A stretch of 55,836 bases of DNA from an uncultured Spirochaetaceae bacterium (lineage in GTDB: Bacteria; Spirochaetota; Spirochaetia; Sphaerochaetales; Sphaerochaetaceae): NCBI GenBank assembly GCA_945910645.1, contig CAMDZB010000005.1, forward strand, positions 1-55,836, given 5' to 3'. The number at the start of each line of letters is the position of its first letter. The first letter of the stretch is position 1. Below the pieces are notes generated by a model, which searched no databases, was not told the DNA's origin, and worked only from the letters and a program-made list of their open reading frames with translations. This document shows, piece by piece, positions 1 through 55,836 of this stretch. A program made the position numbers and the translations under genes.

Positions 1-124
1 GTATTCTGATAATATTTAATAGTATTCGAGCGCGATTTCAACTTATCAACAAAAAGGCGCACAAACAGCAACAAAAATTGCCAATTTCAGCTCAAAACGG
101 GGCTTTTCTGATATCAATTTACTC

Positions 125-1087
125 ATGGACAAGGAAAGAGAAAAGAAGCTAGCGCTGTCGTTTATTCCATCAGTTACAGCTGAGGACTTAAAACGCATCT
201 GGAATACGGATATCTCGTGGGAGAGCATTGAGATATTTCTCGGAAAGGAACGCCTCGAGTGGTTCATGGATGATCTTAAGTGGGCGGATGATGATTCAAT
301 CGGAGAGCATGGTTTTATCTTCTATGGCGATGATGATTATCCTGAAACTCTTAAAAATGACCCTCAGGCGCCATTCAGGATCGCTTACTATGGATCAAAG
401 CCCATGGGTAACAACGGAACGTATAACAGGGCGGAGAGCATCACTGTTGTTGGAACAAGAAGGTGTACATCTGAAGGGATCAAGAATGCGTTTGTGTTTT
501 CATCAGAGGCGTCAAATGCAGGACTTGTGGTGTATTCAGGATACGCCGATGGAATAGATAAGGCTGCGCATTACGGAGCTGTTGCTGCAGGAAAGCCTAC
601 CTTTGCAGTTCTTCCATCAGGCTTATCGCATGAGTATTCGCATCGCAGGGCTCGCCTTGAGGAGTACATACTTTCAAATGGCGGTGGATTTATAAGTCAG
701 TTTAGGTGTTCAGAGGATCCATACAAGGGTAATTTTTATATCCGTAATCGCTTGCTTGCAAGCCTCACTGACGCCACAGTGGTGATTGAGGCGCCAAAGC
801 AGTCAGGGTCGCTTATTACGGCAAGAGCTGCAGTGGAACTTGGGAAAAGTGTATTTGTAAACGCTACGAACTCAAAGAACTTCCGTGTGAATGAAGGATG
901 TGCAGAGCTTAAAAGTGAGGGGGCTATCGAGATCAACTCATACTCATCACTTTCTGAGAACCACATTGAGTACCCCAAGGGGCGTGTGCTTGTGGAGATA
1001 GAGAGGGATAAGGTTGCTGAGGTTAAGGCAACAAAGAGTGCAGATAAGATCATCGGTTACAACGGCTGCTACTTTGCAATAGTGTAA
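125..1087 (+). CDS. dprA: DNA-processing protein DprA (Smf family)
   Basis: Member of the DprA/Smf family, which binds single-stranded DNA and loads RecA during natural transformation. The 320-residue product carries the Rossmann-like DprA core: VVGTRR near residue 107, SGYADGIDKAAHYGA near 138, and NRLLASLTDATVVIEA followed by SGSLITARAAVELGK near 200-240. A degenerate N-terminal region precedes the core. I see no clear C-terminal winged helix (DML1-like), so this is a short-form DprA. No Shine-Dalgarno precedes the ATG; a -10-like TATCAA ends 7 nt before it, as at several other genes here. It converges with the molybdenum hydroxylase gene. Family assignment is firm; whether this organism is naturally competent is unknown. 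Confidence 0.88.
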   Translation: MDKEREKKLALSFIPSVTAEDLKRIWNTDISWESIEIFLGKERLEWFMDDLKWADDDSIGEHGFIFYGDDDYPETLKNDPQAPFRIAYYGSKPMGNNGTYNRAESITVVGTRRCTSEGIKNAFVFSSEASNAGLVVYSGYADGIDKAAHYGAVAAGKPTFAVLPSGLSHEYSHRRARLEEYILSNGGGFISQFRCSEDPYKGNFYIRNRLLASLTDATVVIEAPKQSGSLITARAAVELGKSVFVNATNSKNFRVNEGCAELKSEGAIEINSYSSLSENHIEYPKGRVLVEIERDKVAEVKATKSADKIIGYNGCYFAIV

Positions 1088-1115
1088 GCGTAACCCTTAT
1101 CAATGAGACTTTTAA

Positions 1116-1135
1116 TCAGATTGAGTTTAATCTGA
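1116..1135. terminator. Hairpin between convergent genes
   Basis: A perfect 7-bp stem (TCAGATT/AATCTGA) with a 6-nt loop lies between the convergent stops of dprA and the molybdenum hydroxylase gene. It has no strong T-run on either strand, so it is at best a weak bidirectional terminator. Confidence 0.35.
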
Positions 1136-1136
1136 A

Positions 1137-4100
1137 TTACTTCTTGACTTCAGAGAGTGAAAGCACGCCCATAGGGCAGGCCTGTACACACTTACCGCAG
1201 GCTATGCACTTCTTAGAGACGCACATGTCCTTATCCTCAACAATCACGTCAAACGGGCATGCTTCTCTACATTTTCCGCAGTTGTTACACATCTTAAGGT
1301 CGATTATGTAAACGCCAAGAGTATTCTGTTTGATTGCGCCAACAGGGCATGCCTTTGCACATTTACCGCATTGGATACATACAACAGGACGTGTGATTGA
1401 ACCCTCGATTCCACTCACGTTCCCGATGCCTTTACGCTCTCTAACCTGTAGGAATGCAAGCTCTGATTTCTCTTTACCAAAGAACGTCTTAGAGCACGCT
1501 CTTGTGCATTCAAGGCATCCTATGCATCGAGTACCCTTATTAACAACAAGTGTCTTTGTAGGGCGTGCAAGGTTACCAGCCTTAGTTTCATCCTCATACG
1601 GTGTGTTTTTCAAAGGTAGCTCGTGCCTATCGATCTTGTCGAGGCGATAGTAAGCATCCGCGATTGCAGGGGAGGTTGGAATGGATGTAATCTCACCAAG
1701 TCCTTTACCGCCGTTTGCGATATCAAGCCCTGGCTTTTCTACGATTATCGGTACGATGTCTGGAACCTCATCTGCTCTGAAGAGCCCAAGGGATCCGAAC
1801 TTTGCAAGCGGTTTACAGTCCTTAAGTGGGTAGTTCTCCCTGAGTGCATAACCCATACCCATGATAACACCACCTTCAATCTGACCCTCAACGTTTGTCG
1901 GGTTGATTGCACGTCCTACGTCATGAGCTGCAATAATCTTGTCTATCTTATGAGTTTTCTCATCAAGGATCGCAACCTGTGTTGCATATCCATATGCAAC
2001 GTGGCTTTTTGGGTGAGGGATATCTAATGATCCAAACTTGTCTGTTGCGGCAAGGTACTCTGCATAGAACTCTCGTCCTTCAAGCTTTGAAAGATCACCG
2101 TTAACCTCATCAAGTGCGCTCTTGAGCTCAACAGCGGCTCTTCTTGCGGCTTCACCTGTAACGGTGGTATGACGTGATCCTGAGGTTGTTCCGCTGTCTG
2201 GAGCGTTTAAAGTATTAGCCTTCTCTTCCTCAACCTTATCGCCATCAAGGCCTGTGCCATCGCAGATTATCTGTTTGAGGATGGTGCACATACCCTGGCC
2301 GATACAGGATCCACCACAGTGCATGATCACTTTGCCGTTTTTTATCTCGAGGTTGATTCGTCCATAATCAGGGAGTCCAACGCCTACGCCTGCATTCTTC
2401 ATTGCACAGGCTATTCCAGAAAGAGGGGATGACTCGTAATAGTCCTTAACTGCCTCAAGCGTCTCTACAAGTCCTGTTGCGTTATCTACAATCTGACCGT
2501 TTGGTAAAGACTCACCTGGGCGAATTGCGTTTCTATATCTGATCTCCCAATGTGAGATACCAACCTTATCAGCCATGTGATTTAACATCGACTCGATTGC
2601 AAAGCAGGACTGAGTTACTCCAAATCCTCTGAATGCACCTGCAGGTGGATTGTTAGTGTAGTATGAATATCCATCTATCTTAAAGTTCTCGTAGTGGTAT
2701 GGGCCTGATGCATGAGTACAGGCTCTTTCAAGCACTGGAATACCAAGGGATGCATATGCGCCTGTATCGCTGATAATCGTGCCTTTGAACGCCTTGATTA
2801 CGCCGTTTTCGTCGCATCCTATCGTGAATTCCATGTCCATTGGGTGGCGCTTTGGATGCACAATAATGCTCTCCTGACGTGTAAGTTTCATCTTACATGG
2901 ACGTTTGGTAAGAAGCGCAACCAGGGCAGAATAGTGCTGTACAGTCACATCCTCTTTTCCTCCAAATCCACCACCGACATAGCAGTTTTCAACTATCACC
3001 TTGTCGTTATCAAGGGCAAGCATTGGTGCAGTTTCACGCCTTGTATCATACACGCTCTGGTCTGTTGAGTAGATCTTCACGCCTCCGTCTGAAAGGGGCA
3101 CGGAGAGGGCACATTCTGGCTCAAGGAACGCATGTTCAGTCCATGGGGTTGAATACTTTTCTGTAAGGATGTACTTCGACTCTTTAAGCGCAGTTTCAAC
3201 GTCTCCTCGATCTACAGAAGTGTGACCAAGCAGGTTTCCTTCGCTATGAATCTTTGGCGCATCCTCCTTCATTGCCTCATAAGGGGATGAGACGAATGGC
3301 AACACTTCGTATTCAACTTTTACCTCAGCAGCTGCGTTCTTTGCACTCTCGTATGATTCTGCTGCAACTATGGCAATCACATCTCCAACGTATCTTGTGA
3401 TGCCGCCGATGTCTATCATTGCATCCCAGTCTCTCTTGAGGTGACCGACTTTAAGCGATCCGGGAATGTCTTTGGCAGTGAACACAGCATAGACTCCAGG
3501 AACATCAAGAGCAAGCGATTTATCAATGTCTAGTACCTTAGCACGTGGGTATTTCGAGCGTACAGCAACAGCGTAGAGCATTCCATCAACGTAAAGGTCA
3601 TCAGGATATTTTCCGTATCCGAGCACCTTGTCTTTTACATCAACTCGTGGAATTCTTGAACCCACACGCCATGAGGAGTTGTCTTCCATCTTTGTATCGC
3701 CCCTGACGATTGATGCTGCCAGTTCGATAGCTTTTACTATCTTTGCATACCCTGTACACCTACAGATGTTGTTTCTGATTGCGTGGCGTATCTCCTTTTC
3801 GGTTGGGTTGTTGTTAACATCGATTAGGCATTTTGCACACATTACCATGCCTGGGATACAAAAACCGCACTGGACGGCTCCTGCCTCTCCAAATGCGTAT
3901 GAGTATATCTCTTTCTCCCTATCGGTTAAGCCTTCGACAGTTATTATATTCTTGCCTTCAACTTCGGATGTGAGTATATTACAAGCCCTTGTAGTCTTAC
4001 CATCTATTATAATAGTACAAGCGCCACAAGCACCTTCTGAACATCCGTCTTTTACAGAGGTTAAGTGTAGATCATCTCGCAAATATCGCAGTAACTTTTT

Positions 4101-4145
4101 ATCTTTATCAACACTTACATTTTTTCCATTTACATTAAAATTCAT
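1137..4145 (-). CDS. Molybdenum hydroxylase (xanthine dehydrogenase-like) fused to C-terminal 4Fe-4S domains
   Basis: Cytoplasmic molybdopterin enzyme of the xanthine dehydrogenase/aldehyde oxidoreductase family, about 1002 residues. An N-terminal plant-type [2Fe-2S] domain (CSEGACGAC near residue 35) is followed by the helical [2Fe-2S] domain (CGFC near 93, CRCTG near 130). Next comes the molybdopterin domain from about 160 to 860, with GGGFGGKED, GAFRGFG and a GLGEITS motif holding the expected catalytic Glu. The last 125 residues carry four cysteine clusters (CIGCLECTRAC, CIQCGKCAKACP, CNNCGKCREACP, CIACGKCVQACP). No FAD domain is present, so electrons probably go to a ferredoxin-type partner. 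I chose the ATG at 4145, which has a GGAG site 6-7 nt upstream, over an in-frame TTG at 4157. Substrate (xanthine, another purine or an aldehyde) cannot be set from sequence. Confidence 0.87.
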   Translation of the reverse strand: MNFNVNGKNVSVDKDKKLLRYLRDDLHLTSVKDGCSEGACGACTIIIDGKTTRACNILTSEVEGKNIITVEGLTDREKEIYSYAFGEAGAVQCGFCIPGMVMCAKCLIDVNNNPTEKEIRHAIRNNICRCTGYAKIVKAIELAASIVRGDTKMEDNSSWRVGSRIPRVDVKDKVLGYGKYPDDLYVDGMLYAVAVRSKYPRAKVLDIDKSLALDVPGVYAVFTAKDIPGSLKVGHLKRDWDAMIDIGGITRYVGDVIAIVAAESYESAKNAAAEVKVEYEVLPFVSSPYEAMKEDAPKIHSEGNLLGHTSVDRGDVETALKESKYILTEKYSTPWTEHAFLEPECALSVPLSDGGVKIYSTDQSVYDTRRETAPMLALDNDKVIVENCYVGGGFGGKEDVTVQHYSALVALLTKRPCKMKLTRQESIIVHPKRHPMDMEFTIGCDENGVIKAFKGTIISDTGAYASLGIPVLERACTHASGPYHYENFKIDGYSYYTNNPPAGAFRGFGVTQSCFAIESMLNHMADKVGISHWEIRYRNAIRPGESLPNGQIVDNATGLVETLEAVKDYYESSPLSGIACAMKNAGVGVGLPDYGRINLEIKNGKVIMHCGGSCIGQGMCTILKQIICDGTGLDGDKVEEEKANTLNAPDSGTTSGSRHTTVTGEAARRAAVELKSALDEVNGDLSKLEGREFYAEYLAATDKFGSLDIPHPKSHVAYGYATQVAILDEKTHKIDKIIAAHDVGRAINPTNVEGQIEGGVIMGMGYALRENYPLKDCKPLAKFGSLGLFRADEVPDIVPIIVEKPGLDIANGGKGLGEITSIPTSPAIADAYYRLDKIDRHELPLKNTPYEDETKAGNLARPTKTLVVNKGTRCIGCLECTRACSKTFFGKEKSELAFLQVRERKGIGNVSGIEGSITRPVVCIQCGKCAKACPVGAIKQNTLGVYIIDLKMCNNCGKCREACPFDVIVEDKDMCVSKKCIACGKCVQACPMGVLSLSEVKK

Positions 4146-4178
4146 AAATTTCTCCAAATAATGAGCCGTACCCTTTAT

Positions 4179-4207
4179 ATTTTCTCATATGTTAGGAGAT
4201 ATGTCAA
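4179..4207 (-). promoter_or_regulatory. Candidate promoter of the molybdenum hydroxylase gene
   Basis: On the minus strand a consensus -35 TTGACA (4202-4207) is followed after 17 nt by GAAAAT (4179-4184). This gives a leader of about 25-30 nt that includes the GGAG ribosome site. Confidence 0.4.
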
Positions 4208-4214
4208 AGAAATC

Positions 4215-4243
4215 TTGAAAAAACAGGGCTATTTATCTATTAT
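4215..4243 (+). promoter_or_regulatory. Promoter placed for a leaderless mRNA (DUF4912 gene)
   Basis: TTGAAA (4215-4220), a 17-nt spacer and TATTAT (4238-4243) end 6 nt before the GTG start at 4250. Transcription would begin at or within 1-2 nt of the start codon. No Shine-Dalgarno is visible. Confidence 0.65.
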
Positions 4244-4249
4244 TTATAC

Positions 4250-4936
4250 GTGGAAAGAAGCACTACAAAACGACTGCAAGCATTTAATAGAAGAGCATTA
4301 GAGTATCTCGCCAAGCGTGGAACAGATGATGATGTGGAAAATTTAACAGACGAAGAGTTAGTAGAAGCTATATATGATATATATCCAAAAGACGCCATCC
4401 TATCCATGCAGTTTGGCCGTAACATTCCAAGAATAGATAACGAGGAGGGCAGCCTCATTAACGACGTGCCGCTCTACTTTACACGCACGTCAATCGATGT
4501 ATTGCCGATTGACCTTCACTGGTTTTACGTGTTCTGGAGTATATCGCCAAGTCAGAAGGCAGAGCTGCTTTCAAAAGATATCAACACAAAGCTGATGTTG
4601 CGCATCACCGATACAAAGGATAACTCGCTCAAGAGTGACAGATTCATACTGTTTGATACCGAATGTACCTTTGAGGAGAGTGAGAGAAGCATCTACATCG
4701 AAAAGAACATTTACAATCTCACAATGGAGCTTGTTGCCATCCAAAAGGGCAAGGAAAAGGTGATAGCAAAGAGTTACACATACGACTTTGTCCAGCCACT
4801 GATCACAGAAAAGAAGCTATCCAAAAAGGCTAATACACTGCTTTTTGCTCCACTTTTAAACAGGGATAACAACTTAGTTGTGAATAACCAAATAATCTCA
4901 GAATATTACGATAAAATTAACGAGGACAACGAGTGA
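4250..4936 (+). CDS. DUF4912 domain protein
   Basis: A 228-residue protein with a short N-terminal helical region (about 1-45, Rho-N-like in character) and a DUF4912-type domain from about 70 to 190, recognisable by the segment DLHWFYVFWSIS. DUF4912 has no established function but is common in spirochaetes and often sits beside glucan genes. The GTG start is supported by a well-formed promoter ending 6 nt upstream. The stop overlaps the GTG start of the GH57 gene (GTGA), so the two are co-transcribed and probably translationally coupled. This suggests a role linked to glycogen or alpha-glucan metabolism, perhaps carbohydrate binding; that is inference. Confidence 0.75.
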   Translation: MERSTTKRLQAFNRRALEYLAKRGTDDDVENLTDEELVEAIYDIYPKDAILSMQFGRNIPRIDNEEGSLINDVPLYFTRTSIDVLPIDLHWFYVFWSISPSQKAELLSKDINTKLMLRITDTKDNSLKSDRFILFDTECTFEESERSIYIEKNIYNLTMELVAIQKGKEKVIAKSYTYDFVQPLITEKKLSKKANTLLFAPLLNRDNNLVVNNQIISEYYDKINEDNE

Positions 4937-6525
4937 AAAAAGGCTACGTGAACATTGTGCTTCATGCACACCTTCCATATATAAGACATCTCGACGACGA
5001 AACCGTATTTGAAGAGGAGTGGTTCTACGAGGCAATGTGCGAGTCGTACATGCCGCTTGTGAGAATGCTATTTAAGGCGCGCGACGAGAAGTTAAAGTTC
5101 CACATTACTCTGGTGCTTTCACCAACGCTTGTAGAGATGATCAAAGACAGGGCTAACTGCAAAGGCTTTGTTGAATACCTTGATAAGCACATAGAGCTTG
5201 GAGAAAAAGAGCTTAAGAGGCTTGAAGGCAACGATGAATTTTACAGAGTCGCAGAGGACACGCTAAACCTCTACAAAGCTGCAAGGAACGAAGTTGTTAA
5301 TAAATACGGCGAGAAGCTAATCAACGCGCTTATTGGACTTCAGGAGAGCGGGTATGTTGAGATCATCACATCAGTTGCAGCTCATACCTTCCTACCAATC
5401 TACGAGAGCAGACCAAGCCTAGTTAAGGCGGAGATTGCCACAGCAAACAGCGTTCATTTTACAACGTTCAAAGATTACTCAAAGGGCTTATGGCTTCCAG
5501 ACTGCGGTTACTATCCACGCCTTGATGAAATTCTCAAGAAAAACGCTATTGAAAGCCAGTACTTCTTTGTATCCCCAGTGAGCTTTGCACTTGCTAAAAA
5601 CAACATTAAGAGAGGTGTATATGCACCTGTTAAGACCACATCGGGCATGTACGTATTCGCTTTTGAGACCTCACTTATGAACCTTGTAACATCATCAATC
5701 GATGGGTATCCAGGCGATGACGACTACAGAGAGTTCTACAGAGACATCGGCTACGACCTTCCACTCTCATACATCGGTGAGTATGTTCCAGATGCGGAGA
5801 AGCGAGGATTTACAGGGTATAAGTACTACTCAGTATCCGGAAAGAAAGAGGACAAAAAGGTATACAACAAAGACAAGGCTATGGCCAAGGTTGATATGCA
5901 TAGCAGTCACTTTGTGGACTCAATAGAGGCTCGTGTTAAAGAGGTGGGCCCACTTATCGATCAAGACCCTGTGATCAACCTTGCGTTTGATGCGGAGTTA
6001 CTCGGTCACTGGTGGAAAGAGGGCATTGACTGGCTATACTCAGTTATTAAAAAGATAGACGCAAATGACAACCTCAGCCTCATCACATCATCAGACTACA
6101 TCAAAATTTACCCTGATGCAGAGAAGGCGTCATTAGCGCGCTCTGCGCTTACGCTTAACACCTATGCATCCCCATATCTAGATGGCTCTAACAACAAGAT
6201 TCAGCGTGTGATCTTTAACGCAATAGACAAGGTTGAGGATATCACAGCGCGTTACTATAACGACAAGAATCCTGTGCGTTTAAGATACATAAAACAGGCT
6301 GTAAAAGAGATGCTACTTGCAACATCATCAGACTGGCTTCAGATTATGCATAACAACACGAGTCCAATCTACGCAGAACGGAAGATCGAGGAGCATCTTC
6401 AGAGTATAAATAAGATATATGACCTTCTGTCGTATGGCAAAGGCGATACGTCCTGGCTTGTAAGGCAAGAGAAGAAGTATCCGCTGTTTGACGCAATAGA
6501 TTATCATACTTTTACGAATAAGTGA
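4933..6525 (+). CDS. GH57-family (DUF1957) 1,4-alpha-glucan branching enzyme-like protein
   Basis: A 530-residue cytoplasmic protein of glycoside hydrolase family 57, branching-enzyme subgroup. Motif 1 is HAHLPY near residue 11. The acid/base motif is FDAELLGHWW, with Asp near 353, followed by an alpha-helical C-terminal domain. The nucleophile motif reads WLPDCGYYP: Asp at residue 190 stands where characterised enzymes such as the Thermococcus branching enzyme have Glu (WLPE). The reaction would be transfer of alpha-1,4 chains to alpha-1,6 branches, but the substitution makes activity uncertain. It starts with GTG overlapping the stop of the DUF4912 gene. Glycogen phosphorylase lies elsewhere in the window, so an alpha-glucan store is plausible. 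Confidence 0.82.
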   Translation: MKKGYVNIVLHAHLPYIRHLDDETVFEEEWFYEAMCESYMPLVRMLFKARDEKLKFHITLVLSPTLVEMIKDRANCKGFVEYLDKHIELGEKELKRLEGNDEFYRVAEDTLNLYKAARNEVVNKYGEKLINALIGLQESGYVEIITSVAAHTFLPIYESRPSLVKAEIATANSVHFTTFKDYSKGLWLPDCGYYPRLDEILKKNAIESQYFFVSPVSFALAKNNIKRGVYAPVKTTSGMYVFAFETSLMNLVTSSIDGYPGDDDYREFYRDIGYDLPLSYIGEYVPDAEKRGFTGYKYYSVSGKKEDKKVYNKDKAMAKVDMHSSHFVDSIEARVKEVGPLIDQDPVINLAFDAELLGHWWKEGIDWLYSVIKKIDANDNLSLITSSDYIKIYPDAEKASLARSALTLNTYASPYLDGSNNKIQRVIFNAIDKVEDITARYYNDKNPVRLRYIKQAVKEMLLATSSDWLQIMHNNTSPIYAERKIEEHLQSINKIYDLLSYGKGDTSWLVRQEKKYPLFDAIDYHTFTNK

Positions 6526-6591
6526 CGGAATTAACGGAACTTATAAATTGGCAAATATCTAAAAAATTATCAATTTTATAAGAAAATGTGG

Positions 6592-6636
6592 TATTATTAG
6601 ATAGGAAAGAAAAACCTATTAACTCTGTTAGTAGGT
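6592..6636 (+). promoter_or_regulatory. Promoter -10 and leader hairpin upstream of the glycosidase-like gene
   Basis: TATTAT at 6592-6597 is a good -10 box with a poor -35. About 10 nt past the predicted start of transcription is a 10-bp hairpin with a 3-nt loop (6614-6636, one G-T pair), followed by a T-rich stretch and then AAGGAG before the GTG at 6667. The hairpin could instead terminate transcription from the GH57 gene. Confidence 0.45.
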
Positions 6637-6666
6637 GTTTGTTTTGATGAATAAGGAGTTTTTTTT

Positions 6667-8112
6667 GTGAGCAAAGAACCAAGCATTCCAGCAATTAAAC
6701 ACTACAATCCTGACCTTGTAGACCTCTACGAGAAGACATGGGTATGGGTATCAAAAGCATGGAAACAGGCTGAAAAAGGCGTAAAAAATTCCTTTGCATA
6801 CCTTGATACAGAAGACGAGTATTTCGACTATTTCTACTCGTTGCTTCCAGCGTTTTTTCTAACTTACTCAGGCGAAAAGTATGACCCGGCAGAGATGATA
6901 GACTTCTTTTACTCAAAGCAGGAGTCAAACGGCGCAATCCGCTCACACTACACAAAAGACAAGGGTGAACACGTAAATCCATCAAAGAAGAACAAAGAGG
7001 ACTTATCAGTTCCTGTATTTGCAGGAGCAGAGCTTGCTATCTACAATAAAACCGCGAACAAAAAGAGACTTAAGGACAGCGCCGTTAAACTCAGAAACTA
7101 CTACGCTTGGCTTATAGACGTATGTAACCTTAACGAGTATGAACTTTTAGAGACGCCAAGTGAGGTGTCGATCCTTGGCAACGTAGACCGTAAGGATGCG
7201 CACTTCCTTGTGGAGTATAACTGTGCTGTTGCAATCGACCTTTTGTACCTTTCTGAAATAGGCGACATCCTCAACGAAAAACCGCTTATGATGTTCGCAA
7301 AGCCATTGAGCGACATGATCCTCAGAGGCGTAAGGGACAAGATGTGGAACGAGAAGGACGGCCACCTTTACGATCTTGATAAAGATATGAAGCAGATCAA
7401 GAATCCGCATATCGGCGAGATGTTCTACCTGCTTTCCGACGAGGTTAACAACATCACAACCACGCTTGTTGAGAAGCTTAAAGACGAGAACGAGTACAAC
7501 ACGTATAACATTTTCCCAACGGTGCCAAAGTCATCTCAGCAGTTTGAGGAGAGCCAGAACGGCTTTAAGGGGGGCGTTTCATCAATTCTGTCGTTCTTTG
7601 CGATCAAGGGGCTTGAGCATAAGGGTGAGTTTGTATATGCATCAGACTGCACGCTACGCCATGTATTTACTATGCTTGAATCGCTTGCACTACCGCTTCC
7701 TGGCGAGACTCAGGGGGATCTCTGGGAGGTGTATAAAAATGAGGCTGATGGACCGGTGATGTTCAAAGACGCAAAAGGTAAGCTTACAAAGCTACCAAAG
7801 AGGCGCTACCTTCCTGGAATCGGGCTTGTGACAATTACACTCTTAATTGAAAACGTAATCGGCATGAATATCTCCATTCCACAGAAGAAAGTAGTTTGGA
7901 CTATGCAGAAGTACGATGAGATGGGCATTGAGAACTTCCCGTTGAAGCGCAACTCAATCTCAATTCAGTGCGTTAAGAACGCTAGGGGATGGGAAATCCG
8001 CCTTGAGAGCGAAAAGCTGTATTATTTCACAATCATAAACCTTTCAGAAAACAAGGAGCATAAGTTGCCAATTCCATCGGGGAAATGCTCACTCTTACCG
8101 GAGAAATTTTAG
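6667..8112 (+). CDS. Six-hairpin glycosidase-like protein
   Basis: A 481-residue protein with no signal peptide. Its pattern of alternating helical segments with conserved aromatic and acidic residues resembles (alpha/alpha)6-barrel glycosidases (trehalase/GH15/GH63-like); no family-defining catalytic motif is certain to me. Segments such as FFLTYSGEKYDPAEMIDFFYSK and LPGETQGDLWEVYKNE are compatible with a sugar-binding cleft. The start is GTG, with AAGGAG about 9 nt upstream. It follows the GH57 gene after 140 nt with its own promoter, so it is probably part of alpha-glucan or disaccharide metabolism. Function is assigned only at fold level. Confidence 0.55.
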   Translation: MSKEPSIPAIKHYNPDLVDLYEKTWVWVSKAWKQAEKGVKNSFAYLDTEDEYFDYFYSLLPAFFLTYSGEKYDPAEMIDFFYSKQESNGAIRSHYTKDKGEHVNPSKKNKEDLSVPVFAGAELAIYNKTANKKRLKDSAVKLRNYYAWLIDVCNLNEYELLETPSEVSILGNVDRKDAHFLVEYNCAVAIDLLYLSEIGDILNEKPLMMFAKPLSDMILRGVRDKMWNEKDGHLYDLDKDMKQIKNPHIGEMFYLLSDEVNNITTTLVEKLKDENEYNTYNIFPTVPKSSQQFEESQNGFKGGVSSILSFFAIKGLEHKGEFVYASDCTLRHVFTMLESLALPLPGETQGDLWEVYKNEADGPVMFKDAKGKLTKLPKRRYLPGIGLVTITLLIENVIGMNISIPQKKVVWTMQKYDEMGIENFPLKRNSISIQCVKNARGWEIRLESEKLYYFTIINLSENKEHKLPIPSGKCSLLPEKF

Positions 8113-8114
8113 TA

Positions 8115-8783
8115 ATGAAAAACAACATTTTAAACAAGCGGTTTAGAAACGACGGCTACTATAATGTTTCTATATTCCTAGTGGCTATCAGCATAGTGTT
8201 TTACGCAATCGGAAACATACGGGTTGGCAGTTACAATTTCAACACTTATCTTGCATTTACGCCGTACTTTATCACGCATAAACTCTACTTGTGGCAGTTT
8301 GTAACGTACATGTTCGTATGCCCGATGGGACTCTGGCAGTTTCTATTCTGTATGCTTATGTTGCTCTCGTTCGGTGTGAGTCTTGAGCGTCAGCTAGGAA
8401 GCAAGGAATTCCTACTGTTCTACATGTTTACAGGCATTTTCGTAAGCGTTTTTGCATACATAACGTGCATACTTGCAAAGAGCGAATTCTATTCACTTGC
8501 ATCGCCGTACGCCATCATTTTGGGGCTAGAAGTGCTGTTTGCAATGCTAAATCCATACGCAAAGGTACTTGTGTATTTCATCATTCCAATACGCATAACG
8601 TTCCTTGTGCTGTTCCTCGTTGCACTTGAGCTTATCATCATATTCCTTCCGGCTACAGGCGGTTCATGGATTGAAATAGTACAGCTTTACTCGCTTGTTG
8701 CCGCATTTGCATACGCGTATTTTAGGCTTAGGATGCATCCACTGAGATTTTGGATTAACACAATCAGTGGTAAACCTGTATGA
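8115..8783 (+). CDS. Rhomboid-like membrane protein, probably not a protease
   Basis: A 222-residue protein with about six membrane segments and rhomboid landmarks: WQFVTYMF in place of the usual WR/WQ loop region, and GVSLERQLGSKEFL after the third segment. Where active rhomboids have GxSG it reads LASPYAII, so the Ser stays but both glycines are lost. The helix expected to carry the catalytic His (VQLYSLVAAFAYAYF) has none. I infer an inactive rhomboid relative of iRhom/derlin type. I prefer the ATG at 8115 over an upstream TTG at 8085 inside the preceding gene. A 2-nt gap from the glycosidase-like gene suggests co-transcription. Confidence 0.7.
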   Translation: MKNNILNKRFRNDGYYNVSIFLVAISIVFYAIGNIRVGSYNFNTYLAFTPYFITHKLYLWQFVTYMFVCPMGLWQFLFCMLMLLSFGVSLERQLGSKEFLLFYMFTGIFVSVFAYITCILAKSEFYSLASPYAIILGLEVLFAMLNPYAKVLVYFIIPIRITFLVLFLVALELIIIFLPATGGSWIEIVQLYSLVAAFAYAYFRLRMHPLRFWINTISGKPV

Positions 8784-8790
8784 TTTTTTG

Positions 8791-8802
8791 TATAATATAT
8801 AC
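8791..8802 (+). promoter_or_regulatory. -10 box for a leaderless nifS mRNA
   Basis: Perfect TATAAT (8791-8796) ends 6 nt before the ATG at 8803, with no Shine-Dalgarno. The -35 region is weak. Confidence 0.6.
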
Positions 8803-9933
8803 ATGATATATTTAGATAATAACGCAACAACATATATAGCGCCTGAAATTTTAAAGGCAATAGGAAATACCGATTTTTATGGCAATGCGTCGAGCATGCA
8901 TCAGAGTGGACGAAAGGCACACCAGGCTATAGAGGAGGCAAGAGAGAACATAGCAGAGCTTATTGGTGGAAAGGCCGAGTCAGTCATATTCACATCAGGT
9001 GCAAGTGAGGCAAACAACACTGTATTTAAGATCCCACAGAAGGGTAGAATACTCACAACAACAATTGAACATCCATCAATCAGAGAAAGCGTCAAGTATT
9101 TAAAGAGCCTTGGAAAGCCAGTTACAGACATAGGCGTAGACAATACTGGCAGAGTTAAGCTCGATGAGCTTGAAAACGAGCTTAAAAAGGGCGATGTAAG
9201 CCTAGTATCGATAATGGCTGCAAATAACGAAAGCGGCACAATTCAGCCAATCAAGGAGGCATCTGAACTTGCCCATAAATATGGAGCACACTTTCACACA
9301 GATGCAACTCAGGCCATCGGTAAAGTAGATATAAACGTCCAAAGAGACCACATCGATTATCTCTCGATGTCTGGCCATAAGTTCTACGCACCAAAGGGCG
9401 TTGGAGTGCTATACGTGGCAAAGAGCGCACCATTTGAGACATTTATGCATGGCGGACATCAGGAGAACGGACGCAGAGCAGGAACGTACAACACTCCTGC
9501 AATCTACGGCATGGGACTTGCCGCAAAGATGGTGATGAAAGATAGGGAGAGTGAAAACGAGCATCTCTGGAAAATGAGAGAAAAGCTACGCGTTGGCATT
9601 GAAAAGAGCATCGACGACATAATCATCAACAGCCCAAAAGAGAGGGAAAACTGTCTTCCTGGAACCCTTAACGTGTCGTTCCCAAAAGCGGAGGGTGAAT
9701 CCATACTTCTACTTCTTGATAACGAGGGAATCTGTGTAAGCACAGGGTCTGCATGCGCAACGGGCAGTCTTGAACCAAGCTATGTGCTTCTTGCTCAGGG
9801 TGTGCCAATCGAGGCTGCACACGGTTCAATAAGGTTCTCATTCGGCCGTTACAATACGGAGGATGAGGTTGATAAAGTGCTCGAGGTACTCCCCCAAATT
9901 ATCAAGCGTTTGAGAGCCTGGAGCACCCGTTAG
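8803..9933 (+). CDS. nifS: Cysteine desulfurase (NifS/IscS family)
   Basis: PLP-dependent enzyme that takes sulfur from cysteine as a persulfide for Fe-S clusters and tRNA thiolation. The 376-residue protein begins MIYLDNNATT, typical of the family. It has HTDATQAIGK, the PLP-lysine motif SGHKFYAPKG near residue 193, and the active-site Cys in GSACATGS near 317. I reject an upstream in-frame start at 8767 because it precedes the family N-terminus and overlaps the rhomboid-like gene. A TATAAT box sits directly before the ATG, predicting a leaderless message. The likely partner scaffold, NifU-like, is encoded at 40139 rather than next door. Confidence 0.9.
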   Translation: MIYLDNNATTYIAPEILKAIGNTDFYGNASSMHQSGRKAHQAIEEARENIAELIGGKAESVIFTSGASEANNTVFKIPQKGRILTTTIEHPSIRESVKYLKSLGKPVTDIGVDNTGRVKLDELENELKKGDVSLVSIMAANNESGTIQPIKEASELAHKYGAHFHTDATQAIGKVDINVQRDHIDYLSMSGHKFYAPKGVGVLYVAKSAPFETFMHGGHQENGRRAGTYNTPAIYGMGLAAKMVMKDRESENEHLWKMREKLRVGIEKSIDDIIINSPKERENCLPGTLNVSFPKAEGESILLLLDNEGICVSTGSACATGSLEPSYVLLAQGVPIEAAHGSIRFSFGRYNTEDEVDKVLEVLPQIIKRLRAWSTR

Positions 9934-10062
9934 TACCAGTTTGAGTCTTGCATAAATCGATAAATTAAATATAAAATAACTCAATTGCACATTATTTTAT
10001 GTCCTTAGACTTTGTATTAAGAAGGCAGAAATGAATGCATAACTCAAATAGGAGATAAACTC

Positions 10063-11289
10063 ATGAAAAAAGCATTAGCAATTTTTCTTTCAGTTTTACT
10101 TATCTTGGCAGTTGTTTCATGTAGTAAAGGAAATAGCGAGTCAAAGGCAAGTGATAGCTCATCAAGCGCTGACTTCCACATAGGAATTGCAACAGGTACA
10201 GTTTCACAGAGTGAAGATGACCTCAGAGGTGCAGAGGCTCTAATTGCAGAGTATGGTTCCACAACAAACGGTGGTATGATTACTCACGTTACATATCCTG
10301 ATAACTTCATGGAGGAGCAGGAAACAACAATTGCTATTATCGCAGGTCTTGCTGATGATCCAAAGATGAAGGCAGTTATCGTAAACCAGGCTATTCCAGG
10401 AACAACAGAGGCATTCAGACAGATCAAGGAAAAAAGACCAGACATCATCTGTATCGCAGGTGAGGCACATGAGGATATTCCACAGATTTCAAAGACAGCT
10501 GACCTTGTTGCTAACAACGACTTTGTAGCACGTGGTTATCTAATCATCCGCACAGCTTACGAGCTTGGATGTGACACATTCGTTCACGTTTCATTCCCAC
10601 GCCATCTTTCATACGAGACAATCGGCAGAAGAGCTGCAATTATGAAGGAAGCATGCAAGGACTTTGGAATGAAGTTCGTACTTGAGACAGCTCCAGATCC
10701 AACATCAGACGTTGGAGTTGCAGGTGCTCAGCAGTACATCCTTGAGAAAGTACCAGCATGGATTAAGCAGTATGGCAAAAAGGCTGCATTCTTCTGTACA
10801 AATGATGCTCATACAGAGCCACTTCTTAAACAGCTACTTGCATACGGTGGTTACTTCATCGAAGCTGACCTTCCATCACCACTTATGGGCTATCCTGGAG
10901 CACTCGGTCTTGACCTCACAGCAGAGGCTGGTGACTTTGCTAAGATCCTTAAGAAGGTAGAGAGTGCAATCACAGAGCGTGGTGGTGCTAACCGCTTTGG
11001 TACATGGGCATACAGCTATGGTTACACACAGAGCGCATCTCTTGGTCAGCACGCTATCAACGTAATCAAGGGCGAAAGTGAGCTTACAAACATGAAGGAT
11101 CTTCAGAAAGCATACGACAAGTTCACACCAGGAGCACACTGGAATGGCGCATTCTATACAAATGCAAATACAGGTGCAAAACTCCGCAACGTACTTCTTG
11201 TTTACCAGGATACTTACATCATGGGAGGCAAGGGCTACATGGGTAACGCTGAAGTTACTGTTCCTGAGAAATACTTTACAACAAAATAA
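10063..11289 (+). CDS. DUF3798-family substrate-binding-like lipoprotein
   Basis: A 408-residue exported lipoprotein: a hydrophobic signal peptide ends in a lipobox (LAVVSC, Cys at about residue 20). The remainder resembles periplasmic-binding-protein folds and fits DUF3798, a family seen in spirochaetes and Firmicutes next to ABC transporters. It has a good AGGAG site before the ATG. It is followed by an ABC ATPase, two permeases and a small membrane protein, so it is the probable solute-binding component of that importer. A strong hairpin after the stop would allow higher expression of this protein than of the transporter. The ligand is unknown; sugar or nucleoside are guesses from the ATPase class. 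Confidence 0.82.
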   Translation: MKKALAIFLSVLLILAVVSCSKGNSESKASDSSSSADFHIGIATGTVSQSEDDLRGAEALIAEYGSTTNGGMITHVTYPDNFMEEQETTIAIIAGLADDPKMKAVIVNQAIPGTTEAFRQIKEKRPDIICIAGEAHEDIPQISKTADLVANNDFVARGYLIIRTAYELGCDTFVHVSFPRHLSYETIGRRAAIMKEACKDFGMKFVLETAPDPTSDVGVAGAQQYILEKVPAWIKQYGKKAAFFCTNDAHTEPLLKQLLAYGGYFIEADLPSPLMGYPGALGLDLTAEAGDFAKILKKVESAITERGGANRFGTWAYSYGYTQSASLGQHAINVIKGESELTNMKDLQKAYDKFTPGAHWNGAFYTNANTGAKLRNVLLVYQDTYIMGGKGYMGNAEVTVPEKYFTTK

Positions 11290-11309
11290 ATTGTAATTTA
11301 GCTAAATAC

Positions 11310-11330
11310 TGTGGGGCGTCATGCCCCACA
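11310..11330 (+). terminator. Intra-operon hairpin after the lipoprotein gene
   Basis: An 8-bp GC-rich perfect stem (TGTGGGGC/GCCCCACA) with a 5-nt loop, followed by ATTTATAAAG rather than a pure T-run. Its place between binding protein and ATPase fits partial termination or 3'-end protection of the first cistron's mRNA. Confidence 0.65.
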
Positions 11331-11357
11331 ATTTATAAAGGCATATATGAAATAAAA

Positions 11358-12971
11358 ATGAGTGATAATAATATTCCATTGCTTGAGGTTCGCAATGTTA
11401 AAAAAGACTTTTTTGGCAATGTGGTACTCAAGGACATAAACTTCACCTTAAAAGAGGGCGAGATCCTCGGACTTGTGGGTGAAAACGGTGCTGGAAAGAG
11501 CACTTTGATGAAAATTCTCTTTGGAATGAAAGAGATTACTGAGACTGGTGGCTACGAAGGAAGCATCCTTCTAAACGGTAAGGAAGTAAAATTCAAGAGT
11601 TCATTTGACGCCCTAAACGCAGGGTTTGGTATGGTTCACCAGGAGTTTAGTCTAATTCCTGAATTTACAGCAACAGAAAATATAGTTTTAAACAGAGAAA
11701 GCGTAAAATATTCATTTGCATCCGAACTGTATGGAGACCGTCTTAATACGCTCGATAGAGAAGACATGAGAAAAAGAGCGGTTGAGGCAATCAAAAAGCT
11801 TCAGGTAAATCTTGATGAGAATATGAGTGTCTCACAGATGCCTGTTGGATACAAGCAGTTTACTGAGATCTCACGTGAGCTCTCACGAGACGGAATGAAG
11901 ATCCTAATTCTTGATGAACCAACAGCGGTTCTCACAGAGAATGAGGCTGAAAGCCTACTTCAGGCCATGAAGCGTCTGAAGGCTCACGGAATTGCAATAA
12001 TTTTTATCACACACCGCTTACAGGAGATAATCGACGTCTGCGATAAGATCATAGTGATGAGAGACGGAAAAATCGTTGAGGATATGAAGAACGAAAACAT
12101 AAATATCCGTCAGATTGCAAAAGCTATGGTTGGCAGAGAGGTGTCTCAGGTACAAAACGAAAACAGCGCTCAAGTTTCTAATAATTTTAGTGAAGATGAG
12201 ACAATACTTGAGGTGAAGAACCTCTGGGTTGATATGCCAGGTGAAATAGTTCACGATGTAAACCTCAAGGTAAAGCGTGGAGAGATACTCGGTATCGCAG
12301 GGCTTGCAGGTCAGGGTAAGATTGGTATTCCTAACGGCATAATGGGCTTGTTTAACGCAGGAGGCGAGGTGATTTTCAACGGAAAGAAGCTCCCTCATAA
12401 CAATCCTAAAGAGTGCATCAAAAACGGTCTTGCTTTCGTATCAGAAGACAGACGTGGGGTGGGACTACTACTTGATGAATCACTTGAATGGAACGTATCA
12501 TTCGGCGCTATGCAGGCTCAAAATAGATTCTTAAAGAAGATTTGTGGCATAATTAAGTGGAGAGATAAAGCTGATATCAAAAAGACCACAGAACGATGCA
12601 TACAAGCGCTTCAGATAAAGTGTACATCGTCAAAGCAGAAGGCTCGTGAACTCTCCGGTGGAAACCAGCAGAAGATCTGTCTTGCAAAGGCATTTGTACT
12701 CAAGCCAAAGCTTCTATTTGTATCAGAAGCAACGCGAGGAATAGACATCGGTGCAAAGGCGTTGGTGCTTGATGCTCTCAAAAAGTACAACAAGGAGAGC
12801 GGTGTTACTATCGTTATGGTATCATCAGAGCTTGAGGAGCTACGTAGCGTCTGTTCACGAATCGCTGTGGTTACTGACGGTAAGGTTGCGGGGATTCTTC
12901 CTTCATCAAGTTCAAGCGATGAATTTGGCCTTCTTATGGTTGCAGGTCATGAAGCTAAGGAGGCAGTATGA
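11358..12971 (+). CDS. ABC transporter ATPase, tandem nucleotide-binding domains (RbsA/BMP-type)
   Basis: A 537-residue cytoplasmic ATPase with two fused nucleotide-binding domains, as in monosaccharide (RbsA/MglA) and nucleoside importers. Domain 1 has Walker A GENGAGKST near residue 42 and Walker B LILDEPTAVLT near 180, but its signature is not LSGGQ-like (FTEISRELS). Domain 2 has a canonical LSGGNQQK signature, but its Walker A is degenerate (GLAGQGKIGI) and its Walker B reads FVSEATRGID, with Ser for the usual Asp. One-sided ATP sites are normal in this family; the Ser and Ala changes are additional. It overlaps the first permease by 4 nt (ATGA). Confidence 0.87.
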   Translation: MSDNNIPLLEVRNVKKDFFGNVVLKDINFTLKEGEILGLVGENGAGKSTLMKILFGMKEITETGGYEGSILLNGKEVKFKSSFDALNAGFGMVHQEFSLIPEFTATENIVLNRESVKYSFASELYGDRLNTLDREDMRKRAVEAIKKLQVNLDENMSVSQMPVGYKQFTEISRELSRDGMKILILDEPTAVLTENEAESLLQAMKRLKAHGIAIIFITHRLQEIIDVCDKIIVMRDGKIVEDMKNENINIRQIAKAMVGREVSQVQNENSAQVSNNFSEDETILEVKNLWVDMPGEIVHDVNLKVKRGEILGIAGLAGQGKIGIPNGIMGLFNAGGEVIFNGKKLPHNNPKECIKNGLAFVSEDRRGVGLLLDESLEWNVSFGAMQAQNRFLKKICGIIKWRDKADIKKTTERCIQALQIKCTSSKQKARELSGGNQQKICLAKAFVLKPKLLFVSEATRGIDIGAKALVLDALKKYNKESGVTIVMVSSELEELRSVCSRIAVVTDGKVAGILPSSSSSDEFGLLMVAGHEAKEAV

Positions 12972-14020
12972 GTAAGCAAGACAATGTATTTAAGTCGTTA
13001 GTTAATTCGTTTGGACTTCCACGCTTGCTCATCGCAGGATTTCTATTATTGCTATTCTGTATCGCACCGATTGGACATATCAGCATCACTCAGTCAATCA
13101 GCGATGTGCTCATGAGATTCGGTCAGAACGCGGTTTTAGTACTCGCAATGGTTCCTATGATTCACTCAGGATGTGGACTCAACTTTGGGCTTCCACTCGG
13201 GATAATTGCAGGCCTTCTTGGAGGTACGCTTGCAATCGAACTCAACGTGGTCGGGGCAGCGTCATTCTTTGTGGCTATCATATTCAGCGTGCTGTTTGCT
13301 ATAGTATTCGGCTATGTATACGGCATACTACTTAATCGCATCAAAGGCAGCGAGATGATGATTGCAACGTATGTTGGATACGCCGCTGTTGCATTCATGT
13401 GTATGATGTGGCTACTCCTTCCATACAAACATCCTCAGATGGTTTGGGGCTATGCAGGTAGGGGGCTGAGAACCACAATTTCAACAGAGGGATTCTATTA
13501 TCACGTGCTTTCGGACTTCTTGTCGTTTAAGATATTTGGAATCACAATTCCAACAGGGAGCATACTGTTCTTTGCGTTCCTTGCGCTATGTATCTGGGCA
13601 TTCTTACACACAAAGTCAGGCACAGCTATGACGGCAGTAGGTTCAAATCCAGTGTTTGCACGAGCATGCGGAATCAATGTTAACAAGATTAGAACGCTCT
13701 CTGTGATTATGAGCACAGCTCTTGGCGCAATCGGCATCTTAGTATACCAGCAGTCGTTTGGATTCATCCAGCTCTACATGGGACCATTCTACATGGCTCT
13801 TCCTGCAGTGTCGGCAATCCTAATAGGCGGCGCGTCTGTGAATAAGGCAAGCATTGCTAACGTTGTAATCGGAACGCTGTTATTCCAGGGCATAGTGACT
13901 ATGACTCCATCAGTGATGAACAGCATCATCCACACTGACATGAGTGAGGTAATCAGAATCGTGGTATCAAACGGCATGATTCTATACGCACTCACAAGAA
14001 AATCGGAGGCAACGCTATGA
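12968..14020 (+). CDS. ABC transporter permease (BPD_transp_2 family), first subunit
   Basis: A 350-residue inner-membrane protein with about 8-10 hydrophobic segments and the branched-chain/sugar-type permease signature (GSNPVFARACGINVNKIR, then a conserved ILIGGASV). It forms the membrane channel with the following permease and is driven by the preceding ATPase. The start overlaps the ATPase stop (ATGA), and its own stop overlaps the next gene in the same way, indicating one operon with coupled translation. Confidence 0.87.
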   Translation: MSKQDNVFKSLVNSFGLPRLLIAGFLLLLFCIAPIGHISITQSISDVLMRFGQNAVLVLAMVPMIHSGCGLNFGLPLGIIAGLLGGTLAIELNVVGAASFFVAIIFSVLFAIVFGYVYGILLNRIKGSEMMIATYVGYAAVAFMCMMWLLLPYKHPQMVWGYAGRGLRTTISTEGFYYHVLSDFLSFKIFGITIPTGSILFFAFLALCIWAFLHTKSGTAMTAVGSNPVFARACGINVNKIRTLSVIMSTALGAIGILVYQQSFGFIQLYMGPFYMALPAVSAILIGGASVNKASIANVVIGTLLFQGIVTMTPSVMNSIIHTDMSEVIRIVVSNGMILYALTRKSEATL

Positions 14021-15216
14021 GTTTCAAAACCAAAATGAACAACTTTTTCAAAGGCGTTAAAGATAAGTGCGTTTCACTCTTTAAGAGTAGCAAAACAAAG
14101 GTGCTAAAAAAGCCAACGCTTAACGGAACAAAAGAGCTTCTAATCAAAAATATAGTGCCTATTATGTTCATTGTTATCGGTATTATCGGCGTTTACTTCT
14201 CAAAGTTTTCAGCCGCCACTATCGTAAACGAGATGCTAACGCGACTTGCACGTAACAGCTTCTTAGTAATAAGCCTTCTTATTCCGATTATGGCAGGAAT
14301 GGGACTCAACTTCGGCATGACGTTAGGCGCAATGGCAGGTCAGATCGGCCTTATCCTAATCACAGACTGGGGTATTGTAGGCATTCCTGGTATTATCCTT
14401 GCTGCAATTATCAGCACACCAATTTCCATATTACTAGGATGGTGGTGTGGAATGATCCTCAACAAAGCTAAAGGACGCGAGATGGTCACAAGTTATATCA
14501 TCGGATTCTTCGTAAACGGTGTATACCAGCTTGTTGTGCTATTCATGATGGGGGTAATTATCCCAATCAAGAGCGAAATCCTACTTCCACGAGGACACGG
14601 AGTGAGAAACATGGTGAACCTTCAGGGCATCAGAAAATCGCTTGATAACCTAATTCCACTACGCATAGGTACAGTAAACATACCTGTAGCAGCGTTTATT
14701 CTAATCGCGCTTCTTTGCTTCTTCATCATCTGGTTTAGAAAAACAAAGCTCGGTCAGGACATGAGAGCTGTAAGTTCAGATATGGAAGTTGCGCGAGCAA
14801 GCGGAATCAACGTTGAGAAAACAAGGGTGCTTTCAATCATCATAAGCACAGTGCTTGCAGGCTACGGAATGATCGTATATCTCCAAAACATGGGAACGCT
14901 CAACACATATAACAGTCACATGCAGATTGGTATGTTCTCAGCAGCAGCACTACTTGTGGGCGGTGCATCCGTTGCAAAGGCAAACATCAGAAACGTATTC
15001 CTTGGCGTCATACTGTTCCACCTTATGTTCTACGTGGCACCTTATGCTGGTAAGAACCTCATTGGAGAGGCTCAGCTTGGTGAGTACTTTAGAGTGTTTG
15101 TCTCATACGGCGTAATTACAATTGCACTTGTGATCTATGAGGTGTCAAAACGACGAGAAAATCGCATAGAAGCAACTCTTTTGAGAGAGAGCACAGAAGG
15201 AGAGAAAAATGCCTAA
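14017..15216 (+). CDS. ABC transporter permease (BPD_transp_2 family), second subunit
   Basis: A 399-residue inner-membrane protein, second permease of the DUF3798-linked importer. It has a basic N-terminal extension of about 40 residues before the first membrane helix, the family motif MEVARASGINVEKTR, and ALLVGGASVAKANIRN. Overlaps of 4 nt upstream and 8 nt downstream tie it to its neighbours. Two different permeases with one double ATPase is the usual arrangement for BMP-type nucleoside importers, which makes that class a fair alternative to sugar transport. Confidence 0.87.
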   Translation: MSFKTKMNNFFKGVKDKCVSLFKSSKTKVLKKPTLNGTKELLIKNIVPIMFIVIGIIGVYFSKFSAATIVNEMLTRLARNSFLVISLLIPIMAGMGLNFGMTLGAMAGQIGLILITDWGIVGIPGIILAAIISTPISILLGWWCGMILNKAKGREMVTSYIIGFFVNGVYQLVVLFMMGVIIPIKSEILLPRGHGVRNMVNLQGIRKSLDNLIPLRIGTVNIPVAAFILIALLCFFIIWFRKTKLGQDMRAVSSDMEVARASGINVEKTRVLSIIISTVLAGYGMIVYLQNMGTLNTYNSHMQIGMFSAAALLVGGASVAKANIRNVFLGVILFHLMFYVAPYAGKNLIGEAQLGEYFRVFVSYGVITIALVIYEVSKRRENRIEATLLRESTEGEKNA

Positions 15217-15694
15217 GATGTCATCAAGTAAAGCGCTCTTTAACTTCTCCAACAAAGTGTTCAGAAGAAGATTTATCATAAGAACGGTTGTGGCAGTACT
15301 CATAATCGTTTTAGGAATTGTGATGTTCTTTATTGGCAAGAATCATATAGTTCACCTTTCGAACATAAAGACTACGATTGACGGTGTTGAATACAAGCCA
15401 GTCGATAATATCAGCGTTAAGTTTGATAAGAACAAGACGTTCACATCGTATGCGGACTTCAGCGATGAGGTGTCTGCAGTGGGCAGCAAGCACAGCCTCA
15501 GAGTTGAATATAACGGCAACGTATATGAGAAGAAGTTCAAGATTCCTCATTCATACAGAAACGTGATTATAAGCCTTCCTGTGTTTATCAAGGATACAGA
15601 CAATGTTGATAAATGGCTCACTCAGATTAATGATGTAGTTGTTGATGATTCATCGGATGAAGAGATGAGCGAGACTGGAGAATTTGATATGTAA
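15209..15694 (+). CDS. Small single-pass membrane protein of the ABC operon
   Basis: A 161-residue protein I do not recognise. It has a basic N-terminus, one membrane helix at about residues 25-45 (VVAVLIIVLGIVMFFIG), and an extracytoplasmic domain of about 110 residues with alternating beta-type pattern and an acidic tail. The ATG has AAGGAG about 8 nt upstream, and the gene overlaps the second permease by 8 nt. It is likely an accessory component of this importer; no function can be given. Its TAA stop directly abuts the TAA of folC on the other strand. Confidence 0.7.
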   Translation: MPKMSSSKALFNFSNKVFRRRFIIRTVVAVLIIVLGIVMFFIGKNHIVHLSNIKTTIDGVEYKPVDNISVKFDKNKTFTSYADFSDEVSAVGSKHSLRVEYNGNVYEKKFKIPHSYRNVIISLPVFIKDTDNVDKWLTQINDVVVDDSSDEEMSETGEFDM

Positions 15695-17143
15695 TTAGTC
15701 GTTTGCCTCTGGTGCATACTCGCCACAGAGGTAAAACGATCCTGTAATGACGGTAAGATGAGACGTGGTATCATCGCCGTCATTTTCTATATTATGGCTC
15801 TCAACTTTGGCAAGAGATGCATCAAGTGATGGGGCGATGAAAATGTTCTTTACTCTTCGGTTCATAGTGCGATTGAGTATCTTTTCAAGCGCTAGAAGCA
15901 GTTTAACCTCATCGCTCTTTTTGTATGGCGACTGAACTTTTGTAAGCACAATTGTGTCAAAATTCATCACAAGCGTTTCAAGCATACCATCTGCATCCTT
16001 ATCGCCTGTGAGGGCAAAGATAACGCTTCTCTCAGTCTTTAGTGAGCTCCTTAGGATCCTCACGCATTCTCTGTTGAAGCTTTCGATGTCGCCGTAGTCA
16101 AAATGGATCGCATACTTGTCTCTGAGGTCATCAAGATCCACGTTTAGGATGATGTCTTTTATGTTGCTAACAAGTTCATCTACGCTGTCTTTGGTGTGTG
16201 CCCCGTCGAGTAGGAGCACGCTGTTACGCTCGATTATCACTTCACCCCTTGCAGGTAGTGTAAGAAGGCCGTTGTAGTAGTTTTCAAGCTTTCGCTCACT
16301 CATGGGGTAGTGCTTTTTAGGAAGGTTCAACGATTTTACCACCTCTCGTGCAAGGATGAAGTTTGCTCTGGCGCTTTTCCCTCGCATTTTAAGGTAGATT
16401 TCTTCATCGGTATTCGTATCAACAAAGGTAAGAGGCGAGTGTTTTTCACTCGCAACTTCTCTAAGTACGCTGTCGACCTCATCTCCTGAGTGGAGCGTAA
16501 ATGTAGGCACGCCTTCCTTAATGATTCCAGCTTTTTCGTATGCTATGCTTCTAAGATCCTTTCCAAGAATGTCCGTGTGTTCCTTTTCGATGTGAGTTAT
16601 CACAGATACAATCGGATCAAGTGCATTTGTTGCATCAAGACGTCCTCCGATTCCGGTTTCTACAACGGCGTACTCAGCCTTCTGTATGCGGAATAACAGC
16701 ATTGCGTAGGCTGTGTACAGTTCAAAGGTTGTTGGCGGAATGCCGCCTGGCAGGATGATCTCTTTGTGATTGTGAAGATACATCTCCATGATTTTGGCAG
16801 CGTCGGTGTATTCATACTCGTTGAACATCATAAGGCCGTAGTCGTTAAAGTGTGAGTACATCCATCGCTCTCTGTAGTCGTAAACGTGAGGTGAGAGATA
16901 AACCCCTGTGGTTCTCTTGTTGTCTTTAAGTAACATCGCAATATGGCCTGCTGTGGTACCTTTGCCCTTTGATCCTGCAACATGGATGATCTTAAGGTCG
17001 TTTTGAGGGTTTCCAAGCATACGAAGTAGGGTTTTCTCCCTCTCGATTCTCAGATCTTTATTCGTAAGCTCGTTTGGTACTTTGGTGCTGTCGTAGGTTC
17101 CGTTGAGGTAGGAGATGACGTCTTTTATGTTTTTGAAGATCAC
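15695..17143 (-). CDS. folC: Folylpolyglutamate synthase / dihydrofolate synthase
   Basis: Cytoplasmic Mur-ligase-type enzyme that adds glutamate to folates. The 482-residue product has the P-loop GSKGKGTTAGHIAM near residue 57, the motif VETGIGGRLDATN near 160, HIEKEHTDILG near 188, and LLDGAHTKDS near 310. It starts with GTG overlapping the GNAT stop (GTGA), so the two form an operon read on the minus strand. It converges with the ABC operon with no gap: the two stop codons are adjacent, leaving no room for a terminator between them. Confidence 0.88.
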   Translation of the reverse strand: MIFKNIKDVISYLNGTYDSTKVPNELTNKDLRIEREKTLLRMLGNPQNDLKIIHVAGSKGKGTTAGHIAMLLKDNKRTTGVYLSPHVYDYRERWMYSHFNDYGLMMFNEYEYTDAAKIMEMYLHNHKEIILPGGIPPTTFELYTAYAMLLFRIQKAEYAVVETGIGGRLDATNALDPIVSVITHIEKEHTDILGKDLRSIAYEKAGIIKEGVPTFTLHSGDEVDSVLREVASEKHSPLTFVDTNTDEEIYLKMRGKSARANFILAREVVKSLNLPKKHYPMSERKLENYYNGLLTLPARGEVIIERNSVLLLDGAHTKDSVDELVSNIKDIILNVDLDDLRDKYAIHFDYGDIESFNRECVRILRSSLKTERSVIFALTGDKDADGMLETLVMNFDTIVLTKVQSPYKKSDEVKLLLALEKILNRTMNRRVKNIFIAPSLDASLAKVESHNIENDGDDTTSHLTVITGSFYLCGEYAPEAND

Positions 17144-17604
17144 AGTATTATTTCCATTCCCGTTTTGTATGTTTTGAATCCTAGCCCTCTATAGAGCTTC
17201 TCCGCGTTTGTATTGCCTTCCCATACGTTTAGGGTGATATTGTAGCAGTTTATGCTTTTTGCGTACTCTTTTACAGCGTCAAATAGCTTATGTGCAATCC
17301 CTTTGCCTCTGCATCTTTCGTCAACACAGATGTCATCGATGTAGAGCGTTTTATGGCTCACCCAGATGTCGGAATTAGTGTAATCCTCAAGGATGCAGAA
17401 TGCGTGTCCTAGAGCAACTCCATTCTCCTCGTATACAAACACAGGAGTATTATCGCTTTCGAGTATGCCTTTAAGCTCCTCATCCGTGTACTTCTTTGTG
17501 CCTTCTTTGAATAGATCTGGTCTGATTAGGGTGTGCGTGTGGCGCACCTGAATGAGTAGATTGTCGATATCCTTAATGTCTTTTGCTGTTGCTCTTCTTA
17601 CCAT
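17140..17604 (-). CDS. GNAT-family N-acetyltransferase
   Basis: A 154-residue acetyl-CoA-dependent transferase with the GNAT core: a substrate-loop region, then IDDICVDERCRGKGIAHKLF with the acetyl-CoA-binding R/Q-x-x-G-x-G/A pattern near residue 100, and a C-terminal NVWEGNTNAEKLYRGLGF typical of RimI-like members. The acceptor is unknown. A GAGG ribosome site precedes the ATG, and TATAAT lies 10 nt upstream. It shares an operon with folC and is divergent from the ABC-F gene. Confidence 0.8.
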   Translation of the reverse strand: MVRRATAKDIKDIDNLLIQVRHTHTLIRPDLFKEGTKKYTDEELKGILESDNTPVFVYEENGVALGHAFCILEDYTNSDIWVSHKTLYIDDICVDERCRGKGIAHKLFDAVKEYAKSINCYNITLNVWEGNTNAEKLYRGLGFKTYKTGMEIIL

Positions 17605-17614
17605 AGTCCTCTTA

Positions 17615-17620
17615 ATTATA
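17615..17620 (-). promoter_or_regulatory. -10 box of the GNAT-folC operon
   Basis: TATAAT on the minus strand, 10 nt before the ATG at 17604. The short leader would still contain GAGG. Confidence 0.5.
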
Positions 17621-17656
17621 ACGAAATGGCAGTAATTTTTGCATATAGCGCTTTAA

Positions 17657-17685
17657 TTGAAATAATTAAATTCTTTATATAGAAT
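17657..17685 (+). promoter_or_regulatory. Promoter of the ABC-F gene (near-leaderless)
   Basis: TTGAAA (17657-17662), 17-nt spacer, TAGAAT (17680-17685), ending 10 nt before the ATG at 17696. The predicted leader is 1-4 nt. Confidence 0.6.
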
Positions 17686-17695
17686 AATTTAAGGT

Positions 17696-19333
17696 ATGAT
17701 AACAGTTAGCAATCTATCCCTTTCGTATGGGACACAAACACTTTTTAAAGACGTAGAAATAAAGTTTACTCCAGGCAATTGTTACGGTGTAATCGGTGCA
17801 AATGGAGCTGGAAAATCGACATTCTTAAAGATACTTTCAGGCGAAATTGAACCAGACAGCGGTGTAATTCAGATCACGCCGGGTGAACGCCTTGCAACGC
17901 TAAAACAGGATCACTTTGCATATAATAACTACAAGGTAATTGATACAGTCATAATGGGCTACGAAAAGCTCTATAACGTGATGAAAGAGCGTGAAACCAT
18001 CTATGAAAAGGAGGATTTCTCTGAGGAAGATGGAATTAGAGCATCGGAGCTTGAGAGCGAGTTTGCAGAGCTTGGCGGATGGGAGGCAGAGAGTGAGGCG
18101 GCAAGTCTACTTTCTGACCTTGGAATACCAACAGACCTACACGATAAGCTCATGAGTGAGATTGAGGATAACCTTAAAGTTAGGGTGCTTCTTGCTCAGA
18201 GCCTTTTTGGAAATCCTGATATCCTATTGTTGGATGAGCCTACAAACCACTTGGATTTGACATCAGTTGCGTTCCTTGAGGAGTTCCTTGCGAACTTTGA
18301 TAACACGGTTATTGTGGTATCACACGACAGACACTTCCTCAATACGGTCTGTACTCACATTGTTGATATTGACTTTGATAGAGTACAGCTCTATGTTGGC
18401 AACTACGACTTCTGGTATATGTCGTCACAGCTTGCGCTAAAACAGGCTAAGGATGAGAAGAAGAGAGCGGATGAGAAGATAGCAGAGCTTAAGGAATTCA
18501 TACAGCGATTCTCATCAAACGTTGCTAAGGCTAAACAGGCTACAAGCCGTAAAAAGCTTATTGAAAAACTCACAATTGACGACATCAAGCCATCAAAGAG
18601 ACGTTTCCCATACGTTGCTTTTAAACCAGAGCGTGAGATCGGCAATAACGTATTGGATATTGAAGATCTTTCATACTCATACGGCGGTGAGACTCTTCTT
18701 AACAAGTATACTCTACACGTTGAAAGAGGCGATAAAATAGCCTTTGTAGGGCCATTTCATGCATCAAAGACGGCACTTTTTGACATAATCGCAGAGAAAA
18801 AGGAAGCCACAAGCGGCGAGTACAAGTGGGGCGTTACCACAAAGCACAGCTACTTTCCAAAAAACAACGACAGTGAGTTCCAGAGTGGGGATACCATCCT
18901 TGAGTGGCTCTCACGATACGCAGGCGAGGATGTAGATGAGACCTATCTCCGCTCATTCCTAGGGCGAATGTTATTCTCAGGCGATGAGGTGTTTAAGAAG
19001 TGCTCTGTGCTCTCAGGAGGCGAAAGGGTCAGATGCGTGCTCTCAAGAATGATGCTTGAAGAAGCAAACGTGCTGATCTTTGATGAACCTACAAGCCACC
19101 TTGATCTTGAAGCAATACAGGCGCTTAACAATGCGCTTATCGACTTCAACGGTGTTGTACTATTCAACTCGCACGACCACCAGTTTGTGGACAGTACCGC
19201 CAACAGAATCATCGAGTTTGCACCAAACGGCATAATCGACAGACGCATGAACTTCGACTCATACATGAAAGACGAGGGTGTGAACAAATTAAGAAGGGAA
19301 CTTGGAAGTAAAGACAATGGAACAAAAATCTAA
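17696..19333 (+). CDS. ABC-F family ATPase (translation factor/ribosome protection type)
   Basis: A 545-residue soluble protein with two ABC domains joined by a charged helical linker (about residues 240-300), without membrane segments. This is the layout of ABC-F proteins acting on the ribosome. Domain 1 has Walker A GANGAGKST near 36 and LLLDEPTNHLD near 178; its signature is non-canonical, as in YbiT-type members. Domain 2 has LSGGERVR and FDEPTSHLD, but its Walker A reads GPFHASKTAL, losing the GxGKS glycine. Only one composite ATP site looks fully standard. It overlaps coaX by 17 nt, starting an operon with coaX and mfd. Confidence 0.85.
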   Translation: MITVSNLSLSYGTQTLFKDVEIKFTPGNCYGVIGANGAGKSTFLKILSGEIEPDSGVIQITPGERLATLKQDHFAYNNYKVIDTVIMGYEKLYNVMKERETIYEKEDFSEEDGIRASELESEFAELGGWEAESEAASLLSDLGIPTDLHDKLMSEIEDNLKVRVLLAQSLFGNPDILLLDEPTNHLDLTSVAFLEEFLANFDNTVIVVSHDRHFLNTVCTHIVDIDFDRVQLYVGNYDFWYMSSQLALKQAKDEKKRADEKIAELKEFIQRFSSNVAKAKQATSRKKLIEKLTIDDIKPSKRRFPYVAFKPEREIGNNVLDIEDLSYSYGGETLLNKYTLHVERGDKIAFVGPFHASKTALFDIIAEKKEATSGEYKWGVTTKHSYFPKNNDSEFQSGDTILEWLSRYAGEDVDETYLRSFLGRMLFSGDEVFKKCSVLSGGERVRCVLSRMMLEEANVLIFDEPTSHLDLEAIQALNNALIDFNGVVLFNSHDHQFVDSTANRIIEFAPNGIIDRRMNFDSYMKDEGVNKLRRELGSKDNGTKI

Positions 19334-20099
19334 GTATTCTATAGTATTTGACCTCGGAAACAGCACAGTAACATCAGCGCTTTTTGAAAACGGCGAGATT
19401 AAGGAGACATGGAGGATTCCATCATTCGACCTCGAGTCTGTTAATGACTTCAAGGCGGCAATCCTATCGAGCCTACCGTTTGAAAAGAATGAGATTAAGC
19501 TTGATAACGTTGTGGCATCATCTGTGGTATTTCCAAAGACGAGGAGCCTAGTTACAGCGCTTGATGAGCTTTTTCACACTAAAGTTCACCTTGCGTCCTT
19601 AAACGCTGTATCCAAGTTGATTGAACCATCCACTATATCAAACGAGCTTGGAGTGGACATCTATGCAAACCTAGTTGAGGCACGTGTAAAGAAGCCACAG
19701 GATGATGTGATCATAGTGGACTTTGGTACAGCGCTCACATATTCAATCGTAAACAGCATGGGTTACGTGAAAGGCGTCGCTATAGCACCTGGTGTTAAAA
19801 CAGGGCTCAGAGGGCTTCTACAGTACGCTCCTGCCCTCTCACAATACGCCAGCGAGCTCAGCATTCCTCTCTCTACATTCGGTGATGATACAAAGAGTGC
19901 AATCGATGCAGGCGTGTTCTACAGCGTCAGAGGAATGGTGAGGGAAATGATCCATGAGATGGAGAAGGAAAACGGCAGGAAGTGCTACCGTATCGCAACA
20001 GGAGGACAGGCGAGAATCTTTGCTCCATTTGCTGACATCTTTGATGAGATCGACACCGAACATACAATCAAGGGAATATATAACATCTTCAACTTTTAA
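19317..20099 (+). CDS. coaX: Type III pantothenate kinase
   Basis: Cytoplasmic kinase for the first step of coenzyme A synthesis. About 260 residues with the ASKHA fold: IVFDLGNSTVTSALF at the N-terminus (phosphate 1), the GVDIYANLVEA segment with the conserved Asp, VDFGTALTYSIV (phosphate 2), and a C-terminal TGGQARIFAP. I chose the ATG at 19317 over a TTG at 19302 because the family N-terminus starts there and GGAA lies about 9 nt upstream. It overlaps the ABC-F stop and lies 2 nt from mfd. Confidence 0.88.
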   Translation: MEQKSKYSIVFDLGNSTVTSALFENGEIKETWRIPSFDLESVNDFKAAILSSLPFEKNEIKLDNVVASSVVFPKTRSLVTALDELFHTKVHLASLNAVSKLIEPSTISNELGVDIYANLVEARVKKPQDDVIIVDFGTALTYSIVNSMGYVKGVAIAPGVKTGLRGLLQYAPALSQYASELSIPLSTFGDDTKSAIDAGVFYSVRGMVREMIHEMEKENGRKCYRIATGGQARIFAPFADIFDEIDTEHTIKGIYNIFNF

Positions 20100-20101
20100 G
20101 T

Positions 20102-23100
20102 ATGGATTTAGAGCGCGTTCTTCTTGAGTTTGTAGAAAATAAGCTATCGGAATCACAACAAGGCGATAAGATTAACCACTTTTCATCAACATCATCGATG
20201 ATCAACGCAGCTATCGCAACAAGCTTGAAAAAAAAGACTCAAGGACGTCTATTTGTAGTATTTCCGCACGATGATGAGGTACGCCTAAGAGAGAAGGACT
20301 TTCGGTACTTTCTTGATGAGAATGTATGCTATCTTGAAAACACTGGCTCTGATATTGGACGCAATGCAGAGATCACCAAAAAATACATTGAGAACATCAG
20401 GAAGTTTGTAAAGAACAAGGATGGAATAATCCTTTTAAGCCTCTGGACTCTATCATCGTACTTTCCGCGTCTTAAGAGCTCAAACTCACTCGAATACACG
20501 CTAAAAGTGGGAGATATACTGAGTTTTGAAAAGCTATCCGAAGTGCTATTAAAGGATGAGTATATCAAGACTATTAAGGTTCAGGATGAGGGTGAGTTTG
20601 CCCTAAGAGGTGAGGTTGTAGACATATTTCCCTTCGGCTTTAAGAAGCCTGTGAGGATATACCTAAACTTTGATAAAATCGAGAGGATGTCCACTTTCGA
20701 TGTGATGGCTCAGTGCATCAAAAAGGATGATAATCCGCTTCAAAACCTCAAGATTGAGGCGTACAACCTCAGGGATGAAAACGACGATGAAAAGATCGAA
20801 TACGGCTTTTTAACAGATCAATTTACACAAGATGATGCGTTCCTATTCATCGGCGAGGAGAAACTTAAGGAGTCGTGGAAGCACATAGTAAACAGGGCAA
20901 AAGACACATACCGTGAATACTACAAGGAGGGCGTGAGTAAAACATTTGAGGAGATCCTTCCGCCTCTTGATGAGACCTTTAAAAACATCAGCAACAACAG
21001 AAAGTTCGTAGTTAACGACATTGTAAATCCAAACGTGGATAGCATATCGTTTCACGTTGACGGTCCACGTTCGTACTTTGGTGCATTCAACATGTTCAAG
21101 GATGAGCTCAAGGCGCTTGAAAAGTCAGGATGGAGCTCGTATATCTTTGCAAGCGGAATGCTTCAGAAAGCGCGATTTGAGAGCATGCTGTTTGGCTCTG
21201 ATGGCGAGAAAAAACAGGATGAGTACAAACACACTACTATCATCAACGGTGACATTTCAGAGGGTTTCTCGATCAGTGAGATTAAGCTCATTGTGTTTTC
21301 TGATGAGGAGATATTCAAAAGGCGCAACTTTGTAAAGAACACGCTATCAAAGATAGAGACGTCCCCGATTGACTCATTTATTGAGTTAAAAGAGGGCGAC
21401 CTTGTTGTACATATCAACTACGGTATTGCGCGCTTCATCGCACTTGAACGTATCGAGGTTCAGGGTACAAAGCGCGATTACATCAAACTTGAGTTCAAGG
21501 ACGAGGAGTTCTATTACGTTCCGATTCAGATGGCTAACATGGTACACCGCTATGTTGGAAATCAGGATAAGGCGGAACTTTCATCGCTCTCGTCAAAGTC
21601 GTGGTCGCAGAAGAAGGAGAAGGCACGCCAGAATGCGGAGAAGTTTGCAGAGGATCTAATTGAGCTCTATGCAAAGCGTAAGGAGAGCCGTGCCTTTGCT
21701 CACTCTCGCGACACTGAGTGGCAACATATCTTTGAGGCGGGATTCTGCTATCCTGAAACGCCAGATCAGCTTGAGGCAATCTCAGATGTCAAGAGGGATA
21801 TGGAAGCCCCTACGATCATGGATAGATTAATCTGTGGCGATGTGGGATACGGAAAGACTGAGGTTGCATTCCGAGCAGCGTTTAAGGCCATTATGAGCGG
21901 AAAACAGGTTGCCTTTATCGCTCCTACAACTATTCTTGCTCATCAGCATTATAAAAACTTTAAGGAGAGAGTTGAAAACTTCCCTATCACAGTGAAAGAG
22001 GTGTCTAGAACCGTTCCACAAAAGGAGCTTAAGAATACAATAAAGGCGCTTGAGAGCGGCGAGGTTGATATCGCATTTGGAACGCACAGGCTGCTTCAGA
22101 AAGATATTAAATTCAAGAATCTTGGACTTCTTGTGATCGATGAGGAACAGCGCTTTGGAGTTAAAGACAAAGAGAAGATCAAGAACATGAAGACTAACGT
22201 GGATGCATTATCGATGTCTGCAACTCCAATTCCACGTACGCTATACATGAGCCTTCTCAAGATCCGTGACATTTCTATGCTGAAAACTGCCCCAATTGAC
22301 AGGCATAGCGTGGTTACATACATCGGCGAATATGAAAAAGGGCTTGTGAAGTCAGCAATAGAACGTGAGCTTTCGCGCGGCGGTCAGGTTTACTACCTTC
22401 ATAACCGAGTTGAAGACATACGTGAGACGCTAAGCTACATCAGGGCGCTGATTCCAGGTGCCATTGTGGAGATGGCTCACGGCAAAATGAACATAGATGA
22501 ACTTGAGGATGTGATGGATACCTTCGTTAAAGGGGGTATACAGATTCTCGTAAGCACAACTATTATCGAAAACGGTATAGACATCCCACTTGCAAATACA
22601 CTGATTGTAGACAACGCTCTAATCTATGGATCCTCACAGCTTTATCAGCTTAGAGGCCGTGTGGGTAGGTCAACCCGTCAGGCATACGCGTATTTCTTCT
22701 ACAAAAACGAGAAGAGTATGAGCGATGATGCTGTTGAAAGGCTCCGTGTGCTTTCTGAGAATACAGAGCTCGGATCCGGATTCAAAGTTGCCATGCGAGA
22801 CATGGAAATCAGAGGAGGCGGCAATATTCTTGGCAAGGAGCAAAGTGGCTTTGTCTCCGATGTTGGACTCGATTTGTATATCAGATTGCTTGATGAAAGC
22901 GTTAAACGTCTTGAGGGACAGAGTGAGGATAACGATGAGGTTTACGTTGATATCAATGCATCCTCGTTCATCCCGGATACGTATGTGAACTCATCGATGT
23001 TGAAGTTTGAAATATACAAAAAGATCGCCTCGTGTTACTCAGAGGAGGAGTATGAATCCATAGTCAGCTCAATTACAGACAGGTATGGAAATCCGTCTGA

Positions 23101-23371
23101 GGAGGTGCTCTCGCTCTTCTACATCGCCAAGCTTAAGATACTCTGTAAGAAGCTGTTTATATCATCGGTGACCGAAAAGAACGATATTGTAAAAGTGGAG
23201 TTCAGCAAGGTATCAAAGGTGGATTTGAGCCGATTTTTCACGCTTATGAATACATCGGGGGGCGCTGTGATGCTAAATCCGCGTGACCCAAAATCGATAT
23301 TGATTAAAACTTCTGGAATTCGCCCTGAAGATAAGGCGCTGTTCATAGTTGAAAAGCTAAGTAGACTCTAA
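20102..23371 (+). CDS. mfd: Transcription-repair coupling factor Mfd
   Basis: DNA translocase that removes RNA polymerase stalled at lesions and recruits UvrAB. The 1089-residue product has an N-terminal UvrB-like region (about 1-330). The RNA polymerase-interaction (CarD-like) domain begins with GDLVVHINYGIARF near 430. The helicase core carries Walker A GDVGYGKTEVA near 580, DEEQRFG, SATPIPRT and GRVGRS, and a C-terminal TRCF domain follows. Length is slightly below the E. coli protein. It is separated from coaX by 2 nt and its stop codon directly abuts the 3' end of tRNA-Cys on the other strand. Confidence 0.95.
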   Translation: MDLERVLLEFVENKLSESQQGDKINHFSSTSSMINAAIATSLKKKTQGRLFVVFPHDDEVRLREKDFRYFLDENVCYLENTGSDIGRNAEITKKYIENIRKFVKNKDGIILLSLWTLSSYFPRLKSSNSLEYTLKVGDILSFEKLSEVLLKDEYIKTIKVQDEGEFALRGEVVDIFPFGFKKPVRIYLNFDKIERMSTFDVMAQCIKKDDNPLQNLKIEAYNLRDENDDEKIEYGFLTDQFTQDDAFLFIGEEKLKESWKHIVNRAKDTYREYYKEGVSKTFEEILPPLDETFKNISNNRKFVVNDIVNPNVDSISFHVDGPRSYFGAFNMFKDELKALEKSGWSSYIFASGMLQKARFESMLFGSDGEKKQDEYKHTTIINGDISEGFSISEIKLIVFSDEEIFKRRNFVKNTLSKIETSPIDSFIELKEGDLVVHINYGIARFIALERIEVQGTKRDYIKLEFKDEEFYYVPIQMANMVHRYVGNQDKAELSSLSSKSWSQKKEKARQNAEKFAEDLIELYAKRKESRAFAHSRDTEWQHIFEAGFCYPETPDQLEAISDVKRDMEAPTIMDRLICGDVGYGKTEVAFRAAFKAIMSGKQVAFIAPTTILAHQHYKNFKERVENFPITVKEVSRTVPQKELKNTIKALESGEVDIAFGTHRLLQKDIKFKNLGLLVIDEEQRFGVKDKEKIKNMKTNVDALSMSATPIPRTLYMSLLKIRDISMLKTAPIDRHSVVTYIGEYEKGLVKSAIERELSRGGQVYYLHNRVEDIRETLSYIRALIPGAIVEMAHGKMNIDELEDVMDTFVKGGIQILVSTTIIENGIDIPLANTLIVDNALIYGSSQLYQLRGRVGRSTRQAYAYFFYKNEKSMSDDAVERLRVLSENTELGSGFKVAMRDMEIRGGGNILGKEQSGFVSDVGLDLYIRLLDESVKRLEGQSEDNDEVYVDINASSFIPDTYVNSSMLKFEIYKKIASCYSEEEYESIVSSITDRYGNPSEEVLSLFYIAKLKILCKKLFISSVTEKNDIVKVEFSKVSKVDLSRFFTLMNTSGGAVMLNPRDPKSILIKTSGIRPEDKALFIVEKLSRL

Positions 23372-23443
23372 AGGTGCCGATTGGATTCGAACCAACGCAT
23401 AAGGGTTTTGCAGACCCGTCCCTTACCACTTGGGTACGGCACC
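23372..23443 (-). tRNA. tRNA-Cys (GCA)
   Basis: Read on the minus strand, a complete cloverleaf: acceptor GGTGCCG/CGGCACC, discriminator U, anticodon loop with GCA, and a T-loop GTTCGAATC. U73 is typical of tRNA-Cys. CCA is not encoded. The 3' end is immediately next to the mfd stop codon. Confidence 0.95.
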
Positions 23444-23465
23444 GTTCTCAAAAATGTTATATAAA

Positions 23466-23494
23466 TTGAAAAAGAAAATCAAGTGAGATACTAT
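23466..23494 (+). promoter_or_regulatory. Promoter for a leaderless mtnA mRNA
   Basis: TTGAAA (23466-23471), 17-nt spacer, TACTAT (23489-23494), ending 6 nt before the ATG at 23501. No Shine-Dalgarno. Confidence 0.65.
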
Positions 23495-23500
23495 TAGATT

Positions 23501-24547
23501 ATGGAAAAATTAGTAAACATAAAATTAGGTTCAAACGAGAACAGCATTATAATTGTGGATCAGAGGGCATTGCCACTCGACCTCAAATATATGGAAATCA
23601 CGAACAAGGAAGAGGCATTCTTCGCAATTGAGTCGCTTGCGGTGAGAGGCGCTCCGGCTATCGGTATATTTGCAGGATATGCAATGTACGTTCTTTCAAA
23701 AGACATCGTTAAGAATGCAAAGGATGAAAAGAGCGCTAAGGATGCACTCAGGGAGCTTGCCGATTACCTCAACTCATCTCGTCCAACCGCTGTTAATCTT
23801 CACTACGTACTCGAGAGAGTGATGGCAAGAATCAAGGATGTATCTAAAGATGAGATAGTCGCGACACTTAAGGATGAGGCTGTTAAGGTACACAACGAGG
23901 ATAAGGCTATGTGTAAAGCCATAAGCGAGTACGGGCTTACACTTCTTAAAGACGGCATGGGTGTGATCACGCACTGTAACGCAGGTCCACTTGCAACAAG
24001 CGAGTACGGAACGGCACAGGGGCCACTCATCATGAGTAAGGAGAGAGGGCTCAACATCAGAGTGTATGCAGATGAGACTCGCCCACTACTTCAGGGTGCG
24101 CGCCTCACAAGCTTTGAGCTTCATAATGCAGGTGTCGATGTAACGCTAATCTGCGACAACATGGCAAGTCTTGTGATGAAGAAGGGACTGATCGATATCG
24201 CATTTGTGGGTGCAGACAGAATCGCAGCAAACGGTGACTTTGCAAACAAGATTGGAACAAGTGGAGTTGCTATCCTTGCCAAGCATTATAACATTCCATT
24301 CTATACATTCGCTCCATCATCAACAATCGATTTATCATGCGCAACAGGGGAGGACATCGTCATTGAAGAGCGTAGCGGTGATGAGATTGCAGAGAAGTTC
24401 TACGCACACCGCATGGCACCAAAGGGAATTAAGACGTTCAACCCGGCATTCGACGTAACAGACCATAGCCTACTTGCAGGAATCGTGACTGAAAAGGGTA
24501 TCATCAGACCACCATTTGACGTTAACCTAAAGAAGCTCTTTGGATAA
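23501..24547 (+). CDS. mtnA: S-methyl-5-thioribose-1-phosphate isomerase
   Basis: Enzyme of the methionine salvage pathway, related to eIF2B subunits. The 348-residue product has RGAPAIGIFAGYAM near residue 48, the catalytic Cys in THCNAGPLATSEYGTA near 160, ADETRPLLQGARLT near 190, and the catalytic Asp in VGADRIAANGD near 240. No other salvage-pathway gene is nearby, so a related ribose-1-phosphate-type isomerase activity is a possible alternative. The ATG is preceded directly by a promoter. An RluD-like gene follows within a few nucleotides. Confidence 0.88.
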   Translation: MEKLVNIKLGSNENSIIIVDQRALPLDLKYMEITNKEEAFFAIESLAVRGAPAIGIFAGYAMYVLSKDIVKNAKDEKSAKDALRELADYLNSSRPTAVNLHYVLERVMARIKDVSKDEIVATLKDEAVKVHNEDKAMCKAISEYGLTLLKDGMGVITHCNAGPLATSEYGTAQGPLIMSKERGLNIRVYADETRPLLQGARLTSFELHNAGVDVTLICDNMASLVMKKGLIDIAFVGADRIAANGDFANKIGTSGVAILAKHYNIPFYTFAPSSTIDLSCATGEDIVIEERSGDEIAEKFYAHRMAPKGIKTFNPAFDVTDHSLLAGIVTEKGIIRPPFDVNLKKLFG

Positions 24548-24551
24548 TAGC

Positions 24552-25235
24552 GTGGGTATTAAAGAGCGCATTCTCTATGAGGATAACCACATTTTAATCA
24601 TCAATAAACTCTCAGGCGAGCTTGTACAGGGCGACAAGACTGGCGATGAGAGTTTACTTGAAGTGCTTAAGGCGTACATCAAAGAGCGTGACAAGAAGGA
24701 AGGAAACGTATTCTTAGGACTCTGCCATAGAATCGATCGCCCAACATCTGGAATAGTAATCTATGCAAAGACGAGTAAGAGCCTTTCGCGCCTCTCTTTG
24801 ATGTTCCAGAAGGGCGAGGTTCATAAGACGTACCTTGCGCTTGTTGATAACCTTGTTGGTGGAAGCGAAAACGGCGATGAGGTCACGCTTGAGGATTATA
24901 TTTACAGAAATTCAAAGCTCAATAAGTCGTTTGTAGTTGATAAGAGTCATGAGGGGGCAAAGAGTGCAAAGATGACAGTGCGCCTCATAAAGCGTACCAA
25001 AACATATTTTCTATACAGCATAAGGCTATTTACAGGAAGGCATCATCAGATTAGAGCTCAGCTTCAAAAGCGTGGCGTTCACATCAAGGGCGATTTAAAG
25101 TATGGCGCTAAACGCTCGAATGAGGATGGATCGATCTGCCTCTGCTCATCAAAAGTTGAGTTCATCCACCCTGTATCCAGAAAGCCAATCGTTGTTGAAT
25201 GTACGCCAGATTGGTATACGAATGTAAGCTTGTAG
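24552..25235 (+). CDS. RluD/RluA-family RNA pseudouridine synthase
   Basis: About 227 residues. The catalytic Asp lies in LCHRIDRPTSGIVIYAKT near residue 60, with TGRHHQIRAQLQKRGVHIKGDLKYG near 165, both diagnostic of the RluA/RluD family that converts uridine to pseudouridine in rRNA or tRNA. No S4 domain is present at the N-terminus. The start is uncertain: the GTG at 24552 lies 4 nt after the mtnA stop, while a TTG at 24540 overlaps it; neither has a good Shine-Dalgarno. Probably co-transcribed with mtnA. The exact target base cannot be set. Confidence 0.82.
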   Translation: MGIKERILYEDNHILIINKLSGELVQGDKTGDESLLEVLKAYIKERDKKEGNVFLGLCHRIDRPTSGIVIYAKTSKSLSRLSLMFQKGEVHKTYLALVDNLVGGSENGDEVTLEDYIYRNSKLNKSFVVDKSHEGAKSAKMTVRLIKRTKTYFLYSIRLFTGRHHQIRAQLQKRGVHIKGDLKYGAKRSNEDGSICLCSSKVEFIHPVSRKPIVVECTPDWYTNVSL

Positions 25236-25284
25236 CTATACGAATGTGAGTCAGTGGACTATACATTTGTTTAGATTTTGTCAA

Positions 25285-25313
25285 TTGAAATAATCAGACA
25301 AAAAAAGTACAAT
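25285..25313 (+). promoter_or_regulatory. Promoter for a leaderless surE mRNA
   Basis: TTGAAA (25285-25290), 17-nt spacer, TACAAT (25308-25313), then 7 nt to the ATG at 25321. No Shine-Dalgarno. Confidence 0.68.
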
Positions 25314-25320
25314 AAATCGC

Positions 25321-26094
25321 ATGAATATATTATTAACAAACGACGACGGAATTTACGCAAAAGGACTAAGAACACTTTATAACAGATTGAAGAAAGATGG
25401 ACACAATGTTGGGATTTCAGCACCATACACAAATCAGAGTGCAAAAAGTCAGAGCATCAACATTAAGGCAGACTACACTGTTCATCAGGATAGCAAGTAT
25501 GAATTTGGCGTTGAGGGAACTCCTGCAGACAGCGTTCTATTCATGTTGTTCTCAGGTAATTTTAACTCATTTCATCCGGATGTGATCATCTCTGGCATCA
25601 ACTTTGGTTATAATGTGTCATCAGACATTTTATACAGCGGTACCTGTGGCGCGGCATCAGAGGCTGCAATGAACGGTTACAAGTCGATCGCTGTGTCTGC
25701 ATCATCAGAGGATGATTCATCGCTTGAGAAGGCTGCAGAATTTGTCGCAAAGAACATTGAGGAGCTTGTAAAGCACGTGGAGAAGTACACGTACATGAGT
25801 ATCAACGTGCCTGTAAATAGCGATAGCGTCGCGTGGGAGCCATGCAGGCTTACCTATTTTGCACACTGTAATAAAATCGTAGAGGGCGAATCTGTAGAGA
25901 AGCAGATCACCATCTATCACAACGTAATCTTTGACGAAAGGGACTACAAAGACGTGGTAAAGGAAGATCGCAAGGAAGAGGCCGACCTTAAGAGCGACTG
26001 CGAGGTAGTTGGAGAAGGAAAGATCTCCGTAAGCCTTGTAAGCGTTGTGCCACGCACATTCTCGTCGAAACTTGTTGGAATGAAACTCAGATAA
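25321..26094 (+). CDS. surE: 5'-nucleotidase SurE
   Basis: Metal-dependent nucleoside monophosphate phosphatase of the SurE family, 257 residues. It opens with MNILLTNDDGIYAKG, giving the metal-binding Asp pair. The substrate motif (GTPADSV) follows near residue 70, then ISGINFGYNVSSDILYSGTCGAASEA with the conserved Asn near 95. The C-terminal third is slightly longer and more charged than in E. coli. The gene begins directly at a promoter, and its TAA overlaps the ATG of scpA (TAATG), starting a surE-scpA-scpB-rluB operon. Confidence 0.92.
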   Translation: MNILLTNDDGIYAKGLRTLYNRLKKDGHNVGISAPYTNQSAKSQSINIKADYTVHQDSKYEFGVEGTPADSVLFMLFSGNFNSFHPDVIISGINFGYNVSSDILYSGTCGAASEAAMNGYKSIAVSASSEDDSSLEKAAEFVAKNIEELVKHVEKYTYMSINVPVNSDSVAWEPCRLTYFAHCNKIVEGESVEKQITIYHNVIFDERDYKDVVKEDRKEEADLKSDCEVVGEGKISVSLVSVVPRTFSSKLVGMKLR

Positions 26095-26963
26095 TGATTA
26101 TTTATAAGGCAGGCGAATTTGAAGGGACTCTTGATGAACTCAGAGAAGGAATCAGAGCGCGCCAAATCGACCTATACAAGGTGCCGCTTGCAGAGATTAC
26201 AGAACAGTTTATTGAAACTCTAAACAAGCTAAAGAGGGCAATGCCACTTGCAGACCTCTCATCGTTCTACCTTGCGCTTGCATATCTTTTGTGGCTCAAG
26301 AGCAGGCTGCTGTTACCAGGTCTTCCTGGGGATGATGACGATGAGGACATCGATATGAGGGATAAGCTTGTCGATGCGCTTGAAAAGCTCAGATTCAGTA
26401 AGTACATGGTGCTACTCTCTGAGTATAAGGAACAGCATGCTCTTGAACTCAACAGACGTGATGTACTCTTCAGACTTCCGCTAACATCTGAGGATCTATT
26501 TAAGGATGCCACAGTGGATACGCTTGCAAAGACCTTCTACGCTCTTATGAGAAGGGCAACAGAGCGCGAGGAAGTAAAGCTTCAAAAAAATGGCACAGCG
26601 GATGTAGATCCAACATCAATTCTAAATCCATACGAGGCTGTAACGGTAAACGAAAAGTACGCGCTACTTCTTGAGTTCTTTGAGGAAAAGACTAAGGTGC
26701 TGTTTACAGAGCTCTGTAAGAACGTTATGAGCAGGGATCACATCGTATGTGCATTTTTTGCAACGATTGATGCCATCGCCGATAAGAAAGCAACAGTGGA
26801 ACTTATTGATAACGAAAACGACTTCTACCTTGTTAAGAAGGAAGTGGTGGTGGATGATGCCAACGCCGATGAAGGAGACAGGGAATACGACCGCTTTATC
26901 GAGAGCGAGATGGAGAGGGAATTCCACGAAGATGCAAAATCTGAATATGATGAGGATGAGTAA
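26094..26963 (+). CDS. scpA: Segregation and condensation protein A
   Basis: Kleisin subunit of the SMC-ScpAB condensin complex. The 289-residue product has the ScpA N-terminal domain that contacts the SMC neck (FEGTLDELREGIRARQIDLYKV, then SSFYLALAYLLWLKSRLLLPG near residue 65). An acidic linker (GDDDDEDID) follows, then a C-terminal helical/winged domain and a further acidic tail. Length is somewhat above the usual 240-260. It overlaps surE by one base and lies 2 nt from scpB, its binding partner. Confidence 0.9.
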   Translation: MIIYKAGEFEGTLDELREGIRARQIDLYKVPLAEITEQFIETLNKLKRAMPLADLSSFYLALAYLLWLKSRLLLPGLPGDDDDEDIDMRDKLVDALEKLRFSKYMVLLSEYKEQHALELNRRDVLFRLPLTSEDLFKDATVDTLAKTFYALMRRATEREEVKLQKNGTADVDPTSILNPYEAVTVNEKYALLLEFFEEKTKVLFTELCKNVMSRDHIVCAFFATIDAIADKKATVELIDNENDFYLVKKEVVVDDANADEGDREYDRFIESEMEREFHEDAKSEYDEDE

Positions 26964-26965
26964 TT

Positions 26966-27910
26966 ATGACAAATAAACCAAAAACGCTATCAACAACATC
27001 AGCTGTTATCGAGTGCATACTCTTTTTGGAAAACAGAACATTAAGCATTGGTGAGATAGCACGCTTGTCTCACATCAGCGAAGACAGGGTTCAGGTATCC
27101 CTTGATGAGATAAAAGTTGCCCTTGATGAGGCATCACATGGAATCGTTCTTGAAAAGAGCGAGGAAGGATACCAGTTTGTTCCACGTACTACGCTATATG
27201 AACGCCTCAAACGAACATACGGAAAGAAGGTGGATACTCGCCTTTCAAGAGCCGCAATTGAAACGCTTACAATTATTGCATACAACCAGCCTGTTAAGAG
27301 ACGTGAAATCGACAACATCAGAGGCACAAACTCAGAGGATATTGTTAAGCGCCTAAGGGAGCTTGAATACATCAAAATTATCGATAAAACAGACGAGCCA
27401 GGACACCCTGCACGCTACGGAACCACACGTAAGTTCCTCTATGATTTCAACCTCAATTCAATTGCTGACCTTCCACGTCTTGATGAGGAGGATAGCGAGC
27501 GCTTTGAGGAGTTCGATGAGTATGGAAACGTGCTTACAGGTGCAGAGATTAAACGCCGTATGCGTATCGAAAACGACGAAATTGTTGATGATAGCGCACC
27601 TAAAATGGGCTCAAATGAAGAGTTGTTAGTAATCGATGAAACTGAGAATAAAGAGGCGCCTGACAATAAGAGTGATGCTGAACACAAGCCTGAGGCGCTT
27701 CTAATCAAGCACCAGAAAAACTACGCTGAGAGCAAAGAAAATGATGAAAACAACGACTTTGCCGATGGCTTTGAGAATGATGAGGATGCAAAAGACGCAT
27801 CGGATAGTGACGAACGTGAACCTGATAGCGAGGATGATGAAGACCGTGGCCTTAACATCAACTTAGATCAACTAGACCTATTTGGAGACGGTAACGACGA
27901 TGAAGAGTGA
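26966..27910 (+). CDS. scpB: Segregation and condensation protein B with long acidic tail
   Basis: Winged-helix partner of ScpA in condensin. Residues about 10-170 hold the two winged helices, with ETLTIIAYNQPVKRREIDNIRG near 95 and LRELEYIKIIDKTDEPGHPARYGTT near 130. The protein then runs on to 314 residues. The extra 120 or so are strongly acidic and low in complexity (many Asp, Glu and Asn), so probably disordered; typical ScpB is about 180-200 residues. The ATG follows scpA by 2 nt, and the 3' end overlaps the pseudouridine synthase gene by 11 nt. Confidence 0.9.
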   Translation: MTNKPKTLSTTSAVIECILFLENRTLSIGEIARLSHISEDRVQVSLDEIKVALDEASHGIVLEKSEEGYQFVPRTTLYERLKRTYGKKVDTRLSRAAIETLTIIAYNQPVKRREIDNIRGTNSEDIVKRLRELEYIKIIDKTDEPGHPARYGTTRKFLYDFNLNSIADLPRLDEEDSERFEEFDEYGNVLTGAEIKRRMRIENDEIVDDSAPKMGSNEELLVIDETENKEAPDNKSDAEHKPEALLIKHQKNYAESKENDENNDFADGFENDEDAKDASDSDEREPDSEDDEDRGLNINLDQLDLFGDGNDDEE

Positions 27911-28619
27911 CGCAAGAATACGTATTAACGCATACATCGCTGCATCAACATCCCTTTCGCGCCGTGCTAGCGACAAGGCAATCGAGGACAAGCGCGTATT
28001 ACTCAACGGTGCAATCGCAACCCTCGGTGACAGAGTAGGCGTAAACGACATAGTAACCCTTGATGGCGTTACAATCGAACCATACGAGAAACATACAACA
28101 TACGCTCTTAATAAGCCAAAAGGCTACGTATGCTCAAACGATGACCCGCACGCAAAGCACTTTGCACGCTCACTCGTAAAGGTGCCAGAGCAGGAACGTC
28201 TCCACTCGATCGGACGGCTTGATAAGGAAAGCGAGGGGCTCATCCTATTCACCACAGACGGATATCTTACAGAGCGTATCACGCATCCACGTAATCACAT
28301 TGAGAAGGAATACTACGTAAAAGCCACAAATCAGATTACACCACGCGATATCAAGGCACTCAGGTCTGGTATCATCGACAAGGGCGAAAAACTCCGCGTT
28401 AAAAGCGTCGAGCTCATGTCTAATAAGGAAGCCCTCCTTGTGCTTGAGGAAGGCAAGAATCGCGAAATTAGGCGCATGTTTGACTCACTCGAAAATCCCG
28501 TTCTTAAGCTTGTCAGGCTGCGTATTGGTGGTTACTCGATGCCATCTAATTTACCGCAGGGATCGTATGTCAGGCTCACTGACTCGGATCTTGCCAATTT
28601 AACTAAGAAAATAGATTAG
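27900..28619 (+). CDS. rluB: RsuA/RluB-family pseudouridine synthase
   Basis: A 239-residue rRNA pseudouridine synthase. It has an N-terminal S4 RNA-binding domain (RINAYIAASTSLSRRASDKAI, residues about 6-65) and a catalytic domain with the Asp in GRLDKESEGLILFTTDG near 105, plus EGKNREIRRMF near 185. Position after scpAB is the common bacterial arrangement for rluB. I chose the ATG at 27900, which has GGAG upstream inside scpB, over a TTG-type start at 27882. RsuA or RluE/F specificity cannot be excluded. A large terminator follows. Confidence 0.88.
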   Translation: MKSDARIRINAYIAASTSLSRRASDKAIEDKRVLLNGAIATLGDRVGVNDIVTLDGVTIEPYEKHTTYALNKPKGYVCSNDDPHAKHFARSLVKVPEQERLHSIGRLDKESEGLILFTTDGYLTERITHPRNHIEKEYYVKATNQITPRDIKALRSGIIDKGEKLRVKSVELMSNKEALLVLEEGKNREIRRMFDSLENPVLKLVRLRIGGYSMPSNLPQGSYVRLTDSDLANLTKKID

Positions 28620-28631
28620 AATATTAATAAC

Positions 28632-28700
28632 ACCACTGGACAGGTTGAATACTCTAGGCAATTCGTAGCCTCTAATATTCACTAATTCAGTGGTTTTTTT
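28632..28700 (+). terminator. Compound stem terminator of the surE-scpAB-rluB operon
   Basis: An outer stem ACCACTG/CAGTGGT (28632-28638 with 28688-28694) runs into a T7 tract. It encloses an inner interrupted hairpin (GAATA/TATTC and AGGC/GCCT). It is longer and more elaborate than a simple terminator, so a terminator-ended small RNA is an alternative. Confidence 0.75.
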
Positions 28701-28740
28701 ATCAGATGACATACTCTGAGAGGAATAGTTGTCTAGATTA

Positions 28741-28898
28741 TTCCTGGATGGCACTGCGAGTTTAAGGCTCAGGTCAGGAATAGCACATACCTGCGAGTTT
28801 GAGCGATTATTATTGGATGATACGTACCTAGCGAGTTTGAGAGATTATTATTGGATGATACGCATCTAGTGATTTTAAGACTCGGGATGGCACTGTGA
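28741..28898. repeat. Degenerate tandem repeats
   Basis: The stretch between the rluB terminator and the structured element is made of degenerate units starting G(C/T)GAGTTT. The clearest pair is two adjacent 38-bp units, 28793-28830 and 28831-28868, differing at three positions. Weaker units begin near 28755, 28869 and 28895, and GGATGGCACTG occurs twice (28746 and 28886). The last unit grades into the 5' strand of the structured element. No ORF is present, and repeats without unique spacers exclude a CRISPR array. Confidence 0.75.
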
Positions 28899-29016
28899 GT
28901 TTGATATTCGGGATGAATAACGAGGAAGCAAACCTAGCCCTAACGCAGGACATACCTTTGTGGTAGGCCAAGTGGGCTATGGTGCAGGTGACAAAGTTAG
29001 ACGCCCGAGATCAAAC
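28899..29016 (+). ncRNA. Structured RNA-like element, copy A (family unknown)
   Basis: Nested helices: GTTTGAT/ATCAAAC (28899-28905 with 29010-29016), CGGG/CCCG (28909-28912 with 29004-29007), TAAC/GTTA (28918-28921 with 28996-28999), and TAGCCC/GGGCTA (28935-28940 with 28974-28979). These enclose a near-invariant core, GGACATACCTTTGTGGTAGG, with a TACC/GGTA hairpin. Copy B keeps every helix, with the inner one changed to CCGCCC/GGGCGG by compensatory substitutions. A shared tail (CCCGCAGATTCA) continues to about 29037. It lies 100 nt upstream of clpB, but a possible clpB promoter lies in between. The strand is inferred from the downstream genes. Confidence 0.7.
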
Positions 29017-29045
29017 GAGCCCGCAGATTCAACGAGCAAAAAAAA

Positions 29046-29073
29046 TTGGCATGAAATTTGCATGTAATAGATT
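29046..29073 (+). promoter_or_regulatory. Candidate clpB promoter
   Basis: TTGGCA (29046-29051), 16-nt spacer, TAGATT (29068-29073). It is followed by a 12-bp direct repeat (TTAATGTACGAG twice, about 29072-29095) that could be an operator, then GGGAGG before the ATG. No CIRCE element is seen. Confidence 0.42.
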
Positions 29074-29115
29074 AATGTACGAGTTAATGTACGAGAAAAA
29101 TGGGAGGAACAGCTT

Positions 29116-31260
29116 ATGAACAACAACAATTACTACAACAATAATACAAACGAGGAGCAGTCGCCACTACAGCGCTTCTGCCGCAACCTAACAGAGGAGG
29201 CACGTAAGGGAAAGCTCGACCCTGTGATCGGACGAAACGATGAGATTCGCCGTGTGATAGAGGTGCTATCAAGACGTACTAAAAACAACCCAGTGCTGAT
29301 CGGTGAACCGGGAGTTGGTAAAACCGCAGTTGTTGAAGGATTATCGCTTCGTATCGCATCAGGAGACGTGAGTGACTCACTTAAGGATAAGGATATCATG
29401 GCGCTTGATATGGGTGCACTTGTGGCAGGAGCAAAGTACCAGGGCGAGTTTGAGGAGAGACTCAAGGGCGTGATTAATGCCGTTCAGGAATCGGATGGTA
29501 AAATCATACTCTTCATTGATGAACTTCACACAATAGTTGGCGCCGGAGCTGCAGGCTCAGGAGGACAGGGCGCAAGCGATTTACTCAAGCCTGCCCTTGC
29601 AAGAGGCACCCTACATGCAATCGGTGCAACAACGCTTGATGAATACAGAAAATATATCGAAAAGGACAAAGCGCTTGAGAGACGTTTCCAGCCGGTTTAT
29701 ACAGGTGAGCCTAGCGTTGAGGATAGCATAGCCATACTTAGAGGCCTTAAAGAGAAGTATGAAGTGCACCACGGTGTTAGAATCACAGACGAGGCTATTA
29801 TCGCTGCTGTAACACTATCAGAACGCTACATTACAAACAGATTCTTACCGGATAAGGCAATAGACCTTGTTGATGAGGCTGCAAGTAAGCTTAAGATTGA
29901 ACTTGAAAGCCAGCCGTCTGAACTTGACAGCGCAGAGCGTAAACTACTGCTCCTATCAATCGAGAAACAGGCGCTATCAAAAGAGAAGGATGAAAAGTCA
30001 AAAGAGAAGATGAAGAAACTCGAGAGCGACATCGAGGAATGCACCAAGAACCGCGATGAACTTAAGGCAAAGTGGCTTGAGGAGAAAGAGGTGATTTCAT
30101 CAATCCAGAAGGCTAAAAAACGCTTAGATGAGCTCAAAACAGAAGAGAATATCGCCATGAGAGACGGTGAACTATCAAAGGCTGCAGAGATAAAGTACGC
30201 CAAGATGCCAAAGGCAGAGGAAGAGCTTAAAACCTTAAGTGACAAGATGAAAAAGCAGGGTCACGGTGCGCTTTTAAGGGAGGAGGTGCGCGAGGATGAT
30301 ATTGCAGAGGTAGTGGCAGCATGGACTGGCATTCCTGTATCAAAGATGCTCTCATCTGAGAAAGAGAAGTACATCAAGCTTGAGGAGATTCTAAAAGCGC
30401 AGGTTGTGGGGCAGGATGAGGCCATAAAGAGCGTCGCTAATGCAATCAGACGTAATAAAGCAGGCGTGAGCGATGGAAATAGACCTATGGGTACATTCCT
30501 ATTCCTCGGTCCTACAGGAGTTGGTAAGACTTACCTTGCAGAGACGCTTGCTGAATTCCTGTTCAATACCAAAAAGGCACTTACGGTAATCGATATGAGC
30601 GAGTACATGGAAAAGCACTCAGTCTCAAGGCTTATCGGTGCGCCTCCAGGATATGTGGGATATGAGGAAGGCGGTCAGCTTACAGAAGTGGTGAGAAGAC
30701 GCCCATACTCTGTGATCCTCTTTGATGAGATTGAAAAAGCCCATAGCGACGTGTTTAACCTGTTTTTACAGCTGTTTGACGAGGGAAGACTCACAGACGG
30801 TCAGGGAAGAACAGTTGACTTTACCAACACAATCATCATCATGACGAGCAACCTTGGAAGCAGTGAAATACTTGAGGCTGCAAACGAAACGGATGCAAGA
30901 AACGCAGTTCTTGAAGAGGTAACAAGGGCGTTTAAGCCTGAGTTAATCAACAGAATCGATTCGATTGTAGTCTTCAACAGATTACACGAGAAGGAGCTTT
31001 CTGAGATCGTTAACTTACAGCTTGAAAAGCTTAAGGCAAGGCTTCTTTCGAAGAACATCGAGATTTCGTGGAACGAGAGCGTAAACAAGGCCATCCTTTC
31101 ATCAGGACTCGACCTTGAATATGGAGCACGCCCGATTAAAAGGGCAATACAGAACCTTGTTGAGAACCCGCTTGCCACAGCCATTGTAAGCGATGAGGTG
31201 TCGGACGGGGATAAGGTTAAACTCTCATACACCAAAAACGGTCTTAAGATCGATAAATAA
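29116..31260 (+). CDS. clpB: ClpB-type disaggregase lacking the N domain
   Basis: AAA+ chaperone that, with DnaK, extracts proteins from aggregates. The 714-residue product opens with an Asn/Tyr-rich stretch of about 12 residues and goes almost directly into the first ATPase domain (Walker A GEPGVGKT near 60, Walker [14 protein letters not shown] near 135). A coiled-coil middle domain at about 275-400 marks ClpB rather than ClpA or ClpC. The second ATPase domain has GPTGVGKT near 475 and [10 protein letters not shown] near 540. The substrate-binding Clp N domain is missing; the length matches the short ClpB form made elsewhere by internal initiation. The strong GGGAGG site fixes the start. 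Confidence 0.9.
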
Positions 31261-31266
31261 AACAGA

Positions 31267-31298
31267 AGGGGTGCAAGGGCGACTTTGCGCTCCTTTTT
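31267..31298 (+). terminator. Rho-independent terminator of clpB
   Basis: A stem of about 10 bp (AGGGGTGCAA with TTGCGCTCCT, including G-T pairs) followed by TTTTT. Confidence 0.75.
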
Positions 31299-31299
31299 A

Positions 31300-31328
31300 T
31301 TGAAAAGAATGCAATTCTATGGTAGTGT
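31300..31328 (+). promoter_or_regulatory. Promoter of the double immunophilin gene
   Basis: TTGAAA (31300-31305), 17-nt spacer, TAGTGT (31323-31328). The predicted leader of about 20 nt contains GAGGAAGG before the ATG at 31357, so this promoter makes a leadered message, unlike several others with the same -35. Confidence 0.55.
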
Positions 31329-31356
31329 AAAAACATAAGGTGTTTTGAGGAAGGTT

Positions 31357-32397
31357 ATGAGCAGAAAAATTACAACAATACTAATTGTACTATTAGTTGC
31401 ATTAACAGTTTTCGGAGCAAGAAACAAAAACAAGGAGATTAAAAGCAATATGAGTAACAGCATCACAAAAGACGGAATGTACGCAGTAATATCAACAGAC
31501 AAGGGCGACATCACACTTGAGCTTGAATATAAGAAATGCCCAATGACAGTGATGAACTTTGTAGGACTTGCAGAGGGTAAGTTCAGCGTAACAAAGGGGA
31601 AGCCATTCTACGATGGACTTAAGTTCCACAGGGTTATTCCAAACTTCATGATTCAGGGAGGCGACCCAAAGGGTAACGGAACAGGAGGCCCAGGGTATAA
31701 ATTCCCAGATGAATTTGATAAGACTCTACGCCACGACGGACCTGGAGTGCTCTCAATGGCAAACGCAGGGCCTGGAACAAACGGAAGCCAGTTCTTCATC
31801 ACACACGTATCAACTCCATGGCTTGATGACCATCACACAGTATTTGGCCGCGTGATTGAGGGGCAGAGCGTTGTGGATTCAATCGTGCAGGGTGACACCA
31901 TAAAGAGCATTCGCATTGTCAGAGTTGGTAAGGATGCAGAGAGCTTTGAAGTGAGCGATAAGGCATTCGAAAGGGTAAAGCTTGAGGTAGAGAAGAAAGA
32001 AGAGGAAAAGCTTAGGAAGGAGCAGGAAGAGCAGATTAACGCAATCAAGGCACAGTATCCAAACGCTGAAAAGACCGCATCAGGACTCATGTATGTGATC
32101 ACAAAAGAAGGCAGTGGAGATGCTCATCCAAAGATGGGTACTACAGTCAAAGTACACTACGAAGGACGCCTACTTGACGGCACAGTATTCGATTCAAGTA
32201 TCAAGAGAGGCGAGCCACTATCGTTCCGCCTTGGTGAGGTGATTGAGGGATGGAACGAAGGCCTACAGCTTATGAAGAAGGGCGAGCACCGCACGCTTAT
32301 TATTCCACCAGATCTTGGATACGGCAAGAACGGAGTCCCAGGCGTGATTCCAGGGTCAAGCTGGCTTGTATTCGACGTACAATTATTAGACTTCTAA
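31357..32397 (+). CDS. Cyclophilin-FKBP fusion peptidyl-prolyl isomerase
   Basis: A 346-residue protein fusing two unrelated prolyl-isomerase families. An N-terminal hydrophobic segment (about 5-22) suggests export or membrane anchoring. A cyclophilin domain spans about 40-190 ([24 protein letters not shown]). A charged, probably coiled-coil linker covers about 200-235. An FKBP domain spans about 245-346 ([26 protein letters not shown]). Dual-family immunophilins are known in a few bacteria, including spirochaetes. The role is probably folding of envelope or periplasmic proteins. The ATG at 31357 has GAGGAAGG upstream; an upstream TTG at 31345 is rejected. Confidence 0.9.
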
Positions 32398-32421
32398 TTG
32401 GAGACATCTAAGGTTAAATTT

Positions 32422-32952
32422 ATGGAAACAGAGAATTCAGTTTTAGTCGTTGTAGACATGCAGAACGATTTTGTATACGGCGCTTTAGGATCAGAGGACG
32501 CGAGGGCGATCGTTCCCGCGGTTGTAGATAGAGTTAAGAACTTTAAGGGGAGCGTGGTATTCACTATGGATACCCACTCCTCAGATTACCTTCAAACTGA
32601 GGAAGGAAGGATGCTACCTGTAGTTCACTGCGTAAAGGGCGAGGATGGACACAAGATCATTGCGGAGCTTAATGAGTATACAAAGGGTCAAAAAGTGATA
32701 GAAAAGCCCACGTTTGGATCCGTAGAACTCGGTGAGTATTTACTTAAGCTTAACGCATCAAAACCCATCGATAAGATCTATTTTGTAGGCCTATGTACAG
32801 ACATCTGCGTTGTATCAAACGTGCTACTTGCAAGGGCATTTTTAAAGGATGTTCCTCTCTATGTCGAGAAGGATCTTACAGCAGGAACAAGCGATGAGAA
32901 TTACAATGCATCCCTTGCTGTGATGAGGTCATGCCTTGTAAACATCGAGTAA
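32422..32952 (+). CDS. Isochorismatase-family cysteine hydrolase (nicotinamidase-like)
   Basis: A 176-residue cytoplasmic amidohydrolase. The catalytic Asp lies in VVVDMQNDF near residue 11, Lys in VIEKPTFGS near 90, and the Cys nucleophile in FVGLCTDICVVSN near 130, followed by the usual cis-peptide region. The Asp in TMDTHSSDY and the following His fit the metal-binding residues of nicotinamidases, so conversion of nicotinamide to nicotinate (PncA) is the best guess. The ATG at 32422 has AAGG upstream; an earlier TTG at 32398 directly follows the immunophilin stop. Probably co-transcribed with the immunophilin gene. Confidence 0.8.
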   Translation: METENSVLVVVDMQNDFVYGALGSEDARAIVPAVVDRVKNFKGSVVFTMDTHSSDYLQTEEGRMLPVVHCVKGEDGHKIIAELNEYTKGQKVIEKPTFGSVELGEYLLKLNASKPIDKIYFVGLCTDICVVSNVLLARAFLKDVPLYVEKDLTAGTSDENYNASLAVMRSCLVNIE

Positions 32953-32980
32953 GGCTAGGATTAATCTGCAAATACAGAAA

Positions 32981-33580
32981 TCAGTCAATTTTAAACGTCA
33001 AACGATGGTAAGGTGTATAGCCGTACCTTTTTATTTTATCAATGTGATCGGCAGTTCCGTATCCCTTATGCTTTTCAAAGCCGTAGAGAGGGTAGCGGTG
33101 AGAGAGAAGCTTCATGAACTTGTCACGCTCTGTCTTTGCAAGGATGCTTGCTGCCATTATCTCAGGAATTTTACTGTCGCCCTTCACAATGGCTTCAACG
33201 GTTATTCTATTTTGCGAAAACAATGGGTTATCCATCTCTTTTAGAAATGTTGGAATGCGATTGCCATCAACCATAAAGTGTAGGTTTTTAATATCAGTTT
33301 TTTGAAGTAGTACGTCTGTGGCTCTCTCCATTGCAAGAAAGGTTGCGTTTAGGATGTTTATAGAGTCTATGGTTTTATTGTCAACAAATCCGATGCCCCA
33401 GATTGCCTTTCCCTTTATGATTGGAGTAAGTTCATCCCGCTTCTTTTCGCTGAGCTTCTTACTGTCGTTAAGACCGTCTATCATAACGCCCTCGGGGAGG
33501 ATAACAGCGGCTGCCACAACAGGACCTGCAAGCGGACCTCTTCCTGCCTCATCTATACCAACTATAACTGATTTACCCAT
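32981..33580 (-). CDS. rnhB: Ribonuclease HII
   Basis: Endonuclease that removes ribonucleotides from DNA and RNA primers. About 199 residues, normal for the family, with VGIDEAGRGPLAGPVVAAAV at the N-terminus carrying the Asp-Glu metal ligands, a further Asp in VDGNRIP near 105, and GYGTADHI near 180. I chose the ATG at 33580 because it gives the family N-terminus. A promoter (TTGAAT, 17 nt, TAGCGT) ends 7 nt upstream, predicting a leaderless message; a 30-residue upstream extension to 33670 is rejected. The 5' region is duplicated at 34486-34575. Confidence 0.92.
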   Translation of the reverse strand: MGKSVIVGIDEAGRGPLAGPVVAAAVILPEGVMIDGLNDSKKLSEKKRDELTPIIKGKAIWGIGFVDNKTIDSINILNATFLAMERATDVLLQKTDIKNLHFMVDGNRIPTFLKEMDNPLFSQNRITVEAIVKGDSKIPEIMAASILAKTERDKFMKLLSHRYPLYGFEKHKGYGTADHIDKIKRYGYTPYHRLTFKID

Positions 33581-33650
33581 TTCTTTTACGCTAATGTTAA
33601 ATCTCCAATTATTCAATGTCGTTTGTGAATTTTCTTTATTTTTTGCACTT
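33576..33650. repeat. 75-bp direct repeat, rnhB-proximal copy
   Basis: This segment covers the rnhB start codon and promoter. It recurs at 34501-34575 with 73 of 75 identical positions. The two copies bracket the toxin-antitoxin pair, with a repeat unit of 925 bp. Confidence 0.9.
33588..33616 (-). promoter_or_regulatory. Promoter for a leaderless rnhB mRNA
   Basis: On the minus strand, TTGAAT (33611-33616), 17-nt spacer, TAGCGT (33588-33593), then 7 nt to the ATG at 33580. Confidence 0.55.
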
Positions 33651-33673
33651 ACGCTGATGAATGACGACATGAT

Positions 33674-33949
33674 TCAACCAAATAAATCACTATGAGAACC
33701 AGTTCGTGTTAAAGTCAATATCAATTGTTTATTGTCTATTTTATATATAAGAAGCCAATCAGGTTGAATGTGACATTCTCGATATCCTTTGAAATTACCT
33801 GTCAATTCATGATCCTTGTATTTTTCATCAAGTTTTTGACAAGATGCAAGCTTATTCACGACCTCGCTTATTAAATTCATATTATACTTTCTTTTCATTA
33901 ACAATTTAAGGTCTTTACGAAAAGAACTAGTCTGTTTAATTTCAAGCAT
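33674..33949 (-). CDS. YafQ/RelE-family mRNA-interferase toxin
   Basis: A 91-residue basic protein of the RelE/YafQ superfamily, ribosome-dependent mRNA endonucleases. The C-terminal half has the YafQ pattern: HELTGNFKGYRECHIQPDW near 50, LLIYKI, and the ending LTRTGSHSDLF with the catalytic-type His near 87. The ATG at 33949 overlaps the antitoxin stop by one base (TGATG), the normal order for DinJ-YafQ systems; a TTG one codon earlier is not needed. The module lies between a 75-bp direct repeat. Confidence 0.88.
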   Translation of the reverse strand: MLEIKQTSSFRKDLKLLMKRKYNMNLISEVVNKLASCQKLDEKYKDHELTGNFKGYRECHIQPDWLLIYKIDNKQLILTLTRTGSHSDLFG

Positions 33950-34215
33950 CAATTAACTTCCTTGAGAATCTCTTCAAAGGAAGAATAACCTTTATAATTT
34001 TCTGGATGGGTTAATATCTCCTCTGTTTCCCTCATTGCCGCCAAGGTTTTAGCATTTGGAATTTCTGCAGTGAGCTCAAAAGGGATTCTTCTTTCACGTC
34101 CTATTCTCTTCAAGTAGATATTGATTGCCGATGAAAGAGAGATTCCTATGTCTTTACATACATTTTCAGCTTCTTTTTTAACATTATCATCAATTCTTAT
34201 AGAAATTTGGCTCAT
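33949..34215 (-). CDS. RelB/DinJ-family antitoxin
   Basis: An 88-residue antitoxin with an N-terminal ribbon-helix-helix DNA-binding region (SQISIRIDDNVKKEAENVCK, then LSSAINIYLKRI) and a C-terminal tail that would wrap the toxin. It should bind its own promoter and repress the pair. GAGGTGAGG precedes the ATG, and a promoter lies at 34234-34262. It is co-transcribed with, and translationally coupled to, the toxin. Confidence 0.88.
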   Translation of the reverse strand: MSQISIRIDDNVKKEAENVCKDIGISLSSAINIYLKRIGRERRIPFELTAEIPNAKTLAAMRETEEILTHPENYKGYSSFEEILKEVN

Positions 34216-34233
34216 ATCCTCACCTCTTAATTA

Positions 34234-34262
34234 ATTTTAAGAAATAGAGTAGAAAATGTAAA
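34234..34262 (-). promoter_or_regulatory. Toxin-antitoxin promoter
   Basis: On the minus strand, TTTACA (34257-34262), 17-nt spacer, TAAAAT (34234-34239). The AT-rich palindromic AATTAATT next to the -10 is a possible antitoxin operator. Confidence 0.5.
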
Positions 34263-34321
34263 GCAATTGTATATCATAATCCTATACAAGCATTTTATCA
34301 AGCAAAGGAGGCGTTCTGAAC

Positions 34322-34429
34322 ATGGCTGAGATGATAAGCGTTAAGGCATACATCTCTCAAATACCCAAAATTGCCTATATCCTCAACAGCTTTGGGAACG
34401 CCTGCAACAAGGCGCTGAGTTCGAAGTGA
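34322..34429 (+). CDS. Possible 35-residue ORF or gene remnant
   Basis: A short reading frame begins MAEMISVKAYI and ends ACNKALSSK. AAAGGAGG lies about 10 nt before the ATG, a better ribosome site than many genes here have. I recognise no family. It lies inside the 925-bp unit flanked by the direct repeat, so it may be the start of a gene lost in the rearrangement rather than a functional small protein. Confidence 0.25.
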   Translation: MAEMISVKAYISQIPKIAYILNSFGNACNKALSSK

Positions 34430-34485
34430 TGTTATTCGTTAAAAAGCCTAGATTGCACAATTAAATCGATATCTCAGCGTGTTTA

Positions 34486-34575
34486 TTGGAGCAAGTTCAT
34501 CCCATTTCTTTTACGCTAATATTAAATCTCCAATTATTCAATGCCGTTTGTGAATTTTCTTTATTTTTTGCACTT
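34486..34575 (-). pseudogene. Deleted fragment of rnhB with its promoter
   Basis: Bases 34486-34503 match an internal rnhB segment (33421-33438) with one change, and 34501-34575 match 33576-33650 at 73 of 75 positions. Relative to rnhB, 140 bp are missing between the two parts, at a junction where both sides read CCC. The scrap keeps the rnhB promoter (TTGAAT and TAGCGT) but no coding capacity. It directly precedes the promoter region of the alcohol dehydrogenase gene. Confidence 0.85.
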
Positions 34576-34637
34576 TATCAAGTATAATTATGTGAAGGGG
34601 TTGGGATACCCTTTATTCTTAAAATAGGAGGTGCATA

Positions 34638-35855
34638 ATGGCACGTTTTACATTACCTAGAGACGTTTATCACGGAAAAGGAGCACTTGAAGCATTAAAG
34701 ACATTCAAGGGCAAAAAGGCTATGATCTGTGTCGGTGGTGGTTCAATGAAGAGATTTGGATTCCTCGACAGAGCAGAGCAATACCTCAAAGAAGCAGGCA
34801 TGGAAGTTGAGATTTTCAGCGGTATTGAATCAGATCCATCAGTAGACACAGTCATGAAAGGAGCAGAGGCTATGCTAAAGTTCGAACCAGACTGGATTGT
34901 TGCAATCGGTGGTGGTTCGCCAATCGACGCTGCAAAAGCAATGTGGATTAAATATGAATATCCAGAGACAACATTTGAGGATATGTGTGTTGTATTTGGA
35001 CTTCCAAAACTCAGAAAGAAGGCACACTTCTGCGCAATTTCATCAACATCAGGAACAGCAACAGAAGTAACAGCATTCTCAGTTATCACAGACTACAAGA
35101 AGGGAATTAAATATCCACTTGCAGACTTTGAGATCACACCAGATGTAGCAATCGTAGATCCAGAGCTTGCAGAGACAATGCCAAAGAAGCTTGTTGCACA
35201 CACAGGTATGGATGCAATGACTCACAGCATCGAAGCATACGTATCAACGGCAAACTGCAACTACACAGACGCTCTTGCTCTATACTCAATCAAAATGATT
35301 CAGGACGACCTAATCGCATCATACAACGATGATATGGCAGCACGCGACAGAATGCACGATGCTCAGTGTATGGCTGGTATGGCATTCTCAAATGCACTTC
35401 TTGGTATCGTACACTCTATGGCTCATAAGACTGGCGCAGCATTCGCAGATTACGGTGCACACATCATCCACGGCGCTGCAAACGCAATGTACCTTCCAAA
35501 GGTAATCGCATTCAACGCAAAGGATAAGACAGCAGCAATCAGATATGCTCGCATCGCTGACTACATGGGACTCGGCGGTTACTCAACAAGCGAGAAAGTA
35601 GCTGCTCTAATCAAGGCTCTAAGAGACATGAACACACAGCTTAACATTCCACAGTGCATTAAGAACTATGGCGCAGACAGCTATCCATGTGGCGAGGGCT
35701 TTATACCAGAGAGCGTATTCCTTGAAAGAGTACACGACATCGCTGTGAACGCTGTTGGAGACGCATGTACAGGAAGTAACCCACGTCAGCCATCAGTAGA
35801 GGAGATGGAAAAACTTCTTAAATGTTGTTACTACGATACAGAAGTTGACTTTTAA
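34638..35855 (+). CDS. Iron-containing alcohol dehydrogenase
   Basis: A 405-residue group III NAD(P)-dependent alcohol dehydrogenase, probably reducing aldehydes during fermentation. It has the dinucleotide motif GGGSPIDAAKAM near residue 95, TSGTATEVT near 140, and metal-ligand residues in LVAHTGMDAMTHSIEAYVS near 195-210 and GIVHSMAHKTGA plus HGAANA near 260-280. Overall it is closest to butanol/lactaldehyde-type enzymes. A textbook AGGAGG site lies 6-7 nt before the ATG; TATAAT lies near 34585, with a small hairpin in the leader. Its stop overlaps the serine dehydratase start (TAATG). Confidence 0.88.
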   Translation: MARFTLPRDVYHGKGALEALKTFKGKKAMICVGGGSMKRFGFLDRAEQYLKEAGMEVEIFSGIESDPSVDTVMKGAEAMLKFEPDWIVAIGGGSPIDAAKAMWIKYEYPETTFEDMCVVFGLPKLRKKAHFCAISSTSGTATEVTAFSVITDYKKGIKYPLADFEITPDVAIVDPELAETMPKKLVAHTGMDAMTHSIEAYVSTANCNYTDALALYSIKMIQDDLIASYNDDMAARDRMHDAQCMAGMAFSNALLGIVHSMAHKTGAAFADYGAHIIHGAANAMYLPKVIAFNAKDKTAAIRYARIADYMGLGGYSTSEKVAALIKALRDMNTQLNIPQCIKNYGADSYPCGEGFIPESVFLERVHDIAVNAVGDACTGSNPRQPSVEEMEKLLKCCYYDTEVDF

Positions 35856-37072
35856 TGGAATCACTTCGTGAACTTTACCTTATAGGTTATGGGCCGTCGT
35901 CGTCGCATACAATGGGTCCCTACAGGGCAAGCGAGATGTTTCTTGACATCTGCCCCGATGCAGACAGCTATACGGCTCATCTATACGGGAGTTTAGCTCT
36001 AACAGGTAAGGGTCACTTTACAGATAGGGCTATAGAGAAGTGCTTTAAAGAACATTCAAAGAATGTCCACATAGAATGGCATCCTGACAAAACTAAACCA
36101 CGCCACCCAAATGCGCTTACTATTGTAGGCTACGATAAGAAAAACAATGTGATTAAAGAGGAGACCTACTACAGCGTAGGCGGTGGCAAGGTTGTCAGAG
36201 GCGATGAGAGCTTTGAAGGCGTAGACGTCTATGGTCCTGAGTTCTCATCAATGAAAAAGATACTCGAATACTGTGAGAGCGAAGGTATGTCCATCTGGGA
36301 GATCCCAATACAGAAGGAAGGAATGGGCATCTTCGACTACATGGGTGAAGTATGGGATGCAATGTGTGAATCCATAGAGCGCGGTCTTGAGGATGAAGGC
36401 GTGCTTCCAGGTGGCTTAAAGCTTTCGAAAAAGGCCGCACGTTACTATGCTCATGCGCAATCGTTCACATCCACGTTAAGCTCAGAAGGACTATGCATGT
36501 CGTATGCGTTTGCAGTATCAGAGCAGAACGCTCAGCTTGGCAAGGTGGTAACAGCACCGACCTGTGGAAGTTCAGGAGTTCTTCCTGCAACTTTATATTA
36601 TCTTCAGAAGAATCATAAATTCCCACGTGCAAAGATACAGAGAGCGCTTCTTACAGCAGGCGTTGTTGGCAATATCATCAAGATGAACGGATCGATAAGC
36701 GGTGCAGAAGTCGGATGCCAGGGTGAGGTGGGATCTGCATGTGCTATGGCAGGAGCGGCAGCAACAGGACTTCTTGGCGGGTCAATCTACCAGGTTGAGT
36801 ATGCCGCGGAGATGGGGCTTGAACACCACTTGGGGCTCACCTGCGACCCAATGCTCGGGCTCGTACAGGTGCCGTGTATCGAGAGAAATGCGCTTGCTGC
36901 CCTCAGAGCTCTTGATCACACCACGCTTGCTATCCTTTCGGATGGAAGACACATGGTAAGCTTTGATGAGGTAATCGAGGTTATGATGGAAACGGGTAAG
37001 AACCTTCCGTCGATCTTCAGAGAAACAGCACTTGGAGGACTAGCAGCACTTAGAAGTCCAAACAAAATATAA
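35855..37072 (+). CDS. sdaA: L-serine dehydratase, single-chain iron-sulfur type
   Basis: Converts L-serine to pyruvate and ammonia. The 405-residue protein fuses beta and alpha parts: GPSSSHTMGPYRASEMF near residue 13 is the beta-domain serine-binding loop, and the alpha part has APTCGSSGVLPAT near 230. The [4Fe-4S] ligand cysteines follow in EVGCQGEVGSACAM and LTCDPMLGLVQVPC. The oxygen-labile cluster fits an anaerobe. It overlaps the alcohol dehydrogenase by one base and is followed after 9 nt by a flavin-binding protein, so the three form an operon that may link serine catabolism with NAD(P)H disposal (inference). Confidence 0.9.
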   Translation: MESLRELYLIGYGPSSSHTMGPYRASEMFLDICPDADSYTAHLYGSLALTGKGHFTDRAIEKCFKEHSKNVHIEWHPDKTKPRHPNALTIVGYDKKNNVIKEETYYSVGGGKVVRGDESFEGVDVYGPEFSSMKKILEYCESEGMSIWEIPIQKEGMGIFDYMGEVWDAMCESIERGLEDEGVLPGGLKLSKKAARYYAHAQSFTSTLSSEGLCMSYAFAVSEQNAQLGKVVTAPTCGSSGVLPATLYYLQKNHKFPRAKIQRALLTAGVVGNIIKMNGSISGAEVGCQGEVGSACAMAGAAATGLLGGSIYQVEYAAEMGLEHHLGLTCDPMLGLVQVPCIERNALAALRALDHTTLAILSDGRHMVSFDEVIEVMMETGKNLPSIFRETALGGLAALRSPNKI

Positions 37073-37081
37073 AGGAATAAA

Positions 37082-37585
37082 ATGAGACGTACAGACAAAG
37101 AAGTAACAGACAGAAATGAAATCATCAGCATCATCAAAAAGTGCGACGTATGCCGCCTAGGCTTAAACGACAAGGACGTTCCATACATCCTTCCGCTTAA
37201 CTTTGGCGTTGACGAAGAAGACGGCAATGTGATCCTGATATTCCATAGCGCGCTTGAGGGTAAAAAGGTTGAACTTTTAAAGAATCAAAAAGTAGTCTCC
37301 TTTGAAATGGACAGAGGCCACGAGCTTCAATACATCGCCGAGAAAGGCTACTGCACCATGATGTTCGAAAGCGTTATGGGGAAGGGTGAGGTGTTCTTCT
37401 ACGAGCCTAAGGATGTGATGACTGCCCTACAGATCATGATGGATAAGTATCATCCGCTATCTGAAGAAGAGAAGGCAAAAATGTCTAACCCTCACACTTA
37501 CTTTAATCCTGCAGCGATCCCAAGAACTCTAGTCTACGGGGTAAAAGTAGACATGGATTCGCTTACAGCAAAGCGAAAGTATTAA
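37082..37585 (+). CDS. Pyridoxamine 5'-phosphate oxidase-fold flavoprotein (NimA-like)
   Basis: A 167-residue protein of the split-barrel FMN-binding superfamily, closest in pattern to NimA/5-nitroimidazole reductase relatives: CDVCRLGLNDKDVPYILPLNFG near residue 20 and IFHSALEGKKVELLKN near 58, where NimA proteins have the conserved His. AGGAA precedes the ATG. It is the last gene of the alcohol dehydrogenase-serine dehydratase operon. The substrate is unknown. Confidence 0.78.
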   Translation: MRRTDKEVTDRNEIISIIKKCDVCRLGLNDKDVPYILPLNFGVDEEDGNVILIFHSALEGKKVELLKNQKVVSFEMDRGHELQYIAEKGYCTMMFESVMGKGEVFFYEPKDVMTALQIMMDKYHPLSEEEKAKMSNPHTYFNPAAIPRTLVYGVKVDMDSLTAKRKY

Positions 37586-37614
37586 ATAATTTACCATTGA
37601 TCAATCCTCGCTAA

Positions 37615-37643
37615 TTTAAAAAAAAATTGTAATTTTGTATCAT
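37615..37643 (+). promoter_or_regulatory. Promoter of glycogen phosphorylase (near-leaderless)
   Basis: TTTAAA (37615-37620), 17-nt spacer, TATCAT (37638-37643), ending 9 nt before the ATG at 37653. No Shine-Dalgarno. Confidence 0.55.
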
Positions 37644-37652
37644 AAATACGTT

Positions 37653-40100
37653 ATGAAAAAAGATTTACTAAAAACAAACAATTTTATTGATACATTTGAC
37701 TATCATCTTAAATACACACTTGCGAGCGACAAAGACAGACGAACAAACGAGTACAATCTTGAGGCTATCTCGCTCACGATTAAAGAAAGGATAATCGACA
37801 TCTGGAGCGAAACCATCGCACGCTACAGAAAAAATAAGGTAAAGAGAGTATGCTACCTCTCGCTTGAATTCCTTATGGGGCGCCTCCTTACAAACAACCT
37901 AATCAACCTCGGCATGTACGAAGAGGTAAAAGAAGCGATGAAGAAGGAAGGCCTCGACTTTGACCAGATCATCGAAAGCGAAAAGGATGCAGGACTCGGA
38001 AACGGAGGGTTAGGACGCCTTGCTGCATGCTTTCTTGATTCGCTCTCAAGCCTGAACTACCCAGCAATCGGATACGGAATAAGATACAACTACGGCATAT
38101 TCCGTCAAGAGATCGAAAACGGCTATCAGAAGGAACAGCCAGACGACTGGATGATTCACGGCTCATCGCTATGGGAAATCCCGCGTGACGAGATCAAGTA
38201 TCCTGTGATGTTCGGCGGCTCTGTATACTCAACTAACGTTAACGGCAAGCTCAAGTTCGTATGGAATCCACAGGAGACAGTACTCGGAATGGCATACGAT
38301 GTTCCACTTGTAGGTTACGGCTCAAAAACAGTCAATACACTGCGTCTTTGGAGTGCAAAAGCACGCGATGAGTTCGATTTCAGCGAGTTTAACGACGGCG
38401 ACTATACCGAGGCTGTACGTAAGAAGATCACAGCGGAGAACATCTCACAGGTGCTCTATCCAAACGATACGCTCTACATGGGCAAGGTGCTTCGTCTAAA
38501 GCAGCAGTACTTCTTTGTGTCATGTTCGCTTCAAGACATACTTGCACGCTACAAGAGGGAGTTCGGAAACGACTTTAGTAAGCTTCCAAATGCAGATGCT
38601 ATTCAGCTTAATGATACGCATCCGAGCATTGCAATTGCAGAGATGATGCGCCTACTTGTAGACAATGAAGGGCTCCCATGGGATGATGCGTGGGATATCA
38701 CTACAAAGGTGTTCTCGTACACTAACCACACATTGCTTCCTGAGGCTCTCGAGAAGTGGGGACTAGATCTCTTCTCATCCGTGCTTCCACGCCATATCGA
38801 CATCATCTACGAGATCAACAAGCGCTTCCTTGAGAAGGCTGTTCCACGCCTCTCAGGGGATGTTGATGCAATCAGAAAGGTGAGCATCATTGAGGAGTCA
38901 AATCCAAAGAATATCCGCATGGCTAATCTTGCGATTATCGGATCACACAAGGTCAACGGCGTTGCTGCACTTCATAGTGAGCTCTTAAAGACTAAGATGT
39001 TCCCAGAGTTCGACAAGATTTATCCTCATAAGTTTGTAAACGTCACAAACGGCGTTACACAGCGTCGATGGCTACTTTCTGCATTCCCTGAGTACGCAAA
39101 GCTCATCACAGAGGCTATAGGCGATGAATGGATCACAGACTACAGTAAAATCAAAAAGCTAGAAAAGTTTGCAAAAGACAGCGCATTTAAAGACGATTTT
39201 ATCAAGGCAAAACAGATTGCAAAGGAGCGTTTTGCCAAGAAAGCTAATCAGAAATGGGGCTTTGACATCGACACCAACCGCCTCTTTGATACGCAGTGTA
39301 AGCGCATACACGAGTATAAGAGACAGAGCCTCAACATCTTTGACTGTATCGCACTCTATGACCGCCTAAAGAACGATAAGAAGTTCAGAGACAACTTTAC
39401 TCCAGTCAACGTGTTCTTTGCAGGAAAGGCAGCCCCAGGATACCTCAGAGCAAAGGAGACTATCAAGCTTATCAACGAGGTTGCAGTGACTCTTCAGAAC
39501 GACAGAGACACGCGTGACTACCTCAGAGTCTACTTCCTTCCAAACTACGATGTAAGCATGGCGGAGATCCTAATTCCTGCAAGCAACCTATCCGAGCAGA
39601 TTTCAACAGCTGGTATGGAAGCAAGCGGAACGGGCAACATGAAGTTCATGATCAACGGCGCTCTAACGCTCGGAACCATGGATGGAGCCAACGTTGAGAT
39701 TGCAGAAAAGGTAGGAAAGGAGAACATCTTTATCTTCGGAAAAGACGTAAAAGAGATAGAGGAGCTTTCATCTCACTACAACCCAATGGAGTTTGTGTCA
39801 AAGTCGGATGTGGCACCACGCGTTCTTAAACTCATCAAGGATAATTACTTCTCAATCAACGAGAATAACATCTTCTCATGGGTACTTGACAGCGCAATCA
39901 GTCCACTAAACGACAGGTTTGCAGTATGGGCAGACATCGACGACTACGACAAGAAGCGACTTGAAGCGTACAAATTGTACAAAAACCACAAAGATAAGTG
40001 GGTAGAAAAGGCCATCATCAACACGTCAAGATCAGCATTCTTCTCGTCTGACAGGACAATCGAAGACTATGCTAAAAACATATGGAATATTAAGAAATAA
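37653..40100 (+). CDS. glgP: Glycogen/alpha-glucan phosphorylase
   Basis: PLP-dependent cytoplasmic enzyme releasing glucose-1-phosphate from alpha-1,4-glucans. The 815-residue product has the N-terminal domain with YLSLEFLMGR near 65 and GNGGLGRLAACFLDS near 110, and the C-terminal domain with KRIHEYKRQ near 555. The PLP-lysine segment EASGTGNMKFM lies near 650, followed by TLGTMDGANVEI. I chose the ATG at 37653 over a TTG at 37635, which would overlap the promoter. With the GH57 enzyme at 4933 it supports a glycogen-like store, although the two loci are far apart. Confidence 0.95.
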   Translation: MKKDLLKTNNFIDTFDYHLKYTLASDKDRRTNEYNLEAISLTIKERIIDIWSETIARYRKNKVKRVCYLSLEFLMGRLLTNNLINLGMYEEVKEAMKKEGLDFDQIIESEKDAGLGNGGLGRLAACFLDSLSSLNYPAIGYGIRYNYGIFRQEIENGYQKEQPDDWMIHGSSLWEIPRDEIKYPVMFGGSVYSTNVNGKLKFVWNPQETVLGMAYDVPLVGYGSKTVNTLRLWSAKARDEFDFSEFNDGDYTEAVRKKITAENISQVLYPNDTLYMGKVLRLKQQYFFVSCSLQDILARYKREFGNDFSKLPNADAIQLNDTHPSIAIAEMMRLLVDNEGLPWDDAWDITTKVFSYTNHTLLPEALEKWGLDLFSSVLPRHIDIIYEINKRFLEKAVPRLSGDVDAIRKVSIIEESNPKNIRMANLAIIGSHKVNGVAALHSELLKTKMFPEFDKIYPHKFVNVTNGVTQRRWLLSAFPEYAKLITEAIGDEWITDYSKIKKLEKFAKDSAFKDDFIKAKQIAKERFAKKANQKWGFDIDTNRLFDTQCKRIHEYKRQSLNIFDCIALYDRLKNDKKFRDNFTPVNVFFAGKAAPGYLRAKETIKLINEVAVTLQNDRDTRDYLRVYFLPNYDVSMAEILIPASNLSEQISTAGMEASGTGNMKFMINGALTLGTMDGANVEIAEKVGKENIFIFGKDVKEIEELSSHYNPMEFVSKSDVAPRVLKLIKDNYFSINENNIFSWVLDSAISPLNDRFAVWADIDDYDKKRLEAYKLYKNHKDKWVEKAIINTSRSAFFSSDRTIEDYAKNIWNIKK

Positions 40101-40102
40101 AG

Positions 40103-40132
40103 TTGTTATTTTAATGCGAATATTATTATAAT
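40103..40132 (+). promoter_or_regulatory. Promoter for a leaderless nifU-like mRNA
   Basis: TTGTTA (40103-40108), 18-nt spacer, perfect TATAAT (40127-40132), ending 6 nt before the ATG at 40139. Confidence 0.62.
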
Positions 40133-40138
40133 TTTAGT

Positions 40139-40750
40139 ATGAATAACAATAATAACGCTTGGGTTTATACAGACGTCGTAAAAGACCACTTTTTAAACCC
40201 AAGAAATATATGGACAGATAAAGAAACATTTGAGGCAGATGGAGTTGGAGAGGTCGGCTCTCTAGCTTGTGGCGATCAGATGAGAGTAGGGATTAAGGTC
40301 AAGGATGGAAAGATCCAGGATCTTAGATGGCTCACATACGGTTGCGCATCTGCTATCGCATCAACATCAATGATGAGTGAAATGGCAAAGGGTATGACTC
40401 TAAAAGAGGCGTACGCTCTTACGCCTGATAAGATCACAGAAGCACTTGGAGGGCTTCCTGAACACAAGTTCCACTGCTCTGTATTGGGCGATAAGGCGCT
40501 AAGAGTCGCAATCGATGACTATCTTGAGAAGACCCATCAGCCTAACCCATACAAGAATTCAGCTGCAAAGGTCATTTGTCAGTGTAAAAACATCACAGAT
40601 CAGATGATTGAGGAGCTAGTGAGTTCTAAAAAGGCCGAGACTTTTGAACAGCTTCAAGAGATCACAGGGCTTGGAACAGTATGCGGGAAGTGCAAGGACA
40701 AGGCTCAGGATCTTTTCCAGGAGATGCGCCATATACACGGCTTTCTTTAA
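40139..40750 (+). CDS. nifU: NifU-like Fe-S scaffold (IscU domain plus Bfd-type [2Fe-2S] domain)
   Basis: Scaffold for iron-sulfur cluster assembly, 203 residues. The IscU-like domain (about 5-130) has the three ligand cysteines in LACGDQM, YGCASAIAS and KFHCSVLG. A Bfd-like [2Fe-2S] domain follows (VICQCKN near 144 and GTVCGKCKD near 180). The C-terminal Nfu domain of full NifU is absent, a form common in spirochaetes and other anaerobes. The cysteine desulfurase partner is at 8803. The gene begins right after a TATAAT box with no ribosome site, as does nifS. Confidence 0.9.
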   Translation: MNNNNNAWVYTDVVKDHFLNPRNIWTDKETFEADGVGEVGSLACGDQMRVGIKVKDGKIQDLRWLTYGCASAIASTSMMSEMAKGMTLKEAYALTPDKITEALGGLPEHKFHCSVLGDKALRVAIDDYLEKTHQPNPYKNSAAKVICQCKNITDQMIEELVSSKKAETFEQLQEITGLGTVCGKCKDKAQDLFQEMRHIHGFL

Positions 40751-40764
40751 TCTGATTAAATAAG

Positions 40765-40809
40765 TATAATTCCATCACAAGGCACCTACAACAGTGGGTG
40801 TTTTGTGAT
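40765..40809 (+). promoter_or_regulatory. Promoter -10 and leader hairpin of the MATE gene
   Basis: TATAAT at 40765-40770 is followed almost at once by a hairpin (about 40776-40809; outer CACAA/TTGTG, inner GCACC/GGGTG). The leader then has GAGG before the ATG at 40825. The hairpin might instead act as the nifU terminator. Confidence 0.45.
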
Positions 40810-40824
40810 TTTATAGAGGTTAAA

Positions 40825-42276
40825 ATGTTGCTCAATAGAACTAGAAAGTCATCTGTTGGTTTACTTTCAGGTGGAGAAGGGAAGGTGCTTTTTAAGTTCT
40901 CAGTGCCAATTATTCTTTCATATTTACTTCAGCAGGTATACACGATAAGCGATGCTGCAATCTGTGGTCAGACCCTGAGCGTTGATGAGGTTGCTGGTGT
41001 TAACGATGTGTTTCCACTGTTGTTTATCTTCCTTCAGTTTGCGATAGGATGCACATCAGGCTTTTCTGTGATCACATCCATGGCAGCGGGCAACGAGAAC
41101 GACGTTGTGGTAAGGCGTTCATTTGCAACTCAGATTGTGCTTGGTGCAATCCTTTCTGTTCTGCTTACCATCATCGCAATTGTAACTCTAGATCCACTTT
41201 TGAGGTTCATCGGGCTTAACGAGGCCAATATGGGCGTCTGGACGGCAGCCTACGATTACTCGCTTGTGATCTACATCGGAATATTCGCTCAGCTCTACTA
41301 CAACCTCATCTGTGCAATCCTGCGTAGCCTTGGTGACTCAACAACTCCGCTTGTGTTCCTCTTCTTTTCAACGATACTCAACATCGCGCTCGACCTTCTG
41401 TTTATAATCACGTTCAAGTTTGGTGTGATTGGGGCCTCAGCGGCAACAGTGGTAGCTCAGGCTGTGAGTGCCATAGTATGCTTAATTTACATATTCCTAA
41501 AGTATCCTACGCTGAGGCTTAAGAGGAGCGACGTTAAGGCGGATTTTTCGTTCTATAGTCAGCACCTTAAGCAGGGGATCCCACTTGGACTTCAGTTTTC
41601 AGTATTAGCTGTTGGTATCATCGTGATGCAGGGCGCACTTGTGAACTTCGATATACGCCCTGATGGACTTATGGAAGCAGGAAACCCTGCACAGAACGGC
41701 TTTGGAGCTGCAAATAAGCTTAACAACTTCCTCATGTGCCCAATGAGCGCATTAGGCACCGCTGTGGTGAGTTTTAACGCTCAGAATTACGGTGCAGGGC
41801 GCTTTGACAGAATCAAGCGCGGTACAATCAAGGCGCTATTAATCGGACTTCTGATGAGCATAGTCCTTGGAGGCATAGGATTGCTACTCACGATTAACGG
41901 CGCGTACCAATACATCTTTATGAGTACTGATAAGATCACATCGCAATCAATCAAATACGGCAATGTGTATCTATACGTGGATCTCTCGTTGTACTTTATC
42001 TTAGCGACGCTTCATGTGCTTCGCTCTGGAGTTCAAGGGGTGGGGTATGCTAAGTTCACGCTCATCGCAGGATTTGCAGAGCTTGTTGCTCGTACGACAA
42101 TCTGTGGATTTATTCCAGCTCTTGTAAACGGAGGGGCAATCAACTCAACATCATCGCTTGCATCCTACATCTCGCTTTGCTTTGGGGACCCAGGTGCATG
42201 GCTACTTGCAGTGCTTGCGCTTGTGTACCCAACGTTTAAGTACCTCCTTTCCGGTAAAAAAGTCACCTCGTTATAA
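40825..42276 (+). CDS. MATE-family efflux transporter
   Basis: A 483-residue inner-membrane protein with about 12 hydrophobic helices in two similar halves, typical of multidrug and toxic-compound extrusion pumps driven by Na+ or H+. The N-terminal half has KFSVPIILSYLLQQVYTISD followed by GCTSGFSVITSMAAGNE; the second half has IPLGLQFSVLAVGIIVMQ. I chose the ATG at 40825, with GAGG 6 nt upstream, over a GTG-type start at 40798 in the leader hairpin. The substrate is unknown. Confidence 0.88.
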   Translation: MLLNRTRKSSVGLLSGGEGKVLFKFSVPIILSYLLQQVYTISDAAICGQTLSVDEVAGVNDVFPLLFIFLQFAIGCTSGFSVITSMAAGNENDVVVRRSFATQIVLGAILSVLLTIIAIVTLDPLLRFIGLNEANMGVWTAAYDYSLVIYIGIFAQLYYNLICAILRSLGDSTTPLVFLFFSTILNIALDLLFIITFKFGVIGASAATVVAQAVSAIVCLIYIFLKYPTLRLKRSDVKADFSFYSQHLKQGIPLGLQFSVLAVGIIVMQGALVNFDIRPDGLMEAGNPAQNGFGAANKLNNFLMCPMSALGTAVVSFNAQNYGAGRFDRIKRGTIKALLIGLLMSIVLGGIGLLLTINGAYQYIFMSTDKITSQSIKYGNVYLYVDLSLYFILATLHVLRSGVQGVGYAKFTLIAGFAELVARTTICGFIPALVNGGAINSTSSLASYISLCFGDPGAWLLAVLALVYPTFKYLLSGKKVTSL

Positions 42277-42513
42277 CTTGAATGATAAATTTGAAAGAGG
42301 GAATGTTTGCATAATTTAGGCATTGTTTAGATTCAAGCCACTTCCTAGCTTTAAAAAAAATATCCTTTTTTCTTTGTTTGAGTGCGATTTTCGGCTCAAA
42401 CTCGGACTGGGTTTGAATGTTGGCAAGGATAAAAACTTCCAATTGTTGGGAATATATTATGTCAAATTAGTAAAAATGACCTACGTTACTAAACAACAGA
42501 CTTTGTACAAAAA
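42277..42513. other. A+T-rich intergenic stretch with one hairpin
   Basis: About 240 bp between the MATE gene and the convergent restriction gene. It holds a 7-bp hairpin, GTTTGAG/CTCAAAC (42376-42401), followed by CTCGGACTGG. This wording resembles pieces of the repeats near 28.8 and 45.0 kb. No convincing gene is present. Confidence 0.4.
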
Positions 42514-43665
42514 TTATACAAAACTTTCAAGTTGTTTATAGTTTTCAAATGTTCCAAGTGCTCTAAAGTTTATTTCATACGTTCCGTCTTCATACTTATT
42601 TAATTGGACGGTATCTATTCCTATCTGTTCTAGCTTATCATAGGTTACAAGTTCATTTTCGTGAAGATTTAATACATCTCTCAATATCCATTTACCTAGG
42701 TCCTCATTAGGATTAGTCATAAGAGCTTTACTGTTATCTTGGCATACTTTAGCCATTTTAAAACTTCCATTAGGTAAGTGTAGTGTAAAACTTTCATCTC
42801 TTTTGGGGAAGAAGTCTGGTTTATGTTTATTTATCTCTGCTGGTATCGGTATATATACTTCATTTGGCTTACGTTCTCTACCCCCTGCATTCCATTGATT
42901 TAATCCACTTTTTTTAGGTACAATTTTGTTTCGAGTTCCTCTCTCGTAGGAATATAACGGCAGATACAGAGTATCAATAATATGATTACTTGTATCAGCT
43001 TGAAACTCGTCTGACAGATATTTTTCAAGCAAGTCAAAAGGGTCATCAAATATTCTTACAGGTATTGTATGAATAGGTACAATATTAAACCGTTTAAACA
43101 ACGTACTCTTGGATATATTGAAGCAATATTCTTCTATACCGTCAGTAAAAGCAACAGTGTTACTACCTGTAGATTTTAATAATGTAAGATTATCTGTATT
43201 TATCAATCGCATTGGTTCTTCATGTAAATATAATACAGAGTCAGCTCTAGTAACGCAATGATAAATTAAGTTATCGGTAGGTATTGAACACATACCACAA
43301 GTAGATGTAATACGCTTATTCCTCAATAATGAAATTTTTTGAATTAAGACATCTGGATTAGTAATTGAGTCAACGTATAAATGACGTTCTCGGTTAAACT
43401 CTGCAACTTTTTCCAAACAATGACCATTCTTATGTAGGAAAGTTTTAAGCCCTATACCGCATGTAGCCTTACTAGCATCTATTGATATATCAGAGCGTGA
43501 TAAATTCTTTGCTGTAAAAGCTCTGCAAAATATATTCTCGGCCATTCTATAATACACATATGGTACAGTTGAACTTTCAGCAGAGAGTCTTGACAAAGCT
43601 GCAACAATCCTTAGCAATAATTCATATTTTGTCTGTTCATCTCTTGATTGAAGTTCAAAAAACAT
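42514..43665 (-). CDS. Type II restriction endonuclease with NgoAVII/BfiI-like B3 DNA-recognition domain
   Basis: A 383-residue protein cotranscribed with a cytosine-5 methyltransferase. Residues about 268-375 (VYIPIPAEINKHKPDFFP, FTLHLPNG, KVCQDNSKALMTNP, LGKWILRDVL) match the C-terminal B3-like DNA-binding domain of NgoAVII-type enzymes. The N-terminal half lacks the H-K-D motif of their phospholipase-D-type nuclease. Instead it has SIDASKATCGIGLKTF near 61-76, where Asp63 and Lys74 could belong to a PD-(D/E)xK site (inference). Base composition is far more A+T-rich than its neighbours. The ATG overlaps the methyltransferase stop by one base. Confidence 0.75.
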   Translation of the reverse strand: MFFELQSRDEQTKYELLLRIVAALSRLSAESSTVPYVYYRMAENIFCRAFTAKNLSRSDISIDASKATCGIGLKTFLHKNGHCLEKVAEFNRERHLYVDSITNPDVLIQKISLLRNKRITSTCGMCSIPTDNLIYHCVTRADSVLYLHEEPMRLINTDNLTLLKSTGSNTVAFTDGIEEYCFNISKSTLFKRFNIVPIHTIPVRIFDDPFDLLEKYLSDEFQADTSNHIIDTLYLPLYSYERGTRNKIVPKKSGLNQWNAGGRERKPNEVYIPIPAEINKHKPDFFPKRDESFTLHLPNGSFKMAKVCQDNSKALMTNPNEDLGKWILRDVLNLHENELVTYDKLEQIGIDTVQLNKYEDGTYEINFRALGTFENYKQLESFV

Positions 43666-44618
43666 TATTCTGCTTCCTCTAATACTTGCATGATGTTTTT
43701 TGCAATAGCATTAACAACGGGTACTGATACACTATTACCTATTTGCTTGTATAGTTCTGATTTAGGTAAGTTGTCTGGCAATTTATAATTATCAGGAAAA
43801 CCCTGAAATCTAGCACACTCTCGAGGAGTTAATTTCCTTATATCTTGCTTCTCATCTATAATAAGTGGAACATTGTGTCCTCCAGTACCCATATTTGCTG
43901 TCAACGTTGGACACAGATTATTCTTGTTCTCTCTTACATAAATACGTCTCCACTGATAAATTGTATTAGGATTAGTCATCTCATTTTTTAATTGTGTATA
44001 ATACTTGCTATTCTTATATGAAAACTCCTCTGAAACATTTTTTTCAAGTAAAGCTCTTATACTTCTTGTTTTCTTGACAGGTTGAGGGAACTTAAATTTT
44101 TCAGCCAGTGCTTTATCTTGAAAACACACTATATATATTCGCTCTCTGTTTTGGGGTACATCTGAATACTTAGCAGTATTTAAAACATTTGATTTAATAT
44201 AATAGCCAGACCTTGTAAGTTCTTTTTGTATTACATTGAAAGTCCTACCATTATCATGAGCTGTAAGATTTTTAACATTTTCAAGAAACACTACTTTAGG
44301 TTGTAATATCTCTATGTAGCGTAATATATCGAAGAACAAATTGCCTCTATCATCTTTAAACCCCTTGCGATAACCAGCAATAGAAAATGCTTGACAAGGA
44401 AATCCACCTGTTAATATATCAATAGGTGGTAATTCATGAGGGTCAAGCTCTTTCATATCCTTGTTAATAAGTAAGTGTTTAAAGTTCTTGGAATAGGTTA
44501 CACATGCTTTTTCATCTATTTCATTTGCCCATGTTAATTCAAATCCAGCTTCTTGGAAACCAAGTCCAATTCCACCTATTCCTGCAAATAATTCCCCTAC
44601 ACGATACTTCTTTGTCAT
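43665..44618 (-). CDS. DNA cytosine-5 methyltransferase of a type II R-M system
   Basis: A 317-residue C5 methylase with all main motifs: FAGIGGIGLGFQEAGF (motif I, AdoMet), GGFPCQAFSIAG (IV, catalytic Cys), FLENVKNL (VI), QNRERIYIV (VIII), ECARFQGFP (IX) and IGNSVSVPVVNAI (X). The short region between motifs VIII and IX suits a simple recognition sequence, which I cannot name. It protects the host from the endonuclease encoded just downstream. Strongly A+T-rich codon use and its isolation between MATE and cmk indicate horizontal transfer. A promoter ending 6 nt before the ATG predicts a leaderless message. Confidence 0.92.
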   Translation of the reverse strand: MTKKYRVGELFAGIGGIGLGFQEAGFELTWANEIDEKACVTYSKNFKHLLINKDMKELDPHELPPIDILTGGFPCQAFSIAGYRKGFKDDRGNLFFDILRYIEILQPKVVFLENVKNLTAHDNGRTFNVIQKELTRSGYYIKSNVLNTAKYSDVPQNRERIYIVCFQDKALAEKFKFPQPVKKTRSIRALLEKNVSEEFSYKNSKYYTQLKNEMTNPNTIYQWRRIYVRENKNNLCPTLTANMGTGGHNVPLIIDEKQDIRKLTPRECARFQGFPDNYKLPDNLPKSELYKQIGNSVSVPVVNAIAKNIMQVLEEAE

Positions 44619-44624
44619 AGGTTA

Positions 44625-44653
44625 ATGGTAACATAAAAAAAATACACAAGCAA
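44625..44653 (-). promoter_or_regulatory. Promoter for a leaderless methyltransferase mRNA
   Basis: On the minus strand, TTGCTT (44648-44653), 17-nt spacer, TACCAT (44625-44630), then 6 nt to the ATG at 44618. Confidence 0.5.
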
Positions 44654-44777
44654 AGATATATTAAGTATTTATTTTTTTTAGTCTGTTTGACCAAAGCGAT
44701 AACAAAGTTCTTATTTCATCTGCCATATTTTCTCAACTATAAGTCAAGTCACCTCGTAGTGGATGTGGTGTTAGATA

Positions 44778-44858
44778 TCATTTAATCTCAGTTGTAAGAT
44801 AGCCATCCTTAAGCGCACGATCGTGTGTGATTTTCATCGAGACAATGATCAAACCCAT
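44778..44858 (-). pseudogene. Possible coding remnant beside the R-M island
   Basis: A 26-codon frame reads MGLIIVSMKIT then HDRALKDGYLTTEIK and stops. Its composition is like the host genes rather than the A+T-rich R-M pair. I do not recognise a family. It may be the tail of a gene cut when the R-M genes were inserted, or a chance frame. Confidence 0.22.
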
Positions 44859-44879
44859 GGAGTAAAATTTATCAATTTA

Positions 44880-44888
44880 TGTTATAAT
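44880..44888 (+). promoter_or_regulatory. Extended -10 promoter of the cmk-rpsA transcript
   Basis: TGT followed by TATAAT (44880-44888) forms an extended -10 with a poor -35. Transcription from about 44895 would give a leader of about 250 nt that includes structured element copy B. I see no later promoter before cmk. Confidence 0.5.
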
Positions 44889-44924
44889 TACGTAAAAAAG
44901 GTACTAGTAGGCACCCACGAGCTG

Positions 44925-44976
44925 AATATTCGGGATTGAGATACTAGGAAGCCAGACTCGGGCGAAACAAAAGCGA
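44925..44976 (+). repeat. Degenerate partial copy of the element's 5' part
   Basis: GAATATTCGGGATTGAG, then TAGGAAGCCAGACTCGGGC, parallels the opening of element B (GATATTCGGGATGCATAAC, GCGAAAGCAAACCCG) with many changes. It resembles the degenerate units before copy A. Confidence 0.5.
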
Positions 44977-45093
44977 GTTTGATATTCGGGATGCATAACG
45001 CGAAAGCAAACCCGCCCCAAACGAAGGACATACCTTTGTGGTAGGCCAAGTTGGGCGGGTGCAGTTGACAAAGTTAGGCACCCGAGATCAAAC
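44977..45093 (+). ncRNA. Structured RNA-like element, copy B (family unknown)
   Basis: Same fold as copy A: GTTTGAT/ATCAAAC (44977-44983 with 45087-45093), CGGG/CCCG (44987-44990 with 45081-45084), an extra TGC/GCA pair set (44992-44994 with 45078-45080), TAAC/GTTA (44996-44999 with 45073-45076), and a perfect 8-bp ACCCGCCC/GGGCGGGT (45010-45017 with 45053-45060). The core GGACATACCTTTGTGGTAGG is identical to copy A. A shared tail continues to about 45120. It lies in the predicted leader of cmk, which makes a cis-regulatory role possible; a processed small RNA is the alternative. Confidence 0.72.
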
Positions 45094-45146
45094 GAGCCAA
45101 AGAGATTGCCCGCAGATTCAGCGAGCCAAAGAAGGAAGGAGGAAAT

Positions 45147-45782
45147 ATGATAGTAGCAATAGACGGCCCTGCCGGCAGTGGTAAAAGCACCATCGCAAAG
45201 TTAATTTCAGAAAAATTCGGATTTTTTAACCTAAACAGCGGTGAGTTCTACAGAGCGTTTGCATACGAGCACCTCCAAAAAGGTCGCAGCCTCGAAAGTA
45301 AAAGCGATATCGACGAGTCCCTCAAAGACATAGTTCTCTCCCTCAATGGCGATGACATCCTCATCAGTGGCAAAAAGGTTGAAAAAATACTCCTACACAC
45401 AAAAGACGTGGACAACGCCTCATCAATCCTCTCTGTGGAGATTCCAGTGCGAATGAGGGTCAACGAACTCCTTCGTGAAAGCATAAAGGGGCGCAACATC
45501 GTATGCGAAGGACGTGACATCACAAGCGTGGTCTTCCCGAATGCAGAGCTCAAGATCTACCTTGATGCAAACCTTGAAGAGCGTGCCAAGAGACGTGCAA
45601 CAGAACGAGGTGAAAATCAGGGCGAAATCGCGCTATCCCTAAAGGAAAGAGATGATCGCGACATCAATAAAACATTTGGAGGGCTAAAAAAAGTGGAAGA
45701 CGCCACTGTTATAGATACAACTTACTTGACGATAAATGAAGTTTTTAATAAAATTAGCACGATGGTAGAAATGTGCCTTTAA
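45147..45782 (+). CDS. cmk: Cytidylate kinase
   Basis: Phosphorylates CMP and dCMP. The 211-residue P-loop kinase has MIVAIDGPAGSGKSTIAK at the N-terminus, NSGEFYRAFA in place of the common D/N-S-G-A-x-YR, VCEGRDITSVVFP near 115 and a lid with RAKRRATERGE near 150. A strong GGAGG precedes the ATG. It is followed after 36 nt by rpsA, the arrangement found in many bacteria. The long structured leader upstream may control both genes. Confidence 0.9.
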   Translation: MIVAIDGPAGSGKSTIAKLISEKFGFFNLNSGEFYRAFAYEHLQKGRSLESKSDIDESLKDIVLSLNGDDILISGKKVEKILLHTKDVDNASSILSVEIPVRMRVNELLRESIKGRNIVCEGRDITSVVFPNAELKIYLDANLEERAKRRATERGENQGEIALSLKERDDRDINKTFGGLKKVEDATVIDTTYLTINEVFNKISTMVEMCL

Positions 45783-45818
45783 AAAAGTGATATTTTTTCC
45801 GTTAAGGGGTATTAACAT

Positions 45819-47546
45819 ATGGATAACAAGAAGATAGTGGACTTGAACACGGAGGGTTCACAGAGCCAACTTCAAGAAAAGTATTTAAAGAGTTTAGACA
45901 CAATAGAAGACGGTTGTGTTATTAATGGTCAAGTTGCACAGATTGTAGGTGACACGGTATTTATCGACGTAGGATACAAGAGTGAAGGCCGCTTGTCATT
46001 GAGTGAATTTGACACTGTTCCAAACGTAGGTGATACTATCCAGGTTCTTGTTGTCAAGAAAGAAGGCAGAGGTGGTCAGATCCAGCTCTCATCAAAGTTA
46101 GCAAACGAGAAAAATTCAGCAAGCAAGCTTGAAGAAGCATACAGCGCTAAAGTACCTGTAGAAGGAAAGTTCGTAGGCGTAATCAAGGGCAAAGAAGGCG
46201 ATAAAATCAGCGGTTTCGAAGTATCACTTCCAGGTGGATACAAGGGTTTCTGCCCACTTTCAAAGGCTGATGTTAACCGCATTGAAGAGCCAGAGAAGCT
46301 CATCGGCACAAAGGACTACTTCATCGTTGAAAAGTTCGTAAAGAATCCACATCTCAAGTCAGTAGTAAACCGCAAGGCTTACCTTGAGGCTCAGATCAAC
46401 GAGACAAAGAAGGAGTTCTTCGAGCACATTGCAGTTGGCGATGTGGTAGAGGGCGCTGTTAAGTCATTCACATCATTCGGCGTGTTCTTCGACCTCGGAG
46501 GATTCGACGGACTACTCCACCTCAACGATATGAGCTGGGGTCGTATATCAAAGCCAAAAGACATATTCAAGAAGGGCGACAGACTTCGCTTAAGAGTCAT
46601 CAACGTAGACAAAGACGCTCAGAAGATCAACCTTTCACTAAAGGATATGACTGTAGATCCATGGAGCAACTTCGAAGAGAAGTATAAGCTCGAGCAGATC
46701 GTAACAGGTAAGATCGTCAAGCTCACATCATTCGGTGTATTTGTTGAGCTTGAGCCAGGCGTCGAAGGTCTTTCACACATCAGTGAACTTTCATGGACTA
46801 TCCATGTTACAAATCCAGGCGATGTATTCAAGGTTGGCGACGTTGTTGACGCAAAGATCCTTGGCTACGACATCGGAGCAAGAAGAGTATCACTCGGCAT
46901 CAGACAGGCTCAGGAGAATCCATGGGATAAGATCGTTGAGAAGTACGCTGTAGGAACAAAGCTCACAAGACCTGTAGTTAAGGTAACTCAGGCAGGTGCA
47001 TTTGTTAACCTTGAGGAGGGTATCGATGGATTCCTCCCTGCAGAATCACTTTCATGGACTGAGAGAATCACAGATGCACGCACTGTAGTAAAACAGGGCG
47101 ATGAGAAAGAAGTTGTTGTTATGAAGGTGGATCCAAACGCACGCCGCATACGCCTTTCAATCAGAGACGCAAGCGACAATCCATGGGCTATCCTCAAGAA
47201 CAACTATCCAAAAGGATCACTAATCCAGGCTGAAGTAGTAAACGTTCTTGAAAATGGAATTCAGGTTAAGGTGGTTGGTGACATCGAAACAGTTATCAAC
47301 AAAAACGCTCTTATTACAGACGAAAATGAAAACGCAATGTCTGTGCTTTCAAAGTATAAGCCAGGGGACAAGGTCAACGCTATCGTAGTTGATTGCAACC
47401 CATCTCAGAACAAGCTCATCCTTTCTGTACGTGATGCAGTTCTTAAAGAGAGAAAAGACGAGTATGAGAAATATATGGCAACAAGCACAGAAGAGGAAGG
47501 TTCATATACTCTTGCTGATATCTTAAGCAAAAAGGACGAAGAGTAA
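45819..47546 (+). CDS. rpsA: 30S ribosomal protein S1
   Basis: RNA-binding ribosomal protein that helps mRNA start on the 30S subunit. The 575-residue product has six S1 domains: about 30-95, 112-180, 205-272, 290-358, 375-445 and 460-535. The third to fifth carry the best-conserved pattern (SFGVFFDLGGFDGLLHLNDMSW, SFGVFVELEPGVEGLSHISE). A long acidic N-terminal lead and an acidic tail flank them. AAGGGG lies 9 nt before the ATG. S1 matters here because leaderless messages, predicted at several genes in this window, do not normally need it. Its stop overlaps the TPR gene start (TAATG). Confidence 0.93.
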   Translation: MDNKKIVDLNTEGSQSQLQEKYLKSLDTIEDGCVINGQVAQIVGDTVFIDVGYKSEGRLSLSEFDTVPNVGDTIQVLVVKKEGRGGQIQLSSKLANEKNSASKLEEAYSAKVPVEGKFVGVIKGKEGDKISGFEVSLPGGYKGFCPLSKADVNRIEEPEKLIGTKDYFIVEKFVKNPHLKSVVNRKAYLEAQINETKKEFFEHIAVGDVVEGAVKSFTSFGVFFDLGGFDGLLHLNDMSWGRISKPKDIFKKGDRLRLRVINVDKDAQKINLSLKDMTVDPWSNFEEKYKLEQIVTGKIVKLTSFGVFVELEPGVEGLSHISELSWTIHVTNPGDVFKVGDVVDAKILGYDIGARRVSLGIRQAQENPWDKIVEKYAVGTKLTRPVVKVTQAGAFVNLEEGIDGFLPAESLSWTERITDARTVVKQGDEKEVVVMKVDPNARRIRLSIRDASDNPWAILKNNYPKGSLIQAEVVNVLENGIQVKVVGDIETVINKNALITDENENAMSVLSKYKPGDKVNAIVVDCNPSQNKLILSVRDAVLKERKDEYEKYMATSTEEEGSYTLADILSKKDEE

Positions 47547-48295
47547 TGTCAAAAAAGGAAAAGAATGACCTTGAACTATCGCTAACCGATAAGATCATCA
47601 CACTTATCATCAGACTAAGATGGTGGCTTTTCGGTTTGCTTGTTGCTCTTGCAATCGCAGGTGTTGCATTTGCTATCATCAGCGGTGTTAGTTCATCAAA
47701 AGACAACAAACTCAGCGAGGCATTCACTCCAATCGAAAAAGAGTTTAATACTGTACGCGATGAGGAGAATGGCGACTTTACAGAGGTTCTTTCTAAACTC
47801 AATGAATACATCTCCTCATCATCTAGGTACACGAATCTCAAGGCTCTACACATGAGAGCATACATTTATGCAGAAAAGGGAGACTACCAGAACGCTCTTA
47901 ACGACTATACAACCATCAATACTAAGGCTGGAAAAAACAGCTACTTTAAACCACTCAGTCTCTACGGCATGGCTGTTGCAAACGAGGAGCTTGGTAGAGT
48001 CGATGTTGCAAAAGAACAGTATCAGCAGATTTGGGATGAGTATGGTAAGTCAACTCCAGAGAGCAGCTCAGCACTCTTTGCACTCCTAAGATTTGCGATC
48101 AAAGACAACGATGCAGACAAACAGGATGAGTATGCACGCCTAATTAGAGACAACTATGCTTACTCAGACTATGCAAGAGCATCAGAGCAGTACATCAAGG
48201 CTGATGAGCCTGCAGATACCAATAGAGATGCAGTCACAGCAGATGATGCTGATGCATCCGATAACAACACATCCAATGAGGGTGAAACGACCTAA
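47546..48295 (+). CDS. Membrane-anchored tetratricopeptide-repeat protein
   Basis: A 249-residue protein with one membrane helix at about 25-50 (WWLFGLLVALAIAGVAFAIISG) and, beyond it, about three TPR-like helical pairs (LHMRAYIYAEKGDYQNALNDYT near 105, LYGMAVANEELGRVDVAKEQYQ near 145). An acidic low-complexity tail follows. The layout resembles YfgM-type envelope proteins. It overlaps rpsA by one base, so it is co-transcribed; its 3' end overlaps the lipoprotein gene by about 20 nt. Function is unknown. Confidence 0.75.
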   Translation: MSKKEKNDLELSLTDKIITLIIRLRWWLFGLLVALAIAGVAFAIISGVSSSKDNKLSEAFTPIEKEFNTVRDEENGDFTEVLSKLNEYISSSSRYTNLKALHMRAYIYAEKGDYQNALNDYTTINTKAGKNSYFKPLSLYGMAVANEELGRVDVAKEQYQQIWDEYGKSTPESSSALFALLRFAIKDNDADKQDEYARLIRDNYAYSDYARASEQYIKADEPADTNRDAVTADDADASDNNTSNEGETT

Positions 48296-49187
48296 GTTAA
48301 TTCTATTATTTCTCTTATCCTTTCTACTCATTGGGTGCGGAATTCCAAACTACTTTTACTTAGGTTCATCTTATTACACAATTTCATCTAAACAGTCTGA
48401 GACAAAAAACAGCTCTGATGTATCAATAAAATTTAATGATCCTCAACAAATTGCCAAATGTACAAATGATAATCCATCTGCTGTGATTTTTTATTGGATC
48501 GATAATCAAAACTCACCATCAGGTTCAGGACAGAGCGGATTGATTAGCGCCTTTAGCACTGCACTTGGAATAAGCTCATCAAACCCAGGAAGCGGTGTTC
48601 CGCTTACAATCTACACTGATGCTCAAAGCAGTCCTGTTGCAGAGTATAAATATCTCATGAATAGTTCAAGCAGCAATGAAAAAGAGAAGTATTCAATTCC
48701 ATATAGTTTGTACTATGCATCCATGAAAGACACAAACGGAAACAATGTTAGATTGCAATCTCCAACATTTCATGTACCGCCTATAGTGAATGCTGAAGGC
48801 AAAACGGTAGTTAACTTTACCATCAAGATGGTTGATGAAAAGTACCTTGCTGATGGAGTAACTCTAAATGAGGATTTTAAAAAGATATACCTTGAATATA
48901 CAGATAAAAGAGGTGTAGAGCAGAAATACGAGCTTACGCGTTACGACACAGCATCATTTTCTCAAATTCCTACAAAAGAAGACCTTGATAACGGATATGC
49001 AGACTATTCAATGTTCACAGCCAAGAACAGAGATGATCAGAGTATGATTGAGTTTAACCAAAATGAGATTTATGTTCACTTTGCTGTGGCCTTCTGCGCA
49101 TCAAAAGGGAACTTCAACAACATCTTTTGGTCTACTTTAACACCGATATCACCTGTCTTTAAGATAGGAAGAGATACATCAACGTAA
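48276..49187 (+). CDS. Hypothetical lipoprotein
   Basis: About 303 residues. The signal peptide (RPKLILLFLLSFLLIGC) ends in a lipobox with Cys near residue 20, so it should be lipid-anchored. The mature part is rich in Ser, Asn and Tyr with beta-type segments; I recognise no family. The ATG at 48276 lies within the end of the TPR gene and gives a compact signal peptide; the GTG two codons later is an alternative. It is probably the last gene of the cmk-rpsA operon. A trpS promoter follows. Confidence 0.7.
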   Translation: MRVKRPKLILLFLLSFLLIGCGIPNYFYLGSSYYTISSKQSETKNSSDVSIKFNDPQQIAKCTNDNPSAVIFYWIDNQNSPSGSGQSGLISAFSTALGISSSNPGSGVPLTIYTDAQSSPVAEYKYLMNSSSSNEKEKYSIPYSLYYASMKDTNGNNVRLQSPTFHVPPIVNAEGKTVVNFTIKMVDEKYLADGVTLNEDFKKIYLEYTDKRGVEQKYELTRYDTASFSQIPTKEDLDNGYADYSMFTAKNRDDQSMIEFNQNEIYVHFAVAFCASKGNFNNIFWSTLTPISPVFKIGRDTST

Positions 49188-49209
49188 TTAATTCTGAGCT
49201 CGGCGATTG

Positions 49210-49238
49210 TTGCAAAACAAATATCCTTGTGATAGAGT
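49210..49238 (+). promoter_or_regulatory. Promoter of trpS (near-leaderless)
   Basis: TTGCAA (49210-49215), 17-nt spacer, TAGAGT (49233-49238), ending 9 nt before the ATG at 49248. No Shine-Dalgarno. Confidence 0.52.
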
Positions 49239-49247
49239 AAAAAGAAT

Positions 49248-50231
49248 ATGAAAAAGCGAATATTAACAGGGGATAGAACCACAGGTAAACTACATCTTGG
49301 CCACTACGTTGGAAGTCTTAAGTCACGTGTGGATCTTCAGCACGACTACGAAACATTTATACTCCTTGCCGATGTTCAGGCACTAACCACGCATTTTGAC
49401 AACGTTGAACTTTTGGAACATTCGATTTTGGACGTGGCAAAGGATAACCTCTCTGTGGGGCTTGATGAGAACCTCGTTACGCTTGTTCAGCAGAGTCAGA
49501 TTTCATCGATTGCAGAACTCACCATATTCTACTCGATGCTTGTGACTGTTAATCAGCTTTCGCATAACCCTACAATCAAAACTGAGGCAAAAAACTACGG
49601 CTATAAAGAGTTAACATACGGATTTCTTGGATACCCTGTGTCGCAGACTGCAGACATCACGTTCTGTAATGCGCATCTTGTTCCTGTTGGGGAGGATCAG
49701 AAACCACACATCGAGATGGCACGACAGATTGTAAGGAAGTTCAACGCGTTGTATGGCACAGAGATAGTAGAACCGGATATTATGTTATCAACAACTCCAC
49801 GCCTTCAAGGCCTCGATGGCAAAGCTAAGATGGGTAAGAGCATGGGTAACGCAATCTACCTTACGGATACAAAAGAAGAGGTGCTTCAGAAGGCAAAGAG
49901 CGGTGTTACGGATACCACTCGTATCAGCGTTAAAATGCCGGGACATCCTGATACATGCCCTGTGTTTGCATACCAAAAGGTGTTCTCAACGGAGAGTGCG
50001 AACATAGAAGAGATGTGTAAAAATGCAGGAATTGGCTGTGTTGCATGTAAGATAAAGCTTGCAGAGACACTCAATGCGTTTCTTGATCCAATACGTGAAA
50101 GGCGTCACTATTGGGACACTCACGAGAAGGAGCTTAAGGATATCATCATTTCAGGCACAGCAAAGGCAAACAAGGTAGGTAACGAGAATCTTGATAAAAT
50201 CAAAGAAAAGATGCATATCTTGATTAAATGA
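49248..50231 (+). CDS. trpS: Tryptophanyl-tRNA synthetase
   Basis: Class I aminoacyl-tRNA synthetase charging tRNA-Trp. The 327-residue product has the HIGH-type motif KLHLGHYVGSL near residue 12, the substrate-pocket segment GYPVSQTADITFCNAHLVPVGEDQKPHIE near 125-155, and a KMSKS-type motif KMGKSMGN near 190. C-terminal cysteines (CKNAGIGCVACK) may bind metal. The start lies close behind a promoter without a ribosome site. Confidence 0.93.
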   Translation: MKKRILTGDRTTGKLHLGHYVGSLKSRVDLQHDYETFILLADVQALTTHFDNVELLEHSILDVAKDNLSVGLDENLVTLVQQSQISSIAELTIFYSMLVTVNQLSHNPTIKTEAKNYGYKELTYGFLGYPVSQTADITFCNAHLVPVGEDQKPHIEMARQIVRKFNALYGTEIVEPDIMLSTTPRLQGLDGKAKMGKSMGNAIYLTDTKEEVLQKAKSGVTDTTRISVKMPGHPDTCPVFAYQKVFSTESANIEEMCKNAGIGCVACKIKLAETLNAFLDPIRERRHYWDTHEKELKDIIISGTAKANKVGNENLDKIKEKMHILIK

Positions 50232-50297
50232 TTCTATTCATGTAAACTTATATTAATAAAAAGTATCGCTTAATTGTTTGATTTTAGGCGTTAAACT

Positions 50298-50369
50298 GGC
50301 CCTTTAGCTCAGCGGGAGAGCGCCACCTTGACGTGGTGGATGTCGTAAGTTCAATCCTTACAGGGGTCA
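50298..50369 (+). tRNA. tRNA-Val (GAC)
   Basis: Complete cloverleaf: acceptor GGCCCTT/AGGGGTC with G-T pairs, D-arm AGCTCAGCGGGAGAGC, anticodon stem CCACC/GGTGG with loop TTGACGT (anticodon GAC), T-arm GTAAG TTCAATC CTTAC, discriminator A. CCA is not encoded. Confidence 0.93.
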
Positions 50370-50405
50370 TTACCGTAAAACACTAATTGAAGTGAGGGAC
50401 ACAGT

Positions 50406-51800
50406 ATGTCCGAAAATCGAGAAACGCTGGGCAGTAGGCTCGGCTTTTTGTTTTTGTCAGCAGGTTGTGCGATTGGACTTGGTAACGTTTGGAGATTTCC
50501 TTATATCACAGGTAAGTACGGCGGTGCTGCATTCGTGTTGTTATACCTATTGTTTTTAGTTATGTTTGGACTTCCAATAATGGTTATGGAGTTCGCTGTT
50601 GGAAGAGCAAGTAGAAAGGGTATGGGAGGAGCATTCAAGGCGCTTGAACCAAAGGGTACCCACTGGCACTATCACAACTTCTTTGCAATAGCGGGCAACT
50701 ATCTACTTATGATGTTCTACACGGTTATAGGCGGATGGATGATCAGTTACTTCATCGCGTTTGTCCGTGGCGACTTCCAAAATCTTGATCCCCAAGGCGT
50801 TGCAACCTACTTTGAAACGCTCACAACTCCACCAAACGGCGCATTTCCATTCAGAATGGTACTTTGGATGTTCATAGTAATTGCGATTGGCTTCTCAGTA
50901 TGCGCACTCGGACTACAAAACGGCGTTGAAAGGATCACAAAAGTCATGATGAGCGGACTTTTATTCATCCTCATTGCGCTTGCAATCTACGTTGCATTCC
51001 TTCCAGGAAGCATCAAGGGCTACGCATTTTACCTCAAGCCTGATTTTTATAAGATGGCAGAGAACGGAATCTTTGAAACTATCTATGCGGCGATGGGGCA
51101 GGCGTTTTTCACACTCTCTTTAGGCATTGGCGCCATGGGTATCTTCGGCTCGTATATTGATAAGAAGTATTCGCTTTCAGGTGAGTCGATCCGCATCATT
51201 ATTCTTGATACATTTGTTGCAATCTGCTCAGGATTGATCATATTCCCGGCGTGTTTTGCAAAGGGTGTGAGCCCATCAGAGGGGCCAGGGCTCGTGTTCC
51301 TCTCGCTTCCTAACGTATTTAATGGAATGAAGATAGGCCGCGTTGTAGGCTCTCTGTTCTTCCTCTTTATGAGCTTTGCAGCACTTACCACGGTCATTGC
51401 TGTATTTGAAAACATCACGGCATACTGGATGGACTATAAGGGATGGTCGCGTAGGAAGTCGGTGCTCATAAACTTTGTACTCGTGACAATCCTTTCACTT
51501 CCATGCGCGCTTGGTATGAACGTGTGGAGTGGCATAAGATTCGGCATAATTGGATCGATTGACTCGTTTGAGGACTTTCTTGTGTCGAATAACCTTCTGC
51601 CGTTAGGATCGCTTGTATACCTACTGTTCTGTGTGAGCAAGAAGGGATGGGGTTGGGATAACTTCATCAAAGAAGCTGATACTGGCGAGGGTATTAAGTT
51701 CCCAAACAACAAGTTCATCAGGGCATATTTGAAATACGTAGTGCCTGTTGTGATACTAATAATCTTCGTTTTGGGATACATCGATATTTTCAGCAAATAA
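50406..51800 (+). CDS. Sodium:neurotransmitter symporter (NSS) family transporter
   Basis: A 464-residue inner-membrane protein with about 11 hydrophobic helices, typical of bacterial NSS members that import amino acids with Na+. The signature GSRLGFLFLSAGCAIGLGNVWRFPY is at residues 8-32, with unwound-helix glycines, and the second-half motifs are present (MGQAFFTLSLGIGAMG near 230, FAALTTVIAVFENITAYW near 325). The likely substrate is an amino acid such as tryptophan or leucine, by family. It lies 37 nt after tRNA-Val and may share its transcript. Confidence 0.9.
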   Translation: MSENRETLGSRLGFLFLSAGCAIGLGNVWRFPYITGKYGGAAFVLLYLLFLVMFGLPIMVMEFAVGRASRKGMGGAFKALEPKGTHWHYHNFFAIAGNYLLMMFYTVIGGWMISYFIAFVRGDFQNLDPQGVATYFETLTTPPNGAFPFRMVLWMFIVIAIGFSVCALGLQNGVERITKVMMSGLLFILIALAIYVAFLPGSIKGYAFYLKPDFYKMAENGIFETIYAAMGQAFFTLSLGIGAMGIFGSYIDKKYSLSGESIRIIILDTFVAICSGLIIFPACFAKGVSPSEGPGLVFLSLPNVFNGMKIGRVVGSLFFLFMSFAALTTVIAVFENITAYWMDYKGWSRRKSVLINFVLVTILSLPCALGMNVWSGIRFGIIGSIDSFEDFLVSNNLLPLGSLVYLLFCVSKKGWGWDNFIKEADTGEGIKFPNNKFIRAYLKYVVPVVILIIFVLGYIDIFSK

Positions 51801-51827
51801 AGAAAGTTAAATAAAATAAACCACTTT

Positions 51828-51860
51828 AAGCACCTTTCGTAAGTTTTATGAGGGGTGCTT
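51828..51860 (+). terminator. Terminator-like hairpin after the symporter gene
   Basis: AAGCACC/GGTGCTT (51828-51834 with 51854-51860), extended by three further pairs, followed by ATTGCTTTTT. The same T-rich part may supply a -35 (TTGCTT) for livJ, with TATAAA about 15 nt further on. Confidence 0.6.
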
Positions 51861-51919
51861 ATTGCTTTTTATATCGAAATGTTATAAATTGTTTTACAAA
51901 TTTTTTTAGAGGAATAACT

Positions 51920-53089
51920 ATGAAAAGAACATTCAAATTGTTTTTTGTGTCACTTGTTGTTCTATTGATGACAGTATCATGTTCAAAGAACAGCGGAAGT
52001 GAATCAGTGGTCAAATTTGGATTTATAGGACCACTTTCAGGCGATTATGCCAACTATGGTACATATTGCCGTGACGCTGCAAAACTTGCTATTGATGAGG
52101 CTAACAAATCAGGAGCATACGGCGTAAAGTTTGAATTAGTTGATATTGACTCAGCTGCAGATAACAACAAGGCTCTTGCTGCTGTAGAAAAGCTTTCAAG
52201 CGATAAAAAGGTTATTGGTATTCTTGGATCAATTGTCACAAGTGAAACATTCGTAGTAGGCGAGAGATGCCAGAGCGAAGGTTTAACAGTAATGACTCCA
52301 AGCGCATCACATAAAGACATAACAAACATCGGAAACTATATTTTCCGCACCACAATTTCAGATGGACTTCAGGGTGAGGTTGCAGGTGCTTACTTTGCTC
52401 AGAGACTCGGCTACAAGAGACTTGCAGTACTCTACACAATGAACGACTACTCAAAGGGCTTGTACGACGGCATGAAGGTTGCATTTGAGGCAACTCCTGG
52501 CTGTTCTGTAGTTATCGCAGAGACATGTAACATCGGCGATAAGGATTTCCGCTCACAGCTTACTCGTATCAGAAGCTCGAATGCAGAAGCAATCTATATT
52601 CCAAACTACACAGAAGAGATGGCTCAGATCCTTGAGCAGGCTTCTCAGCTTGGTATGAACCTCCCATTCCTCTCAGGCGATGGATTCTCAAACCCAATCA
52701 TCTATCAGAATGCAGGCGCATACACAGACGGCGTTATCTACGTTGCTCCTCCACAGACTCAGGAGACAACAACACACGATGACTTTGTGAAGGCTTATAC
52801 AGCATTTACAGGTCACGCTCCAGACTCATTTGCTACAAACTCATACGATGCTGCTAACATCTATATGGCTGCATACAACAACGCAAGCAAGAATGGAAAA
52901 GTAACTCGCTCATCATTCCGCGACGCTGTTGCAGCAACAAAGGACTTCGAAGGCGCATCTGGAATCATCAACTTCGCAGAAAACGGAGACCTCATTGCAA
53001 ACCAGGGTGTTTATGAAGTAAAAGGTACAACTCCAGTCTTCCTAGGTGAGTTCACAGTCCTTAATGGCAAAATTATTGAGGCCAAATAA
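51920..53089 (+). CDS. livJ: Branched-chain amino-acid-type ABC substrate-binding lipoprotein
   Basis: Solute-binding component of a Liv-type (HAAT) importer. It is about 389 residues: a signal peptide with lipobox VSC at about residue 20, then a type I periplasmic-binding fold (FGFIGPLSGDYANYGTYCRDAAKLAIDEAN near 35, LGSIVTSETFVVGERCQSEGLTVMTPSASH near 105, and an AQRLGYKRLAVLYTMNDYSKG segment near 165). The ATG at 51920 has AGAGGA upstream; an earlier ATG at 51848 lies in the upstream hairpin. It is followed by livH, livM and livG. The substrate could be leucine/isoleucine/valine or another amino acid. Confidence 0.88.
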   Translation: MKRTFKLFFVSLVVLLMTVSCSKNSGSESVVKFGFIGPLSGDYANYGTYCRDAAKLAIDEANKSGAYGVKFELVDIDSAADNNKALAAVEKLSSDKKVIGILGSIVTSETFVVGERCQSEGLTVMTPSASHKDITNIGNYIFRTTISDGLQGEVAGAYFAQRLGYKRLAVLYTMNDYSKGLYDGMKVAFEATPGCSVVIAETCNIGDKDFRSQLTRIRSSNAEAIYIPNYTEEMAQILEQASQLGMNLPFLSGDGFSNPIIYQNAGAYTDGVIYVAPPQTQETTTHDDFVKAYTAFTGHAPDSFATNSYDAANIYMAAYNNASKNGKVTRSSFRDAVAATKDFEGASGIINFAENGDLIANQGVYEVKGTTPVFLGEFTVLNGKIIEAK

Positions 53090-53126
53090 GTGAGGCGAAA
53101 TGCAACTTAGGAGTAAATAACAATAC

Positions 53127-53157
53127 AAAGTGCTTTCGCAAGAAAGCACTTTTTTTA
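53127..53157 (+). terminator. Strong hairpin terminator between livJ and livH
   Basis: A perfect 11-bp stem (AAAGTGCTTTC/GAAAGCACTTT) with a GCAA tetraloop, running into a T-run. It would leave livJ more abundant than the permease and ATPase genes. A TATAAT at 53158-53163 just after it could restart transcription for livH. Confidence 0.9.
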
Positions 53158-53187
53158 TATAATTTTTTTAATTACAAGGATTTTAAA

Positions 53188-54102
53188 ATGAGTGAATTTT
53201 TTCAACATTTCATAAATGGTATAACTCTTGGTGGAGTTTATGCACTTGTTGCATTGGGATATACCATGGTTTATGGAATACTTAAATTTATCAACTTTGC
53301 ACATGGAGACATACTTATGTGGGCATCGTATGTTGGACTCTTCACGTACAATGCAATCAGAGGTTCACATCCAACAGGTGCATTTTCGGTGTTTGCATTT
53401 TTTGTTGCGATGATATTGGCAGCGCTGTTTTCATCCGTGCTTGGCATGACCATCGAAAAGATAGCATATAAGCCACTTCGTAAAGCTGTGCGACTTGCAC
53501 CGCTTCTTTCTGCAATCGGAGTAAGCTATATCCTTTCAAATACAGCCCAGCTGTTCTTTGGCGCTCACTCAAGAAAGCTTGAGTACCCATTCGACAACAC
53601 ACCAATCACAGGAGCAGGCGGTATTTCAATTACGCCTCATCAGATTTTGATACTAGTGGTTTCAGGCGTTACAATGGTACTCTTGATGTTGTTTGTGAAC
53701 AAAACAAGGCTTGGAAAGGCCATGAGGGCAACATCGCTCGATCAAGACGCGTCATCACTCATGGGCATTAACGTTAATAACATCATTTCACTCACTTTCG
53801 CTATCGGATCTGCACTCGCTGCAATCGGAGGCATGCTTGTATCGCTCGATTTTAAGGTGTACGCAACTATGGGCACAATGCTTGGACTAAAAGCGTTTGT
53901 GGCAGCAGTAGTTGGAGGCATCGGAAGCATTCCAGGTGCAATGGTTGGCGGCTTACTTTTAGGATTGCTCGAGACGTTCGGCGTTGCACTTCTTCGCATC
54001 CCACTCGGATATAAAGACACCATAGCATTTGTGGTACTTATAATCATTCTGATAGTTCGACCATCAGGAATCCTTGGTAAAAATATAAGGGAGAAGGTGT
54101 GA
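53188..54102 (+). CDS. livH: Liv-type ABC transporter permease LivH
   Basis: A 304-residue inner-membrane permease with about eight hydrophobic helices. Family features include GGVYALVALGYTMVYGILKFINFAHGD near the N-terminus, MRATSLDQDASSLMGINVN near 180 (EAA-like loop contacting the ATPase), and GGIGSIPGAMVGGLLLG near 250. AAGGA precedes the ATG. It forms the translocation path with LivM, encoded one base after its stop. Confidence 0.9.
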   Translation: MSEFFQHFINGITLGGVYALVALGYTMVYGILKFINFAHGDILMWASYVGLFTYNAIRGSHPTGAFSVFAFFVAMILAALFSSVLGMTIEKIAYKPLRKAVRLAPLLSAIGVSYILSNTAQLFFGAHSRKLEYPFDNTPITGAGGISITPHQILILVVSGVTMVLLMLFVNKTRLGKAMRATSLDQDASSLMGINVNNIISLTFAIGSALAAIGGMLVSLDFKVYATMGTMLGLKAFVAAVVGGIGSIPGAMVGGLLLGLLETFGVALLRIPLGYKDTIAFVVLIIILIVRPSGILGKNIREKV

Positions 54103-54103
54103 T

Positions 54104-55096
54104 ATGTTGAACTTTGTATTATTGGTTTTAATTTATACGGTTATATATTCATTCATGGCTTTAGGGCAGAACGTGATTACAGGATACGGCGGTATGCTTT
54201 CACTCTGTCAGGCAGGATTCTTCGCAATCGGAAGTTACACAACAGGTATCCTCTGTACAAAATGTGGATGGAACTTCTGGCCAACGCTTATCGTAGGTAT
54301 GCTATTTGCAGCCCTCCTTGGCGTGTTGATCGGCCTTCCTACGCTTCGTCTTAAGGGTGACTACCTTGCTATTGCAACGCTCGGGCTTGGTGAAATCATC
54401 AAGAATGTCATCAACAACTGGCAGAGCCTCACAAACGGCCCTATGGGTATTCAGAGAATCCCAATGGTTAAGGTGTTTGGACTCACAATCAATCCTTACA
54501 ATAACAAGCTTGGATTCTTAGTCCTCTCAGGCTGTATCCTACTCATCTGTTGCTTGTTCCTCTCGCGCTTTATTAAAACACGTACAGGAAGGGCACTTGA
54601 GGCAGTGAGAGAGGATGAGCTTGCCGCTCTTTCATCGGGTATAAACTCTACAGTATACAAGATTATGGCATTTGCAATCGGAGCATCATTTGCAGCAATC
54701 GGCGGATCGCTCTACTCAGTGCTTACGCTCAGCATTAGCCCAGGAACATACACGTTTATGATGTCGGTGATGGTGCTTTGTATGGTGGTGCTCGGCGGTA
54801 TGGGTAACATACTTGGCGTCCTTCTTGGCGCATTTATCATCCAGCTCATCTCATACCTTCCTGACCTTACGAACCTTTCATCTGTAATCCCACCACAGTG
54901 CAAGGAGATCCTCTTTGGCGTAATCCTTGTTGTGATGATGATATTCCGTCCGGAAGGTATACTTGGACGTCCTAAGCGCCAGGTATTAAGCGAGGTTGGA
55001 GTGATGGGTGCAGAGAGATTCCACACGTTCAAGAAAATAGGCCGTGGCTTTAAAAAGATAGGCTCAAAATTCAGGAAGAAGGGAGGGAGAGTATAA
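54104..55096 (+). CDS. livM: Liv-type ABC transporter permease LivM
   Basis: A 330-residue permease. The conserved N-terminal GYGGMLSLCQAGFFAIGSYTTG is near residue 25, LPTLRLKGDYLAIATLGLGEI near 78, VREDELAALSSGIN near 170 and VVLGGMGNILG near 235. A basic tail of about 25 residues extends beyond the usual end. Its TAA overlaps the ATG of livG (TAATG). Confidence 0.9.
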   Translation: MLNFVLLVLIYTVIYSFMALGQNVITGYGGMLSLCQAGFFAIGSYTTGILCTKCGWNFWPTLIVGMLFAALLGVLIGLPTLRLKGDYLAIATLGLGEIIKNVINNWQSLTNGPMGIQRIPMVKVFGLTINPYNNKLGFLVLSGCILLICCLFLSRFIKTRTGRALEAVREDELAALSSGINSTVYKIMAFAIGASFAAIGGSLYSVLTLSISPGTYTFMMSVMVLCMVVLGGMGNILGVLLGAFIIQLISYLPDLTNLSSVIPPQCKEILFGVILVVMMIFRPEGILGRPKRQVLSEVGVMGAERFHTFKKIGRGFKKIGSKFRKKGGRV

Positions 55097-55836
55097 TGAC
55101 ATTGCTTGAAACAAAAAAACTCACTCGAGCCTTTGGTGGTGTTGTGGCTGTTAATAACGTGGACTTTGTATGCGAAAGCGGTATGATCACAGGATTAATC
55201 GGCCCAAACGGTGCTGGTAAAACAACGCTTTTTAACAACATCACAGGACTTGATAAACCAACATCAGGAGAGGTGTATTTCAACGGTGAAAAGATCACAA
55301 AACTCCCATCGTATAAGATTGCACGCAGAGGAATTGCAAGAACGTTCCAGAACATCAGACTGTTTAAGGAGCTTACTGTACTCGAAAACGTGCTATTAGG
55401 CCTACACTTCGGAACAGGATACAAGTTCCATCCTGATATCATTGCCCGTTCATTATCTGCAGGCGAAAGCTTCTTCAGAATGGAGAAGGAACGCAAAGAG
55501 ATGCTTGGTAAGGCGTATAAGTGGCTCGACTTTATGAACCTCAGAAGCGTCGCAAATGAGCTTGCGAAGAACCTTCCATACGGACACCAGAGGGAGCTTG
55601 AAATTGCACGTGCATTGGCAACAGAGCCAAAACTCATATTCCTTGATGAGCCTGCCGCAGGTATGAACCCAAACGAGACTGCAGCCCTCATCGACACCAT
55701 TAAACGCATACGAAAAGAGGGAATCAGCGTTGTGCTAATCGAACACGATATGAAGCTTGTTATGACTGTTTGCGACTCAATCACAGTGCTTCAGTACGGC
55801 AACAAGATTGCATCGGGCACCCCTGATGAGATCAAG
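55096..55836 (+). CDS. livG: Liv-type ABC transporter ATPase LivG (3' end outside the window)
   Basis: An open frame of 247 codons with no stop before the window end. Translation gives Walker A GPNGAGKTT near residue 38, RTFQNIRLF (Q-loop region) near 85, signature LPYGHQRELEIARAL near 165, Walker B LIFLDEPAAGMNPNE near 185, and the switch His in VVLIEHDMKLVM near 215. These are the LivG hallmarks (LivG rather than LivF by the long helical insert after the Q-loop). Family length is about 255, so only a few residues are missing. A livF gene is expected next. Confidence 0.92.
   Translation, partial: MTLLETKKLTRAFGGVVAVNNVDFVCESGMITGLIGPNGAGKTTLFNNITGLDKPTSGEVYFNGEKITKLPSYKIARRGIARTFQNIRLFKELTVLENVLLGLHFGTGYKFHPDIIARSLSAGESFFRMEKERKEMLGKAYKWLDFMNLRSVANELAKNLPYGHQRELEIARALATEPKLIFLDEPAAGMNPNETAALIDTIKRIRKEGISVVLIEHDMKLVMTVCDSITVLQYGNKIASGTPDEIK

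Follow-up and report, generated by a model that had tools for sequence, protein, structure and literature searches.

A lineage-restricted dispersed hairpin element tied to gene 3' ends in a spirochaete and a related genus

Integron attC sites are imperfect palindromes of 57-141 nt that lie directly after a stop codon and fold on the strand antisense to the gene. The element that we describe here is likewise a palindrome that follows stop codons and folds better on the antisense strand. It shares with the MITE-like palindromes ERIC/RU-1, RU-3 and RUP a length of about 100-130 bp, a near-palindromic sequence and an intergenic, non-coding location. It also resembles the REP/BIME repeats of the GTAG and CGTC families, which are multicopy, extragenic and hairpin-forming, frequently abut or overlap stop codons, and form mosaics and clusters (PMC3733652). 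Some GTAG REPs supply the stop codon themselves (PMC3733652), and, as read from the sequence, the element likewise provides the stop codon at C13:23125 and C4:50518, two loci in the genome from which our analysis started. Finally, the element is similar to the orphan structured-RNA motifs (PMC8040213, PMC2864571) in being supported by covariation with no function assigned. It belongs to a lineage-restricted and previously unlisted family of dispersed structured hairpins, with a total of about 80 copies in one spirochaete and one related genus.

Two copies in the window and their surroundings

The window, meaning the whole 55,836-nt stretch of DNA analysed here, comes from an uncultured Spirochaetaceae bacterium (assembly GCA_945910645.1, contig CAMDZB010000005.1; genome G000 below). 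It carries two copies of the element, A and B, in the following setting:

28793..28868, + strand: two 38-nt tandem units beside copy A, left-half mosaic repeats that start with the element's end sequence GCGAGTTTGAG and lack the remainder
28897..29019, + strand: hairpin element copy A, type I, with the outer stem GTTTGATATTCGGG / CCCGAGATCAAAC; CGAG ends the 3' side
28948..28969, + strand: invariant tip module of copy A, GGaCaTACC(TTTGT)GGTAgGCC
29019..29036, + strand: GCCCGCAGATTCAACGAG, a fragment of a related repeat (its right end), next to copy A
29116..31260, + strand: clpB-like ORF 3' of copy A, context outside the element; its best matches in a search of genome contigs are spirochaete MAGs
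44975..45096, + strand: hairpin element copy B, type I, with a GC-rich inner stem; 98% identity to G000:C13:3870-3992
45026..45047, + strand: invariant tip module of copy B
45147..45782, + strand: cytidylate-kinase-like (cmk) ORF 3' of copy B, context outside the element; name read from the translation only

A first-pass annotation had reported a fold common to two segments of the window, and we could confirm it, with real limits that are slightly wider (28897-29019 and 44975-45096). Each copy is a single long rod-like hairpin interrupted by internal loops. The "at least four helices" of that annotation are there if each run between internal loops is counted as a helix, but they are stacked in one unbranched hairpin. 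Copy A has a folding energy of -43 kcal/mol (z -4.30) and copy B one of -51 kcal/mol (z -6.69), and in neither case did any of 200 shuffles do as well. The copies are 89% identical across their first 80 nt. The core, which had been described as unchanged between them, is indeed so and forms the hairpin tip, and the paired change from TAGCCC/GGGCTA to CCGCCC/GGGCGG is also present, with pairing kept. A near-copy of the GCCCGCAGATTCAACGAG fragment follows copy B at 45108-45125. The annotation had matched the fold to no known RNA family, in agreement with an Rfam search of the window that returned nothing at gathering scores except tRNA. Searches of Rfam 15 with other copies, at E values up to 5 or 3, gave tRNA and two weak unrelated matches below the cut-offs, with no match to the element.

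We also considered whether the element is a cis-regulator in the 5'-UTRs of clpB and cmk, the first option that the annotation had offered. Both copies are in the sense orientation, and the start codons lie about 97 nt 3' of copy A and about 51 nt 3' of copy B, as would suit such a role. However, the sole promoter-like site between copy A and clpB (29046-29073) is 3' of the element, and matches of this sort are no more frequent than expected by chance; therefore, copy A need not belong to the clpB transcript. The downstream genes share no common pathway, and the family is found mostly at gene 3' ends, opposing the neighbouring gene. Regulation of this kind is thus highly improbable, and the copies at clpB and cmk may have no role in those genes. 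No terminator (a GC-rich hairpin followed by a U tract) was found around copy A, and near copy B a few matches to the terminator consensus are present, none of them formed by the whole hairpin.

Elsewhere in the window, directly 5' of copy B, a minus-strand ORF (43665-44618) reads like a C5 cytosine DNA methyltransferase, and the minus-strand ORF that adjoins it (42514-43665) may be its partner and could encode a restriction enzyme. Positions 33576-33650 and 34501-34575 hold a direct repeat of 75 bp with 97% identity. Its copy at 33576-33650 is the predicted N-terminal part of an RNase HII-like ORF (minus strand, 32981-33670), which suggests a partial gene duplication or a misplaced start.

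The family in the window's genome and in relatives

Searches combined with individually retrieved stretches gave about 22 copies in the 1.15-Mb genome, on both strands, A and B being two of them. All are extragenic except the one at C13:2716, which overlaps the 3' end of a predicted ORF. At G000:C13:2714-2836, the element would supply the stop codon and the C-terminal residues, about 30 of them, of an ORF that enters it. The hairpins are 121-124 nt long with CGAG at both ends. Type I copies have the stem GTTTGAT..ATCAAAC with CCCGCCC/GGGCGGG or relatives, type II copies have GTTGAAT..ATTCAAC with a different inner stem, and the copies at C3:9547 and C1:119156 are chimeras of the two types. Five copies are 5'-truncated at one common junction, between CGAG and CCCCAAACG or close variants, and neighbouring repeats have the element's ends with another middle. 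Copy B is 98% identical to the contig C13 copy at another locus and has therefore multiplied recently; much of the family in this genome looks like a recent repeat expansion. Across 14 full-length copies from the genome, covariation is 0.243, compared with 0.112 +/- 0.014 in shuffled and at most 0.061 in slid controls, which bears out the compensatory changes proposed from A and B.

Contigs C13, C1 and C3 of G000 hold further nested intergenic repeats that have the ends GCGAGTTTGA...TCAAACGAGC or adjoin the element, ...AAGCCTAAGTCGCAGGTTCCTGATGCC... being an example, and an AT-rich unit (AAATCACTGTGTCCATATAAGAAATTATTC...) occurs three times in C13:2900-3850. At G000:C1:56100-58500, an ATPase-like gene has the hairpin element and a second palindromic repeat (TATAATAAATTTACGTCACTTTTTACAAAAATTT) on both sides, in a cassette-like arrangement.

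The covariance-model search of relatives that had been suggested recovered the family in the window's genome and in the sister genus g8. A search with the core pattern found two genomes of the same family with an intergenic tip and the same rod fold, and a small model extended the finding to g8. A second model, R2, whose 18 input copies were all from g8, identified 57 strong full-length hairpins in eight of the 11 g8 genomes (species), with E values from 1e-25 to 4e-6. The remaining three g8 genomes had no family copies by R2, and neither did the two further members of the window's genus or 20 more genera of its family, except for a single marginal match (G014, E 0.016). In a sample of 393 genomes from the phylum, searched with the stricter filters that apply to large searches, only the window's genome matched. 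Since R2 matches window-type copies at the tip only (E about 0.005) and the copy on contig C16 at full length, the two groups are related but diverged. This C16 copy, which lies beside tRNA-Gly, was considered as a founder gene and rejected: it is the most g8-like copy (24.4 bits, E 0.003 with the g8-only R2), and its better score with a further model, R3, is circular because R3 includes it. We also rejected a phage origin, as none of the matches that viral contigs gave in three exact-pattern scans takes up the element's fold, and both matches of the first scan lie within coding sequence. At G091:C305:530-796, three tandem copies about 102 nt apart, one of them without the tip, follow a DksA-like gene; their unit length equals the hairpin length.

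Conservation, placement and strand

In g8, the hairpin spans about 103 nt; its median length is 104 nt, and it keeps close to this value while the outer stem varies by site. The covariation alignment of 61 rows was fitted to the structure and is therefore somewhat favoured by it, a bias guarded against by slid controls and by the independent alignment of 14 copies from the window's genome. In the 61 rows, 88.8% of cells are paired (79-97% across helices), covariation is 0.651 compared with 0.203 +/- 0.010 shuffled and 0.059-0.129 slid, and both sides have changed in 354 cells compared with 121 in shuffles. The conserved tip is GACA-[4 bp]-UNNNU-[4 bp]-GGC, and the tip stem itself covaries (TACC/GGTA, GTGC/GCAC, GTAC/GTAC and GTCC/GGAC); in the window's genome the invariant core, written as RNA, is GG-A-C-A-UACC(UUUGU)GGUA-G-GCC. 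The G·A-rich internal loops GA/GA and RUGA/GAAR are conserved as well and stay mismatched while the stems vary (G·A in 16 of 17, A·G in 16 of 17 and T-A in 15 of 17). At the orthologous rpsI site of six species the hairpin is retained with 16 of its 36 pairs altered on both sides, and the outer stem in g8 is locus-specific (score 9.9, compared with 4.2 for swapped partners). The simplest account of the tip, loops and pairing being kept in old copies is per-site functional constraint in g8.

Pairing might instead be kept by palindrome-correcting template switching during replication rather than by selection. Template switching is known to create and repair stems, and both paired changes and a longer outer stem could arise from it in the absence of selection (PMC8794818). 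The outer stem does copy coding sequence, as expected of a nascent strand folding back on itself, and template switching may explain how it came to do so. However, template switching would also remove the conserved G·A and A·G mismatches together with the bulge of the tip, yet all of these persist, and as the reason for the kept pairing it is very unlikely.

Genes in g8 were called with a simple purpose-written codon model. By these calls, 48 of 56 copies have an antisense gene on their 3' side; counted by distinct gene ends, this is 32 of 37 (p 7e-6), with five distinct sites breaking the rule. In 45 of those 48 copies, the stop codon of the antisense gene falls between -2 and 15 nt from the end of the model, whereas distances to the 5'-side gene spread from 16 to 329 nt. 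The outer stem reaches the stop codon in 39 of 44 cases and coding sequence in 29. In the window's genome, 16 of the 21 copies with a 3'-side gene point against that gene, and the copies at clpB and cmk are among the five exceptions. That the position before essential or stress genes, to which the first-pass annotation had drawn attention, is meaningful is thus not supported. We therefore take the element to be a dispersed structured hairpin of gene 3' ends rather than a leader regulator of clpB or cmk. Where present at rpsI, it lies between the stop codon and the terminator, and the rpsI site is empty in three g8 genomes that lack the family. At the 3' end of the aldolase gene (fba) its orientation is opposite between species (G087 versus G079 and G073), through independent gains or inversion.

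Of the 57 g8 copies, 56 have a displayed strand that folds more stably as RNA than its complement does (mean -45.6 versus -37.4 kcal/mol), and all 57 do so as DNA. G·U cells outnumber A·C cells by 42 to 26, or by 32 to 10 when each similarity cluster is represented by a single copy, a modest excess (bootstrap ratio 1.03-2.6). Together these results favour the displayed strand, for RNA and single-stranded DNA alike. The annotation had held that many copies in unrelated positions on both strands, without expression, would point to a DNA repeat. Copy number and strands do point that way, but orthologous sites covary and the fold is asymmetric between strands, which argues for a structure that matters at each site. 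Of its three proposals, a dispersed structured repeat came closest, whereas a cis-regulator does not fit a family placed mostly at gene 3' ends; its overall interpretation is thus partly supported.

Two close rivals have to be set against our own model of a border element. In one, the complement would fold in the sense mRNA, after the stop codon of well-expressed genes, and block 3' exonucleases or uncouple the next gene, as REP/BIME do. Stop-codon anchoring is natural for such a role, the sense transcript of rpsI should include the element, and even the less stable strand averages about -37 kcal/mol. The abutting genes include GroEL, ribosomal S9 and L27, IF-1, PGK, aldolase, GrpE, glutamate dehydrogenase (GDH) and AsnRS, and also OTC, IlvE, YchF and rubredoxin. 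However, in all but one of the 57 copies it is the sense strand that folds less stably, its stems hold more A·C than G·U cells, and a plain stabiliser requires no conserved tip or loops, so that we consider this explanation possible but rather unlikely.

In the other rival, the hairpin would have no cellular function: it would be a non-autonomous mobile element whose single-stranded DNA folds and is mobilised by an enzyme with a preference for gene 3' ends. The 98%-identical copies at separate loci, the clusters, the subtype chimeras, the single truncation junction, the CGAG ends, the tandem copies 102 nt apart, the patchy occurrence in two genera and the equal strand asymmetry of the DNA fold are all in its favour. 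However, profile searches of the window's genome for Y1 transposase (Y1_Tnp) and reverse transcriptase (RVT_1) found none, and the g8 Y1 genes that were retrieved have no element beside them; mobilisation by IS200/RAYT or a retroelement was rejected on these grounds. Inert copies should decay, yet old orthologous copies retain tip, loops and pairing, and the outer ends in g8 vary by site and so offer no common end for an enzyme to recognise. We regard a purely mobile element as unlikely.

Since the favoured strand opposes the abutting gene, our preferred model, held tentatively and at rather less than an even chance, is a hairpin at gene 3' ends that serves as a border (or 3'-end) element in RNA made in the direction opposite to that gene, with a repeat expansion in the window's genome. 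That the hairpin is read in this opposing RNA is the function we favour, and we hold it weakly. The folded strand would be the one opposing the abutting gene, and the element would work in RNA of that direction or, less likely, as single-stranded DNA. A protein may read the tip and loops, and the hairpin would limit transcription or RNA that reaches the gene from the opposite side. As for the window's genome, the family multiplied there as a non-autonomous repeat that exchanged halves and became nested with repeats that have the same ends, and many copies there, perhaps including A and B, may be passengers. The departure of copies A and B from the main placement rule counts against the border model. 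So do the opposite orientations at the aldolase gene, the five sites that break the orientation rule, the small size of the G·U excess and the possibility that template switching made the paired changes. Promoters upstream on the folded strand in g8 show no excess over shuffles. The most frequent type of site, with 31 copies, has no sense gene leading into the element, so that RNA of the folded strand would there have to come from antisense read-through. A new gene-border RNA class is a more specific and quite doubtful possibility, in which a fixed-length hairpin would have the last codons and stop codon as one base arm, fold in the opposing RNA, and recruit through its conserved tip a factor that stops transcription, antisense or convergent, at the 3' edge of the gene.

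The interspersed palindromes of bacteria are commonly regarded as decaying DNA repeats. Here, however, orthologous gene-end copies keep their fold by paired changes, the host stop codon lies in the stem, and one strand is favoured. Two questions thus become open to direct test: does a per-site function keep dispersed extragenic hairpins in place, and do genes have a structured 3' border that acts on RNA of the opposite strand?

Comparison with known systems

An intrinsic terminator was rejected, since there is none at copy A, no consistent U tract follows the hairpin on the sense side in g8, and at rpsI a separate terminator lies downstream. Identity with attC was also rejected, the geometry being the wrong way round: attC conserves its base (the R boxes) and varies at the tip, whereas our element keeps its tip constant and lets the base vary. 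The R-box pair RYYYAAC...GTTRRRY is absent, as the base is variable in g8 and has the order GTTTGAT...ATCAAAC in the window's genome, and while attC sites stand in cassette arrays, the element is dispersed beside single chromosomal housekeeping genes. MITE-like palindromes differ in that the g8 elements have no common terminal inverted repeats and show strong per-site covariation. Common ends and a CGAG direct repeat occur in the window's genome and not in g8, and no target duplication (for which there was no close empty-site pair) or cognate transposase was found. The orphan RNA motifs are set apart by the lack of a match in Rfam 15, a comparison that covers filed families only.

As with REPs, the element is multicopy and extragenic near gene ends. 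However, a REP is a stem-loop of 20-40 bp, compared with the median of 104 nt in g8 and the 121-124 nt of the window's genome. REPs carry a GTAG or CGTC tag, whereas the element has CGAG ends in the window's genome and no common end in g8. REPs are linked to a Y1 transposase (RAYT), of which there is none in the window's genome and none in association with the element at the retrieved g8 Y1 loci, and unlike REPs the element has a conserved tip and internal loops. It thus differs from REPs, attC sites and terminators on the features tested, and we file it as a new variety of dispersed extragenic hairpin element, one that behaves like the extragenic palindromic repeats and in part resembles them.
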